Position numbers and translations under genes: made by a program
The notes under the pieces: model-generated
Databases searched by the model: none
Seen by the model: the letters and a program-made list of their open reading frames with translations, nothing else
Told to the model about the DNA's origin: nothing
Part shown: in pieces, positions 1 through 64,000 of the stretch
How the letters are laid out: every line of letters starts with the position of its first letter
Position numbering within the stretch: position 1 is the first letter of the stretch
DNA from: Allobosea psychrotolerans
GTDB taxonomy: Bacteria; Pseudomonadota; Alphaproteobacteria; Rhizobiales; Beijerinckiaceae
Length of the DNA stretch: 64,000 nt
Assembly: GCF_002917105.1 (NCBI RefSeq)
Contig: NZ_PQFZ01000005.1
Location: 53,834-117,833, forward strand
Direction of reading: 5' to 3'

Positions 1-490
1 TGGAATGCCGGTATCGCCCTCGCCAACGTAATTTCGGCCGGCGACATATCTTGCGGTAAGCGGCCTTCCGTCCAGACCTTGCGTGAGTTTTCCGGTTGCA
101 TCGGCGGGGGCTCCAGCAGGATAATCGGCCTCGAAAGGCCGCAGCGGCTTTACCGGAAAATCATACAGCGAAACCCTTCTGGACGCTAGATTTTTTGCTC
201 CTTTTCCGATCCCCGCAAGGGCCGACGTCCGCCCAGAACGGCGCCAAGACCGTTCAGCGCAGCGCCTGTGTAATTCCCCTCCTGGTCGTCCCGGTGTGCC
301 TGACTGGCGGAGAACGGCACAGCCAGCGGCGTCAGGTCGATGAGCGACATGCCGATCTGCCCAGCCCCCATCGAGCCAAAAGCAGGCCCGAGACGAAGCG
401 GCGGCGCACGGGCGAGGCCCGCCCATCGCCCATGAGCAATTGGCCAAGCCGGTCATGCCAGCTCGGCTCGTAAGGACGAAGCTCAGCCAT
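1..490 (-). pseudogene. Second copy of phage virion metallopeptidase gene, cut by window edge
   Basis: This is the start of a second, near-identical copy of the frameshifted virion gene at 560-1706. Its ATG (rev-comp 488-490) overlaps the stop of the truncated upstream fragment in the same TAATG arrangement as the first copy. The N-terminus reads MAELRPYEPSW. Both 1-nt frameshifts of the first copy are present, near 378-381 and near 230-234, so the reading frame is broken in the same way. Only one base differs from the other copy in the part I can see (C77 versus T1293). The metallopeptidase half would lie left of the window. If the duplication is real, this distal copy should carry the original, unaltered 3' end of the gene. 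Confidence 0.7.
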
Positions 491-564
491 TATTCCGGTA
501 CCCACTGATTGTTGCGCAGGGTGATGATCGTGCCGTCGGGCATGCGGGCGCGTGAGCCTTCACG
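491..564 (-). pseudogene. Duplicated 3' stub of the RNNNPGN virion gene
   Basis: These bases repeat the last ~75 bp of the gene at 1706-2698, encoding RMPDGTIITLRNNQWVPE and the stop. They have no promoter or start and are simply carried along by the 1216-bp tandem duplication. The stub begins at the duplication junction near 560-564, where the end of the metallopeptidase reading frame meets internal sequence of this gene. Confidence 0.75.
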
Positions 565-1706
565 CGCCCGCGTCAGTGGGAGGCTCGTCGATCAGGACAG
601 CGCCGGGAGGCAGCTCCGGCGCTATTGGCGAGGCCTTCGCATCGTCCGAGCCGGCAAGAACCGCTCCTCCGGCAGCAAGACCAGCGGCAGGCGCCGCGAT
701 CGCGTTGAACTGGATCGTCCGGTTGAACTTGGGATTGGGGTTGACGTATTCGCGGATGCGGGCGGCCGTCTTTGGTGCGACAGTCTTGAGATAGTTTGGA
801 TCGGCCATATAGGCGCGGATGGCTTCAGCCATATACTCGCCCGGAATGTCGTCGCGCTCGTAGCCGTCATGCTGCGGCAGGAACGGCTTGGCGTTGGCGC
901 GGGCATCCGTCCCCGCCGCATTCCGCTGGCCATTGTTCAGGCTGTTATAGACGCCCCTTAGCTCGTCGCTGAGGCCGGCAGTCGGGATCGTCCCGGCCAG
1001 CTCGTCGATGGCATGCCCGACCTCATGCGCAAGGACGCGGGAATACGTATCGGGAGCGAGGTTCTTGTTTATGAAGATATCACGGTCGACAACCTTCCCT
1101 GAGCGCCGGTCCCTGGTTACCACGTACCGTCCCGCATCCCCTCCGATCTCGCTCGACGTAACCGCCTGAGGGAATCGGCCCGTTCCTTCCTTTCCGATGG
1201 CGTCATATGCAGACGCTGGAATGCCGGTATCGCCCTCGCCAACGTAATTTCGGCCGGCGACATATCTTGCGGTAAGCGGCCTTCCGTCCAGATCTTGCGT
1301 GAGTTTTCCGGTTGCATCGGCGGGGGCTCCAGCAGGATAATCGGCCTCGAAAGGCCGCAGCGGCTTTACCGGAAAATCATACAGCGAAACCCTTCTGGAC
1401 GCTAGATTTTTTGCTCCTTTTCCGATCCCCGCAAGGGCCGACGTCCGCCCAGAACGGCGCCAAGACCGTTCAGCGCAGCGCCTGTGTAATTCCCCTCCTG
1501 GTCGTCCCGGTGTGCCTGACTGGCGGAGAACGGCACAGCCAGCGGCGTCAGGTCGATGAGCGACATGCCGATCTGCCCAGCCCCCATCGAGCCAAAAGCA
1601 GGCCCGAGACGAAGCGGCGGCGCACGGGCGAGGCCCGCCCATCGCCCATGAGCAATTGGCCAAGCCGGTCATGCCAGCTCGGCTCGTAAGGACGAAGCTC
1701 AGCCAT
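560..1706 (-). pseudogene. Phage virion-associated metallopeptidase, two frameshifts
   Basis: Starting at the ATG at 1706 (TAATG overlap with the upstream gene), frame one gives MAELRPYEPSWHDRLGQLLM, a recognisable N-terminal module of alphaproteobacterial phage virion proteins that carry variable C-terminal enzymatic domains. Homology then jumps to a second frame near the TTTT run at 1594-1597 (GSMGAGQIGMSLIDLTP) and to a third near 1446-1450 (TSALAGIGKGAKNLASRR). The third frame runs to a stop at 560. The C-terminal half carries HEVGHAID, a zinc-metallopeptidase HExxH motif, with a downstream GEYMAEA that could supply the third ligand. Inserting one base at each site restores a continuous protein, so I read this as a decayed gene, although sequencing error cannot be excluded. 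The stop at 560 falls at the duplication junction, so the native C-terminus may differ. Confidence 0.65.
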
Positions 1707-1780
1707 TATTCCGGTACCCACTGATTGTTGCGCAGGGTGATGATCGTGCCGTCGGGCATGCGGGCGCGTGAGCCTTCACG
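1217..1780. repeat. Tandem duplication, right copy
   Basis: This is the right-hand counterpart of bases 1-564. Identity ends at 1780, where the parental gene continues upstream. The left copy ends in a short CGTGAAGG-like stretch shared by both parental sequences, which suits a microhomology-mediated event. Confidence 0.9.
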
Positions 1781-2698
1781 AGCCTGCGGCTGGGTGCGGG
1801 GCCCCTGCCCCTGTCCGGCTTGAGCGCCGCCCGGGCGGCCGTTCACCGCGGATTCGATCATGTCGGAGGGATAGCGAGCGCCGGCCGCGCCATGCTCCTG
1901 CGCGATCAGCGCCTGCATGAAGGCCCGCGCCCGCTGCGGATTGGCGAGCTCGAGATCCTGATCCGGGGCAAGGCCCATGGCGCGCGCGATGTTGGCGGCG
2001 GCAGTGCTGTTGCCCGGCGTCCAGCCATTGCGGCTGGCGATCAGCTCGTTGGCCGTGCGCTTGCCGCCCTGGTATTTGCGCAGGGCCAGGCCGTAAGCGG
2101 CGGACATGCCGGCCTCGGGCGAGTTGAACACGCTTTGCGGGTCGCCCTGGTCGGTATTTCGGGACGGCCCGAGGACGCCGGGAAAGGCCGTGTTGCCGGC
2201 ATATTTGAGATTGCCGGGGTTGTTGTTGCGCATGCCGGCCGGCAAAGCCGGGTTGCCATAGCCGAACCGATTGCGCTGCTCCATCTCGGCTTCGAGCCGC
2301 TGCGCATCGGCCTCGGTCTCGGCGACTTGCACCGGGCGATTGAAGGCGCGCTGCGCCGGGGCCGAGGGCGTGGCTGGCGCAAACGCGGCCTGCGGTTCAT
2401 CCGCGGCGGGCGCATCCGGCGCAAGGAGAGGGCTCGCGCCGGCATCGCTCGCCTGCCCGCGCGCCCTCGCCTTCTCGCTGAGCGCAAGGATGCTCGCCGC
2501 GCCCCTGGCGTCGCCGCTCGCGAGCAGGCCCTGGGCGACCTTCAGATAGCCCTCGGGCGAGCCGTCGAGCCTCTGGCCGATCTCGGCAAGGCTCTGGCGC
2601 TTGCGCGCCTGGTCATAGGCGTTGTTGTAGCTTTCGCCGAGCCGCGACAGCGGCGAGAAATCGACGACGGGAGGTCCGAGGTTCCAGGGTTGCGCCAT
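1706..2698 (-). CDS. Phage virion protein with RNNNPGN lysozyme-like domain
   Basis: This 330-aa protein has a low-complexity Ala/Pro linker at about residues 85-130. A domain follows that starts at GMRNNNPGNLKY (about 155) and continues through FNSPEAGMSAAYGL and NGWTPGNSTAAA. Such 'RNNNPGN' domains occur in phage structural proteins thought to act on peptidoglycan during DNA entry. I infer that role from the family and cannot assign catalytic residues. The C-terminus (MPDGTIITLRNNQWVPE) is a small terminal module common in this phage group. The gene starts 1 bp after the stop of the ejection-like gene, and its own stop overlaps the next start (TAATG). It is therefore in the middle of a translationally coupled late operon. 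Confidence 0.75.
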   Translation of the reverse strand: MAQPWNLGPPVVDFSPLSRLGESYNNAYDQARKRQSLAEIGQRLDGSPEGYLKVAQGLLASGDARGAASILALSEKARARGQASDAGASPLLAPDAPAADEPQAAFAPATPSAPAQRAFNRPVQVAETEADAQRLEAEMEQRNRFGYGNPALPAGMRNNNPGNLKYAGNTAFPGVLGPSRNTDQGDPQSVFNSPEAGMSAAYGLALRKYQGGKRTANELIASRNGWTPGNSTAAANIARAMGLAPDQDLELANPQRARAFMQALIAQEHGAAGARYPSDMIESAVNGRPGGAQAGQGQGPRTQPQAREGSRARMPDGTIITLRNNQWVPE

Positions 2699-2699
2699 C

Positions 2700-3506
2700 T
2701 CAAGCCACCTTCTTTGCGCCCATGGCGCTGCCGAACAGGGACGCGCCGAGATTGGCGAGCCCCATGCCGAAATTGAGCCGGTTCTGGGCCGCGGTCTGGC
2801 CGGCCATCAGCGCGCCGGTGCCGGCGCCGATGATGGTCTGGCCGAGATTGCCGAGCGCGCCCGCATTCGAATTGGCATAACCGGTGTAGATTCCGGCCTC
2901 CTTGCCGGCGGCGTCGCTGTAGACATTCGACTGGTCGCGGCCCTGCTGGGCGTAGAGATTGCCCAGGCCCTGCTGGATGTTCGCCTGCTGCCCTGCCGCC
3001 TGCAGGCCGGTATTGGACAGGCCGTTGAGCCTGTCCTGCCAGCCGCCATATTCCTGGTTGGCGAGGTTCGAGGCGCGATCGGTGATCGCCTGCATGGTGT
3101 TGCCGGAGCCGAGCGCGCCGAGCGCCGAGGCCTTGCGCGCGACCGCATCCGTCGCCTGGTCGAGCTGATACTGGTAGCCGGGCGAGGCCTGGAACTGCGC
3201 GATCGCCGCCGCATTGCCCTCGGCGCCGTTCTGCCCGAGGCTGTTCTGATAGGTCGCAAGCGCGCTCCTGCCGGCCTCCGCCCAGGGGTTGAAGCGGTCG
3301 ATCGCCGCCTGGTATTCGGGAACGGCGGCGCCATAGCCCTGCCCCAGCGCCGCCAGGCTCGATGCCCGCCCGGAATTGATGGCCGCGAGCGAGTTGTCGC
3401 GCCCCTCGGCCAGCGTGCCCTGCTGCTGGTTGTAATTGTTCTGGGCCTGGTCAGCCGCCCATATGCCCGCCAGTCGCCCGGCGCGGCCTGAAAAAACTGA
3501 TGCCAT
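2700..3506 (-). CDS. Phage structural protein, putative DNA-ejection/internal virion protein
   Basis: This 268-aa Ala/Gly/Gln-rich protein contains the pattern FNPWAEAGRSAL...PGYQYQLDQATDAV...SGNTMQAITDRASNLANQEY. That pattern recurs in tail-proximal or ejection proteins of short-tailed phages. It is helical and repetitive in the middle, with a Gly/Ala-rich, possibly membrane-active C-terminal stretch (IIGAGTGALMAG). An AAGGAG Shine-Dalgarno sits just upstream of the ATG at 3506. Its place after the gp10-like and tail-fibre genes matches where P22-like phages keep ejection proteins. The exact function is not established. Confidence 0.6.
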   Translation of the reverse strand: MASVFSGRAGRLAGIWAADQAQNNYNQQQGTLAEGRDNSLAAINSGRASSLAALGQGYGAAVPEYQAAIDRFNPWAEAGRSALATYQNSLGQNGAEGNAAAIAQFQASPGYQYQLDQATDAVARKASALGALGSGNTMQAITDRASNLANQEYGGWQDRLNGLSNTGLQAAGQQANIQQGLGNLYAQQGRDQSNVYSDAAGKEAGIYTGYANSNAGALGNLGQTIIGAGTGALMAGQTAAQNRLNFGMGLANLGASLFGSAMGAKKVA

Positions 3507-3656
3507 GATGGTCTCCTTCGAGAATTGTCCGGGACGTCCCGAGCCCTTGTCCCGATGGGTTTCGAGACCGGTCCAGGGGCGAGGCTCCCCGTCATTGCGG
3601 AACGATCCGCGGGAGCGAGCCTGGTCCCCGGAACCGATGCGGCTGCTCGCGCCGGA
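3507..3656. other. Short intergenic gap with a decayed palindromic repeat
   Basis: The gap between two phage genes contains CCCGTCATTGCGGAACGATC and GGAACCGATGCGGCTG (about 3587-3655). These resemble the arms of the long palindrome at 9011-9160, apparently as a degenerate member of the same host-type repeat family. No gene is visible. Confidence 0.45.
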
Positions 3657-4646
3657 TCAGCGCGAGATCATGAGGACCATGATCTTGGCGAACAGGTCGC
3701 CCGATATTCCGGGCGCATAGGCGCAGGAATACTGCAGCTGGAAGGTATGGGACGCCCCCGCGCTGGTCGCGTTATAGAAGTCCGTGATGCCGTCGCCGCG
3801 TGTTCCGCCTGACGGGATGGCCAGATTGAAGATCTCGCGCTCGTATATATTCGAGCCGTTCAGCATGATCCTGTATCGGACCGAGGCATTGCCGGCGAAT
3901 GCCGTCAGGTTCTCCGCGGTCGCGTTGTCGCGAATGAACAGCAGCGGATAACCGTTCCCGCCATCGGGCGTAACGGTCAATGTGATCGGCGGCCCCAGAT
4001 CCGCCCATGACACCGTCCCGGCCAGGGCGGCCGTCCCGGCCGTCGAGTCGATCGCCGAGAAGCCGGAGGCAACCGCATCGGCCGTGAAGCTGCCCGACAC
4101 CGCCAGATTGCCGTCGATCGCGACATCGCCGGTGAAACGGAACTTGCCGCCGGAATAGGTCAGGACATCGGTCGCCGTGCCGGGATCGGTGAATTTGAGC
4201 TGGTTGGCAGCAAGGCCGATGGCGGAACCGCCGCCCGACAGCGCCATGGCTTCCAGCCCGGCAAATGACGAGCCGGCCGTCAGGTACAGGCCGAAGGCGG
4301 ACGCCGCGCCCGCGGGCGTCGCCTTGGCCGCGAAATAAAGCTCCCCGCTGGCCGTAAAACCATCCACGGCCGCTTCGACGGTCGTGATCTGCTCGGCCAG
4401 GGCCTCATCGGCTGCAACGCGCGCATTCGCCTCGGTGGTGACGGCGGCGCTCACCCCAGCGAGGCTGTCGGAGACCTCGGCAAAGCGCGCATTGGTCGCG
4501 ACGACATTGTTGCGCATCCAGCCTTGCAGCGCCTGCTCGTAGTCGAGCAGCGCCTGCCTGGGGAAGCCCTGCTCATTGGTGCGCCTGACCGTCACCGGCA
4601 TGACGGCGGGCACGGTCAGCGGGTCGAAATCATCCGCGATCGCCAT
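3657..4646 (-). CDS. Phage tail fibre / receptor-binding-like protein
   Basis: This is a 329-aa protein. I place the start at MAIADDFDPLTVP (4646) because this ATG overlaps the stop of the gp10-like gene (ATGA); the 44 codons upstream lie inside that gene. Residues about 50-100 form an Ala-rich helical, coiled-coil-like segment (TTEANARVAADEALAEQITT) as seen in phage host-specificity proteins. A beta-rich region (VLTYSGGKFRFTGDVAIDGNLAVSGSFTAD) and a compact beta C-terminal domain follow. The likely role is host recognition as part of the tail, inferred from architecture and position. Confidence 0.6.
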   Translation of the reverse strand: MAIADDFDPLTVPAVMPVTVRRTNEQGFPRQALLDYEQALQGWMRNNVVATNARFAEVSDSLAGVSAAVTTEANARVAADEALAEQITTVEAAVDGFTASGELYFAAKATPAGAASAFGLYLTAGSSFAGLEAMALSGGGSAIGLAANQLKFTDPGTATDVLTYSGGKFRFTGDVAIDGNLAVSGSFTADAVASGFSAIDSTAGTAALAGTVSWADLGPPITLTVTPDGGNGYPLLFIRDNATAENLTAFAGNASVRYRIMLNGSNIYEREIFNLAIPSGGTRGDGITDFYNATSAGASHTFQLQYSCAYAPGISGDLFAKIMVLMISR

Positions 4647-6019
4647 CAGGCGGCCCTCGCCTCGAGCCGCTCGGCCGTCGCGCCGAGGAAGGCGAAATCG
4701 GCCGAACCCTCCCAGCGGAAGCGCAGGATCAGGCCGGCATGGCTGGAAAGCCCGAGATTGGCGACGCTCACCGGCCATCTGTCGGCGTCGGCAAGCGAGC
4801 GCTGCAGCTCGCTGCTCCAGCTCTTGCCGCCATCATGCGACCAGGAGACGTAGATCGCGATCTCAGCCTGGGTGAAATCGGCGGATAGCCTGGCCGCGAC
4901 GCGTGCCGGAAAGTCCTTCAGCGGGCCGGACTGGATGAGGCCACTGAGGGCCGCCCCGTTCTCCGTCAGCGCGCTCGACAGCGTCAGGAGATCGCCAGAC
5001 AGCGTATCGCCGAACAGCCATTGCCCATTCGAATAGATCGACCGCGTCGCGCGCCAGCGGGCGACCCCGCTGCTCAGGCGCTCATGCCAGGAGCGCTCGA
5101 CCGTATCGTAGATCCAGCTCCCACCATCGCTGGACACGGCGACGAACTGCCGCCCCTGCCAGGCAAAGACATCGACCGCGACCGTGGCTGCGCTGGAGGC
5201 CGCGATGAAGCGGTCGACATCGGGCGTGGAGATCGTCGCCGTCTCATAGCCCGACAGCGCCTTGACCGTCCTGTCCGAGGCGACGAAATAAAGCGGCCCG
5301 TTCCAGGTCTCCTGGAACCCGGCGACAGCCATGGTGGTCAGGATGCCGACGGGCGGCACGGTCGCCGCCCGTTGCAGCGGGAATGGCGCGGTCCCGACAT
5401 TCTGGTAGGGCTCGATGGTGGAGCCGCCGAAGCCATAGGCCAGCGAGCCCTGGACCGCGACCCTGCGCAAACCGTCCGAGCGGCTTTCCGCCGTGGTGAA
5501 GCTCAGCGCGTTGATCTGCGTCGCATTGAGCTCCGAGGCGAAGAGCCGGCCGTCGGGGATGCTGAAGAGGAAGTACCCGCCCAGGAAATCGACGCTGTTG
5601 ACCGTCGCCGGCAGATCCGCATCGGGATAGGCGGCAACTGTCGTCGCGGTCAGGAGATAGGCGCCGCCGCCCTCGCGCACGGCAACGATATCGGGTGTCG
5701 AGGCGCCTGCCGTGACCTTGTTGTTGCGCGCCAGCGTGACGCCGTCTGAGCCCGGAATGGCGCCCGCCAGCGTCGTGACAGTGCCGTCAGCGGCAACCGT
5801 GACGACAGCGCCGGTGAACACGACATAGCTGACGCCGTTGACGTCGAGCAGGCCACGGATGCCGGTCTTCCCGGTCGCCACGCTGCGGCTCAGCCCCGCG
5901 ACACGGCGCACATAGGAGCGATCGCCCTCCTGCACCGGGTAGCAATTGACATAGCGGCCCTCGCCCTCGCCCGGCCTAACGCCCGGCGTCGAGGATTTGG
6001 GGAAAGGAAGCGGCGGCAT
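4646..6019 (-). CDS. P22 gp10-like packaged DNA stabilization protein
   Basis: This 457-aa protein is close to the length of P22 gp10 (about 470 aa), the tail hub that seals the portal after packaging. It starts MPPLPFPKSSTPG and has the family's VNCYPV, RRVAGLSRS and YGFGGSTIEPYQNVG stretches. The remainder is repetitive beta structure (GSWIYDTVERSWHE, IAIYVSWSHDGGKSW). It overlaps the upstream gp4-like gene end-to-start at 6019, so the two are probably coupled. Gene order coat, gp4, gp10 is the P22 order. Recognition is by order, length and these segments, so it is good but not residue-proven. Confidence 0.75.
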   Translation of the reverse strand: MPPLPFPKSSTPGVRPGEGEGRYVNCYPVQEGDRSYVRRVAGLSRSVATGKTGIRGLLDVNGVSYVVFTGAVVTVAADGTVTTLAGAIPGSDGVTLARNNKVTAGASTPDIVAVREGGGAYLLTATTVAAYPDADLPATVNSVDFLGGYFLFSIPDGRLFASELNATQINALSFTTAESRSDGLRRVAVQGSLAYGFGGSTIEPYQNVGTAPFPLQRAATVPPVGILTTMAVAGFQETWNGPLYFVASDRTVKALSGYETATISTPDVDRFIAASSAATVAVDVFAWQGRQFVAVSSDGGSWIYDTVERSWHERLSSGVARWRATRSIYSNGQWLFGDTLSGDLLTLSSALTENGAALSGLIQSGPLKDFPARVAARLSADFTQAEIAIYVSWSHDGGKSWSSELQRSLADADRWPVSVANLGLSSHAGLILRFRWEGSADFAFLGATAERLEARAA

Positions 6020-6393
6020 CAGAGGATGCTCCGAGAGTGGCGGCGGGAGACAAGCGCGCGGTCGATGCGCAGCATCCGGCCGGTTCCGCCGCCGATGCGC
6101 TGGATGGTGCGCAGCTCGTCCTCCGCGACCTGCTTGGCTGTAAGGTCGCGCGGCCGGCCGAATTTCGGGCCGCAGATCTGCGCGAGATAGGCCACGAGCG
6201 CGTCAAAGACCTCATCCTCGATCTCCTCGGCATCGGGGATATAGATGACGTTGCGCCTGGCGAGCGCCGCCAGCGCCGGGTCGATGCGCTGCTCGACGAA
6301 GGCGGTATCCTCAGCGCTGGGCACCTGCCCCGAGGCCAGCGAAAACAGCTCGCCCAGCACCTCGCGAACGAGATCGGCTTTGGTCTGGCTCAT
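6019..6393 (-). CDS. P22 gp4-like head-completion (portal adaptor) protein
   Basis: This 124-aa, mostly helical protein (MSQTKADLVREVLGELF...VEQRIDPALAALARR...DEVFDALVAYLAQICGPKFG) has the helical-bundle character of phage head-tail adaptors. P22 gp4 binds the portal ring and connects it to gp10. The assignment rests on position between coat and gp10 and on size. No enzymatic motif is visible, and P22 gp4's lysozyme activity cannot be inferred here. Confidence 0.6.
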   Translation of the reverse strand: MSQTKADLVREVLGELFSLASGQVPSAEDTAFVEQRIDPALAALARRNVIYIPDAEEIEDEVFDALVAYLAQICGPKFGRPRDLTAKQVAEDELRTIQRIGGGTGRMLRIDRALVSRRHSRSIL

Positions 6394-6535
6394 GGTGTGT
6401 CTCGTGAGTGAAAGGGGGCGGCGTTGCGTCCGAAGCGCGACATGGTCGGGCTTGACCCGACCATCTCGTAAACCAGAGCACTCTGGTCATGAGATTCGCA
6501 GGCCCGCGCCCGAGCGTGACGGCAGGGCTCGGGAA

Positions 6536-6694
6536 CCCTTCTCCCCTGGCGGGAGAAGGTGGATCGGCGCAGCCGAGACGGATGAGGGGGCGCTGTGAGC
6601 TTTCCGCCTGCCCTGAGCGCGACGCCAACCGGACAGGGCACGGCGCCCCCTCATCCGGCGCTGCGCGCCACCTTCTCCCGCCAGGGGAGAAGGG
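6536..6694. repeat. Dispersed palindromic repeat, family A (copy 1)
   Basis: The outer arms (6536-6562 and 6668-6694) are perfect 27-bp inverted repeats containing CTTCTCCC and GGGAGAAGG. An inner pair GATGAGGGGGCGC (6581-6593) and GCGCCCCCTCATC (6644-6656) is nested inside. A second copy with the same architecture is at 14314-14471. It looks like a host intergenic repeat and lies in the gap between the coat and gp4-like genes. Confidence 0.85.
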
Positions 6695-6769
6695 AAGAAG
6701 GTGTCGCGCCTCCCGAATGGAAAAGGGGCGGCCCGAAGACCGCCCCTCCTGTTGCCGGCGTCAGCCCGC

Positions 6770-8005
6770 TCAGCTGCCCGACAGCCGGACCGCCAGGCGC
6801 GGATCGACCGTCTTGACGCCGTAGAGGATGTCGAGACGCCAGGCCGATTTGTCGTTGGTGCCGTCATAGACCGGGATCACGCGCGCATTGATGTTCTTGT
6901 AGGTCTCGCGCGAGACATCGACGGCGCCCGGCGGCTTCACCAGCGGCACCACGACCAGGGCGAAGGCATTCTTGTGGAAGACGAGATTCTGGGCGTAACC
7001 GGTTCCGGCAGTGCCGAAAAATGTCATCGCCGCATTATCCGCCGGCGCCGCCGAGACCGTCTGGAAGGCGCCAGACGTGATGATCGGCGGCGAGATCGTC
7101 AGCGTCGCATTGCCCGAGGCGTCCGAAGAAGCGTCGGCCTTGGCGACGAACATCTTCAGATGCGGCAGGGTCGCCTTGGTCACCGGGTTCACGTCGAAGA
7201 CACCGGCGATGGTGAAGACGTCGCCGGCCTTGACGCGGGCGGCAGCCGCGGCCGTCCAGCCATCCGTGACCAGCGACTGCGTTCCGGTGTCCTTGACCGC
7301 GGCATAAGCCACGCCCTGCGCCGCGCCATTGACCAGCGGCGTGCCGCCGAGCGGGCCGACAATATGCGTCGGCACGTTCTGCGACATATAGGTGTCGATG
7401 CCGCCGATCTCGCCGATGCGGCCCTTGCGATAGGCGCCCTGCGCGACGTTCTGCATGTAGAGCGCCGTCTGCGAGCCGGCCATCGCCCAGTAATCGGTCG
7501 GGCTCAGCACGCCGGAGCGCATGTCCTGCGGCACGGCGCCGAGATCCATCCGCGTCGGCGCCTTGGCGAAGTCGGCAAAGGCATCCACCGTCTGGCCGGG
7601 CGTGCCGACCCAGTTGGGCACGTTCTTGTATTCCGCCATCACGTCGAGATCGATCTGGTTGGCGAGCTGGACCATGGCCGGCTTGATGACGCGCTCGGCG
7701 AGCTCGTCGATGTTCAGCGTCAGCTCTTTCGAGGTGAAGGCGAAATCGACGCCCTTCTGCTTGTCGACCGTGATCGTGGTGCGCCCTTCCGTGACGTCCT
7801 GGCTCGCCATCACGGCGCCGTCGCGCACGGTGAAATCGGTCGGCTTGCGGATGGTGATGGTGTCGCCGGCGGAGTAGCCGTTCACCTTCTTGTCGAACTC
7901 GTCCTCATAGCCGCGATAGACCATGCCGGCCATGACGAGTTCGTTTTCGAGAATGCGCACCGCCGTTTTGGCGACGATGGAGGGGGTCAGCGTGGTGTTT
8001 GCCAT
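6770..8005 (-). CDS. P22-type major coat protein (gp5 family)
   Basis: This 411-aa protein is the usual size of P22 coat (430 aa). It begins MANTTLTPSIVAKTAVRILENELVMAGMVYR and carries GDTITIRKPTDFTVRDG, characteristic of the P22 coat family with its HK97-like fold. A central DVNPVTKATLPHLKMFVAKAD segment and a C-terminal RETYKNINARVIPVYDGTND strand region complete the fold. It builds the procapsid shell around the scaffold encoded just upstream, with 18 bp between the genes. Downstream the operon is interrupted by a 376-bp gap containing a host-type palindrome, which is odd for a phage late operon. Confidence 0.85.
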   Translation of the reverse strand: MANTTLTPSIVAKTAVRILENELVMAGMVYRGYEDEFDKKVNGYSAGDTITIRKPTDFTVRDGAVMASQDVTEGRTTITVDKQKGVDFAFTSKELTLNIDELAERVIKPAMVQLANQIDLDVMAEYKNVPNWVGTPGQTVDAFADFAKAPTRMDLGAVPQDMRSGVLSPTDYWAMAGSQTALYMQNVAQGAYRKGRIGEIGGIDTYMSQNVPTHIVGPLGGTPLVNGAAQGVAYAAVKDTGTQSLVTDGWTAAAAARVKAGDVFTIAGVFDVNPVTKATLPHLKMFVAKADASSDASGNATLTISPPIITSGAFQTVSAAPADNAAMTFFGTAGTGYAQNLVFHKNAFALVVVPLVKPPGAVDVSRETYKNINARVIPVYDGTNDKSAWRLDILYGVKTVDPRLAVRLSGS

Positions 8006-8023
8006 GTTGGCTGTTCCTGAAAG

Positions 8024-8881
8024 TTAGGCCCGGTCGCCGTATTGCCGCTTGAGATACGCCTCCATGCGGGCCTCCTGGCTCGCTGGGCTGGCGCCGCCCT
8101 TGGGAGCGGTTACGGGCGGTGGGGCTCTGGTTGCGGTGGTGGGCTTGGCCAGGGACAGGCGAGCCTCGATCCTGCCGATTTCACGGGCGGCGCCGAGCGG
8201 CGACAATCCGTTGAGGCGGCGCAGATCGGCGGGGTTCCTGGCGAAGTGGTATTGCAGCAGCGCGCCCTTCTCGCTTTCGAGAATGAGCTGCCCGACGACA
8301 GGCGAGACGGGATGCGTCCTGTCATTCGTCTTGCCGACGACATCGCGGAAATCGGGGATCACCTTCTCCGCGTCAGCGACGCGGTCATTGAAATCCTCGA
8401 CAAGATCGCTCATCCGCTCGGCGGAATGAGCGGCGACCTGGCTTGCCAGCGCCCTCACCTCGCGGGTGACGATCCTGCGTTCCGCCTCATAGGCGGTCAT
8501 GGCCCGCTCGTAAGCGAACCAATCGCCCCTGAACGCGTCTTCGCTGGGCGGGTCGCCGATTTCCCTTCGGACGAGGCCGTCGATCGCCGCGCCGTCGTCG
8601 ACCACCGGGGTGCGACTGCGCAGAAGCTCGACCTCATCGCGAAGCGCATCGCGCTCCCGCTTCAGCCGTTCGACGCCGGAACGGCGCTTCTTCGGCTTGT
8701 CCTGCTCTTCCTCTTCGCCAGCGCCGTCAGCCTGCTGGCCTTCGGCGCTGTCATGCTCGTCAGTCCCTGTTTCGGACGCTTTCGCGGCTTTCGCCGTGGC
8801 TTCGTCCTCAGACTGTTCTCCGTCGGCTGGCGCGCTTGCGCTCGCCTGCCCGTTGGTCAGGTCGTCATCCCAATCGTTCAT
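8024..8881 (-). CDS. Phage scaffold protein (P22 gp8-like)
   Basis: This 285-aa, highly charged protein has an acidic N-terminus (MNDWDDDLTNGQ, then many Asp/Glu/Gln), a basic KPKKRRSGVERLKRERDALRDEVELL coiled-coil segment at about 65-90, and a mainly helical C-terminus ending in QARMEAYLKRQYGD. This composition and the position between portal and coat are typical of scaffolding proteins, which direct capsid assembly and then leave. A rho-independent terminator lies immediately before the gene, so scaffold and coat may need read-through or their own promoter. Confidence 0.7.
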   Translation of the reverse strand: MNDWDDDLTNGQASASAPADGEQSEDEATAKAAKASETGTDEHDSAEGQQADGAGEEEEQDKPKKRRSGVERLKRERDALRDEVELLRSRTPVVDDGAAIDGLVRREIGDPPSEDAFRGDWFAYERAMTAYEAERRIVTREVRALASQVAAHSAERMSDLVEDFNDRVADAEKVIPDFRDVVGKTNDRTHPVSPVVGQLILESEKGALLQYHFARNPADLRRLNGLSPLGAAREIGRIEARLSLAKPTTATRAPPPVTAPKGGASPASQEARMEAYLKRQYGDRA

Positions 8882-8890
8882 GCTGGTTCC

Positions 8891-8918
8891 AAAGAAAAAG
8901 CCGCCCTTCGAGGCGGCT
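8891..8918 (-). terminator. Rho-independent terminator between portal and scaffold genes
   Basis: Read on the minus strand, a 7-bp stem AGCCGCC/GGCGGCT (arms 8912-8918 and 8899-8905) with a 6-nt loop is followed by TTTTCTTT. It ends 10 bp before the scaffold start codon. It would attenuate transcription coming from the portal gene. Confidence 0.7.
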
Positions 8919-9010
8919 TGCTCATCATCGCGGCCTGCGCCTCATGCGCTGGCCTGGCGTGAAGTCGTGTTTGGTCGGTGTCCGGGGCTAGTGCCTCAGG
9001 GGTCGCCCCG

Positions 9011-9160
9011 CCGTCATTCCGGGGCGATCCGAAGGATCGAGCCCGGGACCCAGAACCGATGCCGCTGCATGAGAAGGCATCGGTAACCTGTCCGCTTAAC
9101 GAGGACACGCATCGGTTCTGGGTTCCGGGCCCATGGCTGCGCCATGTCCCGGAATGACGG
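9011..9160. repeat. Dispersed palindromic repeat, family B
   Basis: The outer arms CCGTCATTCCGGG (9011-9023) and CCCGGAATGACGG (9148-9160) are perfect complements. Nested arms CCCAGAACCGATGC (9049-9062) and GCATCGGTTCTGGG (9109-9122) are also perfect. The element fills the gap between the portal and scaffold genes and is of host intergenic type. Confidence 0.8.
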
Positions 9161-9179
9161 CGGAGAATAACGCCAGCGC

Positions 9180-11390
9180 TCAGCGCTCAAGGCCGCCAGT
9201 GTCAGTGGCCAAGGCTTGCGCTTCGGCGGCCAAGGCCTGCGCTTCGCGCAAGGGAGCATTGTTCTGTGCCATCTGCGCTTCCATCTCCCCACTGCCAGCG
9301 CCGCGCCCGAGCGCGTCGATCTGCGCCAAGGCGAGCGCTCGCCTCGCTTCGATCAGCGCGATCTCCGCCTCGGTCCGGCGCGCGGCGTTTTCGGCCTCCC
9401 GCGCCGCGATCGCCCGGGCGTTCTCCGCGTCGGCGAGGTCGCTCTGCGCCCTGGCGAGGTCGATCCGGCGCTGCTGTTCCTCGGTTGCGATCTGCGACTG
9501 GGTCTTGGCGCCGTCCATCTGGATGCGCGCGCCCTCAGCTTGCGCCTGCTGCTGCGCTGCGATCGTCTCCGGTGAAGGCTGCGCGGGCGGCTGCGGCGGC
9601 AGCTGTTCGCCCGCTCCTTGCGCCTCCATCTGCTGGATGGCAGGCGGCAGGCCGAGCTTCAGCCGCTTGGCGATCTGGTCCTTCATCGGCCAGTCCTGCG
9701 CCTGGACATAGAGATCGCCGATCAATCCGAAGGTGCCGGGCACGGACTGGACGAGGGTCGCCATGCCGTCCTTGGCCTCCTCGCGCCTGGTCGAATAGGA
9801 CGGCCCCTGCTCGATCACCACGTCATAGGCGCCCACCGACAGGTCGTTGAGCTTCTGGGCGGTCGCCGTCTCGCCGCCCTCGCCCTCCCCGCCGACGACC
9901 ATGCCGACCGCCTGGTTGACGCGCAGCGGCGTCATCCTGCCGTCTTCGCCGACGATGCGGATGGTGCGTTCGGTGTCGTAGATATGCGGGATCAGATCGA
10001 GCAGGATCACGCCGGTGTGGCGCACGGCGCGGGCGAAATTGTCGAGATAGACGAAGGTGCCGACATCGCCCTCGCGCTGGCGGGCGAGGATCGCCCTGCC
10101 GCTCTTCTCGTTCGAGGCCTCGCCGAGCCCGGCCTGGTGGATGCCGATCACCGCCATCATGTTCTCGGCCGCAAGCTGGAGCCCTTCCGAGACGCCCTGC
10201 GAGGACACCGGCGGCTGCACGCGCTGCGGCGCGGCATTGCCGTTCGACGGATCAGGCGTGTAGCGCAGATAAGGCCTGGACTCGGTATTGGCGTTCTCCC
10301 ACTCGTCCTCGAATGCTTCAAAATTCCGCTCGGTGCCGAGCCAGGGCGCCTTCGGCTGAAGCGCGATCACCTCGGCCTGTTTCGAGGCGAAATAGTTGAA
10401 CATGCGCTGCGGATCGCGGGCGAAGCGCACGATGCCGTGGCGGATGACGCGCGGGCCGATGCGGATCTCCTCGCCGAGCAAGGGCACGATCGGGATATAG
10501 CGGCCGGGCCAGAGCGCGGGCTTTTCCAGGATATGGCCCTGCGTGATCAGGCAGCGATAGACCTTGAAGCTGTCGCGCTGCTCGATGCGGGCGCCTTGCT
10601 GCGCAAGCTCAGCCAGTTCCTCCGCCGCCGCCTCGGTGACGTCGCGGATCGTGCCGTCAGCGCTCAGGGCGAGCGTGATCCGCGCCGGTTTCTTGTAGAA
10701 ATACTCGGCGACGCGCACCGCGCTGGTGGTGACCCAGCCCTCGAAATGGCCTTCGCTTTCCCCGCTGAAATCGGTGACCGGCGCGTCCGGGTATTTCTCC
10801 TTGTAGGCGTCGAGCGCGATATCGACGGGCACGAAGCACCACATCGCGTCCTTGCGGGTGAGATCGACCGCATCGGGATCCCAGACCACGGAGACGCCGT
10901 CCTGCACGAGCTGGATGCCGATCTCCTGGTTGAAGGTGGTCTGCGAGGCATATTCGGTGATAACGCGCCAATGGCCGATGCCGCTGTTGACCTGGCTGTC
11001 GGCGGCGGAAAAATAGGCGCCCGGCGCATCGCAGCGGTTCTCGATGTAGCGGATGATGCCGGCCCTAAGCTCCGCCGCCGCCTCGTCGCCGCCATCATCG
11101 ACCGGAACCACCTTGATCGCCGGCCGGCCCTGGCGGATATCGCCCGTGACCTGGCGCACGAATTGCGGGATGCGGTTGATCGTCAGGCATGGCGCCTGGT
11201 CGGCCTCGCGCTGGGCGATCGCCTCCTTCGGCCACTGGTCCCCGGCGCGGAAGCGCAGATCCTCATAGGCCTGGTTGATGTTCTCGCGCTCGGCCTCATA
11301 GCCGGCGGCCCAGCGCCTGGCGGCCTGGGCCAACAGGTCCTCGGTCGCGGGCGCAGGAGCGTTCGCGTTATCGTCGTCTCGAGCGGTCAT
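9180..11390 (-). CDS. Phage portal protein (P22 gp1-like)
   Basis: This 736-aa protein matches P22 portal (725 aa) in length. N-terminal segments RRWAAGYEAERENINQAYED, FRAGDQWP and ADQAPCLTINRIPQFVRQVTGDIRQ are family hallmarks. NSGIGHWRVITEY, DPDAVDLTRKDAMWCF and NYFASKQAEVIALQPKAPWLG follow. The C-terminus (about 600-736) is Gln/Ala/Glu-rich and strongly helical (EEQQRRIDLARAQSDLADAENARAIA), matching the portal barrel. It forms the dodecameric packaging channel. It starts 8 bp after the large-terminase stop. Confidence 0.88.
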   Translation of the reverse strand: MTARDDDNANAPAPATEDLLAQAARRWAAGYEAERENINQAYEDLRFRAGDQWPKEAIAQREADQAPCLTINRIPQFVRQVTGDIRQGRPAIKVVPVDDGGDEAAAELRAGIIRYIENRCDAPGAYFSAADSQVNSGIGHWRVITEYASQTTFNQEIGIQLVQDGVSVVWDPDAVDLTRKDAMWCFVPVDIALDAYKEKYPDAPVTDFSGESEGHFEGWVTTSAVRVAEYFYKKPARITLALSADGTIRDVTEAAAEELAELAQQGARIEQRDSFKVYRCLITQGHILEKPALWPGRYIPIVPLLGEEIRIGPRVIRHGIVRFARDPQRMFNYFASKQAEVIALQPKAPWLGTERNFEAFEDEWENANTESRPYLRYTPDPSNGNAAPQRVQPPVSSQGVSEGLQLAAENMMAVIGIHQAGLGEASNEKSGRAILARQREGDVGTFVYLDNFARAVRHTGVILLDLIPHIYDTERTIRIVGEDGRMTPLRVNQAVGMVVGGEGEGGETATAQKLNDLSVGAYDVVIEQGPSYSTRREEAKDGMATLVQSVPGTFGLIGDLYVQAQDWPMKDQIAKRLKLGLPPAIQQMEAQGAGEQLPPQPPAQPSPETIAAQQQAQAEGARIQMDGAKTQSQIATEEQQRRIDLARAQSDLADAENARAIAAREAENAARRTEAEIALIEARRALALAQIDALGRGAGSGEMEAQMAQNNAPLREAQALAAEAQALATDTGGLER

Positions 11391-11398
11391 GTCTGGTC

Positions 11399-12949
11399 CT
11401 ATCCGCCCATCCAGGCGCCGCGTCCGCGCGGGCTTCGCGGGCGGCGCTCCCGGGGCTGCCGATCCCTGACAGGCTCGGCGAAGGTCAATGCGATGGCGTC
11501 CCAGTCATCGGGCGACCGGATTCCGCGCGCCCGCATATGCTCCTTGCTTTCCAGGAGCAGGCGCTGGTTCGCGTCGTAGTGGTAGGACGGGCCGCAGGCA
11601 TCGGCCTGCAAACCGTCCAGGTCCGGGATGTCGGCGCCGCCGGGCTCGTCGAGCCAGTCGCGCGAGCGCTTCCACATCTCGGCCCGGCGATTGCGCGGGC
11701 CGGGCTTCTTCGTGCCATCGGGCAGCAATTCGACCGGCTCCTGCGGCTCGGAGCCGAAATTCACGGGCACGACGACCGCGTCATAGGGCGCGCCCCAGGA
11801 CTGCAGGATGTCGACGACGCCGGCGCCGACGCCGCCGACATCGACGAACACCCTTGCCGGCTTGTCCAGGTCGATCACCTGCCTGATCCAGTTCGCCCCA
11901 GTGACGACATCGATCTTCGCCTTGCTTTCTGTCCTGCTGACCTGCCGACCCCGCCGCCAGGCCAGCGAAAAGCGATCGTCGCCGAAGCGCGCGGGATCGG
12001 CGCCGATGACCAGCGGCCCGATGCCCTCGCAACTCGCCTTGCGCGCCCGCAGCACGGCCTCCGACGTGATGAAGCTGTCATGGCCGGTGAGCTGGAAGGC
12101 CTCGGCCGCGGTTGCGGGATATTCCTGCTTGAACAGCAATTCGTCCTTCAATTCGGCGATCTTGGCGCGGCGCCAGGCCATCTGCTCCAGATCCAGGCCG
12201 TGCGCGTCAGCGTAAGCCTGCTCGTCCGCATCAAGCGCAAAACCGTCGGGAACCGGCCGGCGATACTCGTCCTGCCAGAACCAGGGGATGAAGATCGCCT
12301 CATAGTCGCCGATGCCGGCCTCGGCCTGCTGCCAGCGCGCATGGAACTCGCCGCCGACGCCATTGGCCGTGCTTTCCAACACGATCTCGGTTCCCGGCAG
12401 ATCGGGGATCGCCTGGACGACCCCGGCGAAATGCGTCGCGGCATTGGGCCAGAACGCGACCTCCGAACCATGGAAAAGCTGCACCGTCTGCGAGCGCCCC
12501 ACCGCCCTCGCCCCGGCCGTGCCGACGGCATAGCCGCTCTCCAGCCGCGCGAAGGAAAGCTCCCGCGCATTGGCCGCCCCGGTCTGCGGCTTCAGGAGCC
12601 GCGGACAGTGCTGGTGATAGCGCTCGACCATGCCGAACAGGTTGTTCGTCGCCTCGCGCTCATGCGTCAGGATGAAGACCCTGATGCCGCGGGCATGGCT
12701 GGCGCGCCAGTAATAGCGCCCGCCGATATAGGTCGAGATGCCCTGCTGGCGGCCCTTGAGCACGAGCGCGCGGACCTTGCCGGTGCGCGCCCGCTGCGCC
12801 TCGAGGCGGCCATGCAGATATCGCTGCGCCTGGTTGAGCTGGAGCGGCGCGATCGCGCCGGTCTTGGTGCGGATCCGCAGCGCCTTTTGCGCGTAAAGCT
12901 CGAACTCAGCCCGCAGCCTCCGGCGGATCGCCCTCTCCTTCGGGCTCAT
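11399..12949 (-). CDS. Phage terminase large subunit
   Basis: I place the start at MSPKERAIRRRLRAEFELYA (12949), giving 516 aa. The 42 codons upstream are low-complexity and lie inside the small-subunit gene. The ATPase half has the Walker-A-like stretch LKGRQQGIST, and ESTANGVGGEFH follows the Walker B region. The nuclease half shows the RNase-H-type pattern GADPARFGDDRF, then FVDVGGVGAGVVDIL and a terminal DDWDAIALTFAEP with acidic metal ligands. It is the packaging motor that cuts and translocates phage DNA into the procapsid. It overlaps the small subunit by about 44 bp. Confidence 0.85.
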   Translation of the reverse strand: MSPKERAIRRRLRAEFELYAQKALRIRTKTGAIAPLQLNQAQRYLHGRLEAQRARTGKVRALVLKGRQQGISTYIGGRYYWRASHARGIRVFILTHEREATNNLFGMVERYHQHCPRLLKPQTGAANARELSFARLESGYAVGTAGARAVGRSQTVQLFHGSEVAFWPNAATHFAGVVQAIPDLPGTEIVLESTANGVGGEFHARWQQAEAGIGDYEAIFIPWFWQDEYRRPVPDGFALDADEQAYADAHGLDLEQMAWRRAKIAELKDELLFKQEYPATAAEAFQLTGHDSFITSEAVLRARKASCEGIGPLVIGADPARFGDDRFSLAWRRGRQVSRTESKAKIDVVTGANWIRQVIDLDKPARVFVDVGGVGAGVVDILQSWGAPYDAVVVPVNFGSEPQEPVELLPDGTKKPGPRNRRAEMWKRSRDWLDEPGGADIPDLDGLQADACGPSYHYDANQRLLLESKEHMRARGIRSPDDWDAIALTFAEPVRDRQPRERRPRSPRGRGAWMGG

Positions 12950-13250
12950 TGCCTTGGGGGCCATCTCCTCGGGGCTCATCGTCTTCGGACTCATCGTCGA
13001 GTTCGGCGAGCGCATCTTCATGGCTGAGCGCGATGCCCCCGCTAGGCTCGACCGTGGCAAGCTTGGCATGGACATAAGGGGCTGCTGCCTTGGCGATCTC
13101 GAACCGAGCCTTGGGCTCGAGGCTCTCGTCGCGAAGCATGGTGAGCATATAGTCGAGCGGCGTCAGACCGCCGTCAGTGGCCGGCCCCGCCTCGGCCGGG
13201 CGCGCCGCCGCGCCGGCTTTGCGGCTCGTCCTTGCAGCGCCTCTGGCCAT
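12906..13250 (-). CDS. Phage terminase small subunit
   Basis: This 114-aa protein starts at MARGAARTSRKAGAAARPAE. The core LTPLDYMLTMLRDESLEPKARFEIAKAAAPYVHAKLATVEP is a pattern repeatedly found in small terminases of alphaproteobacterial phages. The C-terminal tail (DESEDDEPRGDGPQGNEPEGEGD) is acidic. It recognises phage DNA and recruits the large subunit. It is the first gene of the leftward late operon, with a consensus-like promoter about 110 bp upstream. Confidence 0.7.
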   Translation of the reverse strand: MARGAARTSRKAGAAARPAEAGPATDGGLTPLDYMLTMLRDESLEPKARFEIAKAAAPYVHAKLATVEPSGGIALSHEDALAELDDESEDDEPRGDGPQGNEPEGEGDPPEAAG

Positions 13251-13357
13251 GTCCGGATCTTTGGATTGAAGGCTTCGCTTGCGCCGGGCCTGAAACGAAA
13301 ACGCCCGCGAGCGGTTGGCTCCGGGCGGCAGGCACAGATATTCACAGTGCGATTGAG

Positions 13358-13387
13358 ACATTAGACCCAACATAGGATTGCTGTCAA
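13358..13387 (-). promoter_or_regulatory. Candidate sigma-70 promoter for the phage late operon
   Basis: On the minus strand TTGACA (13382-13387) and TAATGT (13358-13363) are separated by 18 bp. They lie upstream of the small-terminase gene with nothing coding between. The -35 is a perfect consensus, unusual among the GC-rich surroundings. Confidence 0.55.
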
Positions 13388-13640
13388 CAGGCCTTTGAAA
13401 AAAATCTTATGAGAGGTGCGGCCGCTCCCCACATAAGGCTCACGTGAGCCGCGGTGGGGTTTGCGCTCCACTGGTCCAGAGGCCGACACCTCATCCCTGC
13501 CCTTCTCCTTACAGGAGAAGGGTTCCCCGCGCCCTTTCCGTCATGGTCGGGCGTTACGAAACCGGCTTCGAGACAGCATCCGGACATCGGTTCCTTGCTG
13601 AGAAGCGGACATTATCCCAAGCATGACGCAAAGACCGGCG
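13388..13640. other. Phage/chromosome boundary region, no gene
   Basis: No convincing reading frame is present. The stretch contains a short hairpin CCCTTCTCCTTACAGGAGAAG (about 13500-13521) related to repeat family A, and ordinary intergenic sequence running to the rpiB stop. The right end of the prophage must lie about here. I could not find an attachment-site repeat because the left end is outside the window. Confidence 0.4.
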
Positions 13641-14090
13641 CTACTCCTCCAGCGCCGCGATCATCTCCACCCGCGTCGCATGCCGGCCGCCCTCGAACTC
13701 GGCGGCCAGGAAGGCATCGACGATATCGAGCGCCAGCCCCTCGCCCACCACGCGCGCGCCGATCGACAGCATGTTGGCGTCGTTGTGCTGGCGGATCATG
13801 CGCGCCGAGAATGTGTCGGCGCAGACGCCGCAGCGGATGCCCTTGACCTTGTTGGCCGCCATCATGATGCCCTGGCCGGTGCCGCACAGGATGACGCCGA
13901 GCCGGCAATCGCCGGAGGCGACAAGCCGCGCCGCCGCTTCGCCGTGCCTGGGATAGTCAGTGCTCTGCGGCGTCGTCGGACCGATATCGACCACCACCCA
14001 GCCTTGCGCCGCGACATGGGCGGCAATGGCCTGTCGCAGCTGAATGGCGGCGTGGTCGCTGGAGAGGACGATGCGGTTGCTGGCTGGCAA
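13641..14090 (-). CDS. rpiB: Ribose-5-phosphate isomerase B (RpiB/LacAB family)
   Basis: This 149-aa protein has typical RpiB length and interconverts ribose 5-phosphate and ribulose 5-phosphate in the pentose phosphate pathway. It shows the substrate loop SSDHAAIQLR, the GPTTPQSTDYP segment, the catalytic-cysteine motif CGTGQGIMMAANKVKGIR (Cys69) and HNDANMLSIGARV (His102-Asn103), then the terminal FEGGRHATRVEMI. All are conserved in the family. It stands alone, pointing toward the prophage. Some LacA/B-like enzymes act on other sugar phosphates, so the substrate is inferred. Confidence 0.88.
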   Translation of the reverse strand: MPASNRIVLSSDHAAIQLRQAIAAHVAAQGWVVVDIGPTTPQSTDYPRHGEAAARLVASGDCRLGVILCGTGQGIMMAANKVKGIRCGVCADTFSARMIRQHNDANMLSIGARVVGEGLALDIVDAFLAAEFEGGRHATRVEMIAALEE

Positions 14091-14313
14091 GGAGATGTCA
14101 TCCTGTGTTCCAAGGCAATCCGGCGGCTTGACCGAGCTGGATTTAGCCGCGTTGGATCAGGGGCTTCTTGCTTCGTCAATTCGTCCCATTTTCGCATAAC
14201 GGCAACCTGCCGGAAAGCGAACGGCGCCGATGTCTGGACAGGGCCGCGCGCGGCCCTCGCGCCGCACGTCATGCTCGGGCTTGTCCCGGGCACAACGAGA
14301 ACGGGGCGGAGAT

Positions 14314-14471
14314 CCCTTCTCCCCTCGCGGGAGAAGGTGGCTCGGCGAAGCCGAGACGGATGAGGGGGCGCTGCGAGCTCACCATCTAGCCGAACACGAC
14401 GCCAACCGGACAGGGCACGGCGCCCCCTCATCCGGCGCTGCGCGCCACCTTCTCCCGCCAGGGGAGAAGGG
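14314..14471. repeat. Dispersed palindromic repeat, family A (copy 2)
   Basis: This copy has the same layout as 6536-6694. Arms 14314-14340 and 14445-14471 (27 bp) pair with one mismatch, and the inner GATGAGGGGGCGC and GCGCCCCCTCATC arms are also present. It lies upstream of rpiB in chromosomal sequence, showing the repeat belongs to the host. Confidence 0.85.
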
Positions 14472-14533
14472 AAGAGCGCGCGTCACTCTAGGACGCAGGG
14501 AAGCCAAGTTGGCTTCGGGGTGGAAGGCTGACC

Positions 14534-15004
14534 TCAGCTCTCCTCCGCGTTGGGTGAGCCCGGCTCGAATGTGATGGAGACCGAGCGGGCCCGGATCAGG
14601 CCACTGAGGCCATAGCTCGGCTCAAGCTCGACCTCGATATCCTCCGGAGACGGGTCAAGAGCGAGATATCCTCGACGTTCGGGGCGGTCAGGCGCGCGGC
14701 GTAAGATCAGCCCAAAGATGACATTCTGGATGCTGAAGCCACAGAATTGCAGATCCATGACGCCGTCGAAAGCGAAGGTGACGATGGCATGCCGATCGCC
14801 CACAAATAAGCCATCCGGTCCGAGGGCTCCCCTGTAGAGCCAGTTATGCACGCGAAGGACGCTCTGCCCCTTGCGACGCAGGTGCAGGCTGAGGATCTCG
14901 GCATCATGGAAGCTCGGAACCTCTCCAAACCAGCGGAGAAGTTCCGGACCGCCGGGGACTTCATGATAGATAGTCGCGTCTTGATTGCTTGCCATGCCGA
15001 TCAT
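14534..15004 (-). CDS. Imm50-like immunity protein (orphan)
   Basis: This protein is about 156 aa; a GTG at 15007 and an ATG at 14992-14995 are alternative starts. The core ELLRWFGEVPSFHDAEILSLHLRRKG resembles the Imm50 immunity-protein family, where a 'SFHDAE' motif opens a beta-rich fold. DLQFCGFSIQNVIFGLIL and a C-terminal IRARSVSITFEPG fit the same fold. No signal peptide or membrane segment is present, so it should be cytosolic. No polymorphic toxin gene is adjacent, so if it is an immunity protein it is an orphan. I am only moderately sure of the family. Confidence 0.55.
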   Translation of the reverse strand: MIGMASNQDATIYHEVPGGPELLRWFGEVPSFHDAEILSLHLRRKGQSVLRVHNWLYRGALGPDGLFVGDRHAIVTFAFDGVMDLQFCGFSIQNVIFGLILRRAPDRPERRGYLALDPSPEDIEVELEPSYGLSGLIRARSVSITFEPGSPNAEES

Positions 15005-15107
15005 CACATCATCGTTGCGGGAGCGGGCCTAGCGGGGCGTGCCGCCGAACGGCAAGGCGACCACCGCATGTGAAGGCCCGGAACGGGTGGAAAGCCGCGA
15101 TCGCCCG

Positions 15108-15848
15108 TCAGGCCACCTGATGATCAGCGCGAATGATCAGAAACGATGGACGCCGGACATGGTCGGTCAATTTCGGCCATTGCTGCAACGAAGCAGGATC
15201 GGGTCCAGGTTCGAGAACGCGGCGGATGACCAGGCCCGCGTCGATCAGGGCGTTCATGTAGCTGGCGACGGTGCGATGTTCCCTTGGTGTGTCGGCGCCG
15301 AGCCAGCGTACGAGCCGCGGGCCCTCTTCAAGATAGCGATCCACCGGCCAATGCTGCCGGGTGCCGTCAGCTGCCTCGGCCCATTGCCGGGAGGCGCAGG
15401 TCATGATCGGGTGCTCGACGGAGACAATGAAGCTTCCCCCTTCTCTCAACCACCCTCTGATGCGCCGCGACACCGTCACGACGTCGCGGACGTAGTGCAG
15501 CGCAAGCCCGCTGACGACGACATCGACGCTGCGATCGGGAAGCGCGACATCCTCGATCCGGCCTATCTCGTAGCGTGAACGCGAATCGCCGCCGAGCTTG
15601 ATCGCCTCCCGGATCATCTGCTCCGAGGCGTCGAAAGCCTTCACCGAACGCGCGCCTTGTTCGAGCGCCCATCGTGCCAGGCCGCCCGAGCCACAGCCCA
15701 AGTCGACGACGTCCTTTCCCTGCAGCGAAGGCATCAGCGATCGCAGCGCCGGCTGCTCGATAACCTCGTTGGGACGCCCTGCTCGGGATCGCAGCTTGCC
15801 ATAGGCGAGGCTGAGCAGCGGATCATCGTAGAGCGCTCGATCTGTCAT
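15108..15848 (-). CDS. Class I SAM-dependent methyltransferase
   Basis: This 246-aa protein starts at MTDRALYDDPLLS; the longer reading frame upstream has no homology-like content. Motif I is VVDLGCGSGGLARWALEQG (about 50-68). KAFDASEQMI supplies the acidic residue for ribose binding, IEDVALPDRSVDVVVSGLALHYV is motif IV, and WLREGGSFIVSVEHPI is the post-motif strand. The C-terminal part contains YMNALIDAGLVIRRVLEP, typical of small-molecule or ubiquinone-type methyltransferases. The substrate is unknown. It is monocistronic. Confidence 0.8.
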   Translation of the reverse strand: MTDRALYDDPLLSLAYGKLRSRAGRPNEVIEQPALRSLMPSLQGKDVVDLGCGSGGLARWALEQGARSVKAFDASEQMIREAIKLGGDSRSRYEIGRIEDVALPDRSVDVVVSGLALHYVRDVVTVSRRIRGWLREGGSFIVSVEHPIMTCASRQWAEAADGTRQHWPVDRYLEEGPRLVRWLGADTPREHRTVASYMNALIDAGLVIRRVLEPGPDPASLQQWPKLTDHVRRPSFLIIRADHQVA

Positions 15849-15933
15849 GTTCAGCGCTGCTCCCGTCGTTTCAACGCATGATGGAGGCGACAATCCAGCT
15901 CCGCAATGGGCCGCGCCCTGTCCTCGCGTCAAA

Positions 15934-16045
15934 CGTCATGCTCGGGCGGAGCGAAGCGCAGACCCGGGCATCTCGGGCCGGAACGGGCGCCGGCAAAGGC
16001 AGGCCCTTCCCTCACGAGGTGCTCGGGTCAACCCCGAGCATGACG
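15934..16045. repeat. Inverted repeat around CGTCATGCTCGGG
   Basis: Arms CGTCATGCTCGGG (15934-15946) and CCCGAGCATGACG (16033-16045) are perfect 13-bp complements flanking about 86 bp. Related half-sites occur at about 14266 and 13541. It is another dispersed intergenic element. Confidence 0.7.
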
Positions 16046-16070
16046 GACGGCTTCGGACCGATAGCTGACG

Positions 16071-16736
16071 TCAGCCGCCCGGGCTTTGCCCCAGGCGAGG
16101 TTCTGTCCCCGCCAGCAGGCGCCCGATATTGGCGCGGTGGCGGGCAACGATGTGGAGGCCGCCCGCGACGACCAGCAGGCGATAAGGCATTGGCTGCCCC
16201 AGGCTGCAGATGAGGAGGATCGCCGTCAGCGCCGCCAGGATCGAGCCGAGCGAGACAATCCGGACAAGCGCAATGGCGACACCGAAGACCGCCAGGGCAC
16301 CCATGGCCACGGGCCAGGATATCGCCAGCACCACGCCCAGGCCTGTCGCGACGGATTTGCCGCCGGAAAACCGCAGCCAAATCGAACGGCTGTGGCCCAG
16401 CAAGGCAGCCAGCCCGGCGATGCCAACAGCCCAGGGCGTCCAGCCATGCTGATCAAGCGCCGGCGGCAACGTGACGAGCGTACCGTTGAAGAGCTGGAAG
16501 CAAAGCCCGCGCACAAGGACGATCGCGGCCACGCCTTTCAGCACATCGACAAGCAGCACGACGAGCGCAGGCCCCCTGCCCAGGACACGCAGCGCGTTCG
16601 TCGCTCCCACGGATCTGGAACCGTGCTCCCGGATATCGAGGCCGTAGATCCGGCCCGCCAAATAGGCGGTCGGAATGGAGCCGAAGAGGTAGGCTCCCGC
16701 CCATCCGGCCATGGTCGCGATCCAGAATGCCGACAC
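16071..16736 (-). CDS. plsY: Glycerol-3-phosphate acyltransferase PlsY
   Basis: PlsY acylates glycerol 3-phosphate with acyl-phosphate in the inner membrane, the first step of phospholipid synthesis. This 221-aa multi-pass protein shows the three family motifs: GSIPTAYLAGRIYGLDIREHGSRSVGATNALR, LGHSRSIWLRFSGGKSVATGLG, and the terminal RHRANIGRLLAGTE. I set the start at the GTG at 16736 because a perfect AGGAGGTGA Shine-Dalgarno (16741-16749) sits just upstream; a further GTG at 16757 lies beyond that site. It has no operon partner. Confidence 0.88.
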   Translation of the reverse strand: MSAFWIATMAGWAGAYLFGSIPTAYLAGRIYGLDIREHGSRSVGATNALRVLGRGPALVVLLVDVLKGVAAIVLVRGLCFQLFNGTLVTLPPALDQHGWTPWAVGIAGLAALLGHSRSIWLRFSGGKSVATGLGVVLAISWPVAMGALAVFGVAIALVRIVSLGSILAALTAILLICSLGQPMPYRLLVVAGGLHIVARHRANIGRLLAGTEPRLGQSPGG

Positions 16737-16980
16737 GGTGTCACCTCCTAGGGGCACTCAAATCACATGAGGCTCAAGCTAGCATCCAGAGTCTTGCCGA
16801 CAACCAGACCTCCCCGAGGTCCGCTTTCTCGCCCGAACGCGGAGTCGCATTGCGCAAGCCGGGTCGAGATCGGAAACGGCCACACTCGGACATTGCGGCG
16901 TGCCGTCGCCGCGAGCGGAAACGACCCATGGCGCGAGACGGACCGCCTACGTAAATTGCCCTTCTTTGGGAGGTGGCACG

Positions 16981-17289
16981 ATGTCTTTCGTTAAACGTGA
17001 GTTCCAGATTGGCAGCGCTCAAGTCTCCTGCTCGTTTGGCAAGCCAACACCCGATGGAGATGTCTTCCGGTGTGATTACACAATTGAGTTTCCGCTCAGA
17101 ACCCGTGCGTTCCGTGCAATCGGAGTTGATGAAATCCAGTCTTTGCTTCTCGCGATGCAGATGGCCCACACAGACCTACTCGCCTCGCCGGAAAATCAGG
17201 CTACGGGGGTTTCTTGGCTTGGGATGACTGATCTGGGATTACCGCTTCCCCCAGGCATCGGACCTGATGACTTCAAGGCCAAGCACTAA
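16981..17289 (+). CDS. Small DUF6968-like protein
   Basis: This 102-aa protein starts at the ATG after a clear GGGAGG ribosome-binding site (16968-16973). The reading frame extends further upstream but without coding character. The pattern FQIGSAQVSCSFGKPTPDGDVFRCDYTIEF then IGVDEIQSLLLAMQMAHTDLLAS resembles the DUF6968 type of small cytosolic domain often found near polymorphic-toxin immunity genes. The assignment is from the pattern only. It is somewhat less GC-rich than neighbouring genes. Function is unknown. Confidence 0.6.
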   Translation: MSFVKREFQIGSAQVSCSFGKPTPDGDVFRCDYTIEFPLRTRAFRAIGVDEIQSLLLAMQMAHTDLLASPENQATGVSWLGMTDLGLPLPPGIGPDDFKAKH

Positions 17290-17644
17290 GGTCCGCTTTC
17301 CAACCCAACCAAGACTGCTTGCCCCGACAAAGCCAATAGTCTGCCTCGCAACAGGAACGGTCTCGCCTGCTGCCGGACGGAGAGCCCTTGCGGCAAGGCC
17401 CCTACCCTAGCGCCGGTTTGGACGTGTGTGCCCTCATCCTGAGGAGCCGCGTCAGCAGCGCCCCGAGGATGGTCCCGCTCGCAGCGGAGCCTCCTGGCGC
17501 AGGCCGTTCATCCTCCAAACCGCGGCCTCACCCGCAAAAGCGGCCTCGGATCCGGCCTTCGGCCGGCCGCAGGACGCAAGCTGCTCCGCGCCAATCGCGC
17601 TGTCGCCGAAACCTGCAGCGTCGATGCGCTGCCGCTCGTCGCCG
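17290..17644. other. Intergenic region with a degenerate repeat
   Basis: The region contains CTCATCCTGAGGAGCCGCGT followed by CAGCGCCCCGAGGATGG (about 17432-17471), a known style of dispersed repeat in this group of genomes. I see no gene or strong promoter. Confidence 0.4.
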
Positions 17645-18142
17645 TCACTTGGCCTTCATCGTCTCCACCCGTGCGGTCATCTCTGCGATCTCGGCCTTCT
17701 GAGCCTTGATGATCGCTTCGGCCATGGTCTTGGACGCGGCATCCGCGCCGAATTTGAGTTCGATCGTCGCCATGTCGATCGCGCCCTGATGGTGCACGAT
17801 CATGCCGCAGTTGAAGGCGAGGTCGGGGTCCTTGATCCGATGCGTCATCATCATCGGCATGTTCATCTTCATCATCGCCTGCATGGATGCCTTCTGGGCC
17901 TCGGTCATCGGCATCCGATCCATGCCGGGCATGCCCGCGCCGCCCATCATCTTCGACATGTCCATGCCCTCCATCATCTTGCCCTCCATCATCTTGGGCA
18001 TGGCCATGTCCTTCATCAGGGCGTCACGACAGGGCTGAGGCAGCACCGACATGTCCGCGCCCATGGTCATCTTGTCCTGGGCGGCGGCGCCGGTTGCGGC
18101 AAGGCCGAGGGCGACGAATGAAAGTGTGAGAAGTCGACGCAT
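17645..18142 (-). CDS. Met-rich periplasmic DUF305 protein (copper-associated)
   Basis: This 165-aa protein has a signal peptide (MRRLLTLSFVALGLAATGAAAQ, cleavage near residue 21). A Met-rich central tract (residues about 43-98) holds repeated MxxM and MMxxM units. The DUF305 core includes NCGMIVHHQGAIDMATIEL, where the HHQGA motif is characteristic. DUF305/CopM-like proteins bind copper in the periplasm. It lies just downstream of, and in the same direction as, the copper-ATPase gene, supporting a role in copper tolerance. The C-terminus is helical. Confidence 0.78.
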   Translation of the reverse strand: MRRLLTLSFVALGLAATGAAAQDKMTMGADMSVLPQPCRDALMKDMAMPKMMEGKMMEGMDMSKMMGGAGMPGMDRMPMTEAQKASMQAMMKMNMPMMMTHRIKDPDLAFNCGMIVHHQGAIDMATIELKFGADAASKTMAEAIIKAQKAEIAEMTARVETMKAK

Positions 18143-18188
18143 GATGTCCTCCGGTGTTGGGGGCCGATTTGGAAAGGCCGGCCCGGGC

Positions 18189-18238
18189 CTTGGTAACGTG
18201 GGTCTTGGTGACGTGGGTCTTGCCTTGGCGACGTGGGT
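18189..18238. repeat. Three copies of a 15-bp repeat between DUF305 and copper ATPase genes
   Basis: CTTGGTAACGTGGGT (18189-18203), CTTGGTGACGTGGGT (18204-18218) and CTTGGCGACGTGGGT (18224-18238) are near-identical. The second and third are separated by CTTGC. They lie between two co-directional copper genes. Function is unknown. Confidence 0.7.
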
Positions 18239-18254
18239 AAGGCGGTTCGTTCGG

Positions 18255-20546
18255 CTAGGTTGCGGGCTGGACCGTCACAAAGCGCAGGCGCAATGCATTT
18301 GCGATCACGCTGACGGATGAGAGCGCCATGGCCGCTGCCGCCAGGATCGGCGACAGCAGCAGGCCGGTGAACGGATAGAGCAGGCCGGCGGCGACAGGGA
18401 TGCCCGCCGCATTGTAGGCGAAGGCGAAGAACAGGTTCTGCCGGATATTGCTCATGGTCGCCTGGCTGAGCTTGCGGGCGTGGACGATGCCCGCCAGATC
18501 GCCACGCAGGAGGGTGACGCCTGCGCTCTCCATGGCGACATCCGTCCCGGTTCCCATGGCGATGCCGACATCGGCGGCAGCGAGCGCGGGCGCGTCGTTG
18601 ACGCCGTCTCCGGCCATGGCGACGACACGCCCCTGCGCCCTGAACTCCGCGACGATCCTGCCCTTGTCCTCGGGCAGCACCTGCGCCCTCACCTCATCGA
18701 TGCCGAGCCTGGCGGCGACCGCCTGCGCGGTCGTCAGGTTATCGCCGGTCAGCATGACCACGCGGATGCCGGCGTCGCGCAGGGCGGCGATCGCGCCTGG
18801 CGTGGTCTGCTTGATGGGGTCGGCAATGGCGATCACGCCGGCGGCCCTGCCGTCGATCGCAACCAGCAGCGCCGTGGCACCATCCCTGCGCAAGGCCTCG
18901 GCTTCCGTTTCGAGCGCCGCGACATCGATGCCGATCCCGCTGAGATAGCCGGCATTGCCGAGCGCAACAGTGCGTCCGCCCACCTTGCCGATGACGCCCC
19001 GGCCCGTCGGCGAGTCGAAATCCTCGACCTGATCGAGCCCGAGCCCGCGCTCCCTGGCCGCCGCCACGATCGCGGCCGCGAGCGGGTGTTCGCTCGCCTG
19101 CTCGAGGCTGGCGCTAAGGCGCAGCAATTCGTCTTCCTGGAATGCGGCCACCGGCCGGATCGTCGTCACGCGCGGCTTGCCCTCGGTCAGCGTGCCGGTC
19201 TTGTCGACGACGAGCAGGTCGACCTTCTCCATGCGCTCCAGCGCCTCCGCGTTCTTGATCAGGACGCCCATCCGCGCGCCACGGCCGACACCGACCATGA
19301 TCGACATCGGCGTGGCGAGGCCGAGCGCGCAGGGACAGGCGATGATCAGGACGCTGACGCCGGCGATCAGCCCGTAGACCATCGCCGGCGGCGGTCCCCA
19401 AAGCGCCCAGGCGGCGAAGGCCGCGACCGCGATCGCGACCACGGCGGGCACGAACCAGGCGGCGACGAGATCGGCCAGCCGCTGGATCGGCGCGCGCGAA
19501 CGCTGCGCCTTGGCGACCATCTGCACGATCTGCGCGAGCATGGTGTCGTGGCCGACCTTGTCGGCGCGCATCACGAAGGCGCCCTGGCCGTTGAGCGTGC
19601 CGCCGATGACGCTCGCGCCCGCCGCCTTCGCGACGGGGAGAGGCTCGCCCGTGACCATCGACTCGTCGATGTTGGAACGTCCTTCGAGGATCTCGCCATC
19701 AAGCGGAACCCTGTCGCCCGGGCGCACGCGCAGGTGGTCTCCGACCTTGACCTGGTCGAGCGCAACCTCCTCGTCGCCGCCATCGGCGCGCAGCCGGCGC
19801 GCGATCGTCGGCGCAAGCTCCAGCAGCGCCTTGATGGCGCCCGAGGTCTGCTCGCGGGCGCGCAACTCCAGCACCTGGCCGAGCAGCACGAGCACGGTGA
19901 TGACGGCGGCCGCTTCGAAATAGATGGCGACCGCGCCGCCATGACCGCGAAACGCCGGCGGAAACACGCCTGGCGCCACCGTCGCGACGACGCTGTAACC
20001 CCAGGCGACGCCGGTGCCGAGCGCGATCAGCGTGAACATGTTGAGCGAACGGTTCACCAGCGAGGCCCAGCCCCGCGTGAAGAACGGCCAGCCCGCCCAG
20101 AGCACGACGGGCGTTGCGATCAGCAGCTGCAGCCAGTTCGACGCGGCAGGGCTGACGAAGCGGCCGAGATCGAGGAGATGGCCACCCATTTCGAGGATGA
20201 CGACGGGGATCGACAAGACCAGCCCGACCCAGAGGCGCCGGGTCATGTCCCGCAGCTCGTCACTCAGGCCTTCCTGGCTCTGGGCTTCCTCGCCCGTCAC
20301 GAGCTCCGGCTCGAGCGTCATGCCGCAGATCGGGCAGTTTCCAGGCGCGGGCTGGCGGATCTGCGGATGCATGGGGCAGGTATAGATCGTGGCGGAGGCA
20401 TGGCTCGTGCCCGGCGGCACGGCCGCGCGCGGCGCCGCCACAGGCTCGCCACGGAGGCTGGCCGAGGCGCCCTTCAGGGGCGGGCCTCCGCCGTGGCCGT
20501 GGTGCGGCGGGTGGCCGGCATGGTCATGGTCAAGCTTCAGCGGCAT
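18255..20546 (-). CDS. copA: Copper-translocating P1B-type ATPase
   Basis: This 763-aa protein starts at [20 protein letters not shown]; the upstream 91 codons overlap another gene and lack character. The N-terminus is His-rich. It is followed by a heavy-metal-binding [22 protein letters not shown] domain (about residues 55-80) and lacks a classical HMA ferredoxin-like domain. The pump core shows the TGEPLPV actuator, [10 protein letters not shown] transmembrane metal site, [11 protein letters not shown] phosphorylation site, SEHPLAAAI nucleotide site and [18 protein letters not shown] hinge. This architecture exports Cu(I) or related ions across the inner membrane. It forms a copper locus with the DUF305 gene and a small membrane gene. 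Confidence 0.9.
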
Positions 20547-20619
20547 GCTCGGCTCCGTGCGTGCTGTCCGAGGCCAGGCCGAGGCCTCCGATGCTGGGAG
20601 CCGCGGATCAACCAACGGC

Positions 20620-20838
20620 TCACCGGCTGGCGGTCCGTTTCGATCCGCGCCCCACAACCGCATGATGCACCAACGCGGAACTCCCCCCAGTGATCCATGC
20701 GGTGACGAGATTGGCCATGACGATATTCGCGGGGATGGCGCAGAGCATGGCGGAGATCGCCCAAGGCAGCCCCATCGCAAGGACGCCCGCGACGGCCCAG
20801 TCGAACAGCCCGTACGCAATGAGAGGCGATAGCGTCAT
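20620..20838 (-). CDS. Small two-helix membrane protein upstream of copper ATPase
   Basis: This protein is about 72 aa from [22 protein letters not shown] (an upstream in-frame start would add 19 residues). It contains two hydrophobic segments, [23 protein letters not shown] and [21 protein letters not shown], and a basic C-terminal tail ([10 protein letters not shown]). I do not recognise a family with confidence. It reads in the same direction as the copper ATPase, 73 bp upstream of it, and may be its first operon member. Confidence 0.5.
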
Positions 20839-21084
20839 CGGCGAGCTCCTCGGGAGGCGGCGTATCACGCTGGTCGGCATCAAAGGAGTGGGCATGTTCC
20901 GCAGCGTTCGCGCTCATCGCTCAATCTACGCCGGCTGGACCAAGCTCCGTGTTGATCAACATCAAAGCCGCCACGGGAGCCACCCTCCCCGTCCCCGGTT
21001 CAAACGCGCCGGTCGCGGAGATCGAGCAGGCTTGCCGAACGGTTCTCGCGGCTCAGTTCTTACGGCCCGGATCTCGCCGCCAAC

Positions 21085-21432
21085 TCAAGGGGCCGCGTCC
21101 CCGCCCGGCTGGAGCAAGGCCTCGCTGCGCGCCAGCGCCGTGTCGACCGCGTGGCCCCGTTCGGTCAGGCCGTATTCGACATGTCGCACGCGCTCGCTCA
21201 GATCGCGACGCTCGACATAGCCGGCCGCCTCGAGCGCCTTCAATCGCGCGGATAGGACGCGGGCCGAGATGCCCGGCGGCATCTGGCGACGCAGGGCGCC
21301 GAAGCGCAGCGTGCCGTGGCGGGCGAGCGTAAAGACGACATGGCTCATCCATTCCTGCGCGAAGAATTTGATAAGCGGGTCGACAAGACAGTGATCGTCC
21401 TGCGTTGCTTGAGAATCTACTGTGTCATTCAT
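21085..21432 (-). CDS. HxlR-family transcriptional regulator
   Basis: This 115-aa protein starts at MNDTVDSQATQDD. It has a winged-helix core: LIKFFAQEWMSHVVFTLARHGTLRFGALRRQMPPGISARVLSARLKALEAAGYVERRD. The C-terminal YGLTERGHAVDTALARSEALL follows. This matches HxlR/MarR-like regulators, but it lacks the usual N-terminal cysteine motif and the W-(K/R) of HxlR ('WMSHV' instead). It is divergent from the hydrolase operon starting at 21521 and probably controls it through the shared 88-bp promoter region. Confidence 0.75.
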   Translation of the reverse strand: MNDTVDSQATQDDHCLVDPLIKFFAQEWMSHVVFTLARHGTLRFGALRRQMPPGISARVLSARLKALEAAGYVERRDLSERVRHVEYGLTERGHAVDTALARSEALLQPGGDAAP

Positions 21433-21460
21433 GGCTCGAGGTAGTATCCTGCCCGTAACT

Positions 21461-21470
21461 AATGGCCATT
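21461..21470. promoter_or_regulatory. Candidate operator palindrome AATGGCCATT
   Basis: A perfect 10-bp palindrome sits in the 88-bp divergent region between the HxlR gene and the isochorismatase operon, 29 bp outside the regulator's start. It is short, so this is only a candidate. Confidence 0.35.
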
Positions 21471-21520
21471 GCCGCGATGCGCCTCTAACGTCCCGGCGAT
21501 TCCAACCGGAGACCCCACCC

Positions 21521-22174
21521 TTGTCCCACGCAATAGCAGCCCCCGGCAAACTCCTGCTCACGCCGCAGGACCACACGCTGATCCTGATCGATTTCCAGTC
21601 GCAGATGGCCTTTGCGACCAAATCGATCGATGCCGTCTCCCTGCGCAACAACGCCGCGCTGATCTCGCACGCCGCCGCCGGCTTCGGCGTGCCGACCATC
21701 CTGACGACCGTCGCCGAGAAGAGCTTTTCCGGCCCGATGTTCAGCGAGATCACCGAGGCCTTTCCCGGTCAGGCGCTGCTCGACCGGACCTCGATGAACA
21801 CCTGGGAAGACGCGGCCGTGATCGCCCGCGTCAACGCCATCGGCAAGCCGCGCATCGTGCTGGCCGGGCTCTGGACCGGCGTCTGCATCGTCGGCCCCGC
21901 TTTGTCGGCGCTCGATCAGGGTTTTGAGGTCTATGTCATCGCCGATGCCTGCGGCGACGTCTCCGAGGAGGCGCATGAGCGCGCCATGCAGCGGATGATC
22001 CAGGCCGGCGCCCGCCCGATGACCGCCGTGCAATATCTGCTCGAGCTGCAGCGCGACTGGGCCCGCACCGGCACCTATGAGCTGACCACCGGCATCGCCC
22101 GGAGATTCGGCGGCGCCTACGGGCTGGGCATTACCTACGCCAAGACCATGTTCGGCGCGCAGGAAGGGCACTGA
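21521..22174 (+). CDS. Isochorismatase-family (YcaC-like) hydrolase
   Basis: This 217-aa protein probably starts at the TTG at 21521, which follows a GGAGA site at 21508-21512; the reading frame extends upstream into the regulator promoter. Residues ILIDFQSQMAF carry the catalytic Asp (about 24), VPTILTTVAEKSF follows, and LAGLWTGVCIVGPALSAL carries the nucleophilic Cys (about 122) of the cysteine-hydrolase fold. YVIADACGDVSEEAHERAMQRM completes the fold. The substrate is unknown; relatives hydrolyse amides or isochorismate. It is the first gene of a seven-gene operon. Confidence 0.82.
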   Translation: MSHAIAAPGKLLLTPQDHTLILIDFQSQMAFATKSIDAVSLRNNAALISHAAAGFGVPTILTTVAEKSFSGPMFSEITEAFPGQALLDRTSMNTWEDAAVIARVNAIGKPRIVLAGLWTGVCIVGPALSALDQGFEVYVIADACGDVSEEAHERAMQRMIQAGARPMTAVQYLLELQRDWARTGTYELTTGIARRFGGAYGLGITYAKTMFGAQEGH

Positions 22175-22177
22175 GCC

Positions 22178-23014
22178 ATGCCGGTGATCACCACCAAGGA
22201 CGGCGTCGCGATCTTCTTCAAGGACTGGGGTCCGAAGGACGCGCAGCCGATCATGTTCCATCACGGCTGGCCGCTCTCCTCGGATGACTGGGACGCGCAG
22301 ATGCTGTTCTTCCTGTCCAAGGGCTATCGCGTCATCGCCCATGACCGCCGCGGCCATGGCCGCTCGGCGCAGGCGAGCGGCGGCCACGACATGGACCATT
22401 ACGCTGCGGACGCCGCGGCGGTGGTCGAGCATCTCGACCTGCGCAACGCGGTCCATATCGGCCACTCCACCGGCGGCGGCGAGGTCGCCCGCTATGTCGC
22501 CAGGCATGGTGAGCCGCAGGGCCGCGTCGCCAAGGCGGTGCTGGTCAGCGCCGTACCGCCGCTGATGGTCAAGGCGCCGAGCAACCCCGGCGGCCTGCCG
22601 CTGGAGGTCTTCGACGGCCTGCGCCAGGCGCTTGCCGACAACCGCGCCCAGTTCTTCCTCGATCTGCCGGCCGGCCCCTTCTACGGCTTCAACCGGCCGG
22701 ACGCGAAGGTCTCGCAGGGCGTGGTCCAGAACTGGTGGCGCCAGGGCATGGCCGGCAGCGCGGAGGCGCATTACGAGGGCATCAAGGCCTTCTCCGAAAC
22801 CGACCAGAGCGACGATCTGAAGGCGATCACGGTGCCCACCCTCGTGCTGCACGGCGAGGACGACCAGATCGTTCCGATCGACGCTTCCGCCCGCCTCTCG
22901 GTCAAGCTGCTCAAAAACGGCACGCTCAAGACCTATCCGGGCTACCCGCACGGCATGCTGACCACCCATGCCGATGTGATCAATCCCGACCTGCTCGCCT
23001 TCATCAAGGGCTGA
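22178..23014 (+). CDS. Alpha/beta hydrolase, non-heme chloroperoxidase/arylesterase type
   Basis: This 278-aa protein follows the isochorismatase by 3 bp. The oxyanion region [22 protein letters not shown], nucleophile elbow [12 protein letters not shown] (Ser97), acid GEDDQIVP and catalytic His in GYPHGM give a complete triad. These features match the cofactor-free chloroperoxidase/esterase clade. The physiological activity is probably hydrolysis of an ester or lactone. It is cytosolic because no signal peptide is present. Confidence 0.88.
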
Positions 23015-23098
23015 TCCGGCGCGGTGCGGCACAGCCGCACCGCGACCTTGCACGAAGACCTTGCGCCAAGACATGTCACACCACGACCGGGAGACATC

Positions 23099-23383
23099 AT
23101 GAAACTCTATCTCGCCTCGCTGGGCGCCGGCCTGCTCGTCGGCGTGATCTACAGCCTGCTCGACCTGCGCTCGCCGGCGCCGCCCGTGGTGGCGCTGGTC
23201 GGCCTGCTCGGCATCCTGGCCGGCGAGCAGATCGTGCCGATCGCCAAGCGCGTCATCGCCGGCGAGGGGCTCAGCCTCGGCTGGCTGCAGCGCGAATGCG
23301 GCGAGCACGTCTTCGGCGCCTTGCCGGCGCGGACCGCAGCCAAGGATGGCGGCCGCGAACCCGGCGCAGGCAGCCCCTCATGA
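23099..23383 (+). CDS. XapX domain (DUF1427) membrane protein
   Basis: This 94-aa protein starts at MKLYLASLGAGLLVGVIYSLL after a GGGAGA site. It has two hydrophobic helices (LGAGLLVGVIYSLL and VVALVGLLGILAGEQIVP) joined by the LRSPAPPV turn, which is the XapX signature. Its stop overlaps the amidohydrolase start (ATGA), so translation is coupled. XapX proteins recur beside YtcJ-type amidohydrolases and cysteine hydrolases, but their function is unknown. Confidence 0.8.
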   Translation: MKLYLASLGAGLLVGVIYSLLDLRSPAPPVVALVGLLGILAGEQIVPIAKRVIAGEGLSLGWLQRECGEHVFGALPARTAAKDGGREPGAGSPS

Positions 23384-25347
23384 ACCCGACACGCAGACAG
23401 GCCGCCATCGGCGGCGCGGCCGGCGCCCTGTCGGCCCTTCTCGGCGGATCCGCCACAGCCCAGACCTCCGGCTCGGGAGCCAGCACCATGATCGCGGACC
23501 TCATTCTGGTGAACGGCCGCTTCACCACCCTCGACCAGACCAATCCGAACCCGCAAGCGGTGGCGATCGCGGACGGGCGCTTCATCGGCGCCGGCTCCGA
23601 GCACGAGATGCGGGCGCTCGCCGGGCCGGATACCGGGATCATCGATCTCGGCGGCCGGCGCGCCGTGCCCGGGCTGATCGACAGCCACATGCACATCATC
23701 CGCGGCGGGCTGAACTACAATATGGAGCTGCGCTGGGACGGGGTGCGCTCGCTCGGCCAGGCCCTGGAGATGCTGAAGCGCCAGGTCGCCGTGACGCCGC
23801 CGCCGCAATGGGTGCGCGTCGTCGGCGGCTTCACCGAGCATCAATTCGTCGAGAAGCGCCTGCCGACGCTGGACGAGATCAACGCGATCGCGCCCGACAC
23901 GCCGGTCTTCATCCTGCACCTCTACGACCGCGCATTGCTCAACGGCGCCGCCTTGCGCGCCGCCGGCTACACCAGGGACACGCCCAACCCGCCGGGCGGC
24001 GAGATCCAGCGCGACGCCGCCGGCAATCCGACCGGGCTGCTGCTCGCCAAGCCCAACGCCACCATCCTCTACGCAACCCTGGCCAAGGGGCCCAAGCTGC
24101 CGCCGGAATACCAGCTCAACTCGACCCGGCATTTCATGCGCGAGCTGAACCGGCTCGGCGTCACCACCGTGATCGATGCCGGCGGCGGCTTTCAGAACTA
24201 TCCCGAGGACTACGCCGTCATCGAGAAGCTCCACGCCGATGGCGAGCTCAGCCTGCGCATCGCCTACAACCTCTTCACCCAGAAGCCCAAGCAGGAGCTG
24301 GCGGATTTCCAGAGCTGGTCGAAGCAGGTCAAGCCGGGTCAGGGCGACGATCTCTACCGCCATAACGGCGCCGGCGAGATGCTGGTCTATTCCGCCGCCG
24401 ATTTCGAGGATTTCCGGGTCGAGCGCCCGGAGATGCCGCCGTCCATGGAAGGCGATCTCGAGCCCGTCGTGCGCCTGCTCGCCGAGAACCGCTGGCCCTG
24501 GCGCCTGCACGCCACCTATGACGAGACCATCACGCGGGCGCTCGACGTCTTCGAGAAGGTCGATCGCGACGTGCCGCTGAAGGGCCTGCACTGGTTCTTC
24601 GACCATTGCGAGACGATCAGCGACCGCAATATCGACCGCATCGCCGCGCTCGGCGGCGGCATCGCCGTGCAGCATCGCATGAGCTTCCAGGGCGAGTATT
24701 TCGTCGAGCGCTACGGCGCCAAGGCGGCGGAGCGCACCCCGCCGATCGCGCGCATGCTGGAGGCCGGCGTGCCGGTCGGCGCCGGCACGGATGCGACCCG
24801 CGTCGCCAGCTACAACCCCTGGGTCTCGCTGGCCTGGCTCGTCACCGGCCGGACGCTGGGCGGGCTCAAGCTCTACCCGCAGCGCAACCTGCTCGACCGC
24901 GAGAGCGCGCTCCGGCTCTGGACCCAGGCCAATAGCTGGTTCTCGACCGAGGAGGGCAAGAAGGGCCAGATCAAGGCCGGCCAACTCGCCGATCTCGTGG
25001 TGCTCGACCGCGACTACATGTCGGTGCCCGAGGACGAGATCCAGGACATCGAGAGCGTGCTGACCCTGCTCGGCGGCAAGCCGGTCCATGGCGCGGGCGA
25101 CTATGCCGGCCTTGCGCCCCCCTTGCCGCCGGCGATGCCGGACTGGTCGCCGGTCAGGAGTTTTGGCGGCTATCAGAAGCGCGCGGCGCTGGACGAGCGC
25201 AAATACGCCTTCGCCGCCGCCTGCGGCTGCGCCAGCGCCTGCGGCGTCCATGGCCACGCTCATGCCGGCGCGCTCGCGGCCGCCACCCCAGCCCGCGACG
25301 AGGGCGCCTTCTGGGGCGCACTCGGCTGCTCCTGCTGGGCCTTCTGA
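23380..25347 (+). CDS. Tat-exported YtcJ-type amidohydrolase with Cys/His-rich tail
   Basis: This 655-aa protein starts at MNPTRRQAAIGGAAGALSALLGGSATAQ, a twin-arginine signal. The amidohydrolase fold begins ADLILVNGRFTTLDQ. Metal ligands are in GLIDSHMHIIRGG, later in LHWFFDHCETIS and in GAGTDATRVASYNPW, and the C-terminal AGQLADLVVLDRDYMSVPEDEI is typical of YtcJ (amidohydrolase family 3). After the catalytic domain, residues about 612-655 hold GCGCASACGVHGHAHAG and end in GCSCWAF, a Cys/His-rich extension that could bind metal or form disulfides. Export to the periplasm is inferred from the signal. The substrate is unknown. Confidence 0.85.
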   Translation: MNPTRRQAAIGGAAGALSALLGGSATAQTSGSGASTMIADLILVNGRFTTLDQTNPNPQAVAIADGRFIGAGSEHEMRALAGPDTGIIDLGGRRAVPGLIDSHMHIIRGGLNYNMELRWDGVRSLGQALEMLKRQVAVTPPPQWVRVVGGFTEHQFVEKRLPTLDEINAIAPDTPVFILHLYDRALLNGAALRAAGYTRDTPNPPGGEIQRDAAGNPTGLLLAKPNATILYATLAKGPKLPPEYQLNSTRHFMRELNRLGVTTVIDAGGGFQNYPEDYAVIEKLHADGELSLRIAYNLFTQKPKQELADFQSWSKQVKPGQGDDLYRHNGAGEMLVYSAADFEDFRVERPEMPPSMEGDLEPVVRLLAENRWPWRLHATYDETITRALDVFEKVDRDVPLKGLHWFFDHCETISDRNIDRIAALGGGIAVQHRMSFQGEYFVERYGAKAAERTPPIARMLEAGVPVGAGTDATRVASYNPWVSLAWLVTGRTLGGLKLYPQRNLLDRESALRLWTQANSWFSTEEGKKGQIKAGQLADLVVLDRDYMSVPEDEIQDIESVLTLLGGKPVHGAGDYAGLAPPLPPAMPDWSPVRSFGGYQKRAALDERKYAFAAACGCASACGVHGHAHAGALAAATPARDEGAFWGALGCSCWAF

Positions 25348-25381
25348 GCCTGAACGCCAGAGATCATCGAAGGATTCGCAC

Positions 25382-25828
25382 ATGTCGGCCTCGCCGCTCC
25401 CTGCCGTCCAGCCGGCCGTTGAAACCCTGCTCGGCCGCTCCTGGCTGGCGCTTCTCGCCCGGATTGCGGTCGCCCTGCCCTTCCTGCTCAGCGGCCTCGC
25501 CAAGCTCGCCGACTTCGGCGGCGCGACGATCGAGGTCCGCGGCCTGACCGGCTTAGAGCCGGCGGCTCTCTTCGCCGTGCTCGTCATCGCGACCCAGCTC
25601 GGCGGCTCCGCCCTGCTGATCGCAGGCGGCCGCCACGCCTGGATCGGCGCGGTGGCGCTCGCCGGCTTCACCGCCATCGCGACGCTCTTCGCCCATGCCT
25701 TCTGGGTGAAGCCGGCTGCCGAGCGCGTGCTGCACCAGAACATCTTCTTCGAGCATGTCTCGATCATCGGCGGCCTCGCGCTGCTGGCGATCCTGGCGGC
25801 GCGCTCCAGCGGCAAGGCGCGACCGTGA
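25382..25828 (+). CDS. DoxX-family membrane protein
   Basis: This 148-aa protein has four hydrophobic helices and the DoxX start pattern WLALLARIAVALPFLLSGLAKLADF. ATQLGGSALLIAGGRHAWIGAVALAGFTAIATLFAHAFW and the terminal HVSIIGGLALLAIL follow. DoxX proteins are linked to quinone-dependent redox or membrane-tethered detoxification. Its stop overlaps the next ATG (TGATG), so it is coupled to the MFS gene. Confidence 0.82.
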   Translation: MSASPLPAVQPAVETLLGRSWLALLARIAVALPFLLSGLAKLADFGGATIEVRGLTGLEPAALFAVLVIATQLGGSALLIAGGRHAWIGAVALAGFTAIATLFAHAFWVKPAAERVLHQNIFFEHVSIIGGLALLAILAARSSGKARP

Positions 25829-27471
25829 TGGCCGAGACCCCGAACACGCCCCCGAAGGCGCCGGCCCCCTCGGCCTTCTCGCCGCTGCGCCGGCCCGTCT
25901 TCGCCGTGCTCTGGGCGGCGACGATCCTGGGCAATATCGGCAGCTTCATGCGTGACGTCGCCAGCGCCTGGCTGGTGACCGACCTTTCCGGCTCGCCCTC
26001 GGCCGTGGCGATGATCCAGGTCGCCGGCACCTTGCCGATCTTCCTGCTGGCGATCCCCGCCGGCGTGCTCTCCGACATCGTCGACCGCCGCAAGCTCCTG
26101 ATCGGCGTGCAGATCCTGCTCGGCCTTATCAGCACCGCGCTGCTCACCCTGGCGCTCGCCGACAGGCTGAGCGTCGCGATCCTGGTCGGGCTGACCTTTC
26201 TCGGCGGCGTCGGCGCGGCGCTGATGGGGCCGGCCTGGCAGTCGATCGTGCCCGAGCTCGTGCCGAAGCCGGACCTGCGCAATGCGGTGGCGCTCAACTC
26301 GCTCGGTTTCAACATCGCCCGCTCGATCGGCCCGGCGCTCGGCGGCGCGCTGCTCGTCGCCTTCGGGGCGGCCGCGACTTATGGCGCGGACGTGCTGAGC
26401 TATGTCTTCGTCATCGCCGCCCTGGTCTGGTGGCGGCGCCCGGCCGAGGCCGATGACGCGCTGCGCGAGCATTTCGGCGGCGCCTTCCGGGCCGGGCTGC
26501 GCTATGCCCGCGCCAGCCGCGAGCTGCATCGCGTCCTGCTGCGCGCCACGCTGTTCTTCATCTGCGCCAGCGCGGTCTGGGCGCTGCTGCCGCTGGTGGC
26601 GCGCCGGCTGCTCGAAGGCGGCGCCGGCTTTTACGGGCTGCTTCTCGGTGCGGTCGGCGCCGGGGCGATCTGCGGCGCGGTCCTGCTGCCGCAGATCCGA
26701 GGGCGAACGGGCGTCGACGGCCTCATGCTCGGCGCCGCCCTCGTCACCGCCGCGATCATCGCGGCGCTGGCAGCCGTGCCGCCGCAATGGCTCGCGGTGA
26801 TCCTGCTCTTCATCCTCGGCGGGGCCTGGATCGCGGCGCTGACCACGCTGAACGGCACCATCCAGGCGATCCTGCCGAACTGGGTGCGCGGCCGCGGCCT
26901 GGCGCTCTACCTGACGGTGTTCAACGGCGCCTCGGCCGCCGGCAGCCTGCTCTGGGGCATCGTCGCGGAGGCGATCGGCCTTCACGGCACGCTGGTCGCG
27001 GCGGCGCTGGCGCTCAGCGTCGTCGCCTTCGCCGCCCTGCGCCTGCCGCTGCCGGCGGGAGAGGCCGATCTGACGCCGTCCTCGCATTGGCCCGAGCCCG
27101 CCATCGTCGAACCGGTCGAGCATGATCGCGGCCCGGTGATGATCACGATCGAATACCGCATCGCCCGCGAGAACCGCGCCGGTTTCCTGGCGGCCATCGC
27201 CCGGCTCGCGCCGGAGCGGCGGCGCGACGGCGCCTTCGCCTGGGGCGTCGCCGAGGACGCCGCCGATCCCGAGCGCATCGTCGAATGGTTCATGGTCGAG
27301 TCCTGGGCCGAGCATCTGCGCCAGCACAAGCGCGTCTCGCGGGCCGATGCCGATATCCAGGCCGAGGCGGCGCGCTTCCATGCCGGGCCGGAGGCGCCCG
27401 TCATCCGGCACCTGCTCGGGCTTTCGGCGCAGCGCGAGGATCGCGCTGCCCCGGCGGAGCGCGGGGCATGA
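25828..27471 (+). CDS. MFS exporter (EntS-like, MFS_3) with C-terminal cytosolic domain
   Basis: This 547-aa protein has an MFS core of about 400 residues beginning SPLRRPVFAVLWAATILGNIGSFMRDVASAWLVTDLSGS. The loop SDIVDRRKLLIGVQ is the MFS motif A equivalent. From about residue 430 an extra domain (PVMITIEYRIARENRAGFLAAI...IVEWFMVESWAEHLRQHKRV) resembles an antibiotic-biosynthesis-monooxygenase-like fold, a known C-terminal addition in this exporter family. The likely role is drug- or metabolite-efflux at the inner membrane. It is coupled to DoxX before it and to the porin after it by overlapping codons. Confidence 0.82.
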   Translation: MAETPNTPPKAPAPSAFSPLRRPVFAVLWAATILGNIGSFMRDVASAWLVTDLSGSPSAVAMIQVAGTLPIFLLAIPAGVLSDIVDRRKLLIGVQILLGLISTALLTLALADRLSVAILVGLTFLGGVGAALMGPAWQSIVPELVPKPDLRNAVALNSLGFNIARSIGPALGGALLVAFGAAATYGADVLSYVFVIAALVWWRRPAEADDALREHFGGAFRAGLRYARASRELHRVLLRATLFFICASAVWALLPLVARRLLEGGAGFYGLLLGAVGAGAICGAVLLPQIRGRTGVDGLMLGAALVTAAIIAALAAVPPQWLAVILLFILGGAWIAALTTLNGTIQAILPNWVRGRGLALYLTVFNGASAAGSLLWGIVAEAIGLHGTLVAAALALSVVAFAALRLPLPAGEADLTPSSHWPEPAIVEPVEHDRGPVMITIEYRIARENRAGFLAAIARLAPERRRDGAFAWGVAEDAADPERIVEWFMVESWAEHLRQHKRVSRADADIQAEAARFHAGPEAPVIRHLLGLSAQREDRAAPAERGA

Positions 27472-28910
27472 GCGCCGCGTGCCCGGCTTTCCGGCGGGGT
27501 CGTTGCCTGCGGCGCCTCGCCGGCCCGGCGCTGCTCGCGCTGCTCGGGCTGCTCGGGCTGGGGGGAACGGCAGCGGCCCAGAGCTCTGCCGGCCGGCCTG
27601 CCTATGAAAGCCTCCGCTTCAACGAGGATTGGTCGCCGCTGCGCGACCCGGCCTTGCGGACCGACCCGTTCGACCCGCTGAAATGGATCCCGCTGAACGG
27701 CACGGGCTCGGTCTATCTGACCCTGGGCGGCGAGCTCAGGGCGCGCTATGAATCCGCACGCGCTCCGGTCTTCGGCCTCGGCGCTCCCCGGCGCAACGAC
27801 TATACGCTGCTGCGCTCCTTCCTGTTCGCGGACCTGCATCTGGGCCCCTATGCCCGGGCTTTCCTCGAACTGGCCAGCGGTTTCGCGCCGGGCTGGGCCG
27901 GCACGCCGCCGCCGACGCAGAAGGACGAGCTCGATATCCTGCAGGCCTTCGGCGAGGTGACGCTCCCGACGGCGGGCGGCCAGATCATGCTACGCGGCGG
28001 CCGCCAGGAGATGAGCTTCGGCTCCTCGCGGCTCGTCTCGGTGCGCGAGAGCCCGAATATCCGCCGCGCCTTCGACGGCGTTCGCGCCGCCTGGATCGGC
28101 GCGGGCGATACGCGGATCGACGCTTTCCTGGTTCGCCCGGTCTCGCCGCAGCTTGGGAACTTCAACGACAGCAATGACAGGACCCAACTCTTCTGGGGCG
28201 CCTATGCGACGACCGCGATCCCTGCCCTGCCCGGCCTCAAGGCCGACCTCTACTATCTCGGGCTGGAGCGCGACGAAGCCCGCTTCGCGCAAGGCACCGC
28301 AACCGAGCATCGGCACACGCTCGGCACACGGCTCTTCGGCAAGCGCAGCGGCTTCGACTGGAATGTCGAGGCGGCCTACCAGTTCGGCAGCTTCGGGACG
28401 GCCGATATCCGCGCCTGGACCGTTTCGGCCAATCTTGGCTACAGCTTTGCCGATCTGCCCTTCTCGCCGCGCCTGGGCCTGAACGCCGACGCGATCAGCG
28501 GCGACAGGAACCTGCGCGACAACCGGCTCGGCACCTTCAATCCGCTGTTTCCGAAATTGCCCTATTTCTCGGAAGCGAACCTCGCCGCGCCGGCCAACCT
28601 GCTCGACATCCAGCCAAATCTGACCGTGTCGCTCACGCCGAAGCTGAGCCTGACGCTCGGCTGGAACCCGCTCTGGAAACAGGCGGAGGCGGACGCCTTC
28701 TATGCGCCGCCGCTCAGCCCGGTTCGGGGCAGCGCTGGGGGAACCGGCCGCTTCATCGGCCAGCAGACCAGCCTGGCCCTGAGCTGGAGCGCGACCGAGC
28801 ACCTGACCATCGGCGGGACTTATGTCCATTACACGCCCGGCGAGCGGCTGAAGCAGGCTGGGGCCGGCAGCGGCGAGTTTCTTGCCGGCTGGGCGCAATT
28901 CATCTTCTAG
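27468..28910 (+). CDS. Alginate-export (AlgE-like) outer-membrane porin
   Basis: This 480-aa protein has an N-terminal signal (LAGPALLALLGLLGLGGTAAAQ). A mature region full of alternating beta strands follows, starting AYESLRFNEDWSPLRDP and including LGGELRARYESARAP, LRSFLFADLHLGPYARAFLELASGF, LRGGRQEMSFGSSRLVSVRESPNIRRAFDGVR and a C-terminal Phe (FLAGWAQFIF) typical of outer-membrane barrels. It fits the alginate_exp porin family. Its ATG overlaps the MFS stop. It could form the outer-membrane port for uptake of the operon's substrate or for release of its products. Confidence 0.8.
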   Translation: MSAACPAFRRGRCLRRLAGPALLALLGLLGLGGTAAAQSSAGRPAYESLRFNEDWSPLRDPALRTDPFDPLKWIPLNGTGSVYLTLGGELRARYESARAPVFGLGAPRRNDYTLLRSFLFADLHLGPYARAFLELASGFAPGWAGTPPPTQKDELDILQAFGEVTLPTAGGQIMLRGGRQEMSFGSSRLVSVRESPNIRRAFDGVRAAWIGAGDTRIDAFLVRPVSPQLGNFNDSNDRTQLFWGAYATTAIPALPGLKADLYYLGLERDEARFAQGTATEHRHTLGTRLFGKRSGFDWNVEAAYQFGSFGTADIRAWTVSANLGYSFADLPFSPRLGLNADAISGDRNLRDNRLGTFNPLFPKLPYFSEANLAAPANLLDIQPNLTVSLTPKLSLTLGWNPLWKQAEADAFYAPPLSPVRGSAGGTGRFIGQQTSLALSWSATEHLTIGGTYVHYTPGERLKQAGAGSGEFLAGWAQFIF

Positions 28911-29013
28911 TGCCGAGGGCAAACCGCTCGCGCGCTTCCGCCTGGACGGGACGTACGGACGATAGCCTGACCGCTTCCAGCGATTGAAAGGGACAGGCCG
29001 CCGTCGCAAGTCG

Positions 29014-29895
29014 CTATTTCAGCGGCAGGAACAGCTCGGCGACCGCCTCATGCTCCGGCACCTCCGGGAACAGGCTCAGCCGCTGGCAGTAGATCGGGAA
29101 GTCGCGGGCTTCCTCGCCGCTGGCTGGGAGCCAGTCGCGATACAAATAGAGCGCGGCGGGCTCCAGATTATGGGTGTTGCCGACGACGCGCAGCACCGCG
29201 CAGCGTCCGCCTGGGATCTCGCCGGCCTTGATCGGCTCGCCATGCGCCTCGATCGGCCGGTCGGTCCCGGCACAAAGGTCGTTGCTGTAGTCGGCCGGAG
29301 ACGCGGGCCGCCGCTCGGAACGCCAGACATTGAAGGTCGGGCTCGTACTGGGGTGCAGGCCGGCGGCCTTGCGCCAGGCGATGAAGCGCTGGATCGTGGC
29401 GCCCAGCGTCGCCGGATCGCCGCGATGCTCCATGATCGCCACCGGCGTTGTCGGCACATCGCGGATGATCACGTCGTCAGCGGTGAATGTCGTCTGCATG
29501 AGCTTGCTCCTCGCATCGTCGAAAGGCCCGAAGGCCGCAAGCCACGGCTCCCAGTCGGGAGATTTCCGGAATGACGAAGGCGATTGTCCGAACCGTTGCC
29601 GAAAGGCGCGGGCGAAGGCATCAGGCGCATCGTAACCGGCATCCATCGCAATGTCGGTGACGCTTTGGGCGTCCCTGTAGGCCAGCCGGTACGAAGCGCG
29701 CTTCATGCGGGCAAGCTGGACATAGCGATGCACGGACACCCCGAAGGTGGACATGAACTGCCGGTGGAAATGGAATTTCGAGAAGGCCGCGACGCCGCTC
29801 AACACGTCCAGACCGAGATCATCGTCCAGGTGCCGGTCTATATGGTCCAGCACCCGCTGCATCCGGGCATGGTAGTTTTCAAGCGCCGCCTTCAT
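29014..29895 (-). CDS. AraC-family regulator with GyrI-like effector domain
   Basis: This 293-aa protein has an N-terminal AraC DNA-binding domain: MQRVLDHIDRHLDDDLGLDVLSGVAAFSKFHFHRQFMSTFGVSVHRYVQLARMKRASYRLAY with second helix-turn-helix SVTDIAMDAGYDAPDAFARAFRQRFGQSPSSFR. From about 140 a GyrI/BmrR-like small-molecule domain follows (VIIRDVPTTPVAIMEHRGDPATLGATIQRFIAWRKAAGL). This SoxS/Rob-like arrangement is typical of multidrug-responsive activators. A strong GGAGGAAGGG lies upstream of the start. It converges on the porin gene and has no obvious operon partner. Confidence 0.87.
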   Translation of the reverse strand: MKAALENYHARMQRVLDHIDRHLDDDLGLDVLSGVAAFSKFHFHRQFMSTFGVSVHRYVQLARMKRASYRLAYRDAQSVTDIAMDAGYDAPDAFARAFRQRFGQSPSSFRKSPDWEPWLAAFGPFDDARSKLMQTTFTADDVIIRDVPTTPVAIMEHRGDPATLGATIQRFIAWRKAAGLHPSTSPTFNVWRSERRPASPADYSNDLCAGTDRPIEAHGEPIKAGEIPGGRCAVLRVVGNTHNLEPAALYLYRDWLPASGEEARDFPIYCQRLSLFPEVPEHEAVAELFLPLK

Positions 29896-30136
29896 CGTCT
29901 CTTGGTCCCTTCCTCCGTGGCGCCGCCAGTTAGTCGCCGATGGCCGTAATCGGCTCGACCGATCTTGCGGTTTGAAGGGATAGACTCAAGGCGCTCCGCA
30001 ACCGCTTGCCGACCGGCGGCGTCCCACCGGCTTCGGCGCGACGCCATAGGCGCGCTTGAAGGCCGTCGTAGCGTAAACCCGGTCGGGCCGACACGCTGTC
30101 GTTACAGGGGCGCCGGGTCGTGGCAGCGAGCCGAGC

Positions 30137-30532
30137 TCAGAACGCGATTGTGAGAGCGGAGAGCGGAACGGCCCGGCAGGTCAGGCATTGATCGGGCTCG
30201 CCGTCGACATCGAGCATATGGGCGAAGCGTCCCTCGACGACGCGACCCGAGCAGCTTTCGCATTGGCCGCCCCGGCAGCCGCTCGGCAGCGACAGGCCAA
30301 CCGCGAGCGCGGCATCGAGGATGGGGCCGGCTGCGGGCGTCCAGAGGAAGGATTCTCCCGTTCCCGCGATCGTCACGGTCTGCGCTTCCAGTTCGGCGGG
30401 CATCTCGCCCGGCGCAGAACAAGCCTCGGTGAAGATGTCGAAGCGCGGCAGGGCTAGCCGCAGCAGCGCATCCGTCATCGCCTTGTTGACGCCCGGCGAG
30501 CCGCAGAGATTGGTCGGGATCGCGCTGCGCAT
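30137..30532 (-). pseudogene. Truncated ferredoxin-reductase/2Fe-2S oxidoreductase
   Basis: This 131-codon reading frame encodes the end of an NAD-binding reductase domain (NLCGSPGVNKAMTDALLRLALPRFDIFTEA). A plant-type 2Fe-2S domain follows with CRGGQCESCSG and CLTC cysteines. Normal proteins of this type carry an FAD domain and the first half of the NAD domain before this point; both are missing. Sequence similarity ends within a few codons of the left edge of the palindromic element at 30537-30641. The remaining gene is therefore a 5'-truncated relic, even though its frame is open. An isolated ferredoxin-like product is conceivable but I see no ribosome-binding site. Confidence 0.6.
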
Positions 30533-30536
30533 CTTC

Positions 30537-30641
30537 TAGAGCATTTCCGCGTTTCTTCGAATCGCGGAAATGCTCTAACTTATTGTTTTATCGCATTTTC
30601 TTCACGCGAACCGGTGCCCACTTCGCTCGAAAATGCTCTAG
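30537..30641. repeat. Dispersed palindromic repeat, family C (copy 1)
   Basis: TAGAGCATTTCCGCG (30537-30551) and CGCGGAAATGCTCTA (30563-30577) form a perfect 15-bp inverted repeat. The element then continues through CGCGAACCGGTGCCCACTTC and ends with GAAAATGCTCTAG (30629-30641), a third copy of the arm. A related element is at 40175-40280. It sits exactly between two gene relics. Confidence 0.85.
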
Positions 30642-30776
30642 GGCGGCGTTGATATTCGTCGTGTCGGAGCCGGTGATCGCGCCGCCGCCGAGCCCCGGCC
30701 GCACGCATGCCTCCCACCAGCCGATTCCGCCACGATCGTCCGGTCGTCGAGCGCCGTGTTGATGCGGACGCGCAAG
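30642..30776 (-). pseudogene. Relic of a molybdopterin oxidoreductase C-terminus
   Basis: On the minus strand this stretch reads LRVRINTALDDRTIVAESAG and, after a 1-nt frame change, WEACVRPGLGGGAITGSDTTN, INAA. The pattern resembles the dinucleotide-binding C-terminal end of molybdopterin oxidoreductases, where a 'V-A-x-S-x-x-W-W' segment is followed by an 'N-x-N' element. Only this fragment is left, fused to the repeat element at one end and the MlaD gene at the other. It is a short match, so the family is tentative. Confidence 0.4.
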
Positions 30777-31913
30777 CTACCGGGCTCCATTGTATTGAGG
30801 GAGCTGGGGCTTACTTCCAAGAATTAACCGCTGCGGGTCCCGTTCAACTGCCCGTAAGTTACGACTAAAGCCTGTTAGCGCGCGCCGTCCGTCGGTCGTC
30901 AAGGTTTCAACACTCCTCAGACCGGCACCCGTTAAGCGGGTGATTTCAGCGGTAATCTCTGCCGTACGCTGGTCGAGGTTGTCGGCAAGCACGCGGATCG
31001 ACTTCGCGACATCCCTGATATCGGAGAAGGCATTGCGGCCGTCCTGGCCCGAGGCCGTGTTCAGGAAGGCCTGCGCACCCTTCAGCACGTCCTCTACGTG
31101 ATTGGCCGACCTGTTGAGCTTTTCGGCAATTGAGGCGACATCCTTCACTCTCTTGCCGACATCACTACCAGCGCCTCCCAGCGTCGCGGTGAACTCCTCA
31201 ACGTTTTCGACGACCGACGTGATATTCTGTTGATCCACCGAGCGAATGGTCTCGGTTAGTTCCTGACTGAACGCGCCTAGCTTCTGCGTAAGCGGGGCGG
31301 TGAACTCGGCCACTGAACCGATGCTCTTCATCAACTTATCGACGCCGCCGGAACTGTCGCCGAGTGCAGCCGCGAATTGTTCCGTGCTCCTAATCGTGTC
31401 GCTGATCGGGCCCGCATTGTCCTTGACTAGCCCCTCGATGCCGCCAAGGGCGTCGTCGACGCGCTTGGCGATCGTGCGAGCCGTCTCGAGGATATCTTCG
31501 GAGCGTTCGGCGGTTATGGTCGGAAAGGGCTCACCCGCTTGTGCGGTCAAAACCGGCGAATTGGGGTCGCCACCGAGAAGCTGCACGGCGACAACACCGG
31601 CAAAACCCTGGGCCTCAATGCGGGCGCGGGTATCGGCGCGGAGTGGTGTCGACTGGTCAACCTTGATGATAGCATAGATTTGGCGTGGATCGTCAGGCTG
31701 GAGGCTGATTTGCGTCACCTCGCCGACGCGCAGGCCGTTGAAAAGCACGTTGGTACCCTGCCCAAGGCCCGAGACTTTGTCGTTGAAGAGAAGGCGAACT
31801 TCCGCCTTATCGACGCCGCCGCCGCTGCTGAACCAATAAGCGAACCCGAATAGCGCAGCCAGAACCGCGAGGGTCAACAGCCCAACCAACGCATGACTCG
31901 CTCGCGATTCCAT
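30777..31913 (-). CDS. MlaD/MCE-family lipid-transport protein (orphan)
   Basis: This 378-aa protein has an N-terminal membrane anchor (ALVGLLTLAVLAALFGFAYWF). The MCE domain comes next: AEVRLLFNDKVSGLGQGTNVLFNGLRVGEVTQISLQPDD...RARIEAQGFAGVVAVQLLGG. From about 140 to 350 it is a long helical, coiled-coil region rich in Ser/Thr/Val, and it ends in PQRLILGSKPQLPQYNG, a C-terminal tag common to alphaproteobacterial MCE proteins. MCE rings shuttle phospholipids between membranes. No permease or ATPase gene lies beside it, so partners must be elsewhere or it is non-functional. The last codons overlap the oxidoreductase relic. Confidence 0.85.
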   Translation of the reverse strand: MESRASHALVGLLTLAVLAALFGFAYWFSSGGGVDKAEVRLLFNDKVSGLGQGTNVLFNGLRVGEVTQISLQPDDPRQIYAIIKVDQSTPLRADTRARIEAQGFAGVVAVQLLGGDPNSPVLTAQAGEPFPTITAERSEDILETARTIAKRVDDALGGIEGLVKDNAGPISDTIRSTEQFAAALGDSSGGVDKLMKSIGSVAEFTAPLTQKLGAFSQELTETIRSVDQQNITSVVENVEEFTATLGGAGSDVGKRVKDVASIAEKLNRSANHVEDVLKGAQAFLNTASGQDGRNAFSDIRDVAKSIRVLADNLDQRTAEITAEITRLTGAGLRSVETLTTDGRRALTGFSRNLRAVERDPQRLILGSKPQLPQYNGAR

Positions 31914-32083
31914 GGCCTAGACAGCTTCCCCTTTGGGTAGGCGACAGGCGGGCAGGCCCTCACTCGCAGCCGAAATCGGTGTTGCGCGGTGCGCTAGAGG
32001 CGCCCGAGATTCAAGGTTTCGGTATAGGCTGTTGGGCAGCGACCTCTGACGAAGGCAGGCTCTGATCCGGCGAAACGAGGACA

Positions 32084-32308
32084 TCAAAAATATCGGGAGA
32101 GGAACGCCGGCAAGAAGTACCCAACGCCTCCAAATGCTGCGAGTAGCGCGAAAAGGATCGTCCCGGCCCGGAAGCGGCTGAGCAGCGAGCGAGACGAGTC
32201 AGTCTCGACGATCAACTTTAGAAAGCCATGCAGCGGCCGGAATCGTATGGGCACGGGCTTGGAGTCCCCGCCATCCAAAGCATCATCGGTGGAAATCGCT
32301 TTCGGCAT
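32084..32308 (-). CDS. Small single-helix membrane protein with EcfG-like promoter
   Basis: This 74-aa protein starts at MPKAISTDDALDGG behind a strong GGGGAGG ribosome-binding site (32316-32322). Residues 1-50 are soluble (PIRFRPLHGFLKLIVETDSSRSLLSRFR). Residues about 49-68 form one hydrophobic helix (AGTILFALLAAFGGVGYFLP). I do not recognise a family. A GGAAC-N17-GTT promoter just upstream suggests control by the general stress response. Confidence 0.55.
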   Translation of the reverse strand: MPKAISTDDALDGGDSKPVPIRFRPLHGFLKLIVETDSSRSLLSRFRAGTILFALLAAFGGVGYFLPAFLSRYF

Positions 32309-32333
32309 GACGTCGCCTCCCCGGCAACGCTTC

Positions 32334-32358
32334 AACCGTCAGCCGACCGGTTCGTTCC
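32334..32358 (-). promoter_or_regulatory. EcfG-like general-stress promoter
   Basis: On the minus strand GGAAC (32354-32358) is followed after 17 bp by GTT (32334-32336). The EcfG consensus is GGAAC-N16-CGTT; the spacing is correct and only the C is replaced by G. It lies 26 bp upstream of the small membrane protein start. Confidence 0.55.
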
Positions 32359-32514
32359 GCTGAACCGCATGCGTCATACAGTCCCGTCGACCACACATAT
32401 CTCCCCCGCCTCCGCATCGTCTCTCCTTTTGGTCAGGACAAGCCCGACATTCGGGCTCCGCAAGACCCTAACAGCCTCCAGGGGCTAATCAGTTGATCAT
32501 GATGTCCACAAGCG

Positions 32515-32649
32515 ATGCCGCCCGCCGTGCTCATCCTGGCGTCGGGCCGCGTCTCGCCGTTGGTCGCCGACATGCCAGAGAAGATCGTGTTCGTCAGGAA
32601 GCCATATGCGGAGTACGACCTCCTAAAGGTGCTGGCCGCATTCGATTAG
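32515..32649 (+). pseudogene. Truncated response-regulator receiver domain
   Basis: A 44-codon frame reads MPPAVLILASGRVSPLVADM, PEKIVFVRKPYAEYDLLKVL, AAFD. This looks like the last third of a CheY-like receiver: a 'LILASG' strand, then a 'V.KPY' segment with the conserved Lys-Pro, then the closing helix. The phosphorylated Asp half is absent, and an in-frame stop lies 12 bp upstream of the ATG. Its end overlaps the end of the HWE kinase gene (TAG 32647-32649 against the kinase stop at 32646-32648), facing it. It is probably the remains of the kinase's partner regulator. Confidence 0.55.
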
Positions 32650-33662
32650 TTGGCCAGCTTCGCGACCCTGAGTGTCAGCGTCACGATGAGCCCCTCCGGT
32701 TCCCATGCGTAGTCGATCACTCCATTGAGCTGCCCATTAACGCTGCGGGCAACCAGCCTGCTGCCATAACCGTTGACCTTCGACGGCTCGACGCTGGGGC
32801 CGCCCCGCTCCATCCAGACGATCTTGATGTCGTCGCCCTCCAGCGAGCCGGATACGTCCAGCGTCCCCTCGTTGGACGACAGTGCGCCGTACTTCACTGA
32901 GTTGGTGGCCAATTCGTGGATGACTAGCGCCAGCGTGGTCGCCGCGCCCTCACCGACACCCATGCGGGGAACCGCGACACGGATTCGACCGCTGAATGCG
33001 CCCATATCCTCATATGGCGACAGCAGGATCGACAACAGGTCGCCGAGCAGGGCTGCGGTGCCCTGATGGCCGGGAAGTGGACGCACCAAGTCGTGGGCCC
33101 TGCCCAGCGACGTCAGGCGGGTCGTCAGGTCCTTGGCCATCTCGGCAGCCGTGCTCGACGACCGGGAGGCGATCTGGGTCAGTCCCGATGCGATCGCCAA
33201 CAGATTCTTGACCCGATGGCTCATCTCGCCGGCGAGAAGCTCATGGCCCTCCTCGGCCTGCTTGCGGCCGGTCACGTCCAGGAAGATCCCGTACAAATGA
33301 CCCTCATGCATGCCGGAATCGTTGCCCAGGCCGCGCGCGGAAATCCAGCGGATGTCGTCGCCGACCATGATGCGGAAGTCGGTTTCGTAAGCGCCCTCGA
33401 CGCCGCGCGTCGCAGTGAAAGCGGCACGGACACGGTCGCGATCCGCTGGGTGGATGCGCGCCGACAAGTCCTCGAACTTCAGGTCATCTGTCTGCTCCAC
33501 GGACCACATCTCGAAGCCCTGTTCGTCCATGACGAACGTGTCTTCCGCGACGTTCCATGACCACAGGGCGACGCCCGCAGCATGGATGGCTCGGCGCAGG
33601 CTATCTGATGTCCAGTGGCGAAACGGCACAGTGAGCCTCGATTGGAAAGGTTGCGGGAGCAC
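32646..33662 (-). CDS. PAS-domain HWE-family histidine kinase
   Basis: This 338-aa protein has a PAS sensor at about 20-135 (AAGVALWSWNVAEDTFVMDEQ...RGVEGAYETDFRIMVGDDIRWISARGLG...GIFLDVTGRKQ). The phosphoacceptor segment is GEMSHRVKNLLAIASGLTQIAS (His149). The HWE-type catalytic domain includes ALVIHELATNSVKYGALS and the diagnostic W-x-E in IVWMERGGP. It has no membrane segment, so it senses a cytosolic signal. HWE/HisKA_2 kinases include general-stress kinases of the PhyK type, and EcfG-like promoters lie nearby, but its output partner beside it is truncated. Confidence 0.85.
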   Translation of the reverse strand: MLPQPFQSRLTVPFRHWTSDSLRRAIHAAGVALWSWNVAEDTFVMDEQGFEMWSVEQTDDLKFEDLSARIHPADRDRVRAAFTATRGVEGAYETDFRIMVGDDIRWISARGLGNDSGMHEGHLYGIFLDVTGRKQAEEGHELLAGEMSHRVKNLLAIASGLTQIASRSSSTAAEMAKDLTTRLTSLGRAHDLVRPLPGHQGTAALLGDLLSILLSPYEDMGAFSGRIRVAVPRMGVGEGAATTLALVIHELATNSVKYGALSSNEGTLDVSGSLEGDDIKIVWMERGGPSVEPSKVNGYGSRLVARSVNGQLNGVIDYAWEPEGLIVTLTLRVAKLAN

Positions 33663-33924
33663 TGAACTCTATACGGTATCGAGGCTCTCTACGCCTTGGG
33701 TGTGTCGCAAGGCACCGATTACGGCTCTTTAAGGCGAGTGAGGCGGGCAAAAACGCCCCCCAGGTCAACTGCACAATGTGCCGGGTATACGACAAATCTC
33801 GTTTCTCAATCTGCCGCATCTCAAAGACTGCCATTAAGCGTGACGTATCGGTCTCGAAAGCAAATCGTCACAGCCAACAGCAAATTCAGGTAATCCGGCC
33901 AAGAATGAACCTCAGATGACCGGG

Positions 33925-35922
33925 TCAGGTTTGGCGTGCAGATTCAAGGACCTGGGGCGTCCTTACAGGCGGGGCAGAACAAGCCGTCGCGTCCTCCAGG
34001 CAAAATCGAACTGCCTCGCGGAAGGTCACGGCGACGCGATCGGGCTTTGCCGCATCCATGAGCTGGTCGCCAGTCTCGTTTGGCGCAAGCGTTAGCACCA
34101 CGATCACGATCGTCGCAGCCGGCATCTTCCGGCGAAGGCGCTTTACAGCATATCGCATATTCGCAATACTATTGCCGTTGAGATAGCAAAGACAGACAAG
34201 CGCCACACCATCGGTGCTGAGCGTGAAAATATTGCGCGTCGACAGGCTATTGGATGGTTCGATACGCGTTGAGACACCATGCTTCTCGACGACTTGTGCC
34301 AGCATCACTGCGATGGCTTCGTCGAGCTGGTTTTGCCCTGCTATGAACAGGACCGGTTGCGGCGTCCTGTAGGTTTCGGCCAGGTCTTCGGGAGCCAGAA
34401 CCTGTAGGTCCGCCGTGCCCTGCATCTCGTTTGTCTCGATGACGGTTGCTTCGGTCTCGGCGTCCGTCGGGGTTTTTCCGTTCTGCGGCTTCATGTCGTC
34501 GTGATCGGCAAGATCGTCGACGACCTCGCGAACGGCTTCGAGGAGACCTACCATTCGGGCATCGTCAAGGACGCCGCGGAGGGCATCCGCGGAGGCCAGT
34601 CGCAATCCCTCCACTGCAACGGTCTCATAGTAAGCCGACAGCGATCGCTCCTTCAAAACCTGTTCGGCCTTGTCGGCTGCCTCGGCGGGATCGCCAGCCA
34701 GGATACGCTGATAGAAGATTTCTGGCGCCGACAGGGCTGGACGGTCGCCTAGAAGGACGTCGAGGAACTCGAGCCGCTCGACGTGCCGGCCAAGTACAAC
34801 CAGGCAGACCGTTAGAGGCGTCGCGAGAACGAGGCCAATCGGTCCCCACAGCCATGTCCAGAACGTCGCGGCGACGACGATTGCAACGGGGGACATCCCT
34901 GTCGACTGCCCATAAACCAGCGGCTCGATCACATGTCCCGCGACCGGCTCGGCGATCAGAAACAAGGCTGCGGTCCAGAGCAGCATCGTCCAGCCTGGAT
35001 CGACGGCCGCTGCGATCGTCAGAGGAAAGGCTGCGGAGAAGATCGCGCCGATATAGGGAATAAATCTCAAGACCGCCGTCAGGATGCCCCATAGCGCGGG
35101 GCTCGGCACGCCGATCGCCCAGAGGCCGAGGCCAATGACAAGCCCGAAACCAGCGTTCACGGCAAGCTGGGTCAAAAAAAGCCGGCTCAAGCGCGACGCC
35201 GCATCGTCGAATGCAGCCGTGGTCTTTTGCAGATCATAGGCACCGGTCAGCCGAATGAATCGATTCCGGAGATCCTCACGCTGAAGCAAGATGAAGATAA
35301 CAAAGATCACCACGATGCCCGTCGTCGCCAACGGGTGAATCAAGGGGACCAGAAACGCCCGAAGCGTCTGAAGCGCGCCAGGATTGGGCTGATGGACCTC
35401 GACGGGAATGGGGCGCTGTTCAGGAGGAGCCTTTGGCGCTCCAAAAGCCTCGGGGACCGGCTGTTCGGGCGCCCTATCAAGCTCCTTCCCGAGTTCTTGA
35501 AGGACGTCGGCGGCCCGTGAAAGAACGCCGCCGCCGGAACCCGAACCGCGCAGCGATGATATTTTTTCGCGGATCGTGTTCTGGTACCGCGGGAGATCGG
35601 AGGCCAATTGCGTCGCCTGCGTCGCCATCATCATTGCCAGCGCGCTGACCCCTGCAAACGCGACGACGACGATGGTTATGACGGCGAGCGAGCGTGGAAT
35701 TTTCAGGCGCCGCAGGACTTTGACCAGAGGAGCCAACACGAAGCTGAACAGGATCGCCAGGGCGACCGGGACGAAGACGTCGCGACCGACGTAAAGCGCG
35801 GTGACAATCAACGCGATCACGCCGAAGGTCCCTAATCCAGGGCCATGAGGCGCGAGCGCCTTAATTTCCTGGGTCGGACCAAGCTTGGCCGGAAGCGTCA
35901 TCGGCAGGAACCCCAATTGCAC
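33925..35922 (-). CDS. AI-2E-family permease with long C-terminal cytosolic extension
   Basis: This 665-aa protein probably starts at a GTG (35922), with an ATG at 35901 as alternative. Residues about 30-390 form the multi-helix AI-2E/PerM-type transporter (VIALIVTALYVGRDVFVPVALAILFSFVLAPLVKVLRRLKIPRSLAVI...VPSPALWGILTAVLRFIPYIGAIFSA...VYGQSTGMSPVAIVVAATFWTWLWGPIGLVLATPLTVCLVVLGRH). An extra region of about 270 residues follows. It ends in a Rossmann-like segment (PVLFIAGQNQLDEAIAVMLAQVV...GVALVCLCYLNGNSIANMRYAVKRL). The substrate is unproven. A perfect EcfG-type promoter lies upstream. Confidence 0.82.
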   Translation of the reverse strand: MQLGFLPMTLPAKLGPTQEIKALAPHGPGLGTFGVIALIVTALYVGRDVFVPVALAILFSFVLAPLVKVLRRLKIPRSLAVITIVVVAFAGVSALAMMMATQATQLASDLPRYQNTIREKISSLRGSGSGGGVLSRAADVLQELGKELDRAPEQPVPEAFGAPKAPPEQRPIPVEVHQPNPGALQTLRAFLVPLIHPLATTGIVVIFVIFILLQREDLRNRFIRLTGAYDLQKTTAAFDDAASRLSRLFLTQLAVNAGFGLVIGLGLWAIGVPSPALWGILTAVLRFIPYIGAIFSAAFPLTIAAAVDPGWTMLLWTAALFLIAEPVAGHVIEPLVYGQSTGMSPVAIVVAATFWTWLWGPIGLVLATPLTVCLVVLGRHVERLEFLDVLLGDRPALSAPEIFYQRILAGDPAEAADKAEQVLKERSLSAYYETVAVEGLRLASADALRGVLDDARMVGLLEAVREVVDDLADHDDMKPQNGKTPTDAETEATVIETNEMQGTADLQVLAPEDLAETYRTPQPVLFIAGQNQLDEAIAVMLAQVVEKHGVSTRIEPSNSLSTRNIFTLSTDGVALVCLCYLNGNSIANMRYAVKRLRRKMPAATIVIVVLTLAPNETGDQLMDAAKPDRVAVTFREAVRFCLEDATACSAPPVRTPQVLESARQT

Positions 35923-35955
35923 AGCTAGCCACAGTCGCCTGCACCTCTCCTGCTG

Positions 35956-35980
35956 AACGGCAGGAGATCATCGATGTTCC
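35956..35980 (-). promoter_or_regulatory. Perfect EcfG-type promoter
   Basis: On the minus strand GGAAC (35976-35980), 16 bp, CGTT (35956-35959) matches the alphaproteobacterial EcfG consensus exactly. It lies 33 bp upstream of the GTG start of the AI-2E-family gene, leaving a short leader. Confidence 0.7.
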
Positions 35981-36095
35981 GGTTTCATCGACCGATCTTG
36001 CGGGTTCCCCGATTTTGCCTTGTTCCCCGAACTGCAATCCTGAACAAATATTCATATAAGTTATTGATTTAATTGTTTTTTTAACTCACCTCCAT

Positions 36096-36120
36096 GGAAC
36101 ATTGCGATTAGGTGGATGTT
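36096..36120 (+). promoter_or_regulatory. EcfG-like promoter for DUF1236 gene
   Basis: GGAAC (36096-36100), 17 bp, GTT (36118-36120) has correct spacing with T in place of the C of CGTT. It lies 61 bp upstream of the DUF1236 start in an AT-rich stretch. Confidence 0.55.
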
Positions 36121-36181
36121 TATTTTGCAATGCCTCGACCGTGGAGATCGTCTCCACGCCGCGCCATTGGAGGGTAAATCC

Positions 36182-36598
36182 ATGTTCACGAAACTAGCCA
36201 TTATCGGCGCGCTTGCATTCATTCCCGCCACAGCCTTCGCCCAGAATCCCCAGGGTGCTCAGGGTGGCGTTGCCGCCGGCGCAGCCACCGGTGCCGTCGG
36301 TGGCGCCATCGTCGGCGGCCCGGTCGGCGCGGTTGTCGGTGGCGTTGGTGGAGCTGTCGTCGGTGCCATCATCGGCGACAACACACCGCGCTTCCAGCAA
36401 TATGTCGTCACCCAGAAGCGCCCGTCCTATACCTACGCGCAGCCCCTGTCGGTCGGCGTCGAACTGCCGAGCGACGGCGTGACGTACTACGAGGTGCCGA
36501 CCGAATACGGCGCGACCCAGTATCGCTACACGGTCGTCAACAATCGCACCGTCCTGGTCGATCCGCGCACGCGGCGCGTCGTCCAGGTCATCGATTGA
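36182..36598 (+). CDS. Secreted DUF1236 protein with glycine zipper
   Basis: This 138-aa protein starts after a GGAGGG site. A signal peptide (MFTKLAIIGALAFIPATAFAQ) is followed by a Gly/Ala/Val glycine-zipper stretch (GGVAAGAATGAVGGAIVGGPVGAVVGGVGGAVVGAIIG, about 28-65). The C-terminal DUF1236 domain reads YVVTQKRPSYTYAQPLSVGVELPSDGVTYYEVP...YRYTVVNNRTVLVDPRTRRVVQVID. DUF1236 proteins are envelope proteins found almost only in Hyphomicrobiales. The function is unknown, and the EcfG-like promoter suggests stress induction. Confidence 0.85.
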   Translation: MFTKLAIIGALAFIPATAFAQNPQGAQGGVAAGAATGAVGGAIVGGPVGAVVGGVGGAVVGAIIGDNTPRFQQYVVTQKRPSYTYAQPLSVGVELPSDGVTYYEVPTEYGATQYRYTVVNNRTVLVDPRTRRVVQVID

Positions 36599-36645
36599 GC
36601 CTCCAGACGATCGGTCGCAATATTTGGCTCGACTGATCTCGCGTC

Positions 36646-36682
36646 GATCGCCCGGCGGCAATTTCCATGTCGCCGGGCGATC
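36646..36682 (+). terminator. Terminator-like hairpin after DUF1236 gene
   Basis: GATCGCCCGGCG (36646-36657) and CGCCGGGCGATC (36671-36682) form a perfect 12-bp stem with a 13-nt loop, 48 bp after the stop. No U-tract follows, so it may act as an RNA-stabilising end rather than an intrinsic terminator. Confidence 0.5.
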
Positions 36683-36874
36683 AAGCAAGCCTCGACCTAG
36701 CTGGCATCGAGCCAAGGTGGCGGCCCCGGTTGGCGACGTGCCGAGACGATGGCGGAGCTGCGCGTTCAAATCGTCGAGATTGCGGGCGATCGGTCCTAGA
36801 TGAGAGCCCGAGCGGCAATGAAAAAACATGACGCGCACAGCATTATGGCATCATGAAATACATATTGCAGCCTG

Positions 36875-37804
36875 CTAAGCCGGGCTGGCGGCGCGCGGGG
36901 AGAGGCTGACCTCGCGGGCGCGGTCGAGATGACGGCGCAGCAGGATGGCCGCGATCTCGCGCTCGCCGGCCTCGAGCCGGGCGATGATCTCGAGATGCTC
37001 GCGGCAGGAGACCGCGACGCGCTGCGGCCCGTAGCGCCAGGAATAATTCGCATAACGCCGCAGCCGGCTCTGCTGCTGCAGGGCCAGCAGGAGAAAGCGA
37101 TTGCCGCAGGCGGCGATGAGCCCTTCATGGAATTCGCAGTTCATCTCGAACAGCGCGACGCTCGCGGTTTCGCTCCAGGGCCGCGCCAGCATCGCCTCAT
37201 GGCGGGCGCGCATCTCCGCCAGCCAGGCGGGATCGGGCGCGAAGCTGGCTTCGAGCAGGGCCGCAGGCTCGATGATGCGGCGGAAGGCATAGCTTTCGAC
37301 GATCGCCGCGTCGTCGTTCAGCGGCGAGAAATGCCAGCCATGGCCCGGCCGGCGCTCGACCAGCCCGACTCCGGCGAGCTTGTTCAGGACACGCAGCAGC
37401 AGCGGCCGGCCGATATTGTAGCGCCGCATCATGTCGGCTTCTGAGGCCTGCGACGGCAGCGCGCCGGCGACCCGATCCCTGGCGATCGCGACGCAATAGG
37501 CGTCGAGATCGACGGAAGCCGCGGCGTATTCGCTCTCGGCGATTTCGCTGGCGGGCCGCGCCAGAGCATGGCCGCCATTGGGCAAGGCGGCGATGATGCC
37601 GCGCTCCGCGAGATGGCGCAGCGCAGCGCGCACCGGTGTGCGCGAGACCTGGAGGCGCCGCGCGAAGGCGGCCTCCGGCAGGCGCTGGCCCGGAAGCAGC
37701 GCATCCTGCCGGATCATCTCGAGGATGCGCGGCAGCAGGTCACGCTGCAGCTTGCTCGGAGGTTCGGAGGTCGCTGCGGCCGGCATGATTTTTTTGTGTC
37801 TCAT
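36875..37804 (-). CDS. GntR/FCD-type regulator with two winged-helix segments (paralog 1)
   Basis: In this 309-aa protein the first winged helix is LLPRILEMIRQDALLPGQRLPEAAFARRLQVSRTPVRAALRHLAERGIIAALPNGGHALAR. A second helix-turn-helix-like segment is MMRRYNIGRPLLLRVLNKLAGVGLVERRPGHGWHFSP, and an FCD-like helical ligand domain ends the protein (AFRRIIEPAALLEASF...FHEGLIAACGNRFLLLAL). The same unusual double layout is found in the regulator at 48919-49827. It is divergent from the amidase gene and probably controls the island through the site at 37813. Confidence 0.8.
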   Translation of the reverse strand: MRHKKIMPAAATSEPPSKLQRDLLPRILEMIRQDALLPGQRLPEAAFARRLQVSRTPVRAALRHLAERGIIAALPNGGHALARPASEIAESEYAAASVDLDAYCVAIARDRVAGALPSQASEADMMRRYNIGRPLLLRVLNKLAGVGLVERRPGHGWHFSPLNDDAAIVESYAFRRIIEPAALLEASFAPDPAWLAEMRARHEAMLARPWSETASVALFEMNCEFHEGLIAACGNRFLLLALQQQSRLRRYANYSWRYGPQRVAVSCREHLEIIARLEAGEREIAAILLRRHLDRAREVSLSPRAASPA

Positions 37805-37812
37805 GGTTTGAC

Positions 37813-37825
37813 AAAATACATATTT
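37813..37825. promoter_or_regulatory. Candidate GntR operator AAAATACATATTT
   Basis: An AT-rich near-palindrome lies in the 58-bp divergent region between the GntR gene and the amidase gene. A near-identical AAATACATATT is at 36856-36866, just downstream of the regulator gene. Such AT-rich words are rare in this GC-rich sequence. Confidence 0.5.
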
Positions 37826-37862
37826 CTCGCCTCCATAGAAAGCTCTGCAGCCGGAGCCTGAG

Positions 37863-39326
37863 ATGCCGCCTGACCAGCCCCCAGCGGTATCGCCCGCCGA
37901 CCGGATCGACGCGAACGCTTTGTGGCGGCTCGAGGCTCACGAACTTGCGCGACTGATCGCTCTCGGCCTGGTCTCGAGCCGCGAGGCGGTCCTCTCCTGT
38001 CTTGCCCGGATGGATGCGGTCAACGGCACGCTCAACGCCGTGATCCGGCGCTTCGATGCCGAGGCGCTTGCTGATGCCGACGCCGCCGATGCGATGCGGG
38101 CACGCGGCGAGACGCTCGCGCCGCTCCACGGCATCCCCGTCACCGTCAAATGCAATATCGACCAGAAGGGCCATCCGACCGATGGCGGCGTCGAGTCCTA
38201 TCGCGACCTCATCGCCGAGAGCGACAACCCGGTCGTCGCCAATCTCCGCAATGCGGGCGCCGTGATCATCGGGCGCACCAATACGCCCTGCTATTCGATG
38301 CGCTGGCACACCGAGAACGCGCTGCATGGCGCGACGCTCAACCCATGGCATGCCGGCATCACGCCCGGCGGATCGAGCGGCGGCGCGGCGGCTGCGGTCG
38401 CGGCCGGCATCGGGCCGATCGCCCATGGCAACGACATCGCCGGATCGGTGCGCTACCCGGCCTATTGCTGCGGGCTCGTCGGCCTGCGGCCAAGCTTCGG
38501 CCGGGTGCCGTCGATGAACGCGACCGCCAAGGGGCCGGCGGCGATTTCCTCGCAGCTCATGGCGGTCCAGGGCCCGCTGACGCGTAGCGTGCGCGATTGC
38601 GAGATCGCCTTCGAGGCGATGGCAAAGCCGAGCCCGCGCGATCCGCGCTGCGTCGTGCCGGCGCCGTTTGCGCCCCTGCCCGGGCCCTTGCGCGTCGCCT
38701 TGGTGGCCCGGCCGAAAGGCGCCGTCGTCGACCCGAGCGTGACCGAAGCGGTACTCAGCGCCGGCCGCGCGCTCGCGGCTGCCGGCGTCATCGTCGAGGA
38801 GATCGAGCCGCCGGACCTGGCCGGCATCGGTGAGCTCTGGGGCAAGCTCGCCACGGCCGATGTGATGGCCAACCTCCAGCCGCTGATCGAACAGAACGGC
38901 GATGAGGGCATCCGCCGCGCGCTGGCGCTCTGGGACGAGGCCTTTCCGCGCTACAGCGCGGCCGACACGCTGGCGGCGCTCGGCGAGCGCGCGCTCGCTT
39001 TGCGCAACTGGCAGCTCTTCTTCGAGGATTATCCGGTCGTGGTGATGCCGTGCTCCTATGCACCGCCCTTCCCTGTCGGCTTCGACCTCCGGGATGTCAG
39101 GGAGACCACCCGCGTCCTGGCGGCGCAGAGCCCGCTGATGGCGATTTCGGTGCTCGGCCTGCCCGGGCTGGCGGTGCCGACCGCTCCGCAAGGCGGGATA
39201 CCCGCAGGCGTCCAGATCGTCGCCGGGCGCTTCCGCGAGGATCTCTGCTTCCGCGTCGGCGCCATCATCGAGGCGCATCTGCCCCCGGCGACGCCGCGCG
39301 ATCCAAACCCGACAGGAACATTCTGA
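37863..39326 (+). CDS. Amidase signature-family amidase
   Basis: This 487-aa enzyme has a complete Ser-Ser-Lys catalytic set: Lys in PLHGIPVTVKCNID, the Gly/Ser-rich core TPGGSSGGAAAAVAAG, and the nucleophilic Ser in HGNDIAGSVRYPAYCCGLVGLRPSFGRVPS. The N-terminus ALWRLEAHELARLIALGLVSSREAVLSCLARMDAVNGTLNAV is typical of the family. It hydrolyses an amide to acid and ammonia; the substrate is unknown. Its stop overlaps the next start (TGATG), coupling it to the hydrolase. It opens the rightward part of the catabolic island. Confidence 0.87.
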   Translation: MPPDQPPAVSPADRIDANALWRLEAHELARLIALGLVSSREAVLSCLARMDAVNGTLNAVIRRFDAEALADADAADAMRARGETLAPLHGIPVTVKCNIDQKGHPTDGGVESYRDLIAESDNPVVANLRNAGAVIIGRTNTPCYSMRWHTENALHGATLNPWHAGITPGGSSGGAAAAVAAGIGPIAHGNDIAGSVRYPAYCCGLVGLRPSFGRVPSMNATAKGPAAISSQLMAVQGPLTRSVRDCEIAFEAMAKPSPRDPRCVVPAPFAPLPGPLRVALVARPKGAVVDPSVTEAVLSAGRALAAAGVIVEEIEPPDLAGIGELWGKLATADVMANLQPLIEQNGDEGIRRALALWDEAFPRYSAADTLAALGERALALRNWQLFFEDYPVVVMPCSYAPPFPVGFDLRDVRETTRVLAAQSPLMAISVLGLPGLAVPTAPQGGIPAGVQIVAGRFREDLCFRVGAIIEAHLPPATPRDPNPTGTF

Positions 39327-40165
39327 TGGCCTTCGTCCGGCGCCACGGCGTCAAGCTCTCGGCCTATGATTTCGGCCGCACCACGATCCATGCCTGCCAG
39401 GCCGATCCGCGCTTCAGCTGGTGCGCCTATGTGCCGGAGGATTACGACGAGGCCGGCACGGAGCGCTACCGGCTGCTGGTCTCGGTCCATGGCACGATGC
39501 GCGACATGGTCGCCTATCGCGACGATTTCATCCCCTTCGCCGAACGCAGCCGCTGCATCGTGCTGGCGCCGCTGTTTCCCGCCGGCATCACCAGCCCGGG
39601 CGAGCTCTCCTCCTACAAGCTGATGACGCCGTCTGCGGTGCACTACGACGCGGTCCTGCTCGCCATGGTCGAAGAGGTGCAGGCGCGCTACCGGATCGAC
39701 GGCGATCGTTTCGCGCTGTTCGGCTTTTCCGGCGGCGGGCATTTCGCGCACCGCTTCCTCTATCTGCACCCCAAACGCCTCTCGGCCGTGTCGATCGGTG
39801 CGCCGGGCATCGTGACGCTGCTCGATTTCGAGCATGATTTCTGGGTCGGCGTGCGCGATTTCGAGGCCGTGATGGGCCGCCCGATCGATCTCGAAGCGAT
39901 GCGCCAGGTCGCGGTCCAGATGGTCATCGGCGGCAACGATACCGAGACCTGGGAGATCACCCTGGCCAAAGGCTCTGCCCTATGGCGCCCCGATGGCGAG
40001 ATCGCCGGCCTGAACCGGCCCGAGCGCATGCGCGCCCTCAAAGCGAGCTTCGAAAACCACGGCATCGCGGTGCGCCACGACGTCGTGCAGGGCGTTGCCC
40101 ATCGCCATGCCGGGCTGCTGCCGGCGGTGACCGATTTCCTGGCCGAGGCGATGCCGCAGCCATGA
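39326..40165 (+). CDS. Alpha/beta hydrolase (esterase/polyhydroxyalkanoate depolymerase-like)
   Basis: This 279-aa protein shows the oxyanion region LLVSVHGTMRDMVAYRDDF, the nucleophile elbow FGFSGGGHFAHRFLYLHPKRLSAVSIGAPG and a closing His in VVQGVAHRHAGLLP. The acid is probably in the GGNDTETWE loop. No signal peptide is present, so it should be cytosolic. It is coupled to the amidase by overlapping codons and may act on the same compound or its product. Confidence 0.75.
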   Translation: MAFVRRHGVKLSAYDFGRTTIHACQADPRFSWCAYVPEDYDEAGTERYRLLVSVHGTMRDMVAYRDDFIPFAERSRCIVLAPLFPAGITSPGELSSYKLMTPSAVHYDAVLLAMVEEVQARYRIDGDRFALFGFSGGGHFAHRFLYLHPKRLSAVSIGAPGIVTLLDFEHDFWVGVRDFEAVMGRPIDLEAMRQVAVQMVIGGNDTETWEITLAKGSALWRPDGEIAGLNRPERMRALKASFENHGIAVRHDVVQGVAHRHAGLLPAVTDFLAEAMPQP

Positions 40166-40174
40166 TGCGTGATC

Positions 40175-40280
40175 CTGGAGCCGTTTCCGATCCAATTGGA
40201 TCGTTCAACAGCTCCAGCGCTTTGTTTTGTCGCGTTTTCTTCGCGCGAACCGGTGCCCGCTTCGCGCGAAAACGCTCCAG
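40175..40280. repeat. Dispersed palindromic repeat, family C (copy 2, diverged)
   Basis: The sequence CTGGAGCCGTTTCCGATCC...CGCGAACCGGTGCCCGCTTC...GAAAACGCTCCAG follows the same layout as the element at 30537-30641 with many substitutions. It lies between the hydrolase gene and the solute-binding protein gene. Confidence 0.7.
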
Positions 40281-40305
40281 CTCCAACCCTTGAAAGAGAC
40301 CGGCC

Positions 40306-41868
40306 ATGCGACGCAGTACCTGCCAAGCCCTTTTCGCCGGATTGGCCCTTGTCGCCGCATCGGCCACCGGATCGGCCTTCGCCCAGTCGGCCCCGACGAC
40401 CAGCCGGCTCGTCGTCGCGCTCAACGCCGATATCCGCAGCCTGGAGCCGGGCGTCAATCGCGACACCAACACCGACACGGTGATCCACCAGCTCTTCGAG
40501 GGGCTCGTCGCCTACAAGACCGACCTCGATGTCGGGCCGGCGCTGGCCGAAAGCTGGACGCTCTCGGACGAGGGCCGGAGCTACACCTTCAAGCTGCGCC
40601 CGGCGGTGTTCCACAATGGCAAGCCGGTGACCTCGGCCGAGATGAAATGGTCCTGGGATCGCCTCAACCAGTCCTCCGCCTGGACCTGCAAGCCTGTCTT
40701 CAACGGCCAGTCGGGCGCCAAGGTCGTGGCGGTCGAGACCCCGGACCCGCAGACCGTCGTGTTCAAGCTCGATCGCGCGAGCGCGATCTTCCTGAAGCAG
40801 CTCGCCAATATCCAGTGCCATGTGCTGGCGATGCATCCCGACAGCCTCGATGCCGAGGGCAAGTGGTCCAAACCGATCGGTTCCGGCCCGCTCAAGCTGC
40901 GGGAATGGCGGCGCGCCGAATATGTCCTGCTCGACAGATTCGCGGAGTATCGCGGCAGCGCCGCGCCCGCCAACGGCTTTTCCGGCGCCCGCGACATGCT
41001 GGTCGAACAGGTCCTGTTCCAGGTGATCCCGGATTCGAGCGCGCGCGAAGCGGCGCTGCTGACCGGCGCGGTCGATATCCTGCACGACATCGAGCCCGAC
41101 CAGATGGAGACGATGAAGCAGCGCGGCATGCGCGTCCTCAGCACGCCGGGGCTGGGTTGGTCGGCGCTCTTGCTGCAGACCGACGATCCGCTGCTGTCGA
41201 ACGTGAGGATCCGGCAGGCGATCGCGCATGCGATCGACCTGAAGCAGATCGCCGAAGCCCAGACGCTCGGCATGGCCCCGGCCAACGCCTCGGCGGTGAG
41301 CAGCTCGACCGCCTTCTACAATGCAGGTTTCGCGGCCTGGCCGGCATATGACCCGGCGCGCGCCCGGGCCCTGCTGAAGGAGGCCGGCTACAAGGGCGAG
41401 CCGCTGCGCCTCCAGACCAACAAGCAATATCAGAGCATGTATCAGAATGCGGTGATGATCGAGCAGATGCTGGCGGGCGCCGGCTTTGCCGTGAAGCTCG
41501 AGGTGATCGACTGGGCGACTCAGCTGTCGAACTATCTCAACGGCCGTTTCCAGATGCAGTCCTTCGGCTATTCCGGCCGCTTCGATCCCGCCCTGATGTA
41601 TGCCGCCTTCGTCGGCGACAAGACCCGGTTCAAGACCGCGCAATATGGCGATCCCGACGCGCTCGCCCTGCTCGGGCAGCTCGATACGACCGACGACCCG
41701 ACTGTGCGCGGCAAGCTCTTCGCCGCGCTCCACGCCAAGGTCCAGGCCGATGTGCCGATCGTCGGGCTCTATTTCGCGCCGATCATCGAGGCGGTGCATC
41801 CGCGCGTCGAGGGCTACGTCTCCTGGCCGGCCAACCGCCCGATCACTTGGGGCGTCCGCAAGCGCTGA
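40306..41868 (+). CDS. ABC transporter family-5 substrate-binding protein
   Basis: This 520-aa protein has an N-terminal signal (ALFAGLALVAASATGSAFAQ). The SBP_bac_5 fold follows: LVVALNADIRSLEPGVNRDTNTDTVIHQLFEGLVAYKTDLDVGPALAESWTLSDEGRSYTFKLRPAVFHNGKPVTSAEMKWSWDRL. Later signatures include IGSGPLKLREWRRAEYVLLD and VRIRQAIAHAIDLKQIA. It is of the dipeptide/nickel/opine binding type. No matching permease genes lie beside it. It shares the island with the amidase and suggests uptake of an amide- or peptide-like ligand. Confidence 0.85.
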   Translation: MRRSTCQALFAGLALVAASATGSAFAQSAPTTSRLVVALNADIRSLEPGVNRDTNTDTVIHQLFEGLVAYKTDLDVGPALAESWTLSDEGRSYTFKLRPAVFHNGKPVTSAEMKWSWDRLNQSSAWTCKPVFNGQSGAKVVAVETPDPQTVVFKLDRASAIFLKQLANIQCHVLAMHPDSLDAEGKWSKPIGSGPLKLREWRRAEYVLLDRFAEYRGSAAPANGFSGARDMLVEQVLFQVIPDSSAREAALLTGAVDILHDIEPDQMETMKQRGMRVLSTPGLGWSALLLQTDDPLLSNVRIRQAIAHAIDLKQIAEAQTLGMAPANASAVSSSTAFYNAGFAAWPAYDPARARALLKEAGYKGEPLRLQTNKQYQSMYQNAVMIEQMLAGAGFAVKLEVIDWATQLSNYLNGRFQMQSFGYSGRFDPALMYAAFVGDKTRFKTAQYGDPDALALLGQLDTTDDPTVRGKLFAALHAKVQADVPIVGLYFAPIIEAVHPRVEGYVSWPANRPITWGVRKR

Positions 41869-42009
41869 CGACCGGGAGATTGGGCGGAGTTTTTCGACGC
41901 AGCCGGCCGGGAGCGGATCGGCATAACTCCGGAAAGCGGACCTTCGCCATCATCCCTGCCGGGCCGGGTGTGTGCCTTGCGCAAGCAGTCGCCCGCTTCG
42001 ACCCAAAAA

Positions 42010-43959
42010 TCAGGAACGATTCATACGGGCCCTGAGTTCGCCGAAAGAGATGATCTCTCCGGCGATCGCACTCGCCGCCACGGTTGGCGGGCTAGCCAGC
42101 CAGACCTTGCCGGGCCCCGACCGGCCTGGAAAATTGCGGTTGATCGCGCTGATCGTGACCTCGTCTCCGCTCGAGGACACACCAGGGCCGCATTGGGCGC
42201 AGGCGCCGCAGGCGGGGTTCAGCAATTCGGCGCCGACCTGGCGAAAGGCTTCGAGATAACCGCGCTCCTCGCAATATCGGCGCACGGCGAGCGTGCCGAA
42301 CTGGAGATAGAACGTCACCCCGTCGCGCACCTTGAGCCCACGCGCCGCCGCCCAGGACAGGACCTCGTGATATTGGTCGAAGTCATCGCGCTTGCCCGCC
42401 GTGCAGGAGCCGCCATAGGCGATGCAGACAGGTACCGGCTGGCCTAGATCGCCATAGGCGATGCCGTTGCCGGGATCGCCTGGCGCGGCGAGCATCGGCG
42501 TCAGCGACGAGCAGTCGAGCGTCAGCGTCGCGGCATAGGGAGCGCCGGGATCGCTCCTCATCCAGTCCTCCAGCACGACATCGACGCCGCGGCGCTCCTT
42601 GATGAAGCGAACCGTCTCGGCATCGGGCGCGACGATGCCGGTGAAGCCGCCGAGTTCAGCCGTCATGTTGGTCAGGGTCGCACGCTCGTCGACCGACATG
42701 GCGACAATGGCAGGCCCCGCGAACTCGAAGACCTTGCCGAGCCCGAGGCCGGCGCGGATGCTCGGTTCGGCCAGCAGCTTCAGGACGACATCCTTCGCCG
42801 TCACACCGATGGGCAGCGCACCATCGAGCCAAATCAGCAGGGTTTGCGGAACCGTGAGCCGCACGGCGCCGGTCATGAAGGCGTTTGCCATGTCGGTCGT
42901 GCCGACGCCGAAGGCGAGGCAGCCAACTGCGCCTGAATGCGGCGTGTGCGAATCCGTGCCGACGCAGATCTCGCCGGGCATGGCGTAGCTCTCCGCCATC
43001 ATGGCGTGCGAAATGCCCTCCGAGCCCTCCTCCCCCGGCAGATAGCCATGATCCTTCAGGCCATAGTCGCTGACAAAGGCGCGGTGGCCCTGCGAGAGCC
43101 GGCGGATCGCCGGCAGCAGGTCGCGCCTGACATGCGTCGGAGAGCGGTGGGCATAGGAGTTGTGATCCTCAAAACAGAGGATCGACTCCGGCTCGTGGAG
43201 CCGCAGCGGCCGGCCATAATGGCGATGCAGCATATGGGCCGCCATCGCCGTGTAGACTTCGTGGATGAAACGGAAGCGCGCCCGCACGAAGCCGCCCGTG
43301 CCGGGCGCAGCGTCCCAATTCCGGCCGCCATGGCTGAGGATGTTGCGCGCGATGATCTTTTGGACGAGCGTTCGCGGCTCAATCGTCGGCGCAGCCGGCC
43401 GCGGTGAAAGACCCATCAGATTGTTCTGGCCGTATGTCAGCAGGCCGCCAGCCGACAGGATGTCCGCCGCCAGCATGTCGCGGCCTTCCAGCAGCTCGGC
43501 GAGCGGGATGGCCTCTCCCGCCTTGACCCTCTCGATGAGGCCGAGATCGGTCGAGGTGAACAGACCGATATTGTCGCAGTTCTGACGGTAGATCCGCTCG
43601 AAGCTCTCGGCGATGACCAGCCGGATTCCGGCCGTGTATTCGGCGAGCGGCGAATGCTCGCGCGACGAGCCCTTGCCGTAACGGCGGCCCGCGACAAGGA
43701 CGGCGAACCCGCCATCACGAAGCCCGTCGAACGGGATGGGATGCGTCTCGCCCGCGCGGAAACCGGTATGCGCATGCCGGCCGATCTCATCGTCATAGTG
43801 GACGAGCGAAGGCAGCGGGGTGATCTCGTCAGTCGAGATATCGTCGCGCAATCGCCCAGCCCTTGCGCGGTCGATGTCCTCTCCGCGGATCTGGCGCCCG
43901 ACGATATCGGGGTCGACGGAGAGGAACAGGATGCGCCCGTCAAATCGGATCGCGTGCAT
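42010..43959 (-). CDS. Aconitase-superfamily dehydratase, swivel-first LeuD-LeuC fusion
   Basis: This 649-aa enzyme has the small 'swivel' (LeuD-like) domain at the N-terminus: RDDISTDEITPLPSLVHYDDEIG...GRRYGKGSSREHSPLAEYTAGIRLVIAESFERIYRQNCDNIGLF, about residues 38-140. The large [4Fe-4S] domain follows (TLVQKIIARN...CVGTDSHTPHSGAVGCLAFGVGTTDMANAFMTG). Likely cluster cysteines are in AYGGSCTAGKRDDF and in PACGACAQCGPG. Canonical aconitase and fused isopropylmalate isomerases place the swivel last; AcnB places it early but with a HEAT-like domain that is absent here. It reversibly hydrates or dehydrates a hydroxy-acid. Neighbouring CoA-transferase and lyase genes suggest a branched C5/C6 dicarboxylate. 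Confidence 0.8.
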   Translation of the reverse strand: MHAIRFDGRILFLSVDPDIVGRQIRGEDIDRARAGRLRDDISTDEITPLPSLVHYDDEIGRHAHTGFRAGETHPIPFDGLRDGGFAVLVAGRRYGKGSSREHSPLAEYTAGIRLVIAESFERIYRQNCDNIGLFTSTDLGLIERVKAGEAIPLAELLEGRDMLAADILSAGGLLTYGQNNLMGLSPRPAAPTIEPRTLVQKIIARNILSHGGRNWDAAPGTGGFVRARFRFIHEVYTAMAAHMLHRHYGRPLRLHEPESILCFEDHNSYAHRSPTHVRRDLLPAIRRLSQGHRAFVSDYGLKDHGYLPGEEGSEGISHAMMAESYAMPGEICVGTDSHTPHSGAVGCLAFGVGTTDMANAFMTGAVRLTVPQTLLIWLDGALPIGVTAKDVVLKLLAEPSIRAGLGLGKVFEFAGPAIVAMSVDERATLTNMTAELGGFTGIVAPDAETVRFIKERRGVDVVLEDWMRSDPGAPYAATLTLDCSSLTPMLAAPGDPGNGIAYGDLGQPVPVCIAYGGSCTAGKRDDFDQYHEVLSWAAARGLKVRDGVTFYLQFGTLAVRRYCEERGYLEAFRQVGAELLNPACGACAQCGPGVSSSGDEVTISAINRNFPGRSGPGKVWLASPPTVAASAIAGEIISFGELRARMNRS

Positions 43960-43965
43960 GGCAGG

Positions 43966-44817
43966 TCAGCTCTGGCTCTCGAATTGCGGTTGCCAGCGCA
44001 GCAGATAGCTCTGCAGCTGGCGCACGATGGTCGCGAGCACGATGCCGACGACCATCATGACGAAGATCGCGACCATCATCTCGGCGGCATTGGCGCGGGC
44101 CTCGGCCTCGATGATCAGCTTGCCGAGACCGCGCTCGGCGCCGATGAACTCGCCGACGATGACGCCGATCAGGGCAAAGGAGACTGCCGGCGTCAGCGAG
44201 GCGAAGACCCAAGCCAGGGCCGAAGGCACGACCACGGTCCGCAGCACGGTCAGTTCCGAGGCTCCAAGCAGCCTTGCCGCCGCGATCTGGTCGCGATCGA
44301 CGGCGCGGGTGCCCTCGAAGGTGTTGAAGAAGACCACGAAGAAGACGACGATCCAGGCGGTGACGATCTTCGACATGTCGCCGAGGCCGAACATCAGGAT
44401 AATGAGCGGAACCAGCGCGATGCGCGGGACCGAGTTCATCGCCACAACATAGGGCTGGAAAATCCGCGAGAGGTAGTCCGAGCGCCCGAGGATCAGGCCG
44501 CAGAGCACGCCCGAAACGGTCCCGAGCGCAAAACCCCACCACATATTCTTGAGCGTGACGAGCAGCGCCAGCCAGAGATTGTTGTCGTTGCGCGCAAAGC
44601 AGGCGCCGAAGCCCGTCGCATCCCCAAGGCAGCTCAATTTCAGGAAGCTGGTCCAGATCATCGACGGCTTGGAGATGAAATAGGGGTCGAGGATGCCGGG
44701 CACGAAGGGCTTGAGCGCAGCGACGCTGCGCAGGCCATAGCCCCACTCCCAAATCCCGAGAGCGACAGCAAGGATGCCGATCTGCCAGAACAAGACTTTC
44801 GCGGAGCTGTGTTTCAT
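43966..44817 (-). CDS. ABC transporter permease (NitT/TauT, SsuC type)
   Basis: This 283-aa multi-pass inner-membrane protein has the permease EAA-type loop EGTRAVDRDQIAAARLLGASELTVLRTVVVPSALAWVFASLTPAVSFALIGVIVGEFIGAERGLG. That is characteristic of the sulfonate/nitrate/taurine transporter permeases. An unusual loop with two cysteines (LKLSCLGDATGFGACFAR, about residues 61-77) lies after the first helix. It sits 2 bp after the ATPase stop and 6 bp before the dehydratase start, so it is clearly one operon. Confidence 0.87.
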   Translation of the reverse strand: MKHSSAKVLFWQIGILAVALGIWEWGYGLRSVAALKPFVPGILDPYFISKPSMIWTSFLKLSCLGDATGFGACFARNDNNLWLALLVTLKNMWWGFALGTVSGVLCGLILGRSDYLSRIFQPYVVAMNSVPRIALVPLIILMFGLGDMSKIVTAWIVVFFVVFFNTFEGTRAVDRDQIAAARLLGASELTVLRTVVVPSALAWVFASLTPAVSFALIGVIVGEFIGAERGLGKLIIEAEARANAAEMMVAIFVMMVVGIVLATIVRQLQSYLLRWQPQFESQS

Positions 44818-44819
44818 GG

Positions 44820-45659
44820 TCAGTCCGCCTTGGTCCGCCGGAATTCTTCGCCGAGCGAATGCCAGATATGCGAGTAGAGCCGGCCGAATTCCGGCGTTTC
44901 CCGCAGCGAGACCGCGTCGCGCGGCCTGATGAAGGGAACCTCGAAATCCTCCTTGAGCCGGCCGGGCCGGGCCGAGAGCAGGATGATGCGGCTCGCCAGC
45001 GTCAGCGCCTCGCCGAGATCATGCGTCACGAACAGCACCGTCTGGCGCTCGCGCTCCCAGATCTCCAGCAGCGTCTTGTGCATTTCGAGCTTGGTATGGG
45101 TATCGAGCGCCCCGAACGGCTCATCCATCAACAGGATTTCGGGCTCCATGATCAGGGTGCGCATCAAGGCGACGCGCTGGCGCATCCCTCCCGAGAGCGT
45201 GCGCGGGAACTTGCCGCCGAACCCCTCCAGCCCGGCCGTTGCGATGGCCCGCGCGACCTTGTCCTTGCGCTCGGCCGCAGCGACGCCGGCGATTTCGAGC
45301 CCGTAGCCGATATTGGCTTCGACCGTGCGCCAGGGAAACACCGTATCGCGCTGGAAGACGTAGCCGACCTTGCGATTGACCTCGCCCAGCCTGACCTCGT
45401 CCTGGTCGATGGCGATGTCGCCGCCGCTGCGGGGGATCAGCCCGGCCACCATGTTCAAAATCGTGCTCTTGCCGCAGCCGGACGGCCCGAGCAGCGCGAC
45501 GAACTCGCCTTGCCTGACCTCGAACGAGACCTTGTCGACCGCCGTGACGCCGATTTCGCCGGAGCCGTAGCGCTTGTCGAGATTCTGGACGGTGATGCGG
45601 ACGCGTTCGCTGGCCGCATTCACCGCTGCGAGTTTCATTCGCTGCGGCGCCCCGATCAT
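44820..45659 (-). CDS. ABC transporter ATP-binding protein (NitT/TauT type)
   Basis: This 279-aa protein has all nucleotide-binding motifs: Walker A GPSGCGKSTIL, Q-loop YVFQRDTVFPW, signature LSGGMRQRVALMRTL, Walker B ILLMDEPFGALD and switch His in LFVTHDLGEAL. It energises the permease encoded next to it. It matches the SsuB/TauB/NrtC family by length and the closing region PFIRPRDAVSLRETPEFGRLYSHIW. Together with the binding protein and permease it completes an uptake system within the island. Confidence 0.9.
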   Translation of the reverse strand: MIGAPQRMKLAAVNAASERVRITVQNLDKRYGSGEIGVTAVDKVSFEVRQGEFVALLGPSGCGKSTILNMVAGLIPRSGGDIAIDQDEVRLGEVNRKVGYVFQRDTVFPWRTVEANIGYGLEIAGVAAAERKDKVARAIATAGLEGFGGKFPRTLSGGMRQRVALMRTLIMEPEILLMDEPFGALDTHTKLEMHKTLLEIWERERQTVLFVTHDLGEALTLASRIILLSARPGRLKEDFEVPFIRPRDAVSLRETPEFGRLYSHIWHSLGEEFRRTKAD

Positions 45660-45663
45660 GGCG

Positions 45664-46710
45664 TCACTTGAACCTGGCCTGGGCGGCGTCGAGGAAACTC
45701 ATATCGACGATGTCCTCGTATTTCGCCGGCGGGATGTCCGTGCCGGGCCGGTACCAGACCTTGCCGCCCCGCTCGAAGGAGGCCTTGTCGATGCGCCCGT
45801 CATAGTCCCAGGTCTGCTTGTCGAAGCCGAGCTCCGCCTTGACCGCGTCGGGGTTCTGGCCGCCGAAGTATTTCTCGCCGACGAGCGCGTAGACCTCGTC
45901 GATCGGCGTCGCCTTCACCCACTTCATCGCCTGGTACATCGCGTTGACGAAGGCCTGGACCGTGGGCTTCTCCTGCTCGCAGGTCTCGGCAAGCGCATAG
46001 ATCACCAGGACGGGCACCGTGCCGCCATAGGCCGAGACGAAGACGCCTGGTTTCGAGGTGTCGAAGATCGCCTTGCCGAAGCCCTTGGCCTCGGCCTCCA
46101 GGACCCAGCCGGGCACTGCCATGATGGCGTCGAATTGCTTGGTCTCCAGCCCTGGCAGCATGGTGTTCAACCCACCTCCGGCGACCCAGGTGACCTTGTC
46201 GCCCAGCCCCTTCGCCTCGAATGTATAGGTGCCGTACATCCAGGTCCCGGAGCCGATCGCGGTCGCGGCGATGATCGGCTTGCCGCCATTGGGGCGCTTA
46301 TAGGCAGCGAGCTTCTCGACGCTGTCGATGCCCGCATCATACAGGTCCCTGCGGACGACGATGTTGGCGATGGACGAGATCATCTGCGTCGCCAGGATGA
46401 TCTTGCATGGCTTGCCGCGGGTCGAGAGCTGCAGGGGGTGGCTCGCATCGCCATGGGCGAAGAGCGCCTGGCCGGCGGCGAGCGTCTGGCGACCATGTGT
46501 CCCGGCATTGCCGACGATGAGCTTGAAATCCAGCTTCTCGGCCTTGAAGAGGCCGCGCGCCTCTGCGATCGCGCCGAGCGCATAGACGGCCGTCGACGGA
46601 CCATAGGCGAGCGAGGCGATGCCTGCCTGCGCCTGAGCCGTGGCGGGGATCAAGCCGGCTCCGACGATGGAACAGCCACCGGCAAGCAGGTGGCGGCGCG
46701 TGAAATCCAT
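45664..46710 (-). CDS. ABC transporter substrate-binding protein (NMT1/SsuA-like)
   Basis: This 348-aa protein starts at MDFTRRHLLAGGCSIVGAGLIPATAQA, a twin-arginine signal with RR at residues 5-6. The binding-protein fold includes IASLAYGPSTAVYALGAIAEARGLFKAEKLDFKLI, AAGQALFAHGDASHPLQL and VQAFVNAMYQAMKWVKATPIDEVY. It is the periplasmic receptor for the adjacent permease and ATPase and lies 4 bp from the ATPase gene. The ligand is probably the acid processed by the enzymes encoded beside it, but residues do not identify it. Confidence 0.85.
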   Translation of the reverse strand: MDFTRRHLLAGGCSIVGAGLIPATAQAQAGIASLAYGPSTAVYALGAIAEARGLFKAEKLDFKLIVGNAGTHGRQTLAAGQALFAHGDASHPLQLSTRGKPCKIILATQMISSIANIVVRRDLYDAGIDSVEKLAAYKRPNGGKPIIAATAIGSGTWMYGTYTFEAKGLGDKVTWVAGGGLNTMLPGLETKQFDAIMAVPGWVLEAEAKGFGKAIFDTSKPGVFVSAYGGTVPVLVIYALAETCEQEKPTVQAFVNAMYQAMKWVKATPIDEVYALVGEKYFGGQNPDAVKAELGFDKQTWDYDGRIDKASFERGGKVWYRPGTDIPPAKYEDIVDMSFLDAAQARFK

Positions 46711-46731
46711 GATGTCCTCCCGAGACATTGA

Positions 46732-47883
46732 CTATCGTGACGTGCCGGTTTTCCGGTCTTGCAGTTCCGCCAGAACCTCTTGCGTGTGTTGGCCGACGGC
46801 TGGCGGATCGCGGCGCTTCTTCAGCCTCTGGCCATCGAAGGTGAAGGGAAGCGCGGGTGTCTTCACCTTGCGCCCGTCGTTCAGAGTGAGCTCGAGCAGA
46901 CCTTCCGATGCGTTGAGATGCGGATCGTCGAAGAGATCGCCCGGCCTGTTCACCGGCGCGAACGGCAGGCCGAGACGTTCGAGGATGGGGCACAGCTGTG
47001 CAATGTCGTACCCGGCAATGATCGCCGCGATCTCCGGAATGATCCAGCTGCGATTGTCGACCCGGCCCTGGCTCGTCGCCAGGCGGGGGTCTTCCAGCCA
47101 GGCTTCGCACCCGAAGGCACGGCAGAACCCGTCCCAGTGCTCCTCCCCGACTATCGAGACGAAGATTTTCTCGCCACCACTCGTGTCGAAGAGATCGTAG
47201 ACCGGCCAGGGCGACTCCTTGACCGACCATGGGATCGATCGCTCGCCGGTAACGCTCTCGAACATCATCGCCTGCGCCATCAGGAAGACGTTGTTCTCGA
47301 ACAGCGCGCTTTGGATGTAGGCTCCCTTGCCGGTGCGGGCGCGTCGTGCCAGCGCCGCCTGGATGGCGATGACGCCGAACATGCCGCCCATGATGTCGTT
47401 GACGGAGGCGCCGGCGCGCATCGGCTTACCCGGCAGGCCGGTCATGAAGGCGAGGCCCCCCATCATCTGGACGACCTCGTCGAGCGCCAGCCGGTTCTCA
47501 TAAGGGCCCGGCAGATAGCCCTTCAGCGAGCAGTAGATCAGCCCCGGAGCCTCCGAGGCCAGCGAGGCATAGTCCAGCCCGTAGCGGCCGAGCAGGCCGG
47601 GGCGGAAATTCTCGATCAGGACATCGGCGTCGATGATGAGCTTGCGCGCGGTCGCCTGCCCCTCCTCGGTGGTGGTGTCGATGACGACGCTGCGCTTGTT
47701 GCGGCTATAGGTGTTGAAGAAGCCCGAGGCGACGCTCTTGAAGTAGCGCGTCCGGTCGCCCTTGGGCGGTTCGACCTTGACGACGTCGGCGCCCAGATCG
47801 GCCAGGATCATGCCGCAGGACGGCCCCATGACCATCTGCGAGAATTCGATGACGCGAACGCCCTCCAGCGGCAGCGCGTTCAT
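46732..47883 (-). CDS. CaiB/BaiF (class III) CoA-transferase
   Basis: This 383-aa protein shows hallmarks of the family: LEGVRVIEFSQMVMGPSCGMILADLGADVVKVEPPKGDRTR, NRNKRSVVIDTTTEEGQ, ADVLIENFRPGLLGRYGLDY, YCSLKGYLPGPYENR and GGMFGVIAIQAALARRARTGKGAYIQSALFEN. The acidic residue in ALFEN is where many relatives have the catalytic Asp. It should move CoA from a donor such as succinyl-CoA to a dicarboxylic acid. Its start overlaps the lyase stop (about 4 bp), so the product is probably fed directly to that lyase. Confidence 0.85.
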   Translation of the reverse strand: MNALPLEGVRVIEFSQMVMGPSCGMILADLGADVVKVEPPKGDRTRYFKSVASGFFNTYSRNKRSVVIDTTTEEGQATARKLIIDADVLIENFRPGLLGRYGLDYASLASEAPGLIYCSLKGYLPGPYENRLALDEVVQMMGGLAFMTGLPGKPMRAGASVNDIMGGMFGVIAIQAALARRARTGKGAYIQSALFENNVFLMAQAMMFESVTGERSIPWSVKESPWPVYDLFDTSGGEKIFVSIVGEEHWDGFCRAFGCEAWLEDPRLATSQGRVDNRSWIIPEIAAIIAGYDIAQLCPILERLGLPFAPVNRPGDLFDDPHLNASEGLLELTLNDGRKVKTPALPFTFDGQRLKKRRDPPAVGQHTQEVLAELQDRKTGTSR

Positions 47884-48806
47884 GCGGCGACTCCGTAAAC
47901 TTTCGGCAGGCCCGCTTCGCGGAGATGGCTCCTGATCCGCTCCTCCGGCAAGGCGGCGGCAAGAAGCTCCGTCGCCGCCAGCAGCCGGCCGAGATCGATG
48001 CCTGTCCTCAGGCCCATCTGCTCGAGCATGAAGACGAGATCCTCGGTTGCGATATTGCCGGACGCGCCGGGCGCGAAGGGGCAGCCGCCCAGTCCACCTG
48101 ATGCGGCGTCGAAGGTGGTGATCCCCGCCTCCAGCCCGGCGAGCACATTGGCGAGGCCGAGCCCCATCGTGTCGTGGAAGTGCAGGCGGATCGGCATGTT
48201 CGGGCCGACGGCGCCACGGACGGCCTTGACCAGCGAGCGCACCAGAGTGGGATCGGCATATCCAACCGTGTCGGCGAGGCCGATCTCATCGACGCCGCGC
48301 GCCACGAGCAACTCCGCGACATGGCAGACGTCGCGCTGCGCCACCCGCCCCTCGATCGAGCAGCCGAAGGCGGTCGGGATGCCGCCCATCACATGCGGTC
48401 GCGCGTCTCCGCGCGCCCTCGCCTGCAAGACGATGTCGCCGACGATCTCGGCCTGCTCGTCGCGGGAGCAGCGCGTATTGGCCACGCTGTGGCTGTGGCT
48501 GGCGGAGACGATGCAATAGAGCATCTGCGCGCCCGCCGCGATGGCGCGCTCGGCCCCCTTGGCATTGGGCACGAGTGCGCCGACCCGCCATTGCGCGCTC
48601 GCGGCCCGGGCGGCCGGCAGAATCTCGGCAGCGTCAGCGAATTGCGGGAACGCCTGCGGCGGCACGAAGCTCGTCGCGTCGAGCTCGGGAAATCCGCACT
48701 GCGCCAGCGCTGCGATCCACGCGCGCTTGGTTGCGGTGGGCATGACCTGCCGGACGAGCTGGAGACCGTCGCGAGGCCCGACCTCGCAGATGTGAATGTC
48801 GCGCAT
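47880..48806 (-). CDS. HMG-CoA-lyase-like enzyme (DRE-TIM family)
   Basis: This 308-aa protein starts at MRDIHICEVGPRDGLQL; the frame upstream is AT-rich promoter sequence. The catalytic Arg-Asp pair is in EVGPRDGLQ, metal-binding His in IRLHFHDTMGLGLANVLAG, and the glycine-rich signature FDAASGGLGGCPFAPGASGNIATEDLVFML holds the active-site Cys. These match hydroxymethylglutaryl-CoA lyase. In this gene context it could equally cleave citramalyl-CoA to pyruvate and acetyl-CoA. It is the first gene of the leftward operon that continues through the CoA-transferase, ABC transporter and dehydratase. Confidence 0.83.
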   Translation of the reverse strand: MRDIHICEVGPRDGLQLVRQVMPTATKRAWIAALAQCGFPELDATSFVPPQAFPQFADAAEILPAARAASAQWRVGALVPNAKGAERAIAAGAQMLYCIVSASHSHSVANTRCSRDEQAEIVGDIVLQARARGDARPHVMGGIPTAFGCSIEGRVAQRDVCHVAELLVARGVDEIGLADTVGYADPTLVRSLVKAVRGAVGPNMPIRLHFHDTMGLGLANVLAGLEAGITTFDAASGGLGGCPFAPGASGNIATEDLVFMLEQMGLRTGIDLGRLLAATELLAAALPEERIRSHLREAGLPKVYGVAA

Positions 48807-48824
48807 GACCACCCTAGAGATGCT

Positions 48825-48858
48825 TATTTTGTTATTTGTCGCGTAGAAATACAAAATA
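48825..48858. promoter_or_regulatory. Imperfect AT-rich palindrome, candidate GntR operator
   Basis: TATTTTG (48825-48831) and CAAAATA (48852-48858) are perfect complements 20 bp apart, and the flanks extend the symmetry imperfectly (GCTTATTTTGTTATTT against AAATACAAAATAGC). It lies between the lyase start and the divergent GntR gene. It resembles the AAAATACATATTT word beside paralog 1. Confidence 0.55.
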
Positions 48859-48918
48859 GCCGATTGGATTGTCAACGGGTGGCTGATAGCTGTTACCACG
48901 CGAAGGAGCGGAAGCGCG

Positions 48919-49827
48919 TTGAGTCAGCGCGAGGCGGATATGAGCGAGATTGAGCCGATTTCGGCCAAGACGATGGAGTTGGCCGGCCAGATCGTCGAGA
49001 TTGCGCGCAGCGAGAACATCGGGCGCGGCGACAGGCTCTACGAACATCGGCTGGCCAATCGGCTCGGCGTCTCGCGCGGGCCGGTGCGCGCGGCCCTGCG
49101 TTCGCTCGCCCAGTCCGGCCTCGCCGAGGCGATTCCCAATAAAGGCTTCGTGCTGGCGCAGGATCTCGACTCCGAGATCGCGCTGAGGGCGCTCCGAGCC
49201 GGCGACACCAGCGAGGCAGCTTACCTCGCCATCGCCAATGACCGACTGACGGGCGCGCTGCCCGATACCGTCAGCGAGGCCGAGCTGATGCGTCGCTATG
49301 ATCTGAAGCGCGCCGAGCTCCTGCGCCTGCTCGACCGGATCGCTTCGGAGGGCTGGGTGGAGCGCCTGCGCGGTTATGGCTGGAAGTTCACCCAGACGCT
49401 CAACAGCCCGCTCGCCTACGCCCAGACCGGGCGGCTGCGCATGATGATCGAGCCCGGCGGTATCCTTGAGCCGACCTTCCAATGGAACGCGGAATTGATG
49501 GGACCGGTGCGTGAGCATCAGAAGCGGGTGCAGGCCGATGGCATGCGCGTCTTCACCCTCTCGGAAATGTTCCGGTTCGGCTGCGAGGTCCATGAGGCCA
49601 TCGCCGAATGCTCGGGCAATGCCTTCCTTGTCGAGACGCTTCGGCGCATCAACCGCGTTCGCCGCCTTTTCGCCTACAAGTTCATCCCCGACCTCCAGAT
49701 GGTCGAACAGCACACGCGCGAGCACCTGCAGCTGCTCGACCTGTTGGAAAAAGGCGACCGCACCGAGGCTGCCGCGCTCATGCGCACCCACCTCCATTGG
49801 AGCGGAGGCGGCGACCAGATCGCCTGA
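48919..49827 (+). CDS. GntR/FCD-type regulator with two winged-helix segments (paralog 2)
   Basis: This protein is 302 aa from a TTG start behind AAGGAG (48903-48908); an ATG at 48940 is the alternative. The first winged helix is VEIARSENIGRGDRLYEHRLANRLGVSRGPVRAALRSLAQSGLAEAIPNKGFVLAQ. The second segment is LMRRYDLKRAELLRLLDRIASEGWVERLRGYGWKF. The FCD-like domain includes GRLRMMIEPGGILEPTFQ and CEVHEAIAECSGNAFLVETLRRINRVRR. It parallels the regulator at 36875-37804 segment by segment. It is divergent from the lyase-to-dehydratase operon and likely controls it. Confidence 0.82.
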   Translation: MSQREADMSEIEPISAKTMELAGQIVEIARSENIGRGDRLYEHRLANRLGVSRGPVRAALRSLAQSGLAEAIPNKGFVLAQDLDSEIALRALRAGDTSEAAYLAIANDRLTGALPDTVSEAELMRRYDLKRAELLRLLDRIASEGWVERLRGYGWKFTQTLNSPLAYAQTGRLRMMIEPGGILEPTFQWNAELMGPVREHQKRVQADGMRVFTLSEMFRFGCEVHEAIAECSGNAFLVETLRRINRVRRLFAYKFIPDLQMVEQHTREHLQLLDLLEKGDRTEAAALMRTHLHWSGGGDQIA

Positions 49828-50314
49828 ACTGCGCCTGGCGCGCTTTCCTGCCAAATCCAGGCAATCACAAGTCCTGGCAATGAGACGGCAGCCATCGCCC
49901 GCTCAACCGGGCTCCGCAAGCATTGAAGACCGGGAGATCGGGCGGGCCACTTCAACACGATCGGCCACACGCCGGACATTGACCGATGTCGGAAACCGGA
50001 CACGCGCATGTATCTCGTCATGTAACCACGCCAGCCGAATTCCAGCCTCCAGTTGCTGACAGCTGCCGCAGGAAATCAAACGAAGCGGCTGGCGCTTCAC
50101 AAGTCGCGCGTGCCGCGACCTGGCGAATGGCAGGCCGATCGCGGTCCAGGGGTCTGAATGCTCGCCCCCATGCTCCGGAATCCACGCCACGCGGACGCCA
50201 GCCTCAGGCGGAAGCTGGTCGTCTTGCTCGTCATCTCTCCATTTCACGGCGCTGAGCCGCCCGACAAACCCAATGCAGCCCAGACCAAGTGGCGCGCATC
50301 TGCGACAAAGCAGA
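49828..50314. other. 487-bp gap without a recognisable gene
   Basis: An open frame on the minus strand crosses this gap but gives no recognisable protein. GACCGGGAGAT(C/T)GGGCGG occurs here (about 49929) and also just after the solute-binding gene (about 41872), so a degenerate repeat may be present. I see no promoter or RNA gene with confidence. Confidence 0.35.
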
Positions 50315-51655
50315 TCAACTGCGGGTGTCTGGCGCCATCTGGACGGTTGCTTCCAAGCCGCCATGGTCGCGGCGGTTGGCGAGACGGAGTTGTCCACCCA
50401 TGCGCCGCACGGCTGCATCGGCGATTGCCAGCCCCAGACCGGTTCCGATCGCGCTCCTGTTGCGGCCGCGGAAAAATCGTTGCGTGACAAGAGGCATTTC
50501 ATCCTCGGGTATGCCCGTCCCCTCGTCTTCGATGATGATGCCTGTTCCGGCTGCAGCCCGGCGCCAGGTTACCGTGCCGCCCGAGGGCGTGTGCTGGACG
50601 GCATTCTCCTGGAGATTGCGGAGGGCAAGGGTCAGCAGTTCGCGGCTGGCGACGATGGTCAGGCTTCGCAGCGCCGGCTCGATCGCGACGGAGACATCTG
50701 ACTTCGGAGCGGGTGCCGTAGCCGCAATCTCGTCGAAGACGTCACCGACCGTGACGGGCTCGCGCGCGTGCGGCTCGGCAGTTGCGTCGAGCTTCGCCAG
50801 AGCCAGCAGCTGGCGCACGAGGCGTGTGGTCCTGTCGACGGAAAGCACGATCTGCTGCAGCGCCCCCTGCCTGACCGCGCAGTCGCCGGCGCTCATCGCG
50901 ATCTGCGCCTGGGTCTTGAGCCCCGCAAGCGGCGTCCGCAGTTCATGCGCCGCGAAAGCCGTGACCTCGCGCTCGTGCCGCCGGGCCGCTTCGACCTTGG
51001 CAAACAGACCGTTCAACGCCTGCATCAGCGGCTTGACCTCGGCCGGCGCCCGCACGGGATCGATCGGGCTCATATCGTCGGCATCTCGCCCGCCGACATC
51101 CCGGGCCATCGTCCGCAGCGGCCGCAGGCCTCGCCCCAGGCTGATCCAGATCAGCAAGGCAAGCAGCGGTGCGATCAGAAGGGCCGGCGCGAGCAGCCCC
51201 TTGATCAGATCCGAGACCAGGCGATCGCGCAGGCCGAGCCTATCCCCGACCATGACCCGCGCACCGGTGGTGGCGTTGGCGATGGTATAGATGCGCCAGG
51301 TCTCGCCATCGACGACACGGTCGGAAAAGCCCGATTCCGCTTCCGTCAGGCGGCTGTCGGGGGCGCTGCTCGACCGAGCGATCAGACGGCCGTCGAGCGA
51401 CCAGATCTGACAGGAAAGCTGCCGCTCATATCCCGACGATTCCGCGGACAGGCTCGGCAGAACGGCGGCGGGAGCCGTGATATCGGCGCTGGCCACGAGC
51501 GAATTCACCATGCGCGCCGCCTCCTGCAGACGGGTGTCGAGGACGTGCTCCAACTCCCCTCGCGTCCCGACATAGATCCACAGCACGGCCGACAGCCAGA
51601 TCACCCCGGTCGCGCTCAACAGGATCGCGAAGAGGCGACCACGCAAGGAGGTCAT
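50315..51655 (-). CDS. Sensor histidine kinase, QseC/PmrB-like
   Basis: This 446-aa protein starts at MTSLRGRLFAILLSATGVIW; the start overlaps the regulator stop (ATGA). Two membrane helices (about 8-30 and 155-172) flank a periplasmic region of about 120 residues beginning GTRGELEHVLDTRLQEAARMV, the 2CSK_N sensor type of QseC/PmrB kinases. The HAMP-like linker LRPLRTMARDVGGRDADDMSP precedes the phosphoacceptor FAAHELRTPLAGLKTQAQIA (His237). The catalytic domain shows NLQENAVQHTPSGG, IEDEGTGIPEDEM and GTGLGLAIADAAV. The signal is unknown. Confidence 0.87.
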   Translation of the reverse strand: MTSLRGRLFAILLSATGVIWLSAVLWIYVGTRGELEHVLDTRLQEAARMVNSLVASADITAPAAVLPSLSAESSGYERQLSCQIWSLDGRLIARSSSAPDSRLTEAESGFSDRVVDGETWRIYTIANATTGARVMVGDRLGLRDRLVSDLIKGLLAPALLIAPLLALLIWISLGRGLRPLRTMARDVGGRDADDMSPIDPVRAPAEVKPLMQALNGLFAKVEAARRHEREVTAFAAHELRTPLAGLKTQAQIAMSAGDCAVRQGALQQIVLSVDRTTRLVRQLLALAKLDATAEPHAREPVTVGDVFDEIAATAPAPKSDVSVAIEPALRSLTIVASRELLTLALRNLQENAVQHTPSGGTVTWRRAAAGTGIIIEDEGTGIPEDEMPLVTQRFFRGRNRSAIGTGLGLAIADAAVRRMGGQLRLANRRDHGGLEATVQMAPDTRS

Positions 51656-52314
51656 GGCGTCACCCTGATCCGATAGCCGAGGCCGCGCACGGTTTCGATC
51701 GCTTCGCGGCCGATCTTGGCGCGCAGGTGATGAATATGGACCTCGACCGCGTTGCTCTCGATCTCCTCCTGCCAGCCATAAAGCCGGTCCTCGATCTCGG
51801 CCTTGGAGCGCACCGTGCCGGGCCGCTCCATCAAGGCCGCCAGCACCGAGAATTCCCGACGGGACAACGAGAGAGGGGCGCCGTGCAGTGTCGCCGACAG
51901 GACCGCGGGGTCCAGCAGGATTCCTGCGGCGGCAAGGCAAGGCGAGGCCCGCCCCAAGCCTCGCCGGGCGATGGCACGGACGCGGGCGCCGAGCTCATCG
52001 AGATCGAACGGCTTGCCGAGATAATCGTCGGCCCCGGTGTCGAGTCCACGGATGCGGTCGGATGTCTCGTCCATCGCCGTGAGCAGCAGGACGGGGGTCC
52101 GGTCGCCTGCCCCGCGCATCTCGCGCAGCAGGTCGAGACCGGAGCCGTCAGTCAGCATCAGGTCGAGCACGACCGCATCGAAGGCCGATGTCGCCAGCGC
52201 CGCGCGCCCATCCGCGCAGCTGTCGACGCAATCCACCGTCATGCCGGCGAGGCCGAGGCCGACCTTGAGACCGTCGGCCAGAACCGGGTCGTCCTCGATC
52301 ACGAGAATGCGCAT
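51652..52314 (-). CDS. OmpR-family response regulator, QseB/PmrA-like
   Basis: This 220-aa protein has a receiver domain MRILVIEDDPVLADGLKVGL with phospho-acceptor Asp51 in VVLDLMLTDGSG, the Thr/Ala switch in LLLTAMDE, and Lys101 in YLGKPFDLDEL. The winged-helix effector domain includes SLSRREFSVLAALMERPGTVRSKAEIEDRLYGWQEEIESNAVEVHIHHLRAKIG and terminal VRGLGYRIRVTP. The W-x-E-x-x-E-S-N-A-V-E-V-H sequence is close to QseB/PmrA. The perfect PmrA-type box upstream supports autoregulation and control of dsbD. Confidence 0.9.
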   Translation of the reverse strand: MRILVIEDDPVLADGLKVGLGLAGMTVDCVDSCADGRAALATSAFDAVVLDLMLTDGSGLDLLREMRGAGDRTPVLLLTAMDETSDRIRGLDTGADDYLGKPFDLDELGARVRAIARRGLGRASPCLAAAGILLDPAVLSATLHGAPLSLSRREFSVLAALMERPGTVRSKAEIEDRLYGWQEEIESNAVEVHIHHLRAKIGREAIETVRGLGYRIRVTP

Positions 52315-52351
52315 GCATCTGGCTCCTGTCGTCGCGATCGACCAGCCCAGC

Positions 52352-52368
52352 CTTAAGGCTGGCTTAAG
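52352..52368. promoter_or_regulatory. Perfect PmrA/QseB-type box CTTAAG-N5-CTTAAG
   Basis: CTTAAG (52352-52357), GCTGG, CTTAAG (52363-52368) is a direct repeat with 11-bp period in the 96-bp divergent region between the response-regulator gene and dsbD. It is the classical binding pattern for the PmrA/QseB branch of OmpR-type regulators. Confidence 0.7.
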
Positions 52369-52410
52369 CTGCGCTGTCGAGATGGCGGCTTCAACCGAAC
52401 GAAGGCCGCC

Positions 52411-54174
52411 ATGTCCCGTCCGTTCCTCGCAGCGCTCGCCAGCCTCGTCCTTTACCTGATGACACTGGCGGGCGTCGCATCCGCCGCCACGCAGCGCTCG
52501 GCCGACGAGGTCTTCCGCCTGGGCGTCGAGCGGGCCGCCGATCACAGCCTGGTCCTGACATGGACGGCCTTGCCCGGTCACTATCTCTATCGCGAAAGCC
52601 TGAAGGCGCAGCGGCCGGACGGCACGCGGCTTGCGCTCGTCACGCCGGCCGGCGAGCAGAAGGACGATCTCAATTTCGGACCGACCGAAATCTATCACGG
52701 CCAAACGCAGGCTTTGATTCCCGCCGGCGGCGCGCCGGCAACAGGCACGATCATCGTGACCTATCAGGGCTGTGCCGAACAGGGCATCTGCTATCCGCCG
52801 ATCGTCAAAAGTCTCGATCTGGCTACAGGCGCCGTTGCGAAGGCGGCCCCCATCGGCGTCCCGGAGCGGTCGCCGGCGGCCGCAGCCCCGGCAGCCGCAC
52901 CGGCCGGCCTGTTCTCCGGCAGCCTCGCATTGACGCTGGCGAGCTTCCTCGGCTTCGGCCTGCTTCTGTCGCTCACACCTTGCATCTTTCCGATGATCCC
53001 GATCCTGTCGGGCATGCTGGCGCAAGCGGGCGGGCGCCTCTCAGCCAGGCGTGGCCTGGTTCTGTCGGGCGTCTATGTGCTTGCCATGGCACTGGCCTAT
53101 GCCGCGCTGGGCGTCGCCGCCGCATTGTCGGGCCGTAACCTCCAGATCGCGCTGCAGACGCCGCTGGCGCTCGGGCTGATGAGCCTGGTCTTCGTCGCCC
53201 TGGCGCTCTCGATGTTCGGACTCTTCGATCTGCAGCTCCCGCAAAGCTGGAGCACGCGGCTGGCGGGAGGGAAGCCCGGCCGCGGCGGCTCGCTCGGCGG
53301 AGCGGCGATGCTGGGCTTCACCGCGGCGCTGATCGTCGGCCCCTGCGTGACGCCGCCGCTGGCGGCTGCGCTGATCTATGTCGCGCAGACCGGCGACATG
53401 GCGCGCGGTGCGGCGGCGCTCTTTGCGCTCGGGCTCGGCATGGGGCTGCCACTCGTGCTGTTCGGCACCTTCGGAGCCCGCATCCTGCCCCGATCCGGGC
53501 CCTGGCTCGTCAAGGCGAAGCAGGGTTTCGGCTTCGTCTTCATCGGGCTCGCCATCTGGATGCTGGCTCGCGTGCTGCCGGCCGACGTCACGCTCGCCCT
53601 ATGGGGGTTGCTGGCGATCGCGGGCGGCGCCTGGTTCGGCGCCTATGCGTTGATCCGCGACCATCTGCGCCTGTTGCCTCCGCTCCTGGCTGTCGCTCTG
53701 GCGCTCTACGGCCTCGTGCTGGTCGGGGCCGCCGCGACGGGGCGGCAAGATCCTCTTCGTCTGGCCATGCGTCTCGACGGGGCGGGTGCGGTCGAGCCGG
53801 AGTCCACCGCCGCTGTGCGGGTCGTCTCGACGTCTGCAGCCTTCGATGCCGCGCTCGCCGAGGCCCGTGCTGCAAGCCGGCCGATCCTGGTCGATTTCAC
53901 CGCCGACTGGTGCACGATCTGCAGGGAGATCGACCGCACCGTGATGCGTGATCCCGCGATCCGCGCCCGCCTCGACACGATCACGATCATCCGCGCCGAC
54001 CTGACCGTCTATGGCAGCGATGGGCAGGCGCTGATGGACCGCTTCGGCGTCGTGGGGCCGCCGACCCTGCTTTTCATCGACGCCGGCAGCGGCCGTGAGG
54101 TCGATGAGGCCCGTACGACCGGCGCCACCACGGTCGACGCCTTTTCCGCGATGCTGGCGAAAGCCGGCGCCTGA
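52411..54174 (+). CDS. dsbD: Thiol:disulfide interchange protein DsbD
   Basis: This 587-aa protein has three parts. A signal peptide (about 1-25) is followed by a periplasmic alpha domain with GCAEQGICYPP. An eight-helix membrane domain carries the paired cysteines in SLTPCIFPMIPILSG and GPCVTPPLAAALIY. A C-terminal thioredoxin domain has the active site ILVDFTADWCTICREIDRTV. It passes electrons from cytosolic thioredoxin to periplasmic partners. The gene is divergent from the two-component system and shares the PmrA-type box with it. The DsbA-like gene follows 47 bp downstream. Confidence 0.92.
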   Translation: MSRPFLAALASLVLYLMTLAGVASAATQRSADEVFRLGVERAADHSLVLTWTALPGHYLYRESLKAQRPDGTRLALVTPAGEQKDDLNFGPTEIYHGQTQALIPAGGAPATGTIIVTYQGCAEQGICYPPIVKSLDLATGAVAKAAPIGVPERSPAAAAPAAAPAGLFSGSLALTLASFLGFGLLLSLTPCIFPMIPILSGMLAQAGGRLSARRGLVLSGVYVLAMALAYAALGVAAALSGRNLQIALQTPLALGLMSLVFVALALSMFGLFDLQLPQSWSTRLAGGKPGRGGSLGGAAMLGFTAALIVGPCVTPPLAAALIYVAQTGDMARGAAALFALGLGMGLPLVLFGTFGARILPRSGPWLVKAKQGFGFVFIGLAIWMLARVLPADVTLALWGLLAIAGGAWFGAYALIRDHLRLLPPLLAVALALYGLVLVGAAATGRQDPLRLAMRLDGAGAVEPESTAAVRVVSTSAAFDAALAEARAASRPILVDFTADWCTICREIDRTVMRDPAIRARLDTITIIRADLTVYGSDGQALMDRFGVVGPPTLLFIDAGSGREVDEARTTGATTVDAFSAMLAKAGA

Positions 54175-54221
54175 CCCCCCTCTCCCTTCCAAATCCCGTC
54201 TCTACAACCCTGGAGCCCGCC

Positions 54222-54866
54222 TTGAACCGCAGAACTTTGATCAGCCGCCTCGCCGGCCTGAGCGCATCGGGCATCCTCGCCGCGATCTGTCCCGCGCTGG
54301 TGGGGATTCCCGCCGCCCTGGGCCAGGAGGTCGATAGCGACGCCATCCTCAACGACCCCGAGGCGCCGACCGCCGGCAACCCGAAGGGCGACGTCACCAT
54401 CGTCGCTTTCCTCGATTACAACTGCCCCTTCTGCAAGAAATCGGCGCCTGACCTCGACCGCATCGTCAAGACCGACGGCAAGATCCGGCTCGTCTACAAG
54501 GACTGGCCGATCCTGACCGAGGCCTCCGTCTATGGTGCACAGCTCGCAATCGCGGCCCACTACCAGGCCCAATACGACGCCGTGCACCATGCGCTGATGG
54601 GCATTCCCGGCATGCGGATTTCCAAGGAGACGATGCTGGAAGCCGTGAAGGCGTCGGGCGTCGACATGGTCCGCCTCCAGGCCGATCTCGGCGCCAGGGC
54701 GGATGCCATCACCGCCTTGTTGCGGCGCAACCTGGCCCAGGCGGATTCGATCGGCCTGCAGGGGACGCCGGCCTATCTCGTCGGTCCGTTCCGGACCTCA
54801 ACGCTGGATTACGCCGGCTTCAAGCAGATCGTGACCGATGCGCGCGCCAAGCAGGCGGCGAAATAG
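54222..54866 (+). CDS. DsbA-family thioredoxin-fold protein
   Basis: This 214-aa protein has a TTG start behind a GGAG site. It begins MNRRTLISRLAGLSASGILAAICPALVGIPAALG, a Tat- or Sec-type signal with RR at residues 3-4. The thioredoxin fold starts DVTIVAFLDYNCPFCKKSAPDLDRIV, with CPFC at about 67-70. The cis-proline loop is LQGTPAYLVG. The combination with dsbD and absence of a dsbB suggest it may be a reducing or isomerase-type partner (DsbG/ScsC-like) kept reduced by DsbD, rather than a classical oxidase. That is inference from context. Confidence 0.85.
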   Translation: MNRRTLISRLAGLSASGILAAICPALVGIPAALGQEVDSDAILNDPEAPTAGNPKGDVTIVAFLDYNCPFCKKSAPDLDRIVKTDGKIRLVYKDWPILTEASVYGAQLAIAAHYQAQYDAVHHALMGIPGMRISKETMLEAVKASGVDMVRLQADLGARADAITALLRRNLAQADSIGLQGTPAYLVGPFRTSTLDYAGFKQIVTDARAKQAAK

Positions 54867-54920
54867 GGCAGCGCTTCGCCCTCAGTCTCCTTGCTCCTCA
54901 AGCCTTACCGGAAAGACCAG

Positions 54921-55583
54921 ATGATCCGCGTTCTCCAGGCGGCGAAGCGCTGTGCCGTCATCGCCTTGCCTCTCGCTGTCGCAGCCTGCACGACGGTCCG
55001 GCCGCAACCGCCCATGGCGGCCTCCTACTCGGCGATTCCGCCGCAGGTCGCGCAGCGCTATGCGGCGATCGACACCGAAAAGTTCAAGGTGCCGGCGGTC
55101 GATCTCGAGGATCTCCAGCCGCGCAATGTGCGCCAGCTCGTCGACTACCCGACCAAGCATCCGCCCGGAACGCTCGTCGTCGATCCGCACCAGCGCTTCC
55201 TTTATCTGGTGCAGGAGCATGGCAAGGCGCTGCGCTACGGCGTCGGCGTCGGCAAGGCCGGGCTCGAATTTGCCGGCACGGCGACGATCGAGCGCAAGGC
55301 GCAATGGCCGCGCTGGACGCCGACGCCCGACATGATCCGGCGCGACCCGCGACGCTATGCGAAATGGTCGAGCGGGATGGCGGGAGGGGAAAGCAACCCG
55401 CTGGGGGCGCGTGCGCTCTATCTGTTCAAGAACGGCAACGACACCCTCTACCGCATCCACGGCACCAACGAGCCCGAGACGATCGGCGAAGCAGTCTCCT
55501 CCGGCTGCATCCGCATGATGAACCAGGACGTGATCGACCTCTACAACCGCATCCCCAGCGGCTCGAAGGTGGTCGTGCTCTGA
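54921..55583 (+). CDS. L,D-transpeptidase (YkuD family) lipoprotein
   Basis: This 220-aa protein starts at MIRVLQAAKRCAVIALPLAVAACTT, where LAVAAC is a lipobox, so it should be lipid-anchored. The YkuD domain includes PPGTLVVDPHQRFLYLVQEHGKALRYGVGVGKAGLEF, and the catalytic region HGTNEPETIGEAVSSGCIRMMNQDVIDLYNRIP carries the His and nucleophilic Cys. It makes 3-3 cross-links in peptidoglycan or attaches proteins to it. It follows the DsbA-like gene by 54 bp in the same direction. A cysteine enzyme in the periplasm would profit from the adjacent reducing system. Confidence 0.88.
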   Translation: MIRVLQAAKRCAVIALPLAVAACTTVRPQPPMAASYSAIPPQVAQRYAAIDTEKFKVPAVDLEDLQPRNVRQLVDYPTKHPPGTLVVDPHQRFLYLVQEHGKALRYGVGVGKAGLEFAGTATIERKAQWPRWTPTPDMIRRDPRRYAKWSSGMAGGESNPLGARALYLFKNGNDTLYRIHGTNEPETIGEAVSSGCIRMMNQDVIDLYNRIPSGSKVVVL

Positions 55584-55619
55584 CGCGTGGACGAACCTGG
55601 TTTCGAGGCTTGCATCACA

Positions 55620-55650
55620 TCAATATATATTATATGAAAATATATATTGA
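55620..55650. promoter_or_regulatory. AT-rich 12-bp inverted repeat, BigR operator
   Basis: TCAATATATATT (55620-55631) and AATATATATTGA (55639-55650) are perfect complements separated by 7 bp, 27 bp before the Blh start. BigR is known to bind an AT-rich palindrome over its own operon promoter. The site stands out sharply in GC-rich DNA. Confidence 0.8.
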
Positions 55651-55677
55651 AAATCAGCCCAGCCTTGGAGGCCGGTC

Positions 55678-56988
55678 ATGAAGCTCGTCAAAATCTCGGA
55701 ATCGCTTTCGGTCGCCGGCCAGCCCGCAACGGCAGACTTCCCGGCCCTTGCCGCGCAAGGGTTCAAGGCCGTCATCAACGACCGGCCCGATGGTGAGGAG
55801 GCCGGGCAGCCGGGCTCGGCTGCCGAGAAAAAGGCGGCCGGCGATGCCGGGATGGCTTACAGCTTCATCCCGGTGACCGGCCCGACCATCACTGAGGCCG
55901 ATGTGGCAGCCTTCCGCGCGGCGCTCGCACAGGCATCGGGGCCAGTGCTCGCCCATTGCAGGAGCGGGACCCGCTCGCTGACGCTTCATGTGCTGGGCGA
56001 AGTCCTGGACGGTCGCATGTCGGCCGATGCGGTGGTCGGTTTCGGCCAGAAGCTCGGCTTCGACCTCACCGGGGCCAAGAGCTGGCTCGACCGTCGCGCG
56101 GCCCTGGCGCCGCAGGTCACGGGCTTCTACGAGCCGCGGTCCGGCAGCATCCAGTACGTCGTCACCGACCCTGCGACGAAGGCCTGCGCCATCATCGATC
56201 CCGTTCTCGACTATGACGAGAAATCGGGCGCGACCGCCACGACCCATGCCGACATCATCCTCGCCTTCATCCATGAGCAGGGCCTGCGCGTGGAATGGAT
56301 CCTCGACACCCACCCCCATGCCGATCACTTCTCCGCCGCGCAGTATCTCAAGAGCAAGACCGGCGCGCAGACCGCGATCGGCGCGCAGGTCGTCGCCGTG
56401 CAGAAACTCTGGAAGGGTCTCTACAACCTCCCGGACCTCGCCACCGACGGCTCGCAATGGGACCGGCTCTTCGCCCATGGCGAGCGGTTCAGGCTCGGCT
56501 CGCTGGAGGCCTCCGTGCTGTTTTCGCCCGGGCACACGCTGGCCTCGATCAGCTATGTCATCGGCGATGCCGCCTTCGTCCACGACACGCTGTTCATGCC
56601 CGATTCCGGCACCGCCCGGGCCGATTTCCCCGGCGGCAGCGCCAGCGCGCTCTGGGCCTCGATCCAGGCCATTCTCGCCCTGCCCGACGGGACGAGGCTG
56701 TTCACGGGCCATGACTACCAGCCCCATGGCCGCGCGCCGCGCTGGGAGAGCACGGTCGGCCAGCAGAAGCTGGCGAACCCGCATGTCGCCGGGCAGGACG
56801 AGGCCTCGTTCGTCGCCCTGCGCCAGGCTCGCGACAAGACGCTGCCCATGCCCAAGCTCATCCTGCATGCGCTGCAGGTGAACATCCGCGGCGGCCGCCT
56901 GCCCGAGCCGGAGGCGAACGGCCGGCGCTATCTCAAGATCCCGCTCGATGCCTTGAGCGGAGCAACCTGGGACGAGGCGGCGTCATGA
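55678..56988 (+). CDS. blh: Blh: DUF442 phosphatase-like domain fused to persulfide dioxygenase
   Basis: In this 436-aa protein, residues 1-130 are the DUF442/dual-specificity-phosphatase-like domain with GFKAVINDRPDGEE and VLAHCRSGTRS (Cys in the loop). From about 145 the metallo-beta-lactamase fold begins GFYEPRSGSIQYVV with metal ligands WILDTHPHADHFSAAQYLK, SPGHTLASISYV, FVHDTLFMPDSGTARADFPGGS and FTGHDYQPHGR, matching ETHE1-type sulfur dioxygenases. The fusion detoxifies hydrogen sulfide through persulfide oxidation. It is the first gene of the BigR operon. Confidence 0.9.
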   Translation: MKLVKISESLSVAGQPATADFPALAAQGFKAVINDRPDGEEAGQPGSAAEKKAAGDAGMAYSFIPVTGPTITEADVAAFRAALAQASGPVLAHCRSGTRSLTLHVLGEVLDGRMSADAVVGFGQKLGFDLTGAKSWLDRRAALAPQVTGFYEPRSGSIQYVVTDPATKACAIIDPVLDYDEKSGATATTHADIILAFIHEQGLRVEWILDTHPHADHFSAAQYLKSKTGAQTAIGAQVVAVQKLWKGLYNLPDLATDGSQWDRLFAHGERFRLGSLEASVLFSPGHTLASISYVIGDAAFVHDTLFMPDSGTARADFPGGSASALWASIQAILALPDGTRLFTGHDYQPHGRAPRWESTVGQQKLANPHVAGQDEASFVALRQARDKTLPMPKLILHALQVNIRGGRLPEPEANGRRYLKIPLDALSGATWDEAAS

Positions 56989-57338
56989 TGCAGGCTCCCG
57001 TGCCACAGGCCCTCATGACGCAGGCGCCGATCAACCGGGCGGAGCTGGCGAGCCGGGCGGCGGAGGTCGCCGGCCTGCTCAAGACGCTCGCCCATCCCAA
57101 CCGGCTGATGATCGTCTGCACGCTGGTCGAGGGCGAGTATTCCGTCAGCCAGCTCGAAGAGATGCTGGACATCCACCAGCCGACGCTCTCGCAGCAGCTT
57201 ACGGTGCTGCGCGAAGCCGGCATCGTCGAGACCCGGCGCGAGGCCCGGCAGATCTTCTACCGGTTGACCGAGCAGAAGGCGGCGAGCCTCGTCGCCGCGC
57301 TTCACGCCATCTTCTGCCCCCGGGAGCCCACGCCATGA
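56985..57338 (+). CDS. bigR: BigR, ArsR-type persulfide-sensing repressor
   Basis: This 117-aa protein's start overlaps the Blh stop (ATGA). The winged-helix core reads LLKTLAHPNRLMIVCTLVEGEYSVSQLEEMLDIHQPTLSQQLTVLREAGIVETRREARQIFYRL. Two cysteines, Cys45 (MIVCTL) and Cys111 (IFCPRE), are spaced 66 residues apart, as the redox pair of characterised BigR proteins is. Their oxidation to a disulfide or tetrasulfide releases DNA. It represses the operon through the AT-rich palindrome at 55620-55650. Confidence 0.92.
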   Translation: MMQAPVPQALMTQAPINRAELASRAAEVAGLLKTLAHPNRLMIVCTLVEGEYSVSQLEEMLDIHQPTLSQQLTVLREAGIVETRREARQIFYRLTEQKAASLVAALHAIFCPREPTP

Positions 57339-57745
57339 ACACCTACTGGCCTTCTCTCATGGGCGGCATGCTGATCGGTCTGTCGGCTGGCATGCTGCTG
57401 CTGCTCAACGGCCGCGTCGCCGGCATCAGCGGCATTCTCGGCCGGCTGGCGCAAGGCACGCAGGTGCCCACCAACGCCGCCTTCGTCATCGGGCTCATGA
57501 TCGGCCCGCCGCTCTACCGGCTCGGATCGGGCGCATGGCCCTCCGTGACGATCACGGCCTCCCTGCCGGTCATCGCTATCGCCGGGCTGCTGGTCGGCTT
57601 CGGCAGCCGGATGGGTTCGGGCTGCACCAGCGGCCATGGCGTGGTCGGGCTTGCAAGGCTGTCGCCGCGCTCGATCGCCGCGGTCGCCACCTTCCTCGCG
57701 ACCGGCGTCGCAACCGTCACCCTGATGAGGCTCGTTTCGCCATGA
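57335..57745 (+). CDS. YeeE/YedE-family membrane protein, half 1 (PmpA-like)
   Basis: This 136-aa protein overlaps the bigR stop. It starts WPSLMGGMLIGLSAGMLLLLNGRVAGISGILGR and has the sulfur-transport signature GFGSRMGSGCTSGHGVVGLARLSPRS with the conserved Cys in GSGCTSGHG. YeeE/YedE proteins conduct thiosulfate or related sulfur compounds. The half-size protein pairs with the product of the next gene. Overlapping codons link the two genes. Confidence 0.88.
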   Translation: MNTYWPSLMGGMLIGLSAGMLLLLNGRVAGISGILGRLAQGTQVPTNAAFVIGLMIGPPLYRLGSGAWPSVTITASLPVIAIAGLLVGFGSRMGSGCTSGHGVVGLARLSPRSIAAVATFLATGVATVTLMRLVSP

Positions 57746-58215
57746 TGCATCCGGCTCGGATTTCGTCCGCGCAAATACTCGTCGCGCAAGTTCTGGTCGC
57801 GCTGCTTGCCGGGGCCGTCTTCGGGCTCGGCCTGTCGCTGTCGGGCATGCTCGATCCCGCGCGCGTGCGCGGTTTCCTCGATGTCGCGGGCGATTGGGAT
57901 CCCAGCCTCGCCTTCGTCCTGGGCGGAGCCGTCGCTGTCGCCTTTGCGGCGATGGTCCTGCGCCGCCGGTTGCGGCGGCCCGCCTTCGCGGCCGAATTCC
58001 ACCTGCCGGCGACGACGCCGATCGACACGCGCCTGATCCTGGGCTCGGCGATCTTCGGGGCCGGCTGGGGCATGGCGGGCCTGTGCCCCGGCCCGGCGCT
58101 GGCCGCTCTCTCGCTCGGGCTCGCCCCGGTCGTGCTTTTCGTTGCGGCCATGCTCGCGGGAATGGTGATCCATGACCGCCTCGCAGCGCGCCAGCCTGGC
58201 GGGAGCCGGTCATGA
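57742..58215 (+). CDS. YeeE/YedE-family membrane protein, half 2 (PmpB-like)
   Basis: This 157-aa protein has an ATGA overlap with the previous gene. The core includes ALLAGAVFGLGLSLSGMLDPARVRGFLDVAGDWDPSLAFVLGG and the second signature IFGAGWGMAGLCPGPALAALSLG, in which GLCPGP holds the conserved Cys. Together with half 1 it reconstitutes a full YeeE-like unit. It sits in the BigR operon between half 1 and the TauE/SafE gene. Confidence 0.88.
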   Translation: MMHPARISSAQILVAQVLVALLAGAVFGLGLSLSGMLDPARVRGFLDVAGDWDPSLAFVLGGAVAVAFAAMVLRRRLRRPAFAAEFHLPATTPIDTRLILGSAIFGAGWGMAGLCPGPALAALSLGLAPVVLFVAAMLAGMVIHDRLAARQPGGSRS

Positions 58216-58994
58216 CGGCGCAGATCCTGATTGCGATCGGTTCGGGCAGCCTGGTCGGGTTCACGCTCGGCCTTGTGGGTGGCGGCGGGTCGATCCTGGC
58301 GACGCCGCTTTTGCTCTATGCCGTGGGCATCGCCCAGCCTCACATCGCGATCGGGACCGGCGCGCTCGCCGTTTCGGTCAACGCCTATGCCAATCTGATC
58401 GGACATGCCCGCAAGGGCCATGTGCAATGGACATGCGCGATCATCTTCGCGCTGATCGGTTCTGTCGGCGCTCTGGTCGGCTCGACGCTCGGCAAGGCGA
58501 TGGACGGACAGCGCCTGCTGTTCCTGTTCGGCCTGCTGATGCTGGTCGTCGGGGCGCTGATGCTGCGGCCGCGCAAGGCGGCTGGCGGCAGGGCGCGGCC
58601 GGTCGATCGACGGATGTGCGCGGCGACCGCAGCCGTCGCGGTCCTCGCCGGCGGCGCATCGGGCTTTTTCGGGATCGGCGGCGGCTTCCTGATCGTCCCG
58701 GCCCTGATCCTGGCGACCGGGATGCGCACGATCGACGCCGTGGGATCGTCGCTGCTCGCGGTCGGCACCTTCGGCCTCGCGACCGCTTTCAACTACGCGC
58801 TCTCGGGCATGATCGACTGGCCGGTCGCAATCGAATTCATCGGCGGCGGCGTGATCGGCGGGGTCGTCGGCATGCTGCTGGCGACCCGGCTCTCCGCGCA
58901 GAAGAACACGCTCAACCGCATCTTCGCGGCGCTGATCTTCGTCGTAGCGGGCTATGTGCTCTACCGCAGCGGCAGCGCGGCCGGGGCGGGCTGA
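58212..58994 (+). CDS. TauE/SafE-family sulfite/organosulfonate exporter
   Basis: This 260-aa multi-pass protein begins ILIAIGSGSLVGFTLGLVGGGGSILATPLLLYAVGIAQPHIAIGTGALAVSVNAYANLIGHARKGHV and repeats the motif with GGASGFFGIGGGFLIVPALILATGMRTIDAVGSSLLAVGTFGLATAFNYALSG. Both repeats are typical of the family. It would export sulfite made by Blh. It overlaps the preceding gene by the usual ATGA and is the last gene of the operon. Confidence 0.88.
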   Translation: MTAQILIAIGSGSLVGFTLGLVGGGGSILATPLLLYAVGIAQPHIAIGTGALAVSVNAYANLIGHARKGHVQWTCAIIFALIGSVGALVGSTLGKAMDGQRLLFLFGLLMLVVGALMLRPRKAAGGRARPVDRRMCAATAAVAVLAGGASGFFGIGGGFLIVPALILATGMRTIDAVGSSLLAVGTFGLATAFNYALSGMIDWPVAIEFIGGGVIGGVVGMLLATRLSAQKNTLNRIFAALIFVVAGYVLYRSGSAAGAG

Positions 58995-59062
58995 TACGCT
59001 CTGCCATCCGAGGTGGCGCGGCGGATGATCGGCGCCGGCCTCGGCTCACCCTCCCCTGTTCT

Positions 59063-59500
59063 TCAGGGCCGGCCCCTGCCGCTCAAGGCCTCGCGCCGCG
59101 CGAAGACGCGGGTAACCTCGGCGAGGTTGTCCGTGCCCCAGGCGCAGAGCGGCACGAGGGCCTCGGCCAGGCTGTGGCCCAGCGGCGTGAGGCTGTAATC
59201 CACCCGCGGCGGTATCTCCCTGTAGTCGGTGCGCTTCACCAGGCCGTCGGCCTCCAGCTCCTTGAGCTGCTGGATCAGCATCTTGTCGCTGACGTCGCGC
59301 ACGGCCCGCCGCAGCTCGCCATAGCGCGTCGGGCCGCCCTGGGCGAGGAAGTACAGGATCAGCGGCTTCCACTTGCCGGCGACGACCCGCAGCGTCGCGT
59401 CCAGCCCGCAGGTGAAGCCGGGCAATATCGGGGTGCAATTCTGGACCGGCGGCGAAGTCGGTGCCAGCGGCGAGGTCGGGCTTGAACGATCTGATGACAT
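59063..59500 (-). CDS. HxlR-family transcriptional regulator
   Basis: This 145-aa protein starts at MSSDRSSPTSPLAP. The HxlR core is NCTPILPGFTCGLDATLRVVAGKWKPLILYFLAQGGPTRYGELRRAVRDVSDKMLIQQLKELEADGLVKRTDYREIPPRVDYSLTPLGHSLAEAL, including the characteristic GKWKPLIL segment and upstream cysteines that may sense redox or electrophiles. It is divergent from the SDR gene and most likely represses it. It converges on the BigR operon end. Confidence 0.87.
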   Translation of the reverse strand: MSSDRSSPTSPLAPTSPPVQNCTPILPGFTCGLDATLRVVAGKWKPLILYFLAQGGPTRYGELRRAVRDVSDKMLIQQLKELEADGLVKRTDYREIPPRVDYSLTPLGHSLAEALVPLCAWGTDNLAEVTRVFARREALSGRGRP

Positions 59501-59507
59501 TTTCCAG

Positions 59508-59525
59508 GCACTTACCAAAAGGTGC
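59508..59525. promoter_or_regulatory. Candidate HxlR operator
   Basis: The imperfect inverted repeat GCACTTACCAAAAGGTGC lies 7 bp outside the HxlR start, and a further ATACTTGTC follows. ACTTAC-type half-sites are typical for HxlR regulators. It is in the 144-bp divergent region with the SDR gene. Confidence 0.45.
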
Positions 59526-59644
59526 ATACTTGTCGATAGGTGGGTAGGCCTCCAGCTCAGTGCAACCTCAGAGCCTTGCGCGAAAAAGCGGTCACCGGTT
59601 TTTCGTGGAAGCAATGCTCTGAGCTTTCAGTGACGGAGCACATC

Positions 59645-60379
59645 ATGAGCAGATTACAAGGCAAGACGGCAGTGGTGACGGGCGGCGGAAGCGGCATCGG
59701 CCTCGGGGCCGCCAAGCGATTCATCGACGAAGGCGCCTTCGTCTATCTCTTCGGGCGGCGACGCGAGGCGCTCGACGCCGCGGTGACCCAGCTCGGCCCC
59801 AACGCGCGTGCGGTGAGCGGTTCGGTGACCGATCTGGCCGATCTCGACCGGCTGTACGAGACGATCAAAACCCAACGCGGCGGGCTCGACATCCTGTTCG
59901 CCAATGCCGGGACCGGGTCGTTCGCCCCGCTCGGCGAGATCACGCCCGAGCACTATGACCAGATCTTCGACGTCAATGTGAAAGGGCTGATCTTCACGGT
60001 GCAGAAGGCGCTGCCGCTGATGGCAGCGGGATCGTCGATCATCCTGACCGGCTCGAGCACGGGCGTGATGGGGACGCCGCAGTTCAGCGTCTACAGCGCG
60101 ACCAAAGCGGCGATCCGCAACCTGGCGCGCAGCTGGGCGCTGGACCTGCGCGGTACCGGCATCCGCGTCAATGTGCTGTCTCCCGGGCCGACCAGGACGG
60201 AGCTGGCGATCGAGGTCGTGGGCGAGGAAGCGTTGGACGCGCTTGGGGCGACGACGCCGATCGGCCGCATGGGCGACCCGTCAGAGACAGGAGCGGTGGC
60301 CGCGTTCCTGGCCTCCTCTGACAGCAGCTTCATGACCGGCGGCGAAGTCTTCGTCGATAGCGGGCTGGCCCAGGTCTGA
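59645..60379 (+). CDS. Short-chain dehydrogenase/reductase
   Basis: This 244-aa protein starts at MSRLQGKTAVVTGGGSGIGLG with the nucleotide motif TGGGSGIG (12-19). FANAGTGSF is the NAG motif, LTGSSTGVMGTPQFSVYSATKAAI carries the catalytic Ser and Tyr-x3-Lys, and VNVLSPGPTRTEL follows. The end SSFMTGGEVFVDSGLAQV is normal for classical SDRs. The substrate is unknown. It is divergent from the HxlR gene, a common pairing for electrophile- or quinone-responsive reductases. Confidence 0.9.
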   Translation: MSRLQGKTAVVTGGGSGIGLGAAKRFIDEGAFVYLFGRRREALDAAVTQLGPNARAVSGSVTDLADLDRLYETIKTQRGGLDILFANAGTGSFAPLGEITPEHYDQIFDVNVKGLIFTVQKALPLMAAGSSIILTGSSTGVMGTPQFSVYSATKAAIRNLARSWALDLRGTGIRVNVLSPGPTRTELAIEVVGEEALDALGATTPIGRMGDPSETGAVAAFLASSDSSFMTGGEVFVDSGLAQV

Positions 60380-60980
60380 GGCGAACAGCCCCAAATCAGA
60401 GGCGGTCGGGCTCAGGCCTGGCGCCTGAATGTGAGGGCTTCGCCGACAGATCGAAGCCCTCACGGCTCTCGCTTGATTGCGCGATCCACCCCAGCCCGCC
60501 GATGCGCTCGCTCGACCACTTCAGGCAGCAGAGCACCCAGGAGCGGAGTCCAGCACATTACCCGAGAGCGAGCCTCCAGCGCGCCAGATCTGCTCATGAG
60601 CTAAATCCGCTCATCGGGCTCGCTGGATTTCTATCGGCCAGCAGATGAGGCGGCGAAGACCGCCAGCTATGCGTCGAAGGCACGCTGACACGGTCCATCA
60701 TCCGACGCGGCACAGCAGACAAGTCAGTCAAGCCGCCGTCGGCCGTCCAGCTCCGGCGCCCGACGACACTCCGGCATTTCGCGCTTTGCACCTAGACTCG
60801 ACGACCGCCTCGATGGTCATATGAGGCTCATTCGGCTGGGAGCGGATTTTCGCCTCATCGCCGGGAAGCCACCCACGCAACGTAAGCGCGCGACAGCCGT
60901 ACCCAAACGCTCGACGCACATCGGTTCGTTGGCACTGTCAAAGGGCCACGACGCGCTCCTTCCCGGCATTCGGGCTCCGC
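60380..60980. other. 600-bp gap without a recognisable gene
   Basis: Several short frames cross this region but none shows a recognisable domain, ribosome-binding site or codon pattern like the flanking genes. I see no strong hairpin or repeat. It could hold a degraded gene. Confidence 0.4.
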
Positions 60981-61976
60981 CTAAGAGCGGTCGTCCGTTG
61001 TGGTCAGCACGATTTTGCCAAACCCGCCGCCCGCTTCCATATAGCGATGCGCCTCGGATGCCTTCGAGAGCGGGAACACCTTGCCGACAAGCGGCTTCAG
61101 CCGGCCGTCGGCGAACAGAGGCAAAGCTCCTTCCGCGAACCGCCTCACCATGGCGCGCTTCTCCTCCACGCTCCGCGACTTCATCACCGTGCCGATGAGG
61201 CGCAGATGTTTGTGGAGCAGGAGAGCCAGCGGGATGCTGGTGTCGTCTTGCCCGCCCAGCAGGCCGACCTGCACGAGACGTCCGCCGGGGGCGAGGCTGC
61301 GCAGGTTGCGGGCGAGATAGTCGCCGCCGACGAAATCGACGATGACGTCGACCCCGCGGCCGCCAGTGGCCTCAAGCACGCCCCGCTCGAAATCCTCGGA
61401 CCTGTAGTCGAAGACGCTTTCCGCGCCCAGGGACAGGACGTCGGCGCGGCGCTCGGCGTTGGCGGTCGCGAAGACCCGGGCGCCGAGCGCATGGGCGATC
61501 TCCACGACTGCGGATCCGACACCGCCCGCCGCCGCATGAACGAGCACGGCCAAGCCCTTGGCGGTGCCGCCGAGATGCACGGCGGCTTCCCAGGCGGTGA
61601 CGAAGGATTCCATCACCGCCGCCGCCCCGACATAGTCGAGGTCATCGGGAATGCGTACCGACATGCCGCGGTCGACACGGGCATATTCGGCATAGGCGCC
61701 GCCGCCGACGATGGCCATCACCCGCTCGCCCGGACGGATATCGGTGATGTCGCCACCGACGGCTACGATATCGCCGGCCACTTCCAACCCGAGCAGATCG
61801 CTCTCTCCATAGCTCTGGCGGCCGTAATAGCCCTGCCGCTGCAGCAGGTCGGCGCGATTGACGCCGGCAGCCTTCACTTTGACCAGAAGATCGCCGGGGC
61901 GCAGTTCCGGCATCGGCGCTTCGGCGAGGCGGAGAACCTCGGCCTTGCCGAAATCATCGAACATGATCGCCTTCAT
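60981..61976 (-). CDS. NAD(P)H:quinone oxidoreductase (zinc-independent MDR, PIG3-like)
   Basis: In this 331-aa protein the N-terminal GroES-like domain is MKAIMFDDFGKAEVLRLAEAPMPELRPGDLLVKVKAAGVNRADLLQRQGYY. LLGLEVAGDIVAVG and the nucleotide-binding motif VLVHAAAGGVGSAVVEIAHALGARVFATA follow, then the C-terminal GKIVLTTT. It lacks structural zinc cysteines, as quinone oxidoreductases do. It overlaps the gene upstream (61973-62521) by an ATGA, so the two form an operon divergent from the LysR gene. Confidence 0.87.
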   Translation of the reverse strand: MKAIMFDDFGKAEVLRLAEAPMPELRPGDLLVKVKAAGVNRADLLQRQGYYGRQSYGESDLLGLEVAGDIVAVGGDITDIRPGERVMAIVGGGAYAEYARVDRGMSVRIPDDLDYVGAAAVMESFVTAWEAAVHLGGTAKGLAVLVHAAAGGVGSAVVEIAHALGARVFATANAERRADVLSLGAESVFDYRSEDFERGVLEATGGRGVDVIVDFVGGDYLARNLRSLAPGGRLVQVGLLGGQDDTSIPLALLLHKHLRLIGTVMKSRSVEEKRAMVRRFAEGALPLFADGRLKPLVGKVFPLSKASEAHRYMEAGGGFGKIVLTTTDDRS

Positions 61977-62521
61977 TTCGCGGCCGCCTTGCTGAGTGCA
62001 TGGCGGGCGATGCTGGCGGCGAAGAGCGGTGTCTCCCGGCGGTTGTGGTCACCGCCCGCATCCTGACGGGCCGCAGCCGCCTGCTCGAAGGTCTGGCCGT
62101 GGGCGGCGAGGAAGTCCATGAACACATCGGTGGGGTGCGAGGTGACGCGGTTGGTGTAGCGGGTTCGGCCGCCCTCGATGGCCTCGGCGATCAGCTCCCA
62201 GACAACATTGACCTGCGTCCGCCCGACGGGAGTGAACACGTCGGAGATCGAGTTCATCCGGCAATAGCTCGCCGTCGCTTCGTCGGCGACATAATGCTGG
62301 ACGACCAGCGCCGTGCCGATCATCTCGACATTGATCGACATCCGGCGGCCGTCATCCGTCGTCGTGGTGCCGGCGCCGATATGGTCGGGCGGGCAGCAGC
62401 GCAGATATTCCGCCTCCGGCAGGGTAAAGAGCCAGCCGGCGATATCGACCTTCGCGAGCGGCACGTCGATATCCGCGGAATAGGCGGATTGCGAGAGAAT
62501 CTTGTCGGCGAGGACTTTCAT
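61973..62521 (-). CDS. Protein of unknown function coupled to quinone oxidoreductase
   Basis: This 182-aa protein starts at MKVLADKILSQSAYSADIDVPLAKVDIAGWLFTLPEAEYLRCCPPDHIGAGTTTTDDGRRMSINVEMIG. The central part (ALVVQHYVADEATASYCRMNSISDVFTPVGRTQVNVVWELIAE) is beta-rich with a conserved-looking 'TQVNVVWELI'. The overall feel is of a START/SRPBCC-like or small ligand-binding fold, but I do not recognise a family. No signal or membrane segment. It is the first gene of the operon. Confidence 0.6.
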   Translation of the reverse strand: MKVLADKILSQSAYSADIDVPLAKVDIAGWLFTLPEAEYLRCCPPDHIGAGTTTTDDGRRMSINVEMIGTALVVQHYVADEATASYCRMNSISDVFTPVGRTQVNVVWELIAEAIEGGRTRYTNRVTSHPTDVFMDFLAAHGQTFEQAAAARQDAGGDHNRRETPLFAASIARHALSKAAAK

Positions 62522-62652
62522 GGCAGCGTTCCTGGTGGTTGGGCGGCTTGGAACCCGGCGCCGCCGCTGTGTTGATGGCGAGGACCATGCGACCGCGGGG
62601 GATCGGTGATAAGCCGTAACCTCCTGCAAACGGCTTTGCCTGGATCGCAAAG

Positions 62653-63570
62653 ATGAGACCCCATTTCGCCGAGTTCCTCTCCACCTTCGTCGATGTCGTT
62701 CGAGCAGGGAGCTTTTCCGGCGCCGCCCGCCGGCGCGCGGTGACCCCTTCGGCGATCGTGCGCCAGATCGACACGCTGGAGGCGGATCTGGGCGTTGCCT
62801 TGCTGACCCGCTCGACGCGCGCCCTCACGCTTACGGATGCCGGCCGGCGGCTGCACGAGCGAGCCCTGCGGCTGCTTGACGAGCTGGCCGACACGCACGC
62901 CGAGGTCGCCGCATTCGATGGTTCCGTCTCCGGCACGCTCCGGGTCGCCTGCTTTCCGACCTTCGGCAAGCGCTATGTGCTGCCGGTCGTCGCCGCGCTG
63001 CAGGCCGAGCATCCTGCGCTCAAGGTCGAGCTCGACTTGACGGAGCGGCTGGCCGATCCGGTTCTCGAGCGTCTCGACGTGGTCGTCCGCATGGGAGCGC
63101 TGACCGACAGCACGTTGATCGCCACCAGGCTTGCGCCACTGACCCGTCTGTTGGTGGCAAGCCCGGCCTATCTGGCGCGCGCGGGTTCGCCAGACAGCGT
63201 GGCTGATCTCGCATCGCACCGCTTGCTCGACAAGCTGCATGGCGCCGATCTTCTCGGCTGGCGGGACGTGCTCGGCTGCCCGGCGGGGCATGCCGGGAAC
63301 GGTGGGGTGACGTTCCGTTCAGACGATTTCGAGGCCCTGCGCGCTGCCGCCGAAGCCGGCCTGGGGATCGCGTTCCTATCGAGCTGGGTCGTCGGGCCAG
63401 ATGTCAGATCAGGGAAGCTGGTCCGGTTGCGGCCCGGCGACGAACCCTGGAACGATGCGCCGGACGGGATTTACCTCCTGCGCGCCCTGCCAAAACCGAG
63501 TGCCAAGGTGCGAGCCTTCGCCGAAGCGTTACGGACCTCGATTGGAAGTCCGCCAGTCTGGGAACCATGA
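62653..63570 (+). CDS. LysR-family transcriptional regulator
   Basis: This 305-aa protein has the N-terminal winged helix FLSTFVDVVRAGSFSGAARRRAVTPSAIVRQIDTLEADLGVALLTRSTRALTLTDAGRRLHERALRLL. The effector domain begins GTLRVACFPTFGKRYVLPVVAALQAEHPALKVELDLTERLADPVLERLDVVVRMGAL and ends with RALPKPSAKVRAFAEALR. It is of the CrgA-like type often controlling quinone or aldehyde reductases. It is divergent from the operon 62521-60981, with 131 bp between starts. Confidence 0.9.
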   Translation: MRPHFAEFLSTFVDVVRAGSFSGAARRRAVTPSAIVRQIDTLEADLGVALLTRSTRALTLTDAGRRLHERALRLLDELADTHAEVAAFDGSVSGTLRVACFPTFGKRYVLPVVAALQAEHPALKVELDLTERLADPVLERLDVVVRMGALTDSTLIATRLAPLTRLLVASPAYLARAGSPDSVADLASHRLLDKLHGADLLGWRDVLGCPAGHAGNGGVTFRSDDFEALRAAAEAGLGIAFLSSWVVGPDVRSGKLVRLRPGDEPWNDAPDGIYLLRALPKPSAKVRAFAEALRTSIGSPPVWEP

Positions 63571-63663
63571 TTTTGCGTGCGCCTCGCCGGTGGAAAGCGG
63601 AACTGCGGCACGCAACGGGAGACCATTGGAGCCGGGCGCCGCGTTGAAGGTCGGAGGGCCAGC

Positions 63664-64000
63664 TCAGCTGGTCCAGACCGGGTCCCTCATGCGGGCTCCG
63701 ATCGCCTTTGCGTGATGCATGACGCTGGCGGCGATGCGATCCTGGGTTGCAGCGTCAGCAGCGATCGTCGGGAAAGACAGGCAGAAGCCCATGATCTCGT
63801 TGCGGCCGGGATCGGCGACAGCCGCGCCGATCGACGAAATTCCGGGCGTTATCAGGCTCGATGACCGCGCGATGCGCGTGCGCCGGATCTCGGCCAGCTC
63901 GGCCTTGACCTGCGCATCGCTCATGCCGCCGAGAACGCCGCGGTCACTGCCGGCCTTCAATTGCGCCAGCGCCTGGGCGTCGTTCAGCCGCGCCAGGATC
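63664..64000 (-). CDS. IclR-family regulator, C-terminal part (cut by window edge)
   Basis: A frame open to the right edge encodes the ligand-binding end of an IclR regulator: LARLNDAQALAQLKAG, then SDAQVKAELAEIRRTRIARSSSLITPGISSIGAAVADPGRNEIMGFCLSFPTIAADAATQDRIAASVMHHAKAIGARM. The N-terminal helix-turn-helix is beyond the window. The stop is at 63664. The target is unknown. Confidence 0.75.
   Translation of the reverse strand, partial: ILARLNDAQALAQLKAGSDRGVLGGMSDAQVKAELAEIRRTRIARSSSLITPGISSIGAAVADPGRNEIMGFCLSFPTIAADAATQDRIAASVMHHAKAIGARMRDPVWTS

Follow-up and report, generated by a model that had tools for sequence, protein, structure and literature searches.

Two side-by-side regulator-operon modules of Allobosea psychrotolerans with tandem winged-helix GntR/FCD regulators, a predicted 24-bp operator and a putative citraconate route

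The window analysed here, a stretch of 64,000 nt from the genome of Allobosea psychrotolerans, contains two modules, each consisting of a regulator, a predicted operator and an operon, which are almost certainly independent and lie side by side in this lineage. The initial annotation had interpreted the region as a pathway framed by a single, duplicated regulatory system, a view that was given up because the modules occur apart in other genomes and the two regulators belong to different clades. The explanation that we favor as a whole combines independent modules, a 24-bp operator and a citraconate route for module 2, and we assign it a probability of about 0.5.

Both regulator genes, R1 (36875..37804, minus strand) and R2 (48940..49827, plus strand), encode GntR/FCD proteins with tandem winged helices and are divergent from an operon, as originally described, and Pfam and NCBIfam searches agree with the gene families named for the two operons. 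The regulators had been located correctly, but some gene starts were revised: R2 most likely begins at ATG 48940 and not at TTG 48919, and the lyase gene at ATG 48806 and not at GTG 48899. For R1, the overlap of the predicted operator with ATG 37804 suggests ATG 37786 as a possible start. Module 1 comprises, on the plus strand, genes for an amidase (37863..39326; PF01425, NCBIfam NF005687 above cut-off), an alpha/beta-hydrolase-like protein (39326..40165) and a family 5 solute-binding protein (40306..41868; PF00496), so that the operon at 37863-41868 lacks a permease and an ATPase to go with its binding protein. The hydrolase-like protein has no Pfam hit and a weak NCBIfam match of the PHA-depolymerase type (E 1.3e-9, below cut-off); 65-67% counterparts occupy the same position in Tistrella and Pseudoroseomonas. 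Module 1 would take up and hydrolyse a small amide unrelated to the substrate of module 2.

The operon of module 2, on the minus strand, begins with a lyase of the HMG-CoA-lyase family, predicted to be a citramalyl-CoA lyase (47880..48806; PF00682), which scores 280.8 bits against the HMG-CoA lyase model NF004283 (cut-off 246), a subfamily model whose score does not fix the substrate. It is followed by a CoA-transferase (46732..47883; PF02515; PDB matches 4ed9 and 9br6), assigned by family III membership and an aligned aspartate; 9br6 is a succinate-hydroxymethylglutarate CoA-transferase, and HMG or glutarate is the substrate of the nearest named transferases. Genes for an NMT1/SsuA-type solute-binding protein (45664..46728; PF13379, PF09084), an ABC ATPase (44820..45659; PF00005) and an ABC permease of the sulfonate/taurine type (43966..44817; PF00528, NCBIfam matches below cut-off) lead to the gene earlier named as a dehydratase (42010..43959). 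Its product is one fused hydratase in which a small LeuD-like domain (PF00694) precedes a large LeuC-like domain (PF00330). The best PDB match of this protein is an isopropylmalate/citramalate isomerase, and the alignment revealed the three cluster cysteines, the GSSREH motif and a V, not an R, at the homoaconitase loop position.

Judged by gene context, it is highly likely that hydratase, CoA-transferase and lyase serve one pathway, and this part of the earlier interpretation stands, without module 1. The reading is based on Microvirga, where the order lyase-transferase-binding protein-ATPase-permease-hydratase is kept, and on Roseomonas, where lyase and transferase are fused and located next to the hydratase. 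Its odds are lowered by six of the ten fused-hydratase loci read outside Bosea (in Caballeronia, Comamonas, Diaphorobacter, two Paraburkholderia and the genome G781), in which neither lyase nor transferase was found nearby. The lyase operon of Bradyrhizobium contains no hydratase, and Acidiphilium harbors lyase, transferase and separate LeuC and LeuD, with an isochorismatase-family and two annotated polysaccharide-deacetylase-family proteins between lyase and LeuC (Pfam was run on the former and on one of the latter). When up to three candidates were scored in each genome, the fused hydratase of the window was the only one at E<=1e-140 among 347 genomes of the wider order or class, and it was joined by one other at E<=1e-70 among 385 genomes; plasmid-borne relatives amount to 33 records covering at least 80%.

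Citraconate is proposed as the substrate of module 2, although we place this proposal slightly below even odds. The NMT1-type ABC transporter would import a C5 dicarboxylate, the fused hydratase would convert citraconate to (R)-citramalate, the CoA-transferase would form (R)-citramalyl-CoA, and the lyase would cleave the latter into pyruvate and acetyl-CoA. Of the two routes suggested initially, the citramalate type fits better than the HMG type, and mesaconate is a less likely substrate than its cis isomer citraconate.

It is rather unlikely that module 2 acts on a different 2-hydroxy-2-alkylsuccinate or an unmethylated analogue (maleate/(R)-malate, 2,3-dimethylmalate or acids with longer alkyl groups). 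The chemistry would be identical to that of the citramalate route, LeuCD-type enzymes accept several acids of the 2-hydroxy-2-alkylsuccinate type, and the isochorismatase and deacetylase neighbours in Acidiphilium would be in keeping with a maleate-type acid in the form of its cyclic imide or half-amide; no sequence evidence, however, speaks positively for a substrate of larger or smaller size. Less probable still is a route through HMG, in which 3-methylglutaconate would be hydrated to HMG and, after CoA transfer, cleaved to acetoacetate and acetyl-CoA. Such a route would agree with the lyase score above the HMG-CoA lyase cut-off and with the resemblance of the transferase to succinate-hydroxymethylglutarate CoA-transferase, and the available parts of two reports describe the dehydration of a beta-hydroxy acid, mevalonate 5-phosphate, by a member of the aconitase superfamily (PMC8184944, PMC10040528). 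Against it stand the placement of the hydratase in the isopropylmalate/homoaconitate branch and the LeuC and LeuD homologs beside the lyase in Acidiphilium. Since the known substrates of this branch carry the hydroxyl group next to a carboxylate, unlike HMG, its placement makes the HMG route less likely.

The named pair of (R)-citramalyl-CoA lyase and CoA-transferase comes from Chloroflexus, and its lyase is HMG-lyase-like. EC names exist for both enzymes in the accessible text of PMC8307300, and the reactions are the same two as predicted for module 2, a likeness at the level of named reactions. In contrast to the Chloroflexus pair, the lyase and transferase of module 2 are accompanied by a hydratase, transport proteins and a regulator encoded alongside, an association that suggests a catabolic role. 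The itaconate/mesaconate cluster of Pseudomonas (Ict, Ich, Ccl) likewise leads through CoA activation from a branched C5 acid to pyruvate and acetyl-CoA. This pathway employs a CitE-type lyase and an acyl-CoA hydratase, whereas the lyase of module 2 belongs to the HMGL family and its hydratase to the aconitase family. According to the available part of PMC9875883, the Ict-Ich-Ccl route is (S)-specific, as the transplanted cluster gave no growth on (R)-citramalate or citraconate. The R2 operon would represent a concrete candidate gene set for the use of these acids, which the tested cluster did not support. The counterpart of the cluster transferase in C. necator was inactive with (R)-citramalate, as stated in the accessible portion of PMC12290011.

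Both regulators possess an N-terminal GntR winged helix (PF00392) above cut-off and a C-terminal FCD domain (PF07729; E 3.5e-21 for R1 and 2.6e-13 for R2), and two stretches of R1 match Pfam GntR. The second segment alone matches this family with E 4.7e-5 (R1) and 6.2e-4 (R2), both below the Pfam cut-off, and the AlphaFold models (mean pLDDT 75.6 and 78.8) display the succession helix-helix-helix-strand-strand twice, followed by the FCD helices. A subunit of R1 or R2 accordingly has two winged helices, in contrast to the one that is usual, though not strictly defining, for FCD-type GntR proteins. The GntR winged helix, the FCD domain and the divergence from an operon are common to R1, R2 and the FadR/FCD subfamily (FadR, LldR, VanR Atu1419, PmiR), from which the extra domain distinguishes them; the best Foldseek alignments of the R1 model were obtained with PmiR, Lar and VanR. 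The architecture noted as unusual at the outset was confirmed, but it is not unique, as this genome has four full-length copies, and matches at E<=1e-20 occur in 32 of 61 genomes, a count that includes the present one. In the literature searched, no description of FCD regulators with two winged-helix domains was found. We consider these tandem-head proteins an uncommon architecture, undescribed in that literature, which very probably reads an unusually long operator.

The predicted R1 operator TGTCTCATGGTTTGACAAAATACA (TGT-N18-ACA; 37797..37820) is situated 42 nt before the amidase ATG and is visible as a footprint across orthologs. The predicted R2 operator TGTTATTTGTCGCGTAGAAATACA (48830..48853), 23 nt before the lyase ATG, forms a footprint in seven aligned R2-side regions, the window included, and a pattern derived from R1 and its paralog C1:88182 retrieved it with one mismatch. 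In the whole genome this pattern marks eight places, two by construction; among the other six are that of R2 and, next to the C1 paralog, a second one. Four TGT-N18-ACA matches occur in the window, and we regard the two at 2626 and 41597 as chance occurrences.

From these comparisons we predict with high confidence that the 24-bp operator is read by tandem-head regulators of three clades. Among 61 distinct regulators, drawn from 83 extracted from loci and not covering every search match, 43 have TGT-N18-ACA upstream, mostly close Bosea orthologs, and the next best spacing, N11, reaches 14. No exact site was found within 300 nt for 17 of them, including the paralog C5:171590 and its Agrobacterium relative, and no footprint was visible upstream of a site-free clade (L016, L018-L020, L022-L024, L026). 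The site was present in 15 of 19 clade representatives (shuffles: mean 0.26, maximum 2 in 300) and TGT-N11-ACA in 6, the representatives having been picked after the first count from three clades already showing the motif, with omission of the C5:171590 pair, the eight-row site-free clade, L017, L038 and L039. It was absent upstream of all 29 control FCD regulators of this genome, a set obtained by removing R1 from the 30 loci that 44 FCD matches yielded. These controls are taken as single-headed because of the four full-length tandem copies, and their stretches were placed by FCD match and not by a known start codon. Held-out plasmid copies carry the site in three cases and lack it in four. 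Positions 6-7 read TT in all 18 hand-picked tabulated sites (16 regulator and two operon sites), though they were not used for site choice, and in Bradyrhizobium the site precedes the lyase operon. In known FadR-type sites GT and AC are 2-3 nt apart, although the available part of PMC4494728 names exceptions with a different symmetry, among them NanR and BioR; in the predicted operators 18 nt lie between GT and AC.

Each regulator, an FCD-type GntR protein extended by a second winged-helix domain, would act as a dimer, very probably on the 24-bp site that lies between the regulator gene and the divergent operon. Expression of both would most likely be repressed until the FCD domain takes up an acid ligand. 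A more general view, possible though tentative, is that of a widespread FCD class with two DNA-reading heads per subunit, in which half-sites separated by two full turns of DNA are recognized by the dimer, the additional head serves as a ruler that lengthens the spacing from 2-3 to 18 nt, and one member controls a citraconate route via (R)-citramalate that mirrors the known (S) route. It is improbable that the second winged segment is a mere structural spacer and the motif a promoter element or the site of another protein. The second recognition helix seldom has an arginine matching R59 (3 of 61), though the match to R55 is kept (59 of 61; heads aligned by eye), and promoter elements are likewise AT-rich. 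However, the site is absent upstream of the other FCD regulators, its length of 24 bp is fixed across three clades and several orders, and the site-free clade has changes in both heads, at E44 and R59 in the first and at R138 in the second. In view of these changes, reading of the outer half-site by the first head alone is no longer preferred. If binding is confirmed, this regulator class would come with a predicted operator usable for regulon mapping in many Alphaproteobacteria and would be a clean case of an added DNA-binding domain altering operator geometry.

R1 and R2 are 37-40% identical and fall into separate clades of the tree, which rules them out as sister duplicates; R1 is closer to its C1 paralog (47%) than to R2. 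The block as a whole is not conserved: in another Bosea, G007, the R1-amidase-hydrolase-binding protein module directly adjoins genes that lie to the right of R2 in the window, and the 7.9-kb lyase operon and R2 are on a different contig. Orthologs of R1 (at least 78%) occur in 4, of R2 (at least 71%) in 5 and of both in 1 of the 36 other congeneric genomes present in both regulator searches. Pseudoroseomonas and Tistrella also have the R1 module, the loci read there giving no lyase, transferase or hydratase hit, and each module recurs alone in other genera; a substrate common to both found no support in these or other loci read. One cross-regulated pathway, with amidase and hydrolase feeding the hydratase, is highly improbable: the modules are adjacent in the window, and one regulator might read both predicted operators, which are equal in length and ends, but the modules are apart in the other loci read and the regulators come from different clades. 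The R2 block is flanked by a 32-bp imperfect direct repeat (41856..41887 and 49914..49945), the copies of which are identical at 28 of 32 positions.

The interest of this region lies in a class of two-headed regulators with a long predicted operator and in a testable candidate gene set for citraconate use. All genes named in the initial annotation are found at their places in the window, and its basic observation on regulators and operons holds for this source genome (6.39 Mb, 57 contigs). R1 (36875..37804, minus strand) is divergent from genes for an amidase, an alpha/beta-hydrolase-like protein and a family 5 binding protein (module 1, operon 37863..41868). R2 (48940..49827, plus strand), which is 98% identical to a copy in Bosea sp. 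OK403 (L040), is divergent from genes for a lyase, a CoA-transferase, an NMT1-type binding protein, an ATPase, a permease and a fused hydratase (module 2, operon 42010..48806). The start codons of the lyase and of R2 are most likely ATG 48806 and ATG 48940, respectively.

The tandem heads proposed for both regulators are borne out. Pfam places a GntR domain at the N-terminus and an FCD domain at the C-terminus, the isolated middle segment matches GntR weakly (E 4.7e-5 for R1 and 6.2e-4 for R2, both under the Pfam cut-off), and the AlphaFold models, which are based on five sequences only (mean pLDDT 75.6 and 78.8), each show two units of three helices and two strands ahead of the FCD helices. 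The best Foldseek matches (PmiR, Lar and VanR) align over approximately 210-220 columns, consistent with one head plus FCD, and some lower-ranked matches align over 280-308 columns with large rmsd. Across 61 distinct copies, the first head is invariant at S54, R55, P57, G69 and G78 and the second at Y129, G154, G156 and W157, with R133 present in 59. The source genome harbors four full-length tandem-head copies among 44 FCD matches. Matches to R1 occur on 143 plasmid records, 142 of them covering at least 80% of R1, in carriers such as Agrobacterium, Rhizobium, Microvirga, Chelatococcus, Tistrella and Burkholderia; all four plasmid-borne regulators scanned with Pfam show two GntR stretches (L099, L100, L102, L145). 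In open-access full text, no paper was found on tandem, double or second GntR domains or on GntR-FCD proteins with two DNA-binding domains, and a broader open-access search named no tandem-head regulator in the titles or abstract starts of the matches listed.

The assumption that R1 and R2 are duplicated sisters is refuted by a maximum-likelihood tree (63 rows, of which 62 differ), which separates them. R1 groups with Tistrella and Pseudoroseomonas regulators (support 99/81) within a 41-row clade (100/99) that includes the paralog C1:88182 of the source genome, and R2 falls in a different clade (100/98) together with copies from Raskinella and Bradyrhizobium; long branches, such as that of the Bradyrhizobium row, leave some joins unsure. 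Nor do the two regulators enclose a single pathway, since the modules are located on separate contigs in the Bosea genome G007; the bracket is a juxtaposition. Among 36 other congeneric genomes present in both ortholog searches, R1 orthologs (at least 78%) were detected in four and R2 orthologs (at least 71%) in five; G007 alone has both (contigs 18 and 3). There, the R1 module continues straight into the genes right of the window's R2 (from 49896), and window 41917-49853 forms a single 7.9-kb block on the other contig, a difference that reflects either an insertion in the window or a loss in G007. In the window, this block is flanked by copies of a 32-bp repeat (41856-41887 and 49914-49945; 28/32 identities), and another genome (G019) matches the left flank as far as 41908 and resumes at 55647. 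The binding-protein gene has its 3′ end within the left copy of this imperfect direct repeat, and the right copy has the appearance of a terminal remnant of a lost relative.

Module 1 is retained in Pseudoroseomonas and Tistrella (regulator 54-56%, amidase 53-61%, hydrolase 65-67%, binding protein 54-55% identity), with an aminotransferase on the opposite side and ABC permeases close by. In these loci, lyase, transferase and hydratase had no match at E<=1e-8.

An alignment of R2-side intergenic regions from seven genomes revealed a single conserved AT-rich block, and an R1-side block is conserved in six Bosea and Tistrella and less clear in Pseudoroseomonas. In both blocks TGT and ACA are exactly 18 nt apart, which gives a predicted 24-bp operator, TGT-N18-ACA. 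It is present at -220 to +60 in 43 of the 61 distinct regulators (44 with a 300-nt reach), compared to 14 for the runner-up spacing N11 and at most seven for all other tested spacings. Among 19 representatives of three clades, 15 carry it (other spacings at most six), and 300 dinucleotide shuffles gave a mean of 0.26 and a maximum of 2. Seven held-out plasmid copies include three exact sites (two Microvirga, Chelatococcus), two forms with three mismatches, both located at -51, and two copies whose best match has at least four mismatches; none of the 29 other FCD regulators of the source genome has the pattern. Positions 6-7, unused in picking sites, are TT in 18/18 tabulated sites. Scanning the 6.39-Mb genome with a pattern from the R1 and C1 paralog sites (one mismatch allowed) yielded eight matches, the reversed-pattern control three. 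These two sites match by construction; the other six matches include that of R2 and another upstream of a class III aminotransferase gene that neighbours the C1 paralog. In Bradyrhizobium the regulator is not directly divergent, yet the site is located immediately before the lyase gene. In the window, the predicted R2 site precedes the lyase ATG by 23 nt and the predicted R1 site the amidase ATG by 42 nt, a placement that suits repression; the regulators would repress their divergent operons under ligand control. The sequence before the aminotransferase gene adjoining the C1 paralog regulator is a near-perfect 24-bp palindrome (L009:8958-8981).

In known sites of the FadR subfamily GT and AC are separated by 2-3 nt (PMC4494728), whereas the predicted tandem-head site has 18 nt, corresponding to about two turns between half-site centres. 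No paper on FCD operators spanning two helical turns was found in open-access full text. The outer boxes have a parallel in weaker additional boxes, which at ordinary sites are described as lying 7-12 nt off the centre (PMC4494728). In the simplest reading, the added head would extend the reach of the dimer on DNA. An eight-row clade without the site has E44 and R59 (first head) and R138 (second head) changed and R55, G154, G156 and W157 kept; as a single clade, these rows count as one event. These residue changes tie the heads to the site, and either head may read either part.

The best PDB matches of the module 2 hydratase are isopropylmalate/citramalate isomerase subunits. It retains GSSREH and three cluster cysteines, and its loop SLVH resembles the YLVY of these isomerases and differs from the YLRT of homoaconitase, in which the arginine binds the extra carboxylate. 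The lyase scores over the HMG-CoA lyase cut-off with EVGPRDGLQ, HFHDT and GGLGGCPFAPG retained, and the CoA-transferase is similar to succinate-hydroxymethylglutarate CoA-transferase. Known substrates of aconitase-branch hydratases bear hydroxyl and carboxylate on the same carbon, and thus citramalate fits better than HMG. Set against this, dehydration of mevalonate 5-phosphate is known from an enzyme of the superfamily (excerpts of PMC8184944 and PMC10040528). The known Pseudomonas route is (S)-specific and supported growth on neither (R)-citramalate nor citraconate (PMC9875883), and the C. necator transferase was inactive with (R)-citramalate (PMC12290011); (R)-specific lyase and transferase are classified as EC 4.1.3.46 and EC 2.8.3.20 (PMC8307300). 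Taken together, these points favour a tentative route from citraconate via (R)-citramalate and (R)-citramalyl-CoA to pyruvate and acetyl-CoA, with a probability of roughly 0.45. By title and abstract start, none of the open-access papers found on citraconate hydratase or utilisation reports a gene cluster.

The entire module 2 operon is kept in the Bosea genomes G002 and G028 (79-92% per gene). In Microvirga sp. VF16, a LysR-type regulator (Pfam) stands in front of the operon, whose gene order, from lyase through transferase, binding protein, ATPase and permease to hydratase, is unchanged apart from an inserted hexapeptide-repeat protein; in Azospirillum, lyase and transferase are followed by a 42% relative of that protein, annotated as gamma carbonic anhydrase. 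On two Roseomonas plasmids lyase and CoA-transferase are one fused protein of 755 and 751 residues (L090:5713-7980; L096:5737-7992) adjoining the hydratase. R2, the hydratase (65-66%) and the transferase (82%) are also retained in two further Bosea genomes (G017, G021), there with a family 5 transporter, and the lyase beside this transferase shares only 43-44% identity, as though it had been exchanged (L049:9949-12041; L048:6775-8855). The L049 locus also encodes a hydrolase of beta-lactamase fold after the transporter genes. In Bradyrhizobium, lyase, transferase and NMT1 transporter accompany an R2-like regulator (45%) and the hydratase is absent, and in Acidiphilium lyase and transferase are accompanied by separate LeuC and LeuD. 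Within this operon the three enzymes therefore most likely act together in a single pathway, whose regulator and transporter can be exchanged. Outside Bosea, lyase and transferase lie within approximately 8 kb of the fused hydratase in four of ten loci examined (two Roseomonas, Microvirga, one Comamonadaceae); neither is near it in the other six (L089, L091, L092, L095, L097, L098), which counts against a fixed trio, and the fused hydratase also has a role apart from lyase and transferase. At the Acidiphilium locus, an isochorismatase-family and two polysaccharide-deacetylase-family genes adjoin lyase and LeuC/LeuD (L103:8945-11488); their products might supply the route with a half-amide or imide of maleate type. 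In Comamonadaceae, a tripartite-transporter binding protein and a gene with the annotation rraA come after the fused hydratase (L092:10972-11481; L094:10971-11435).
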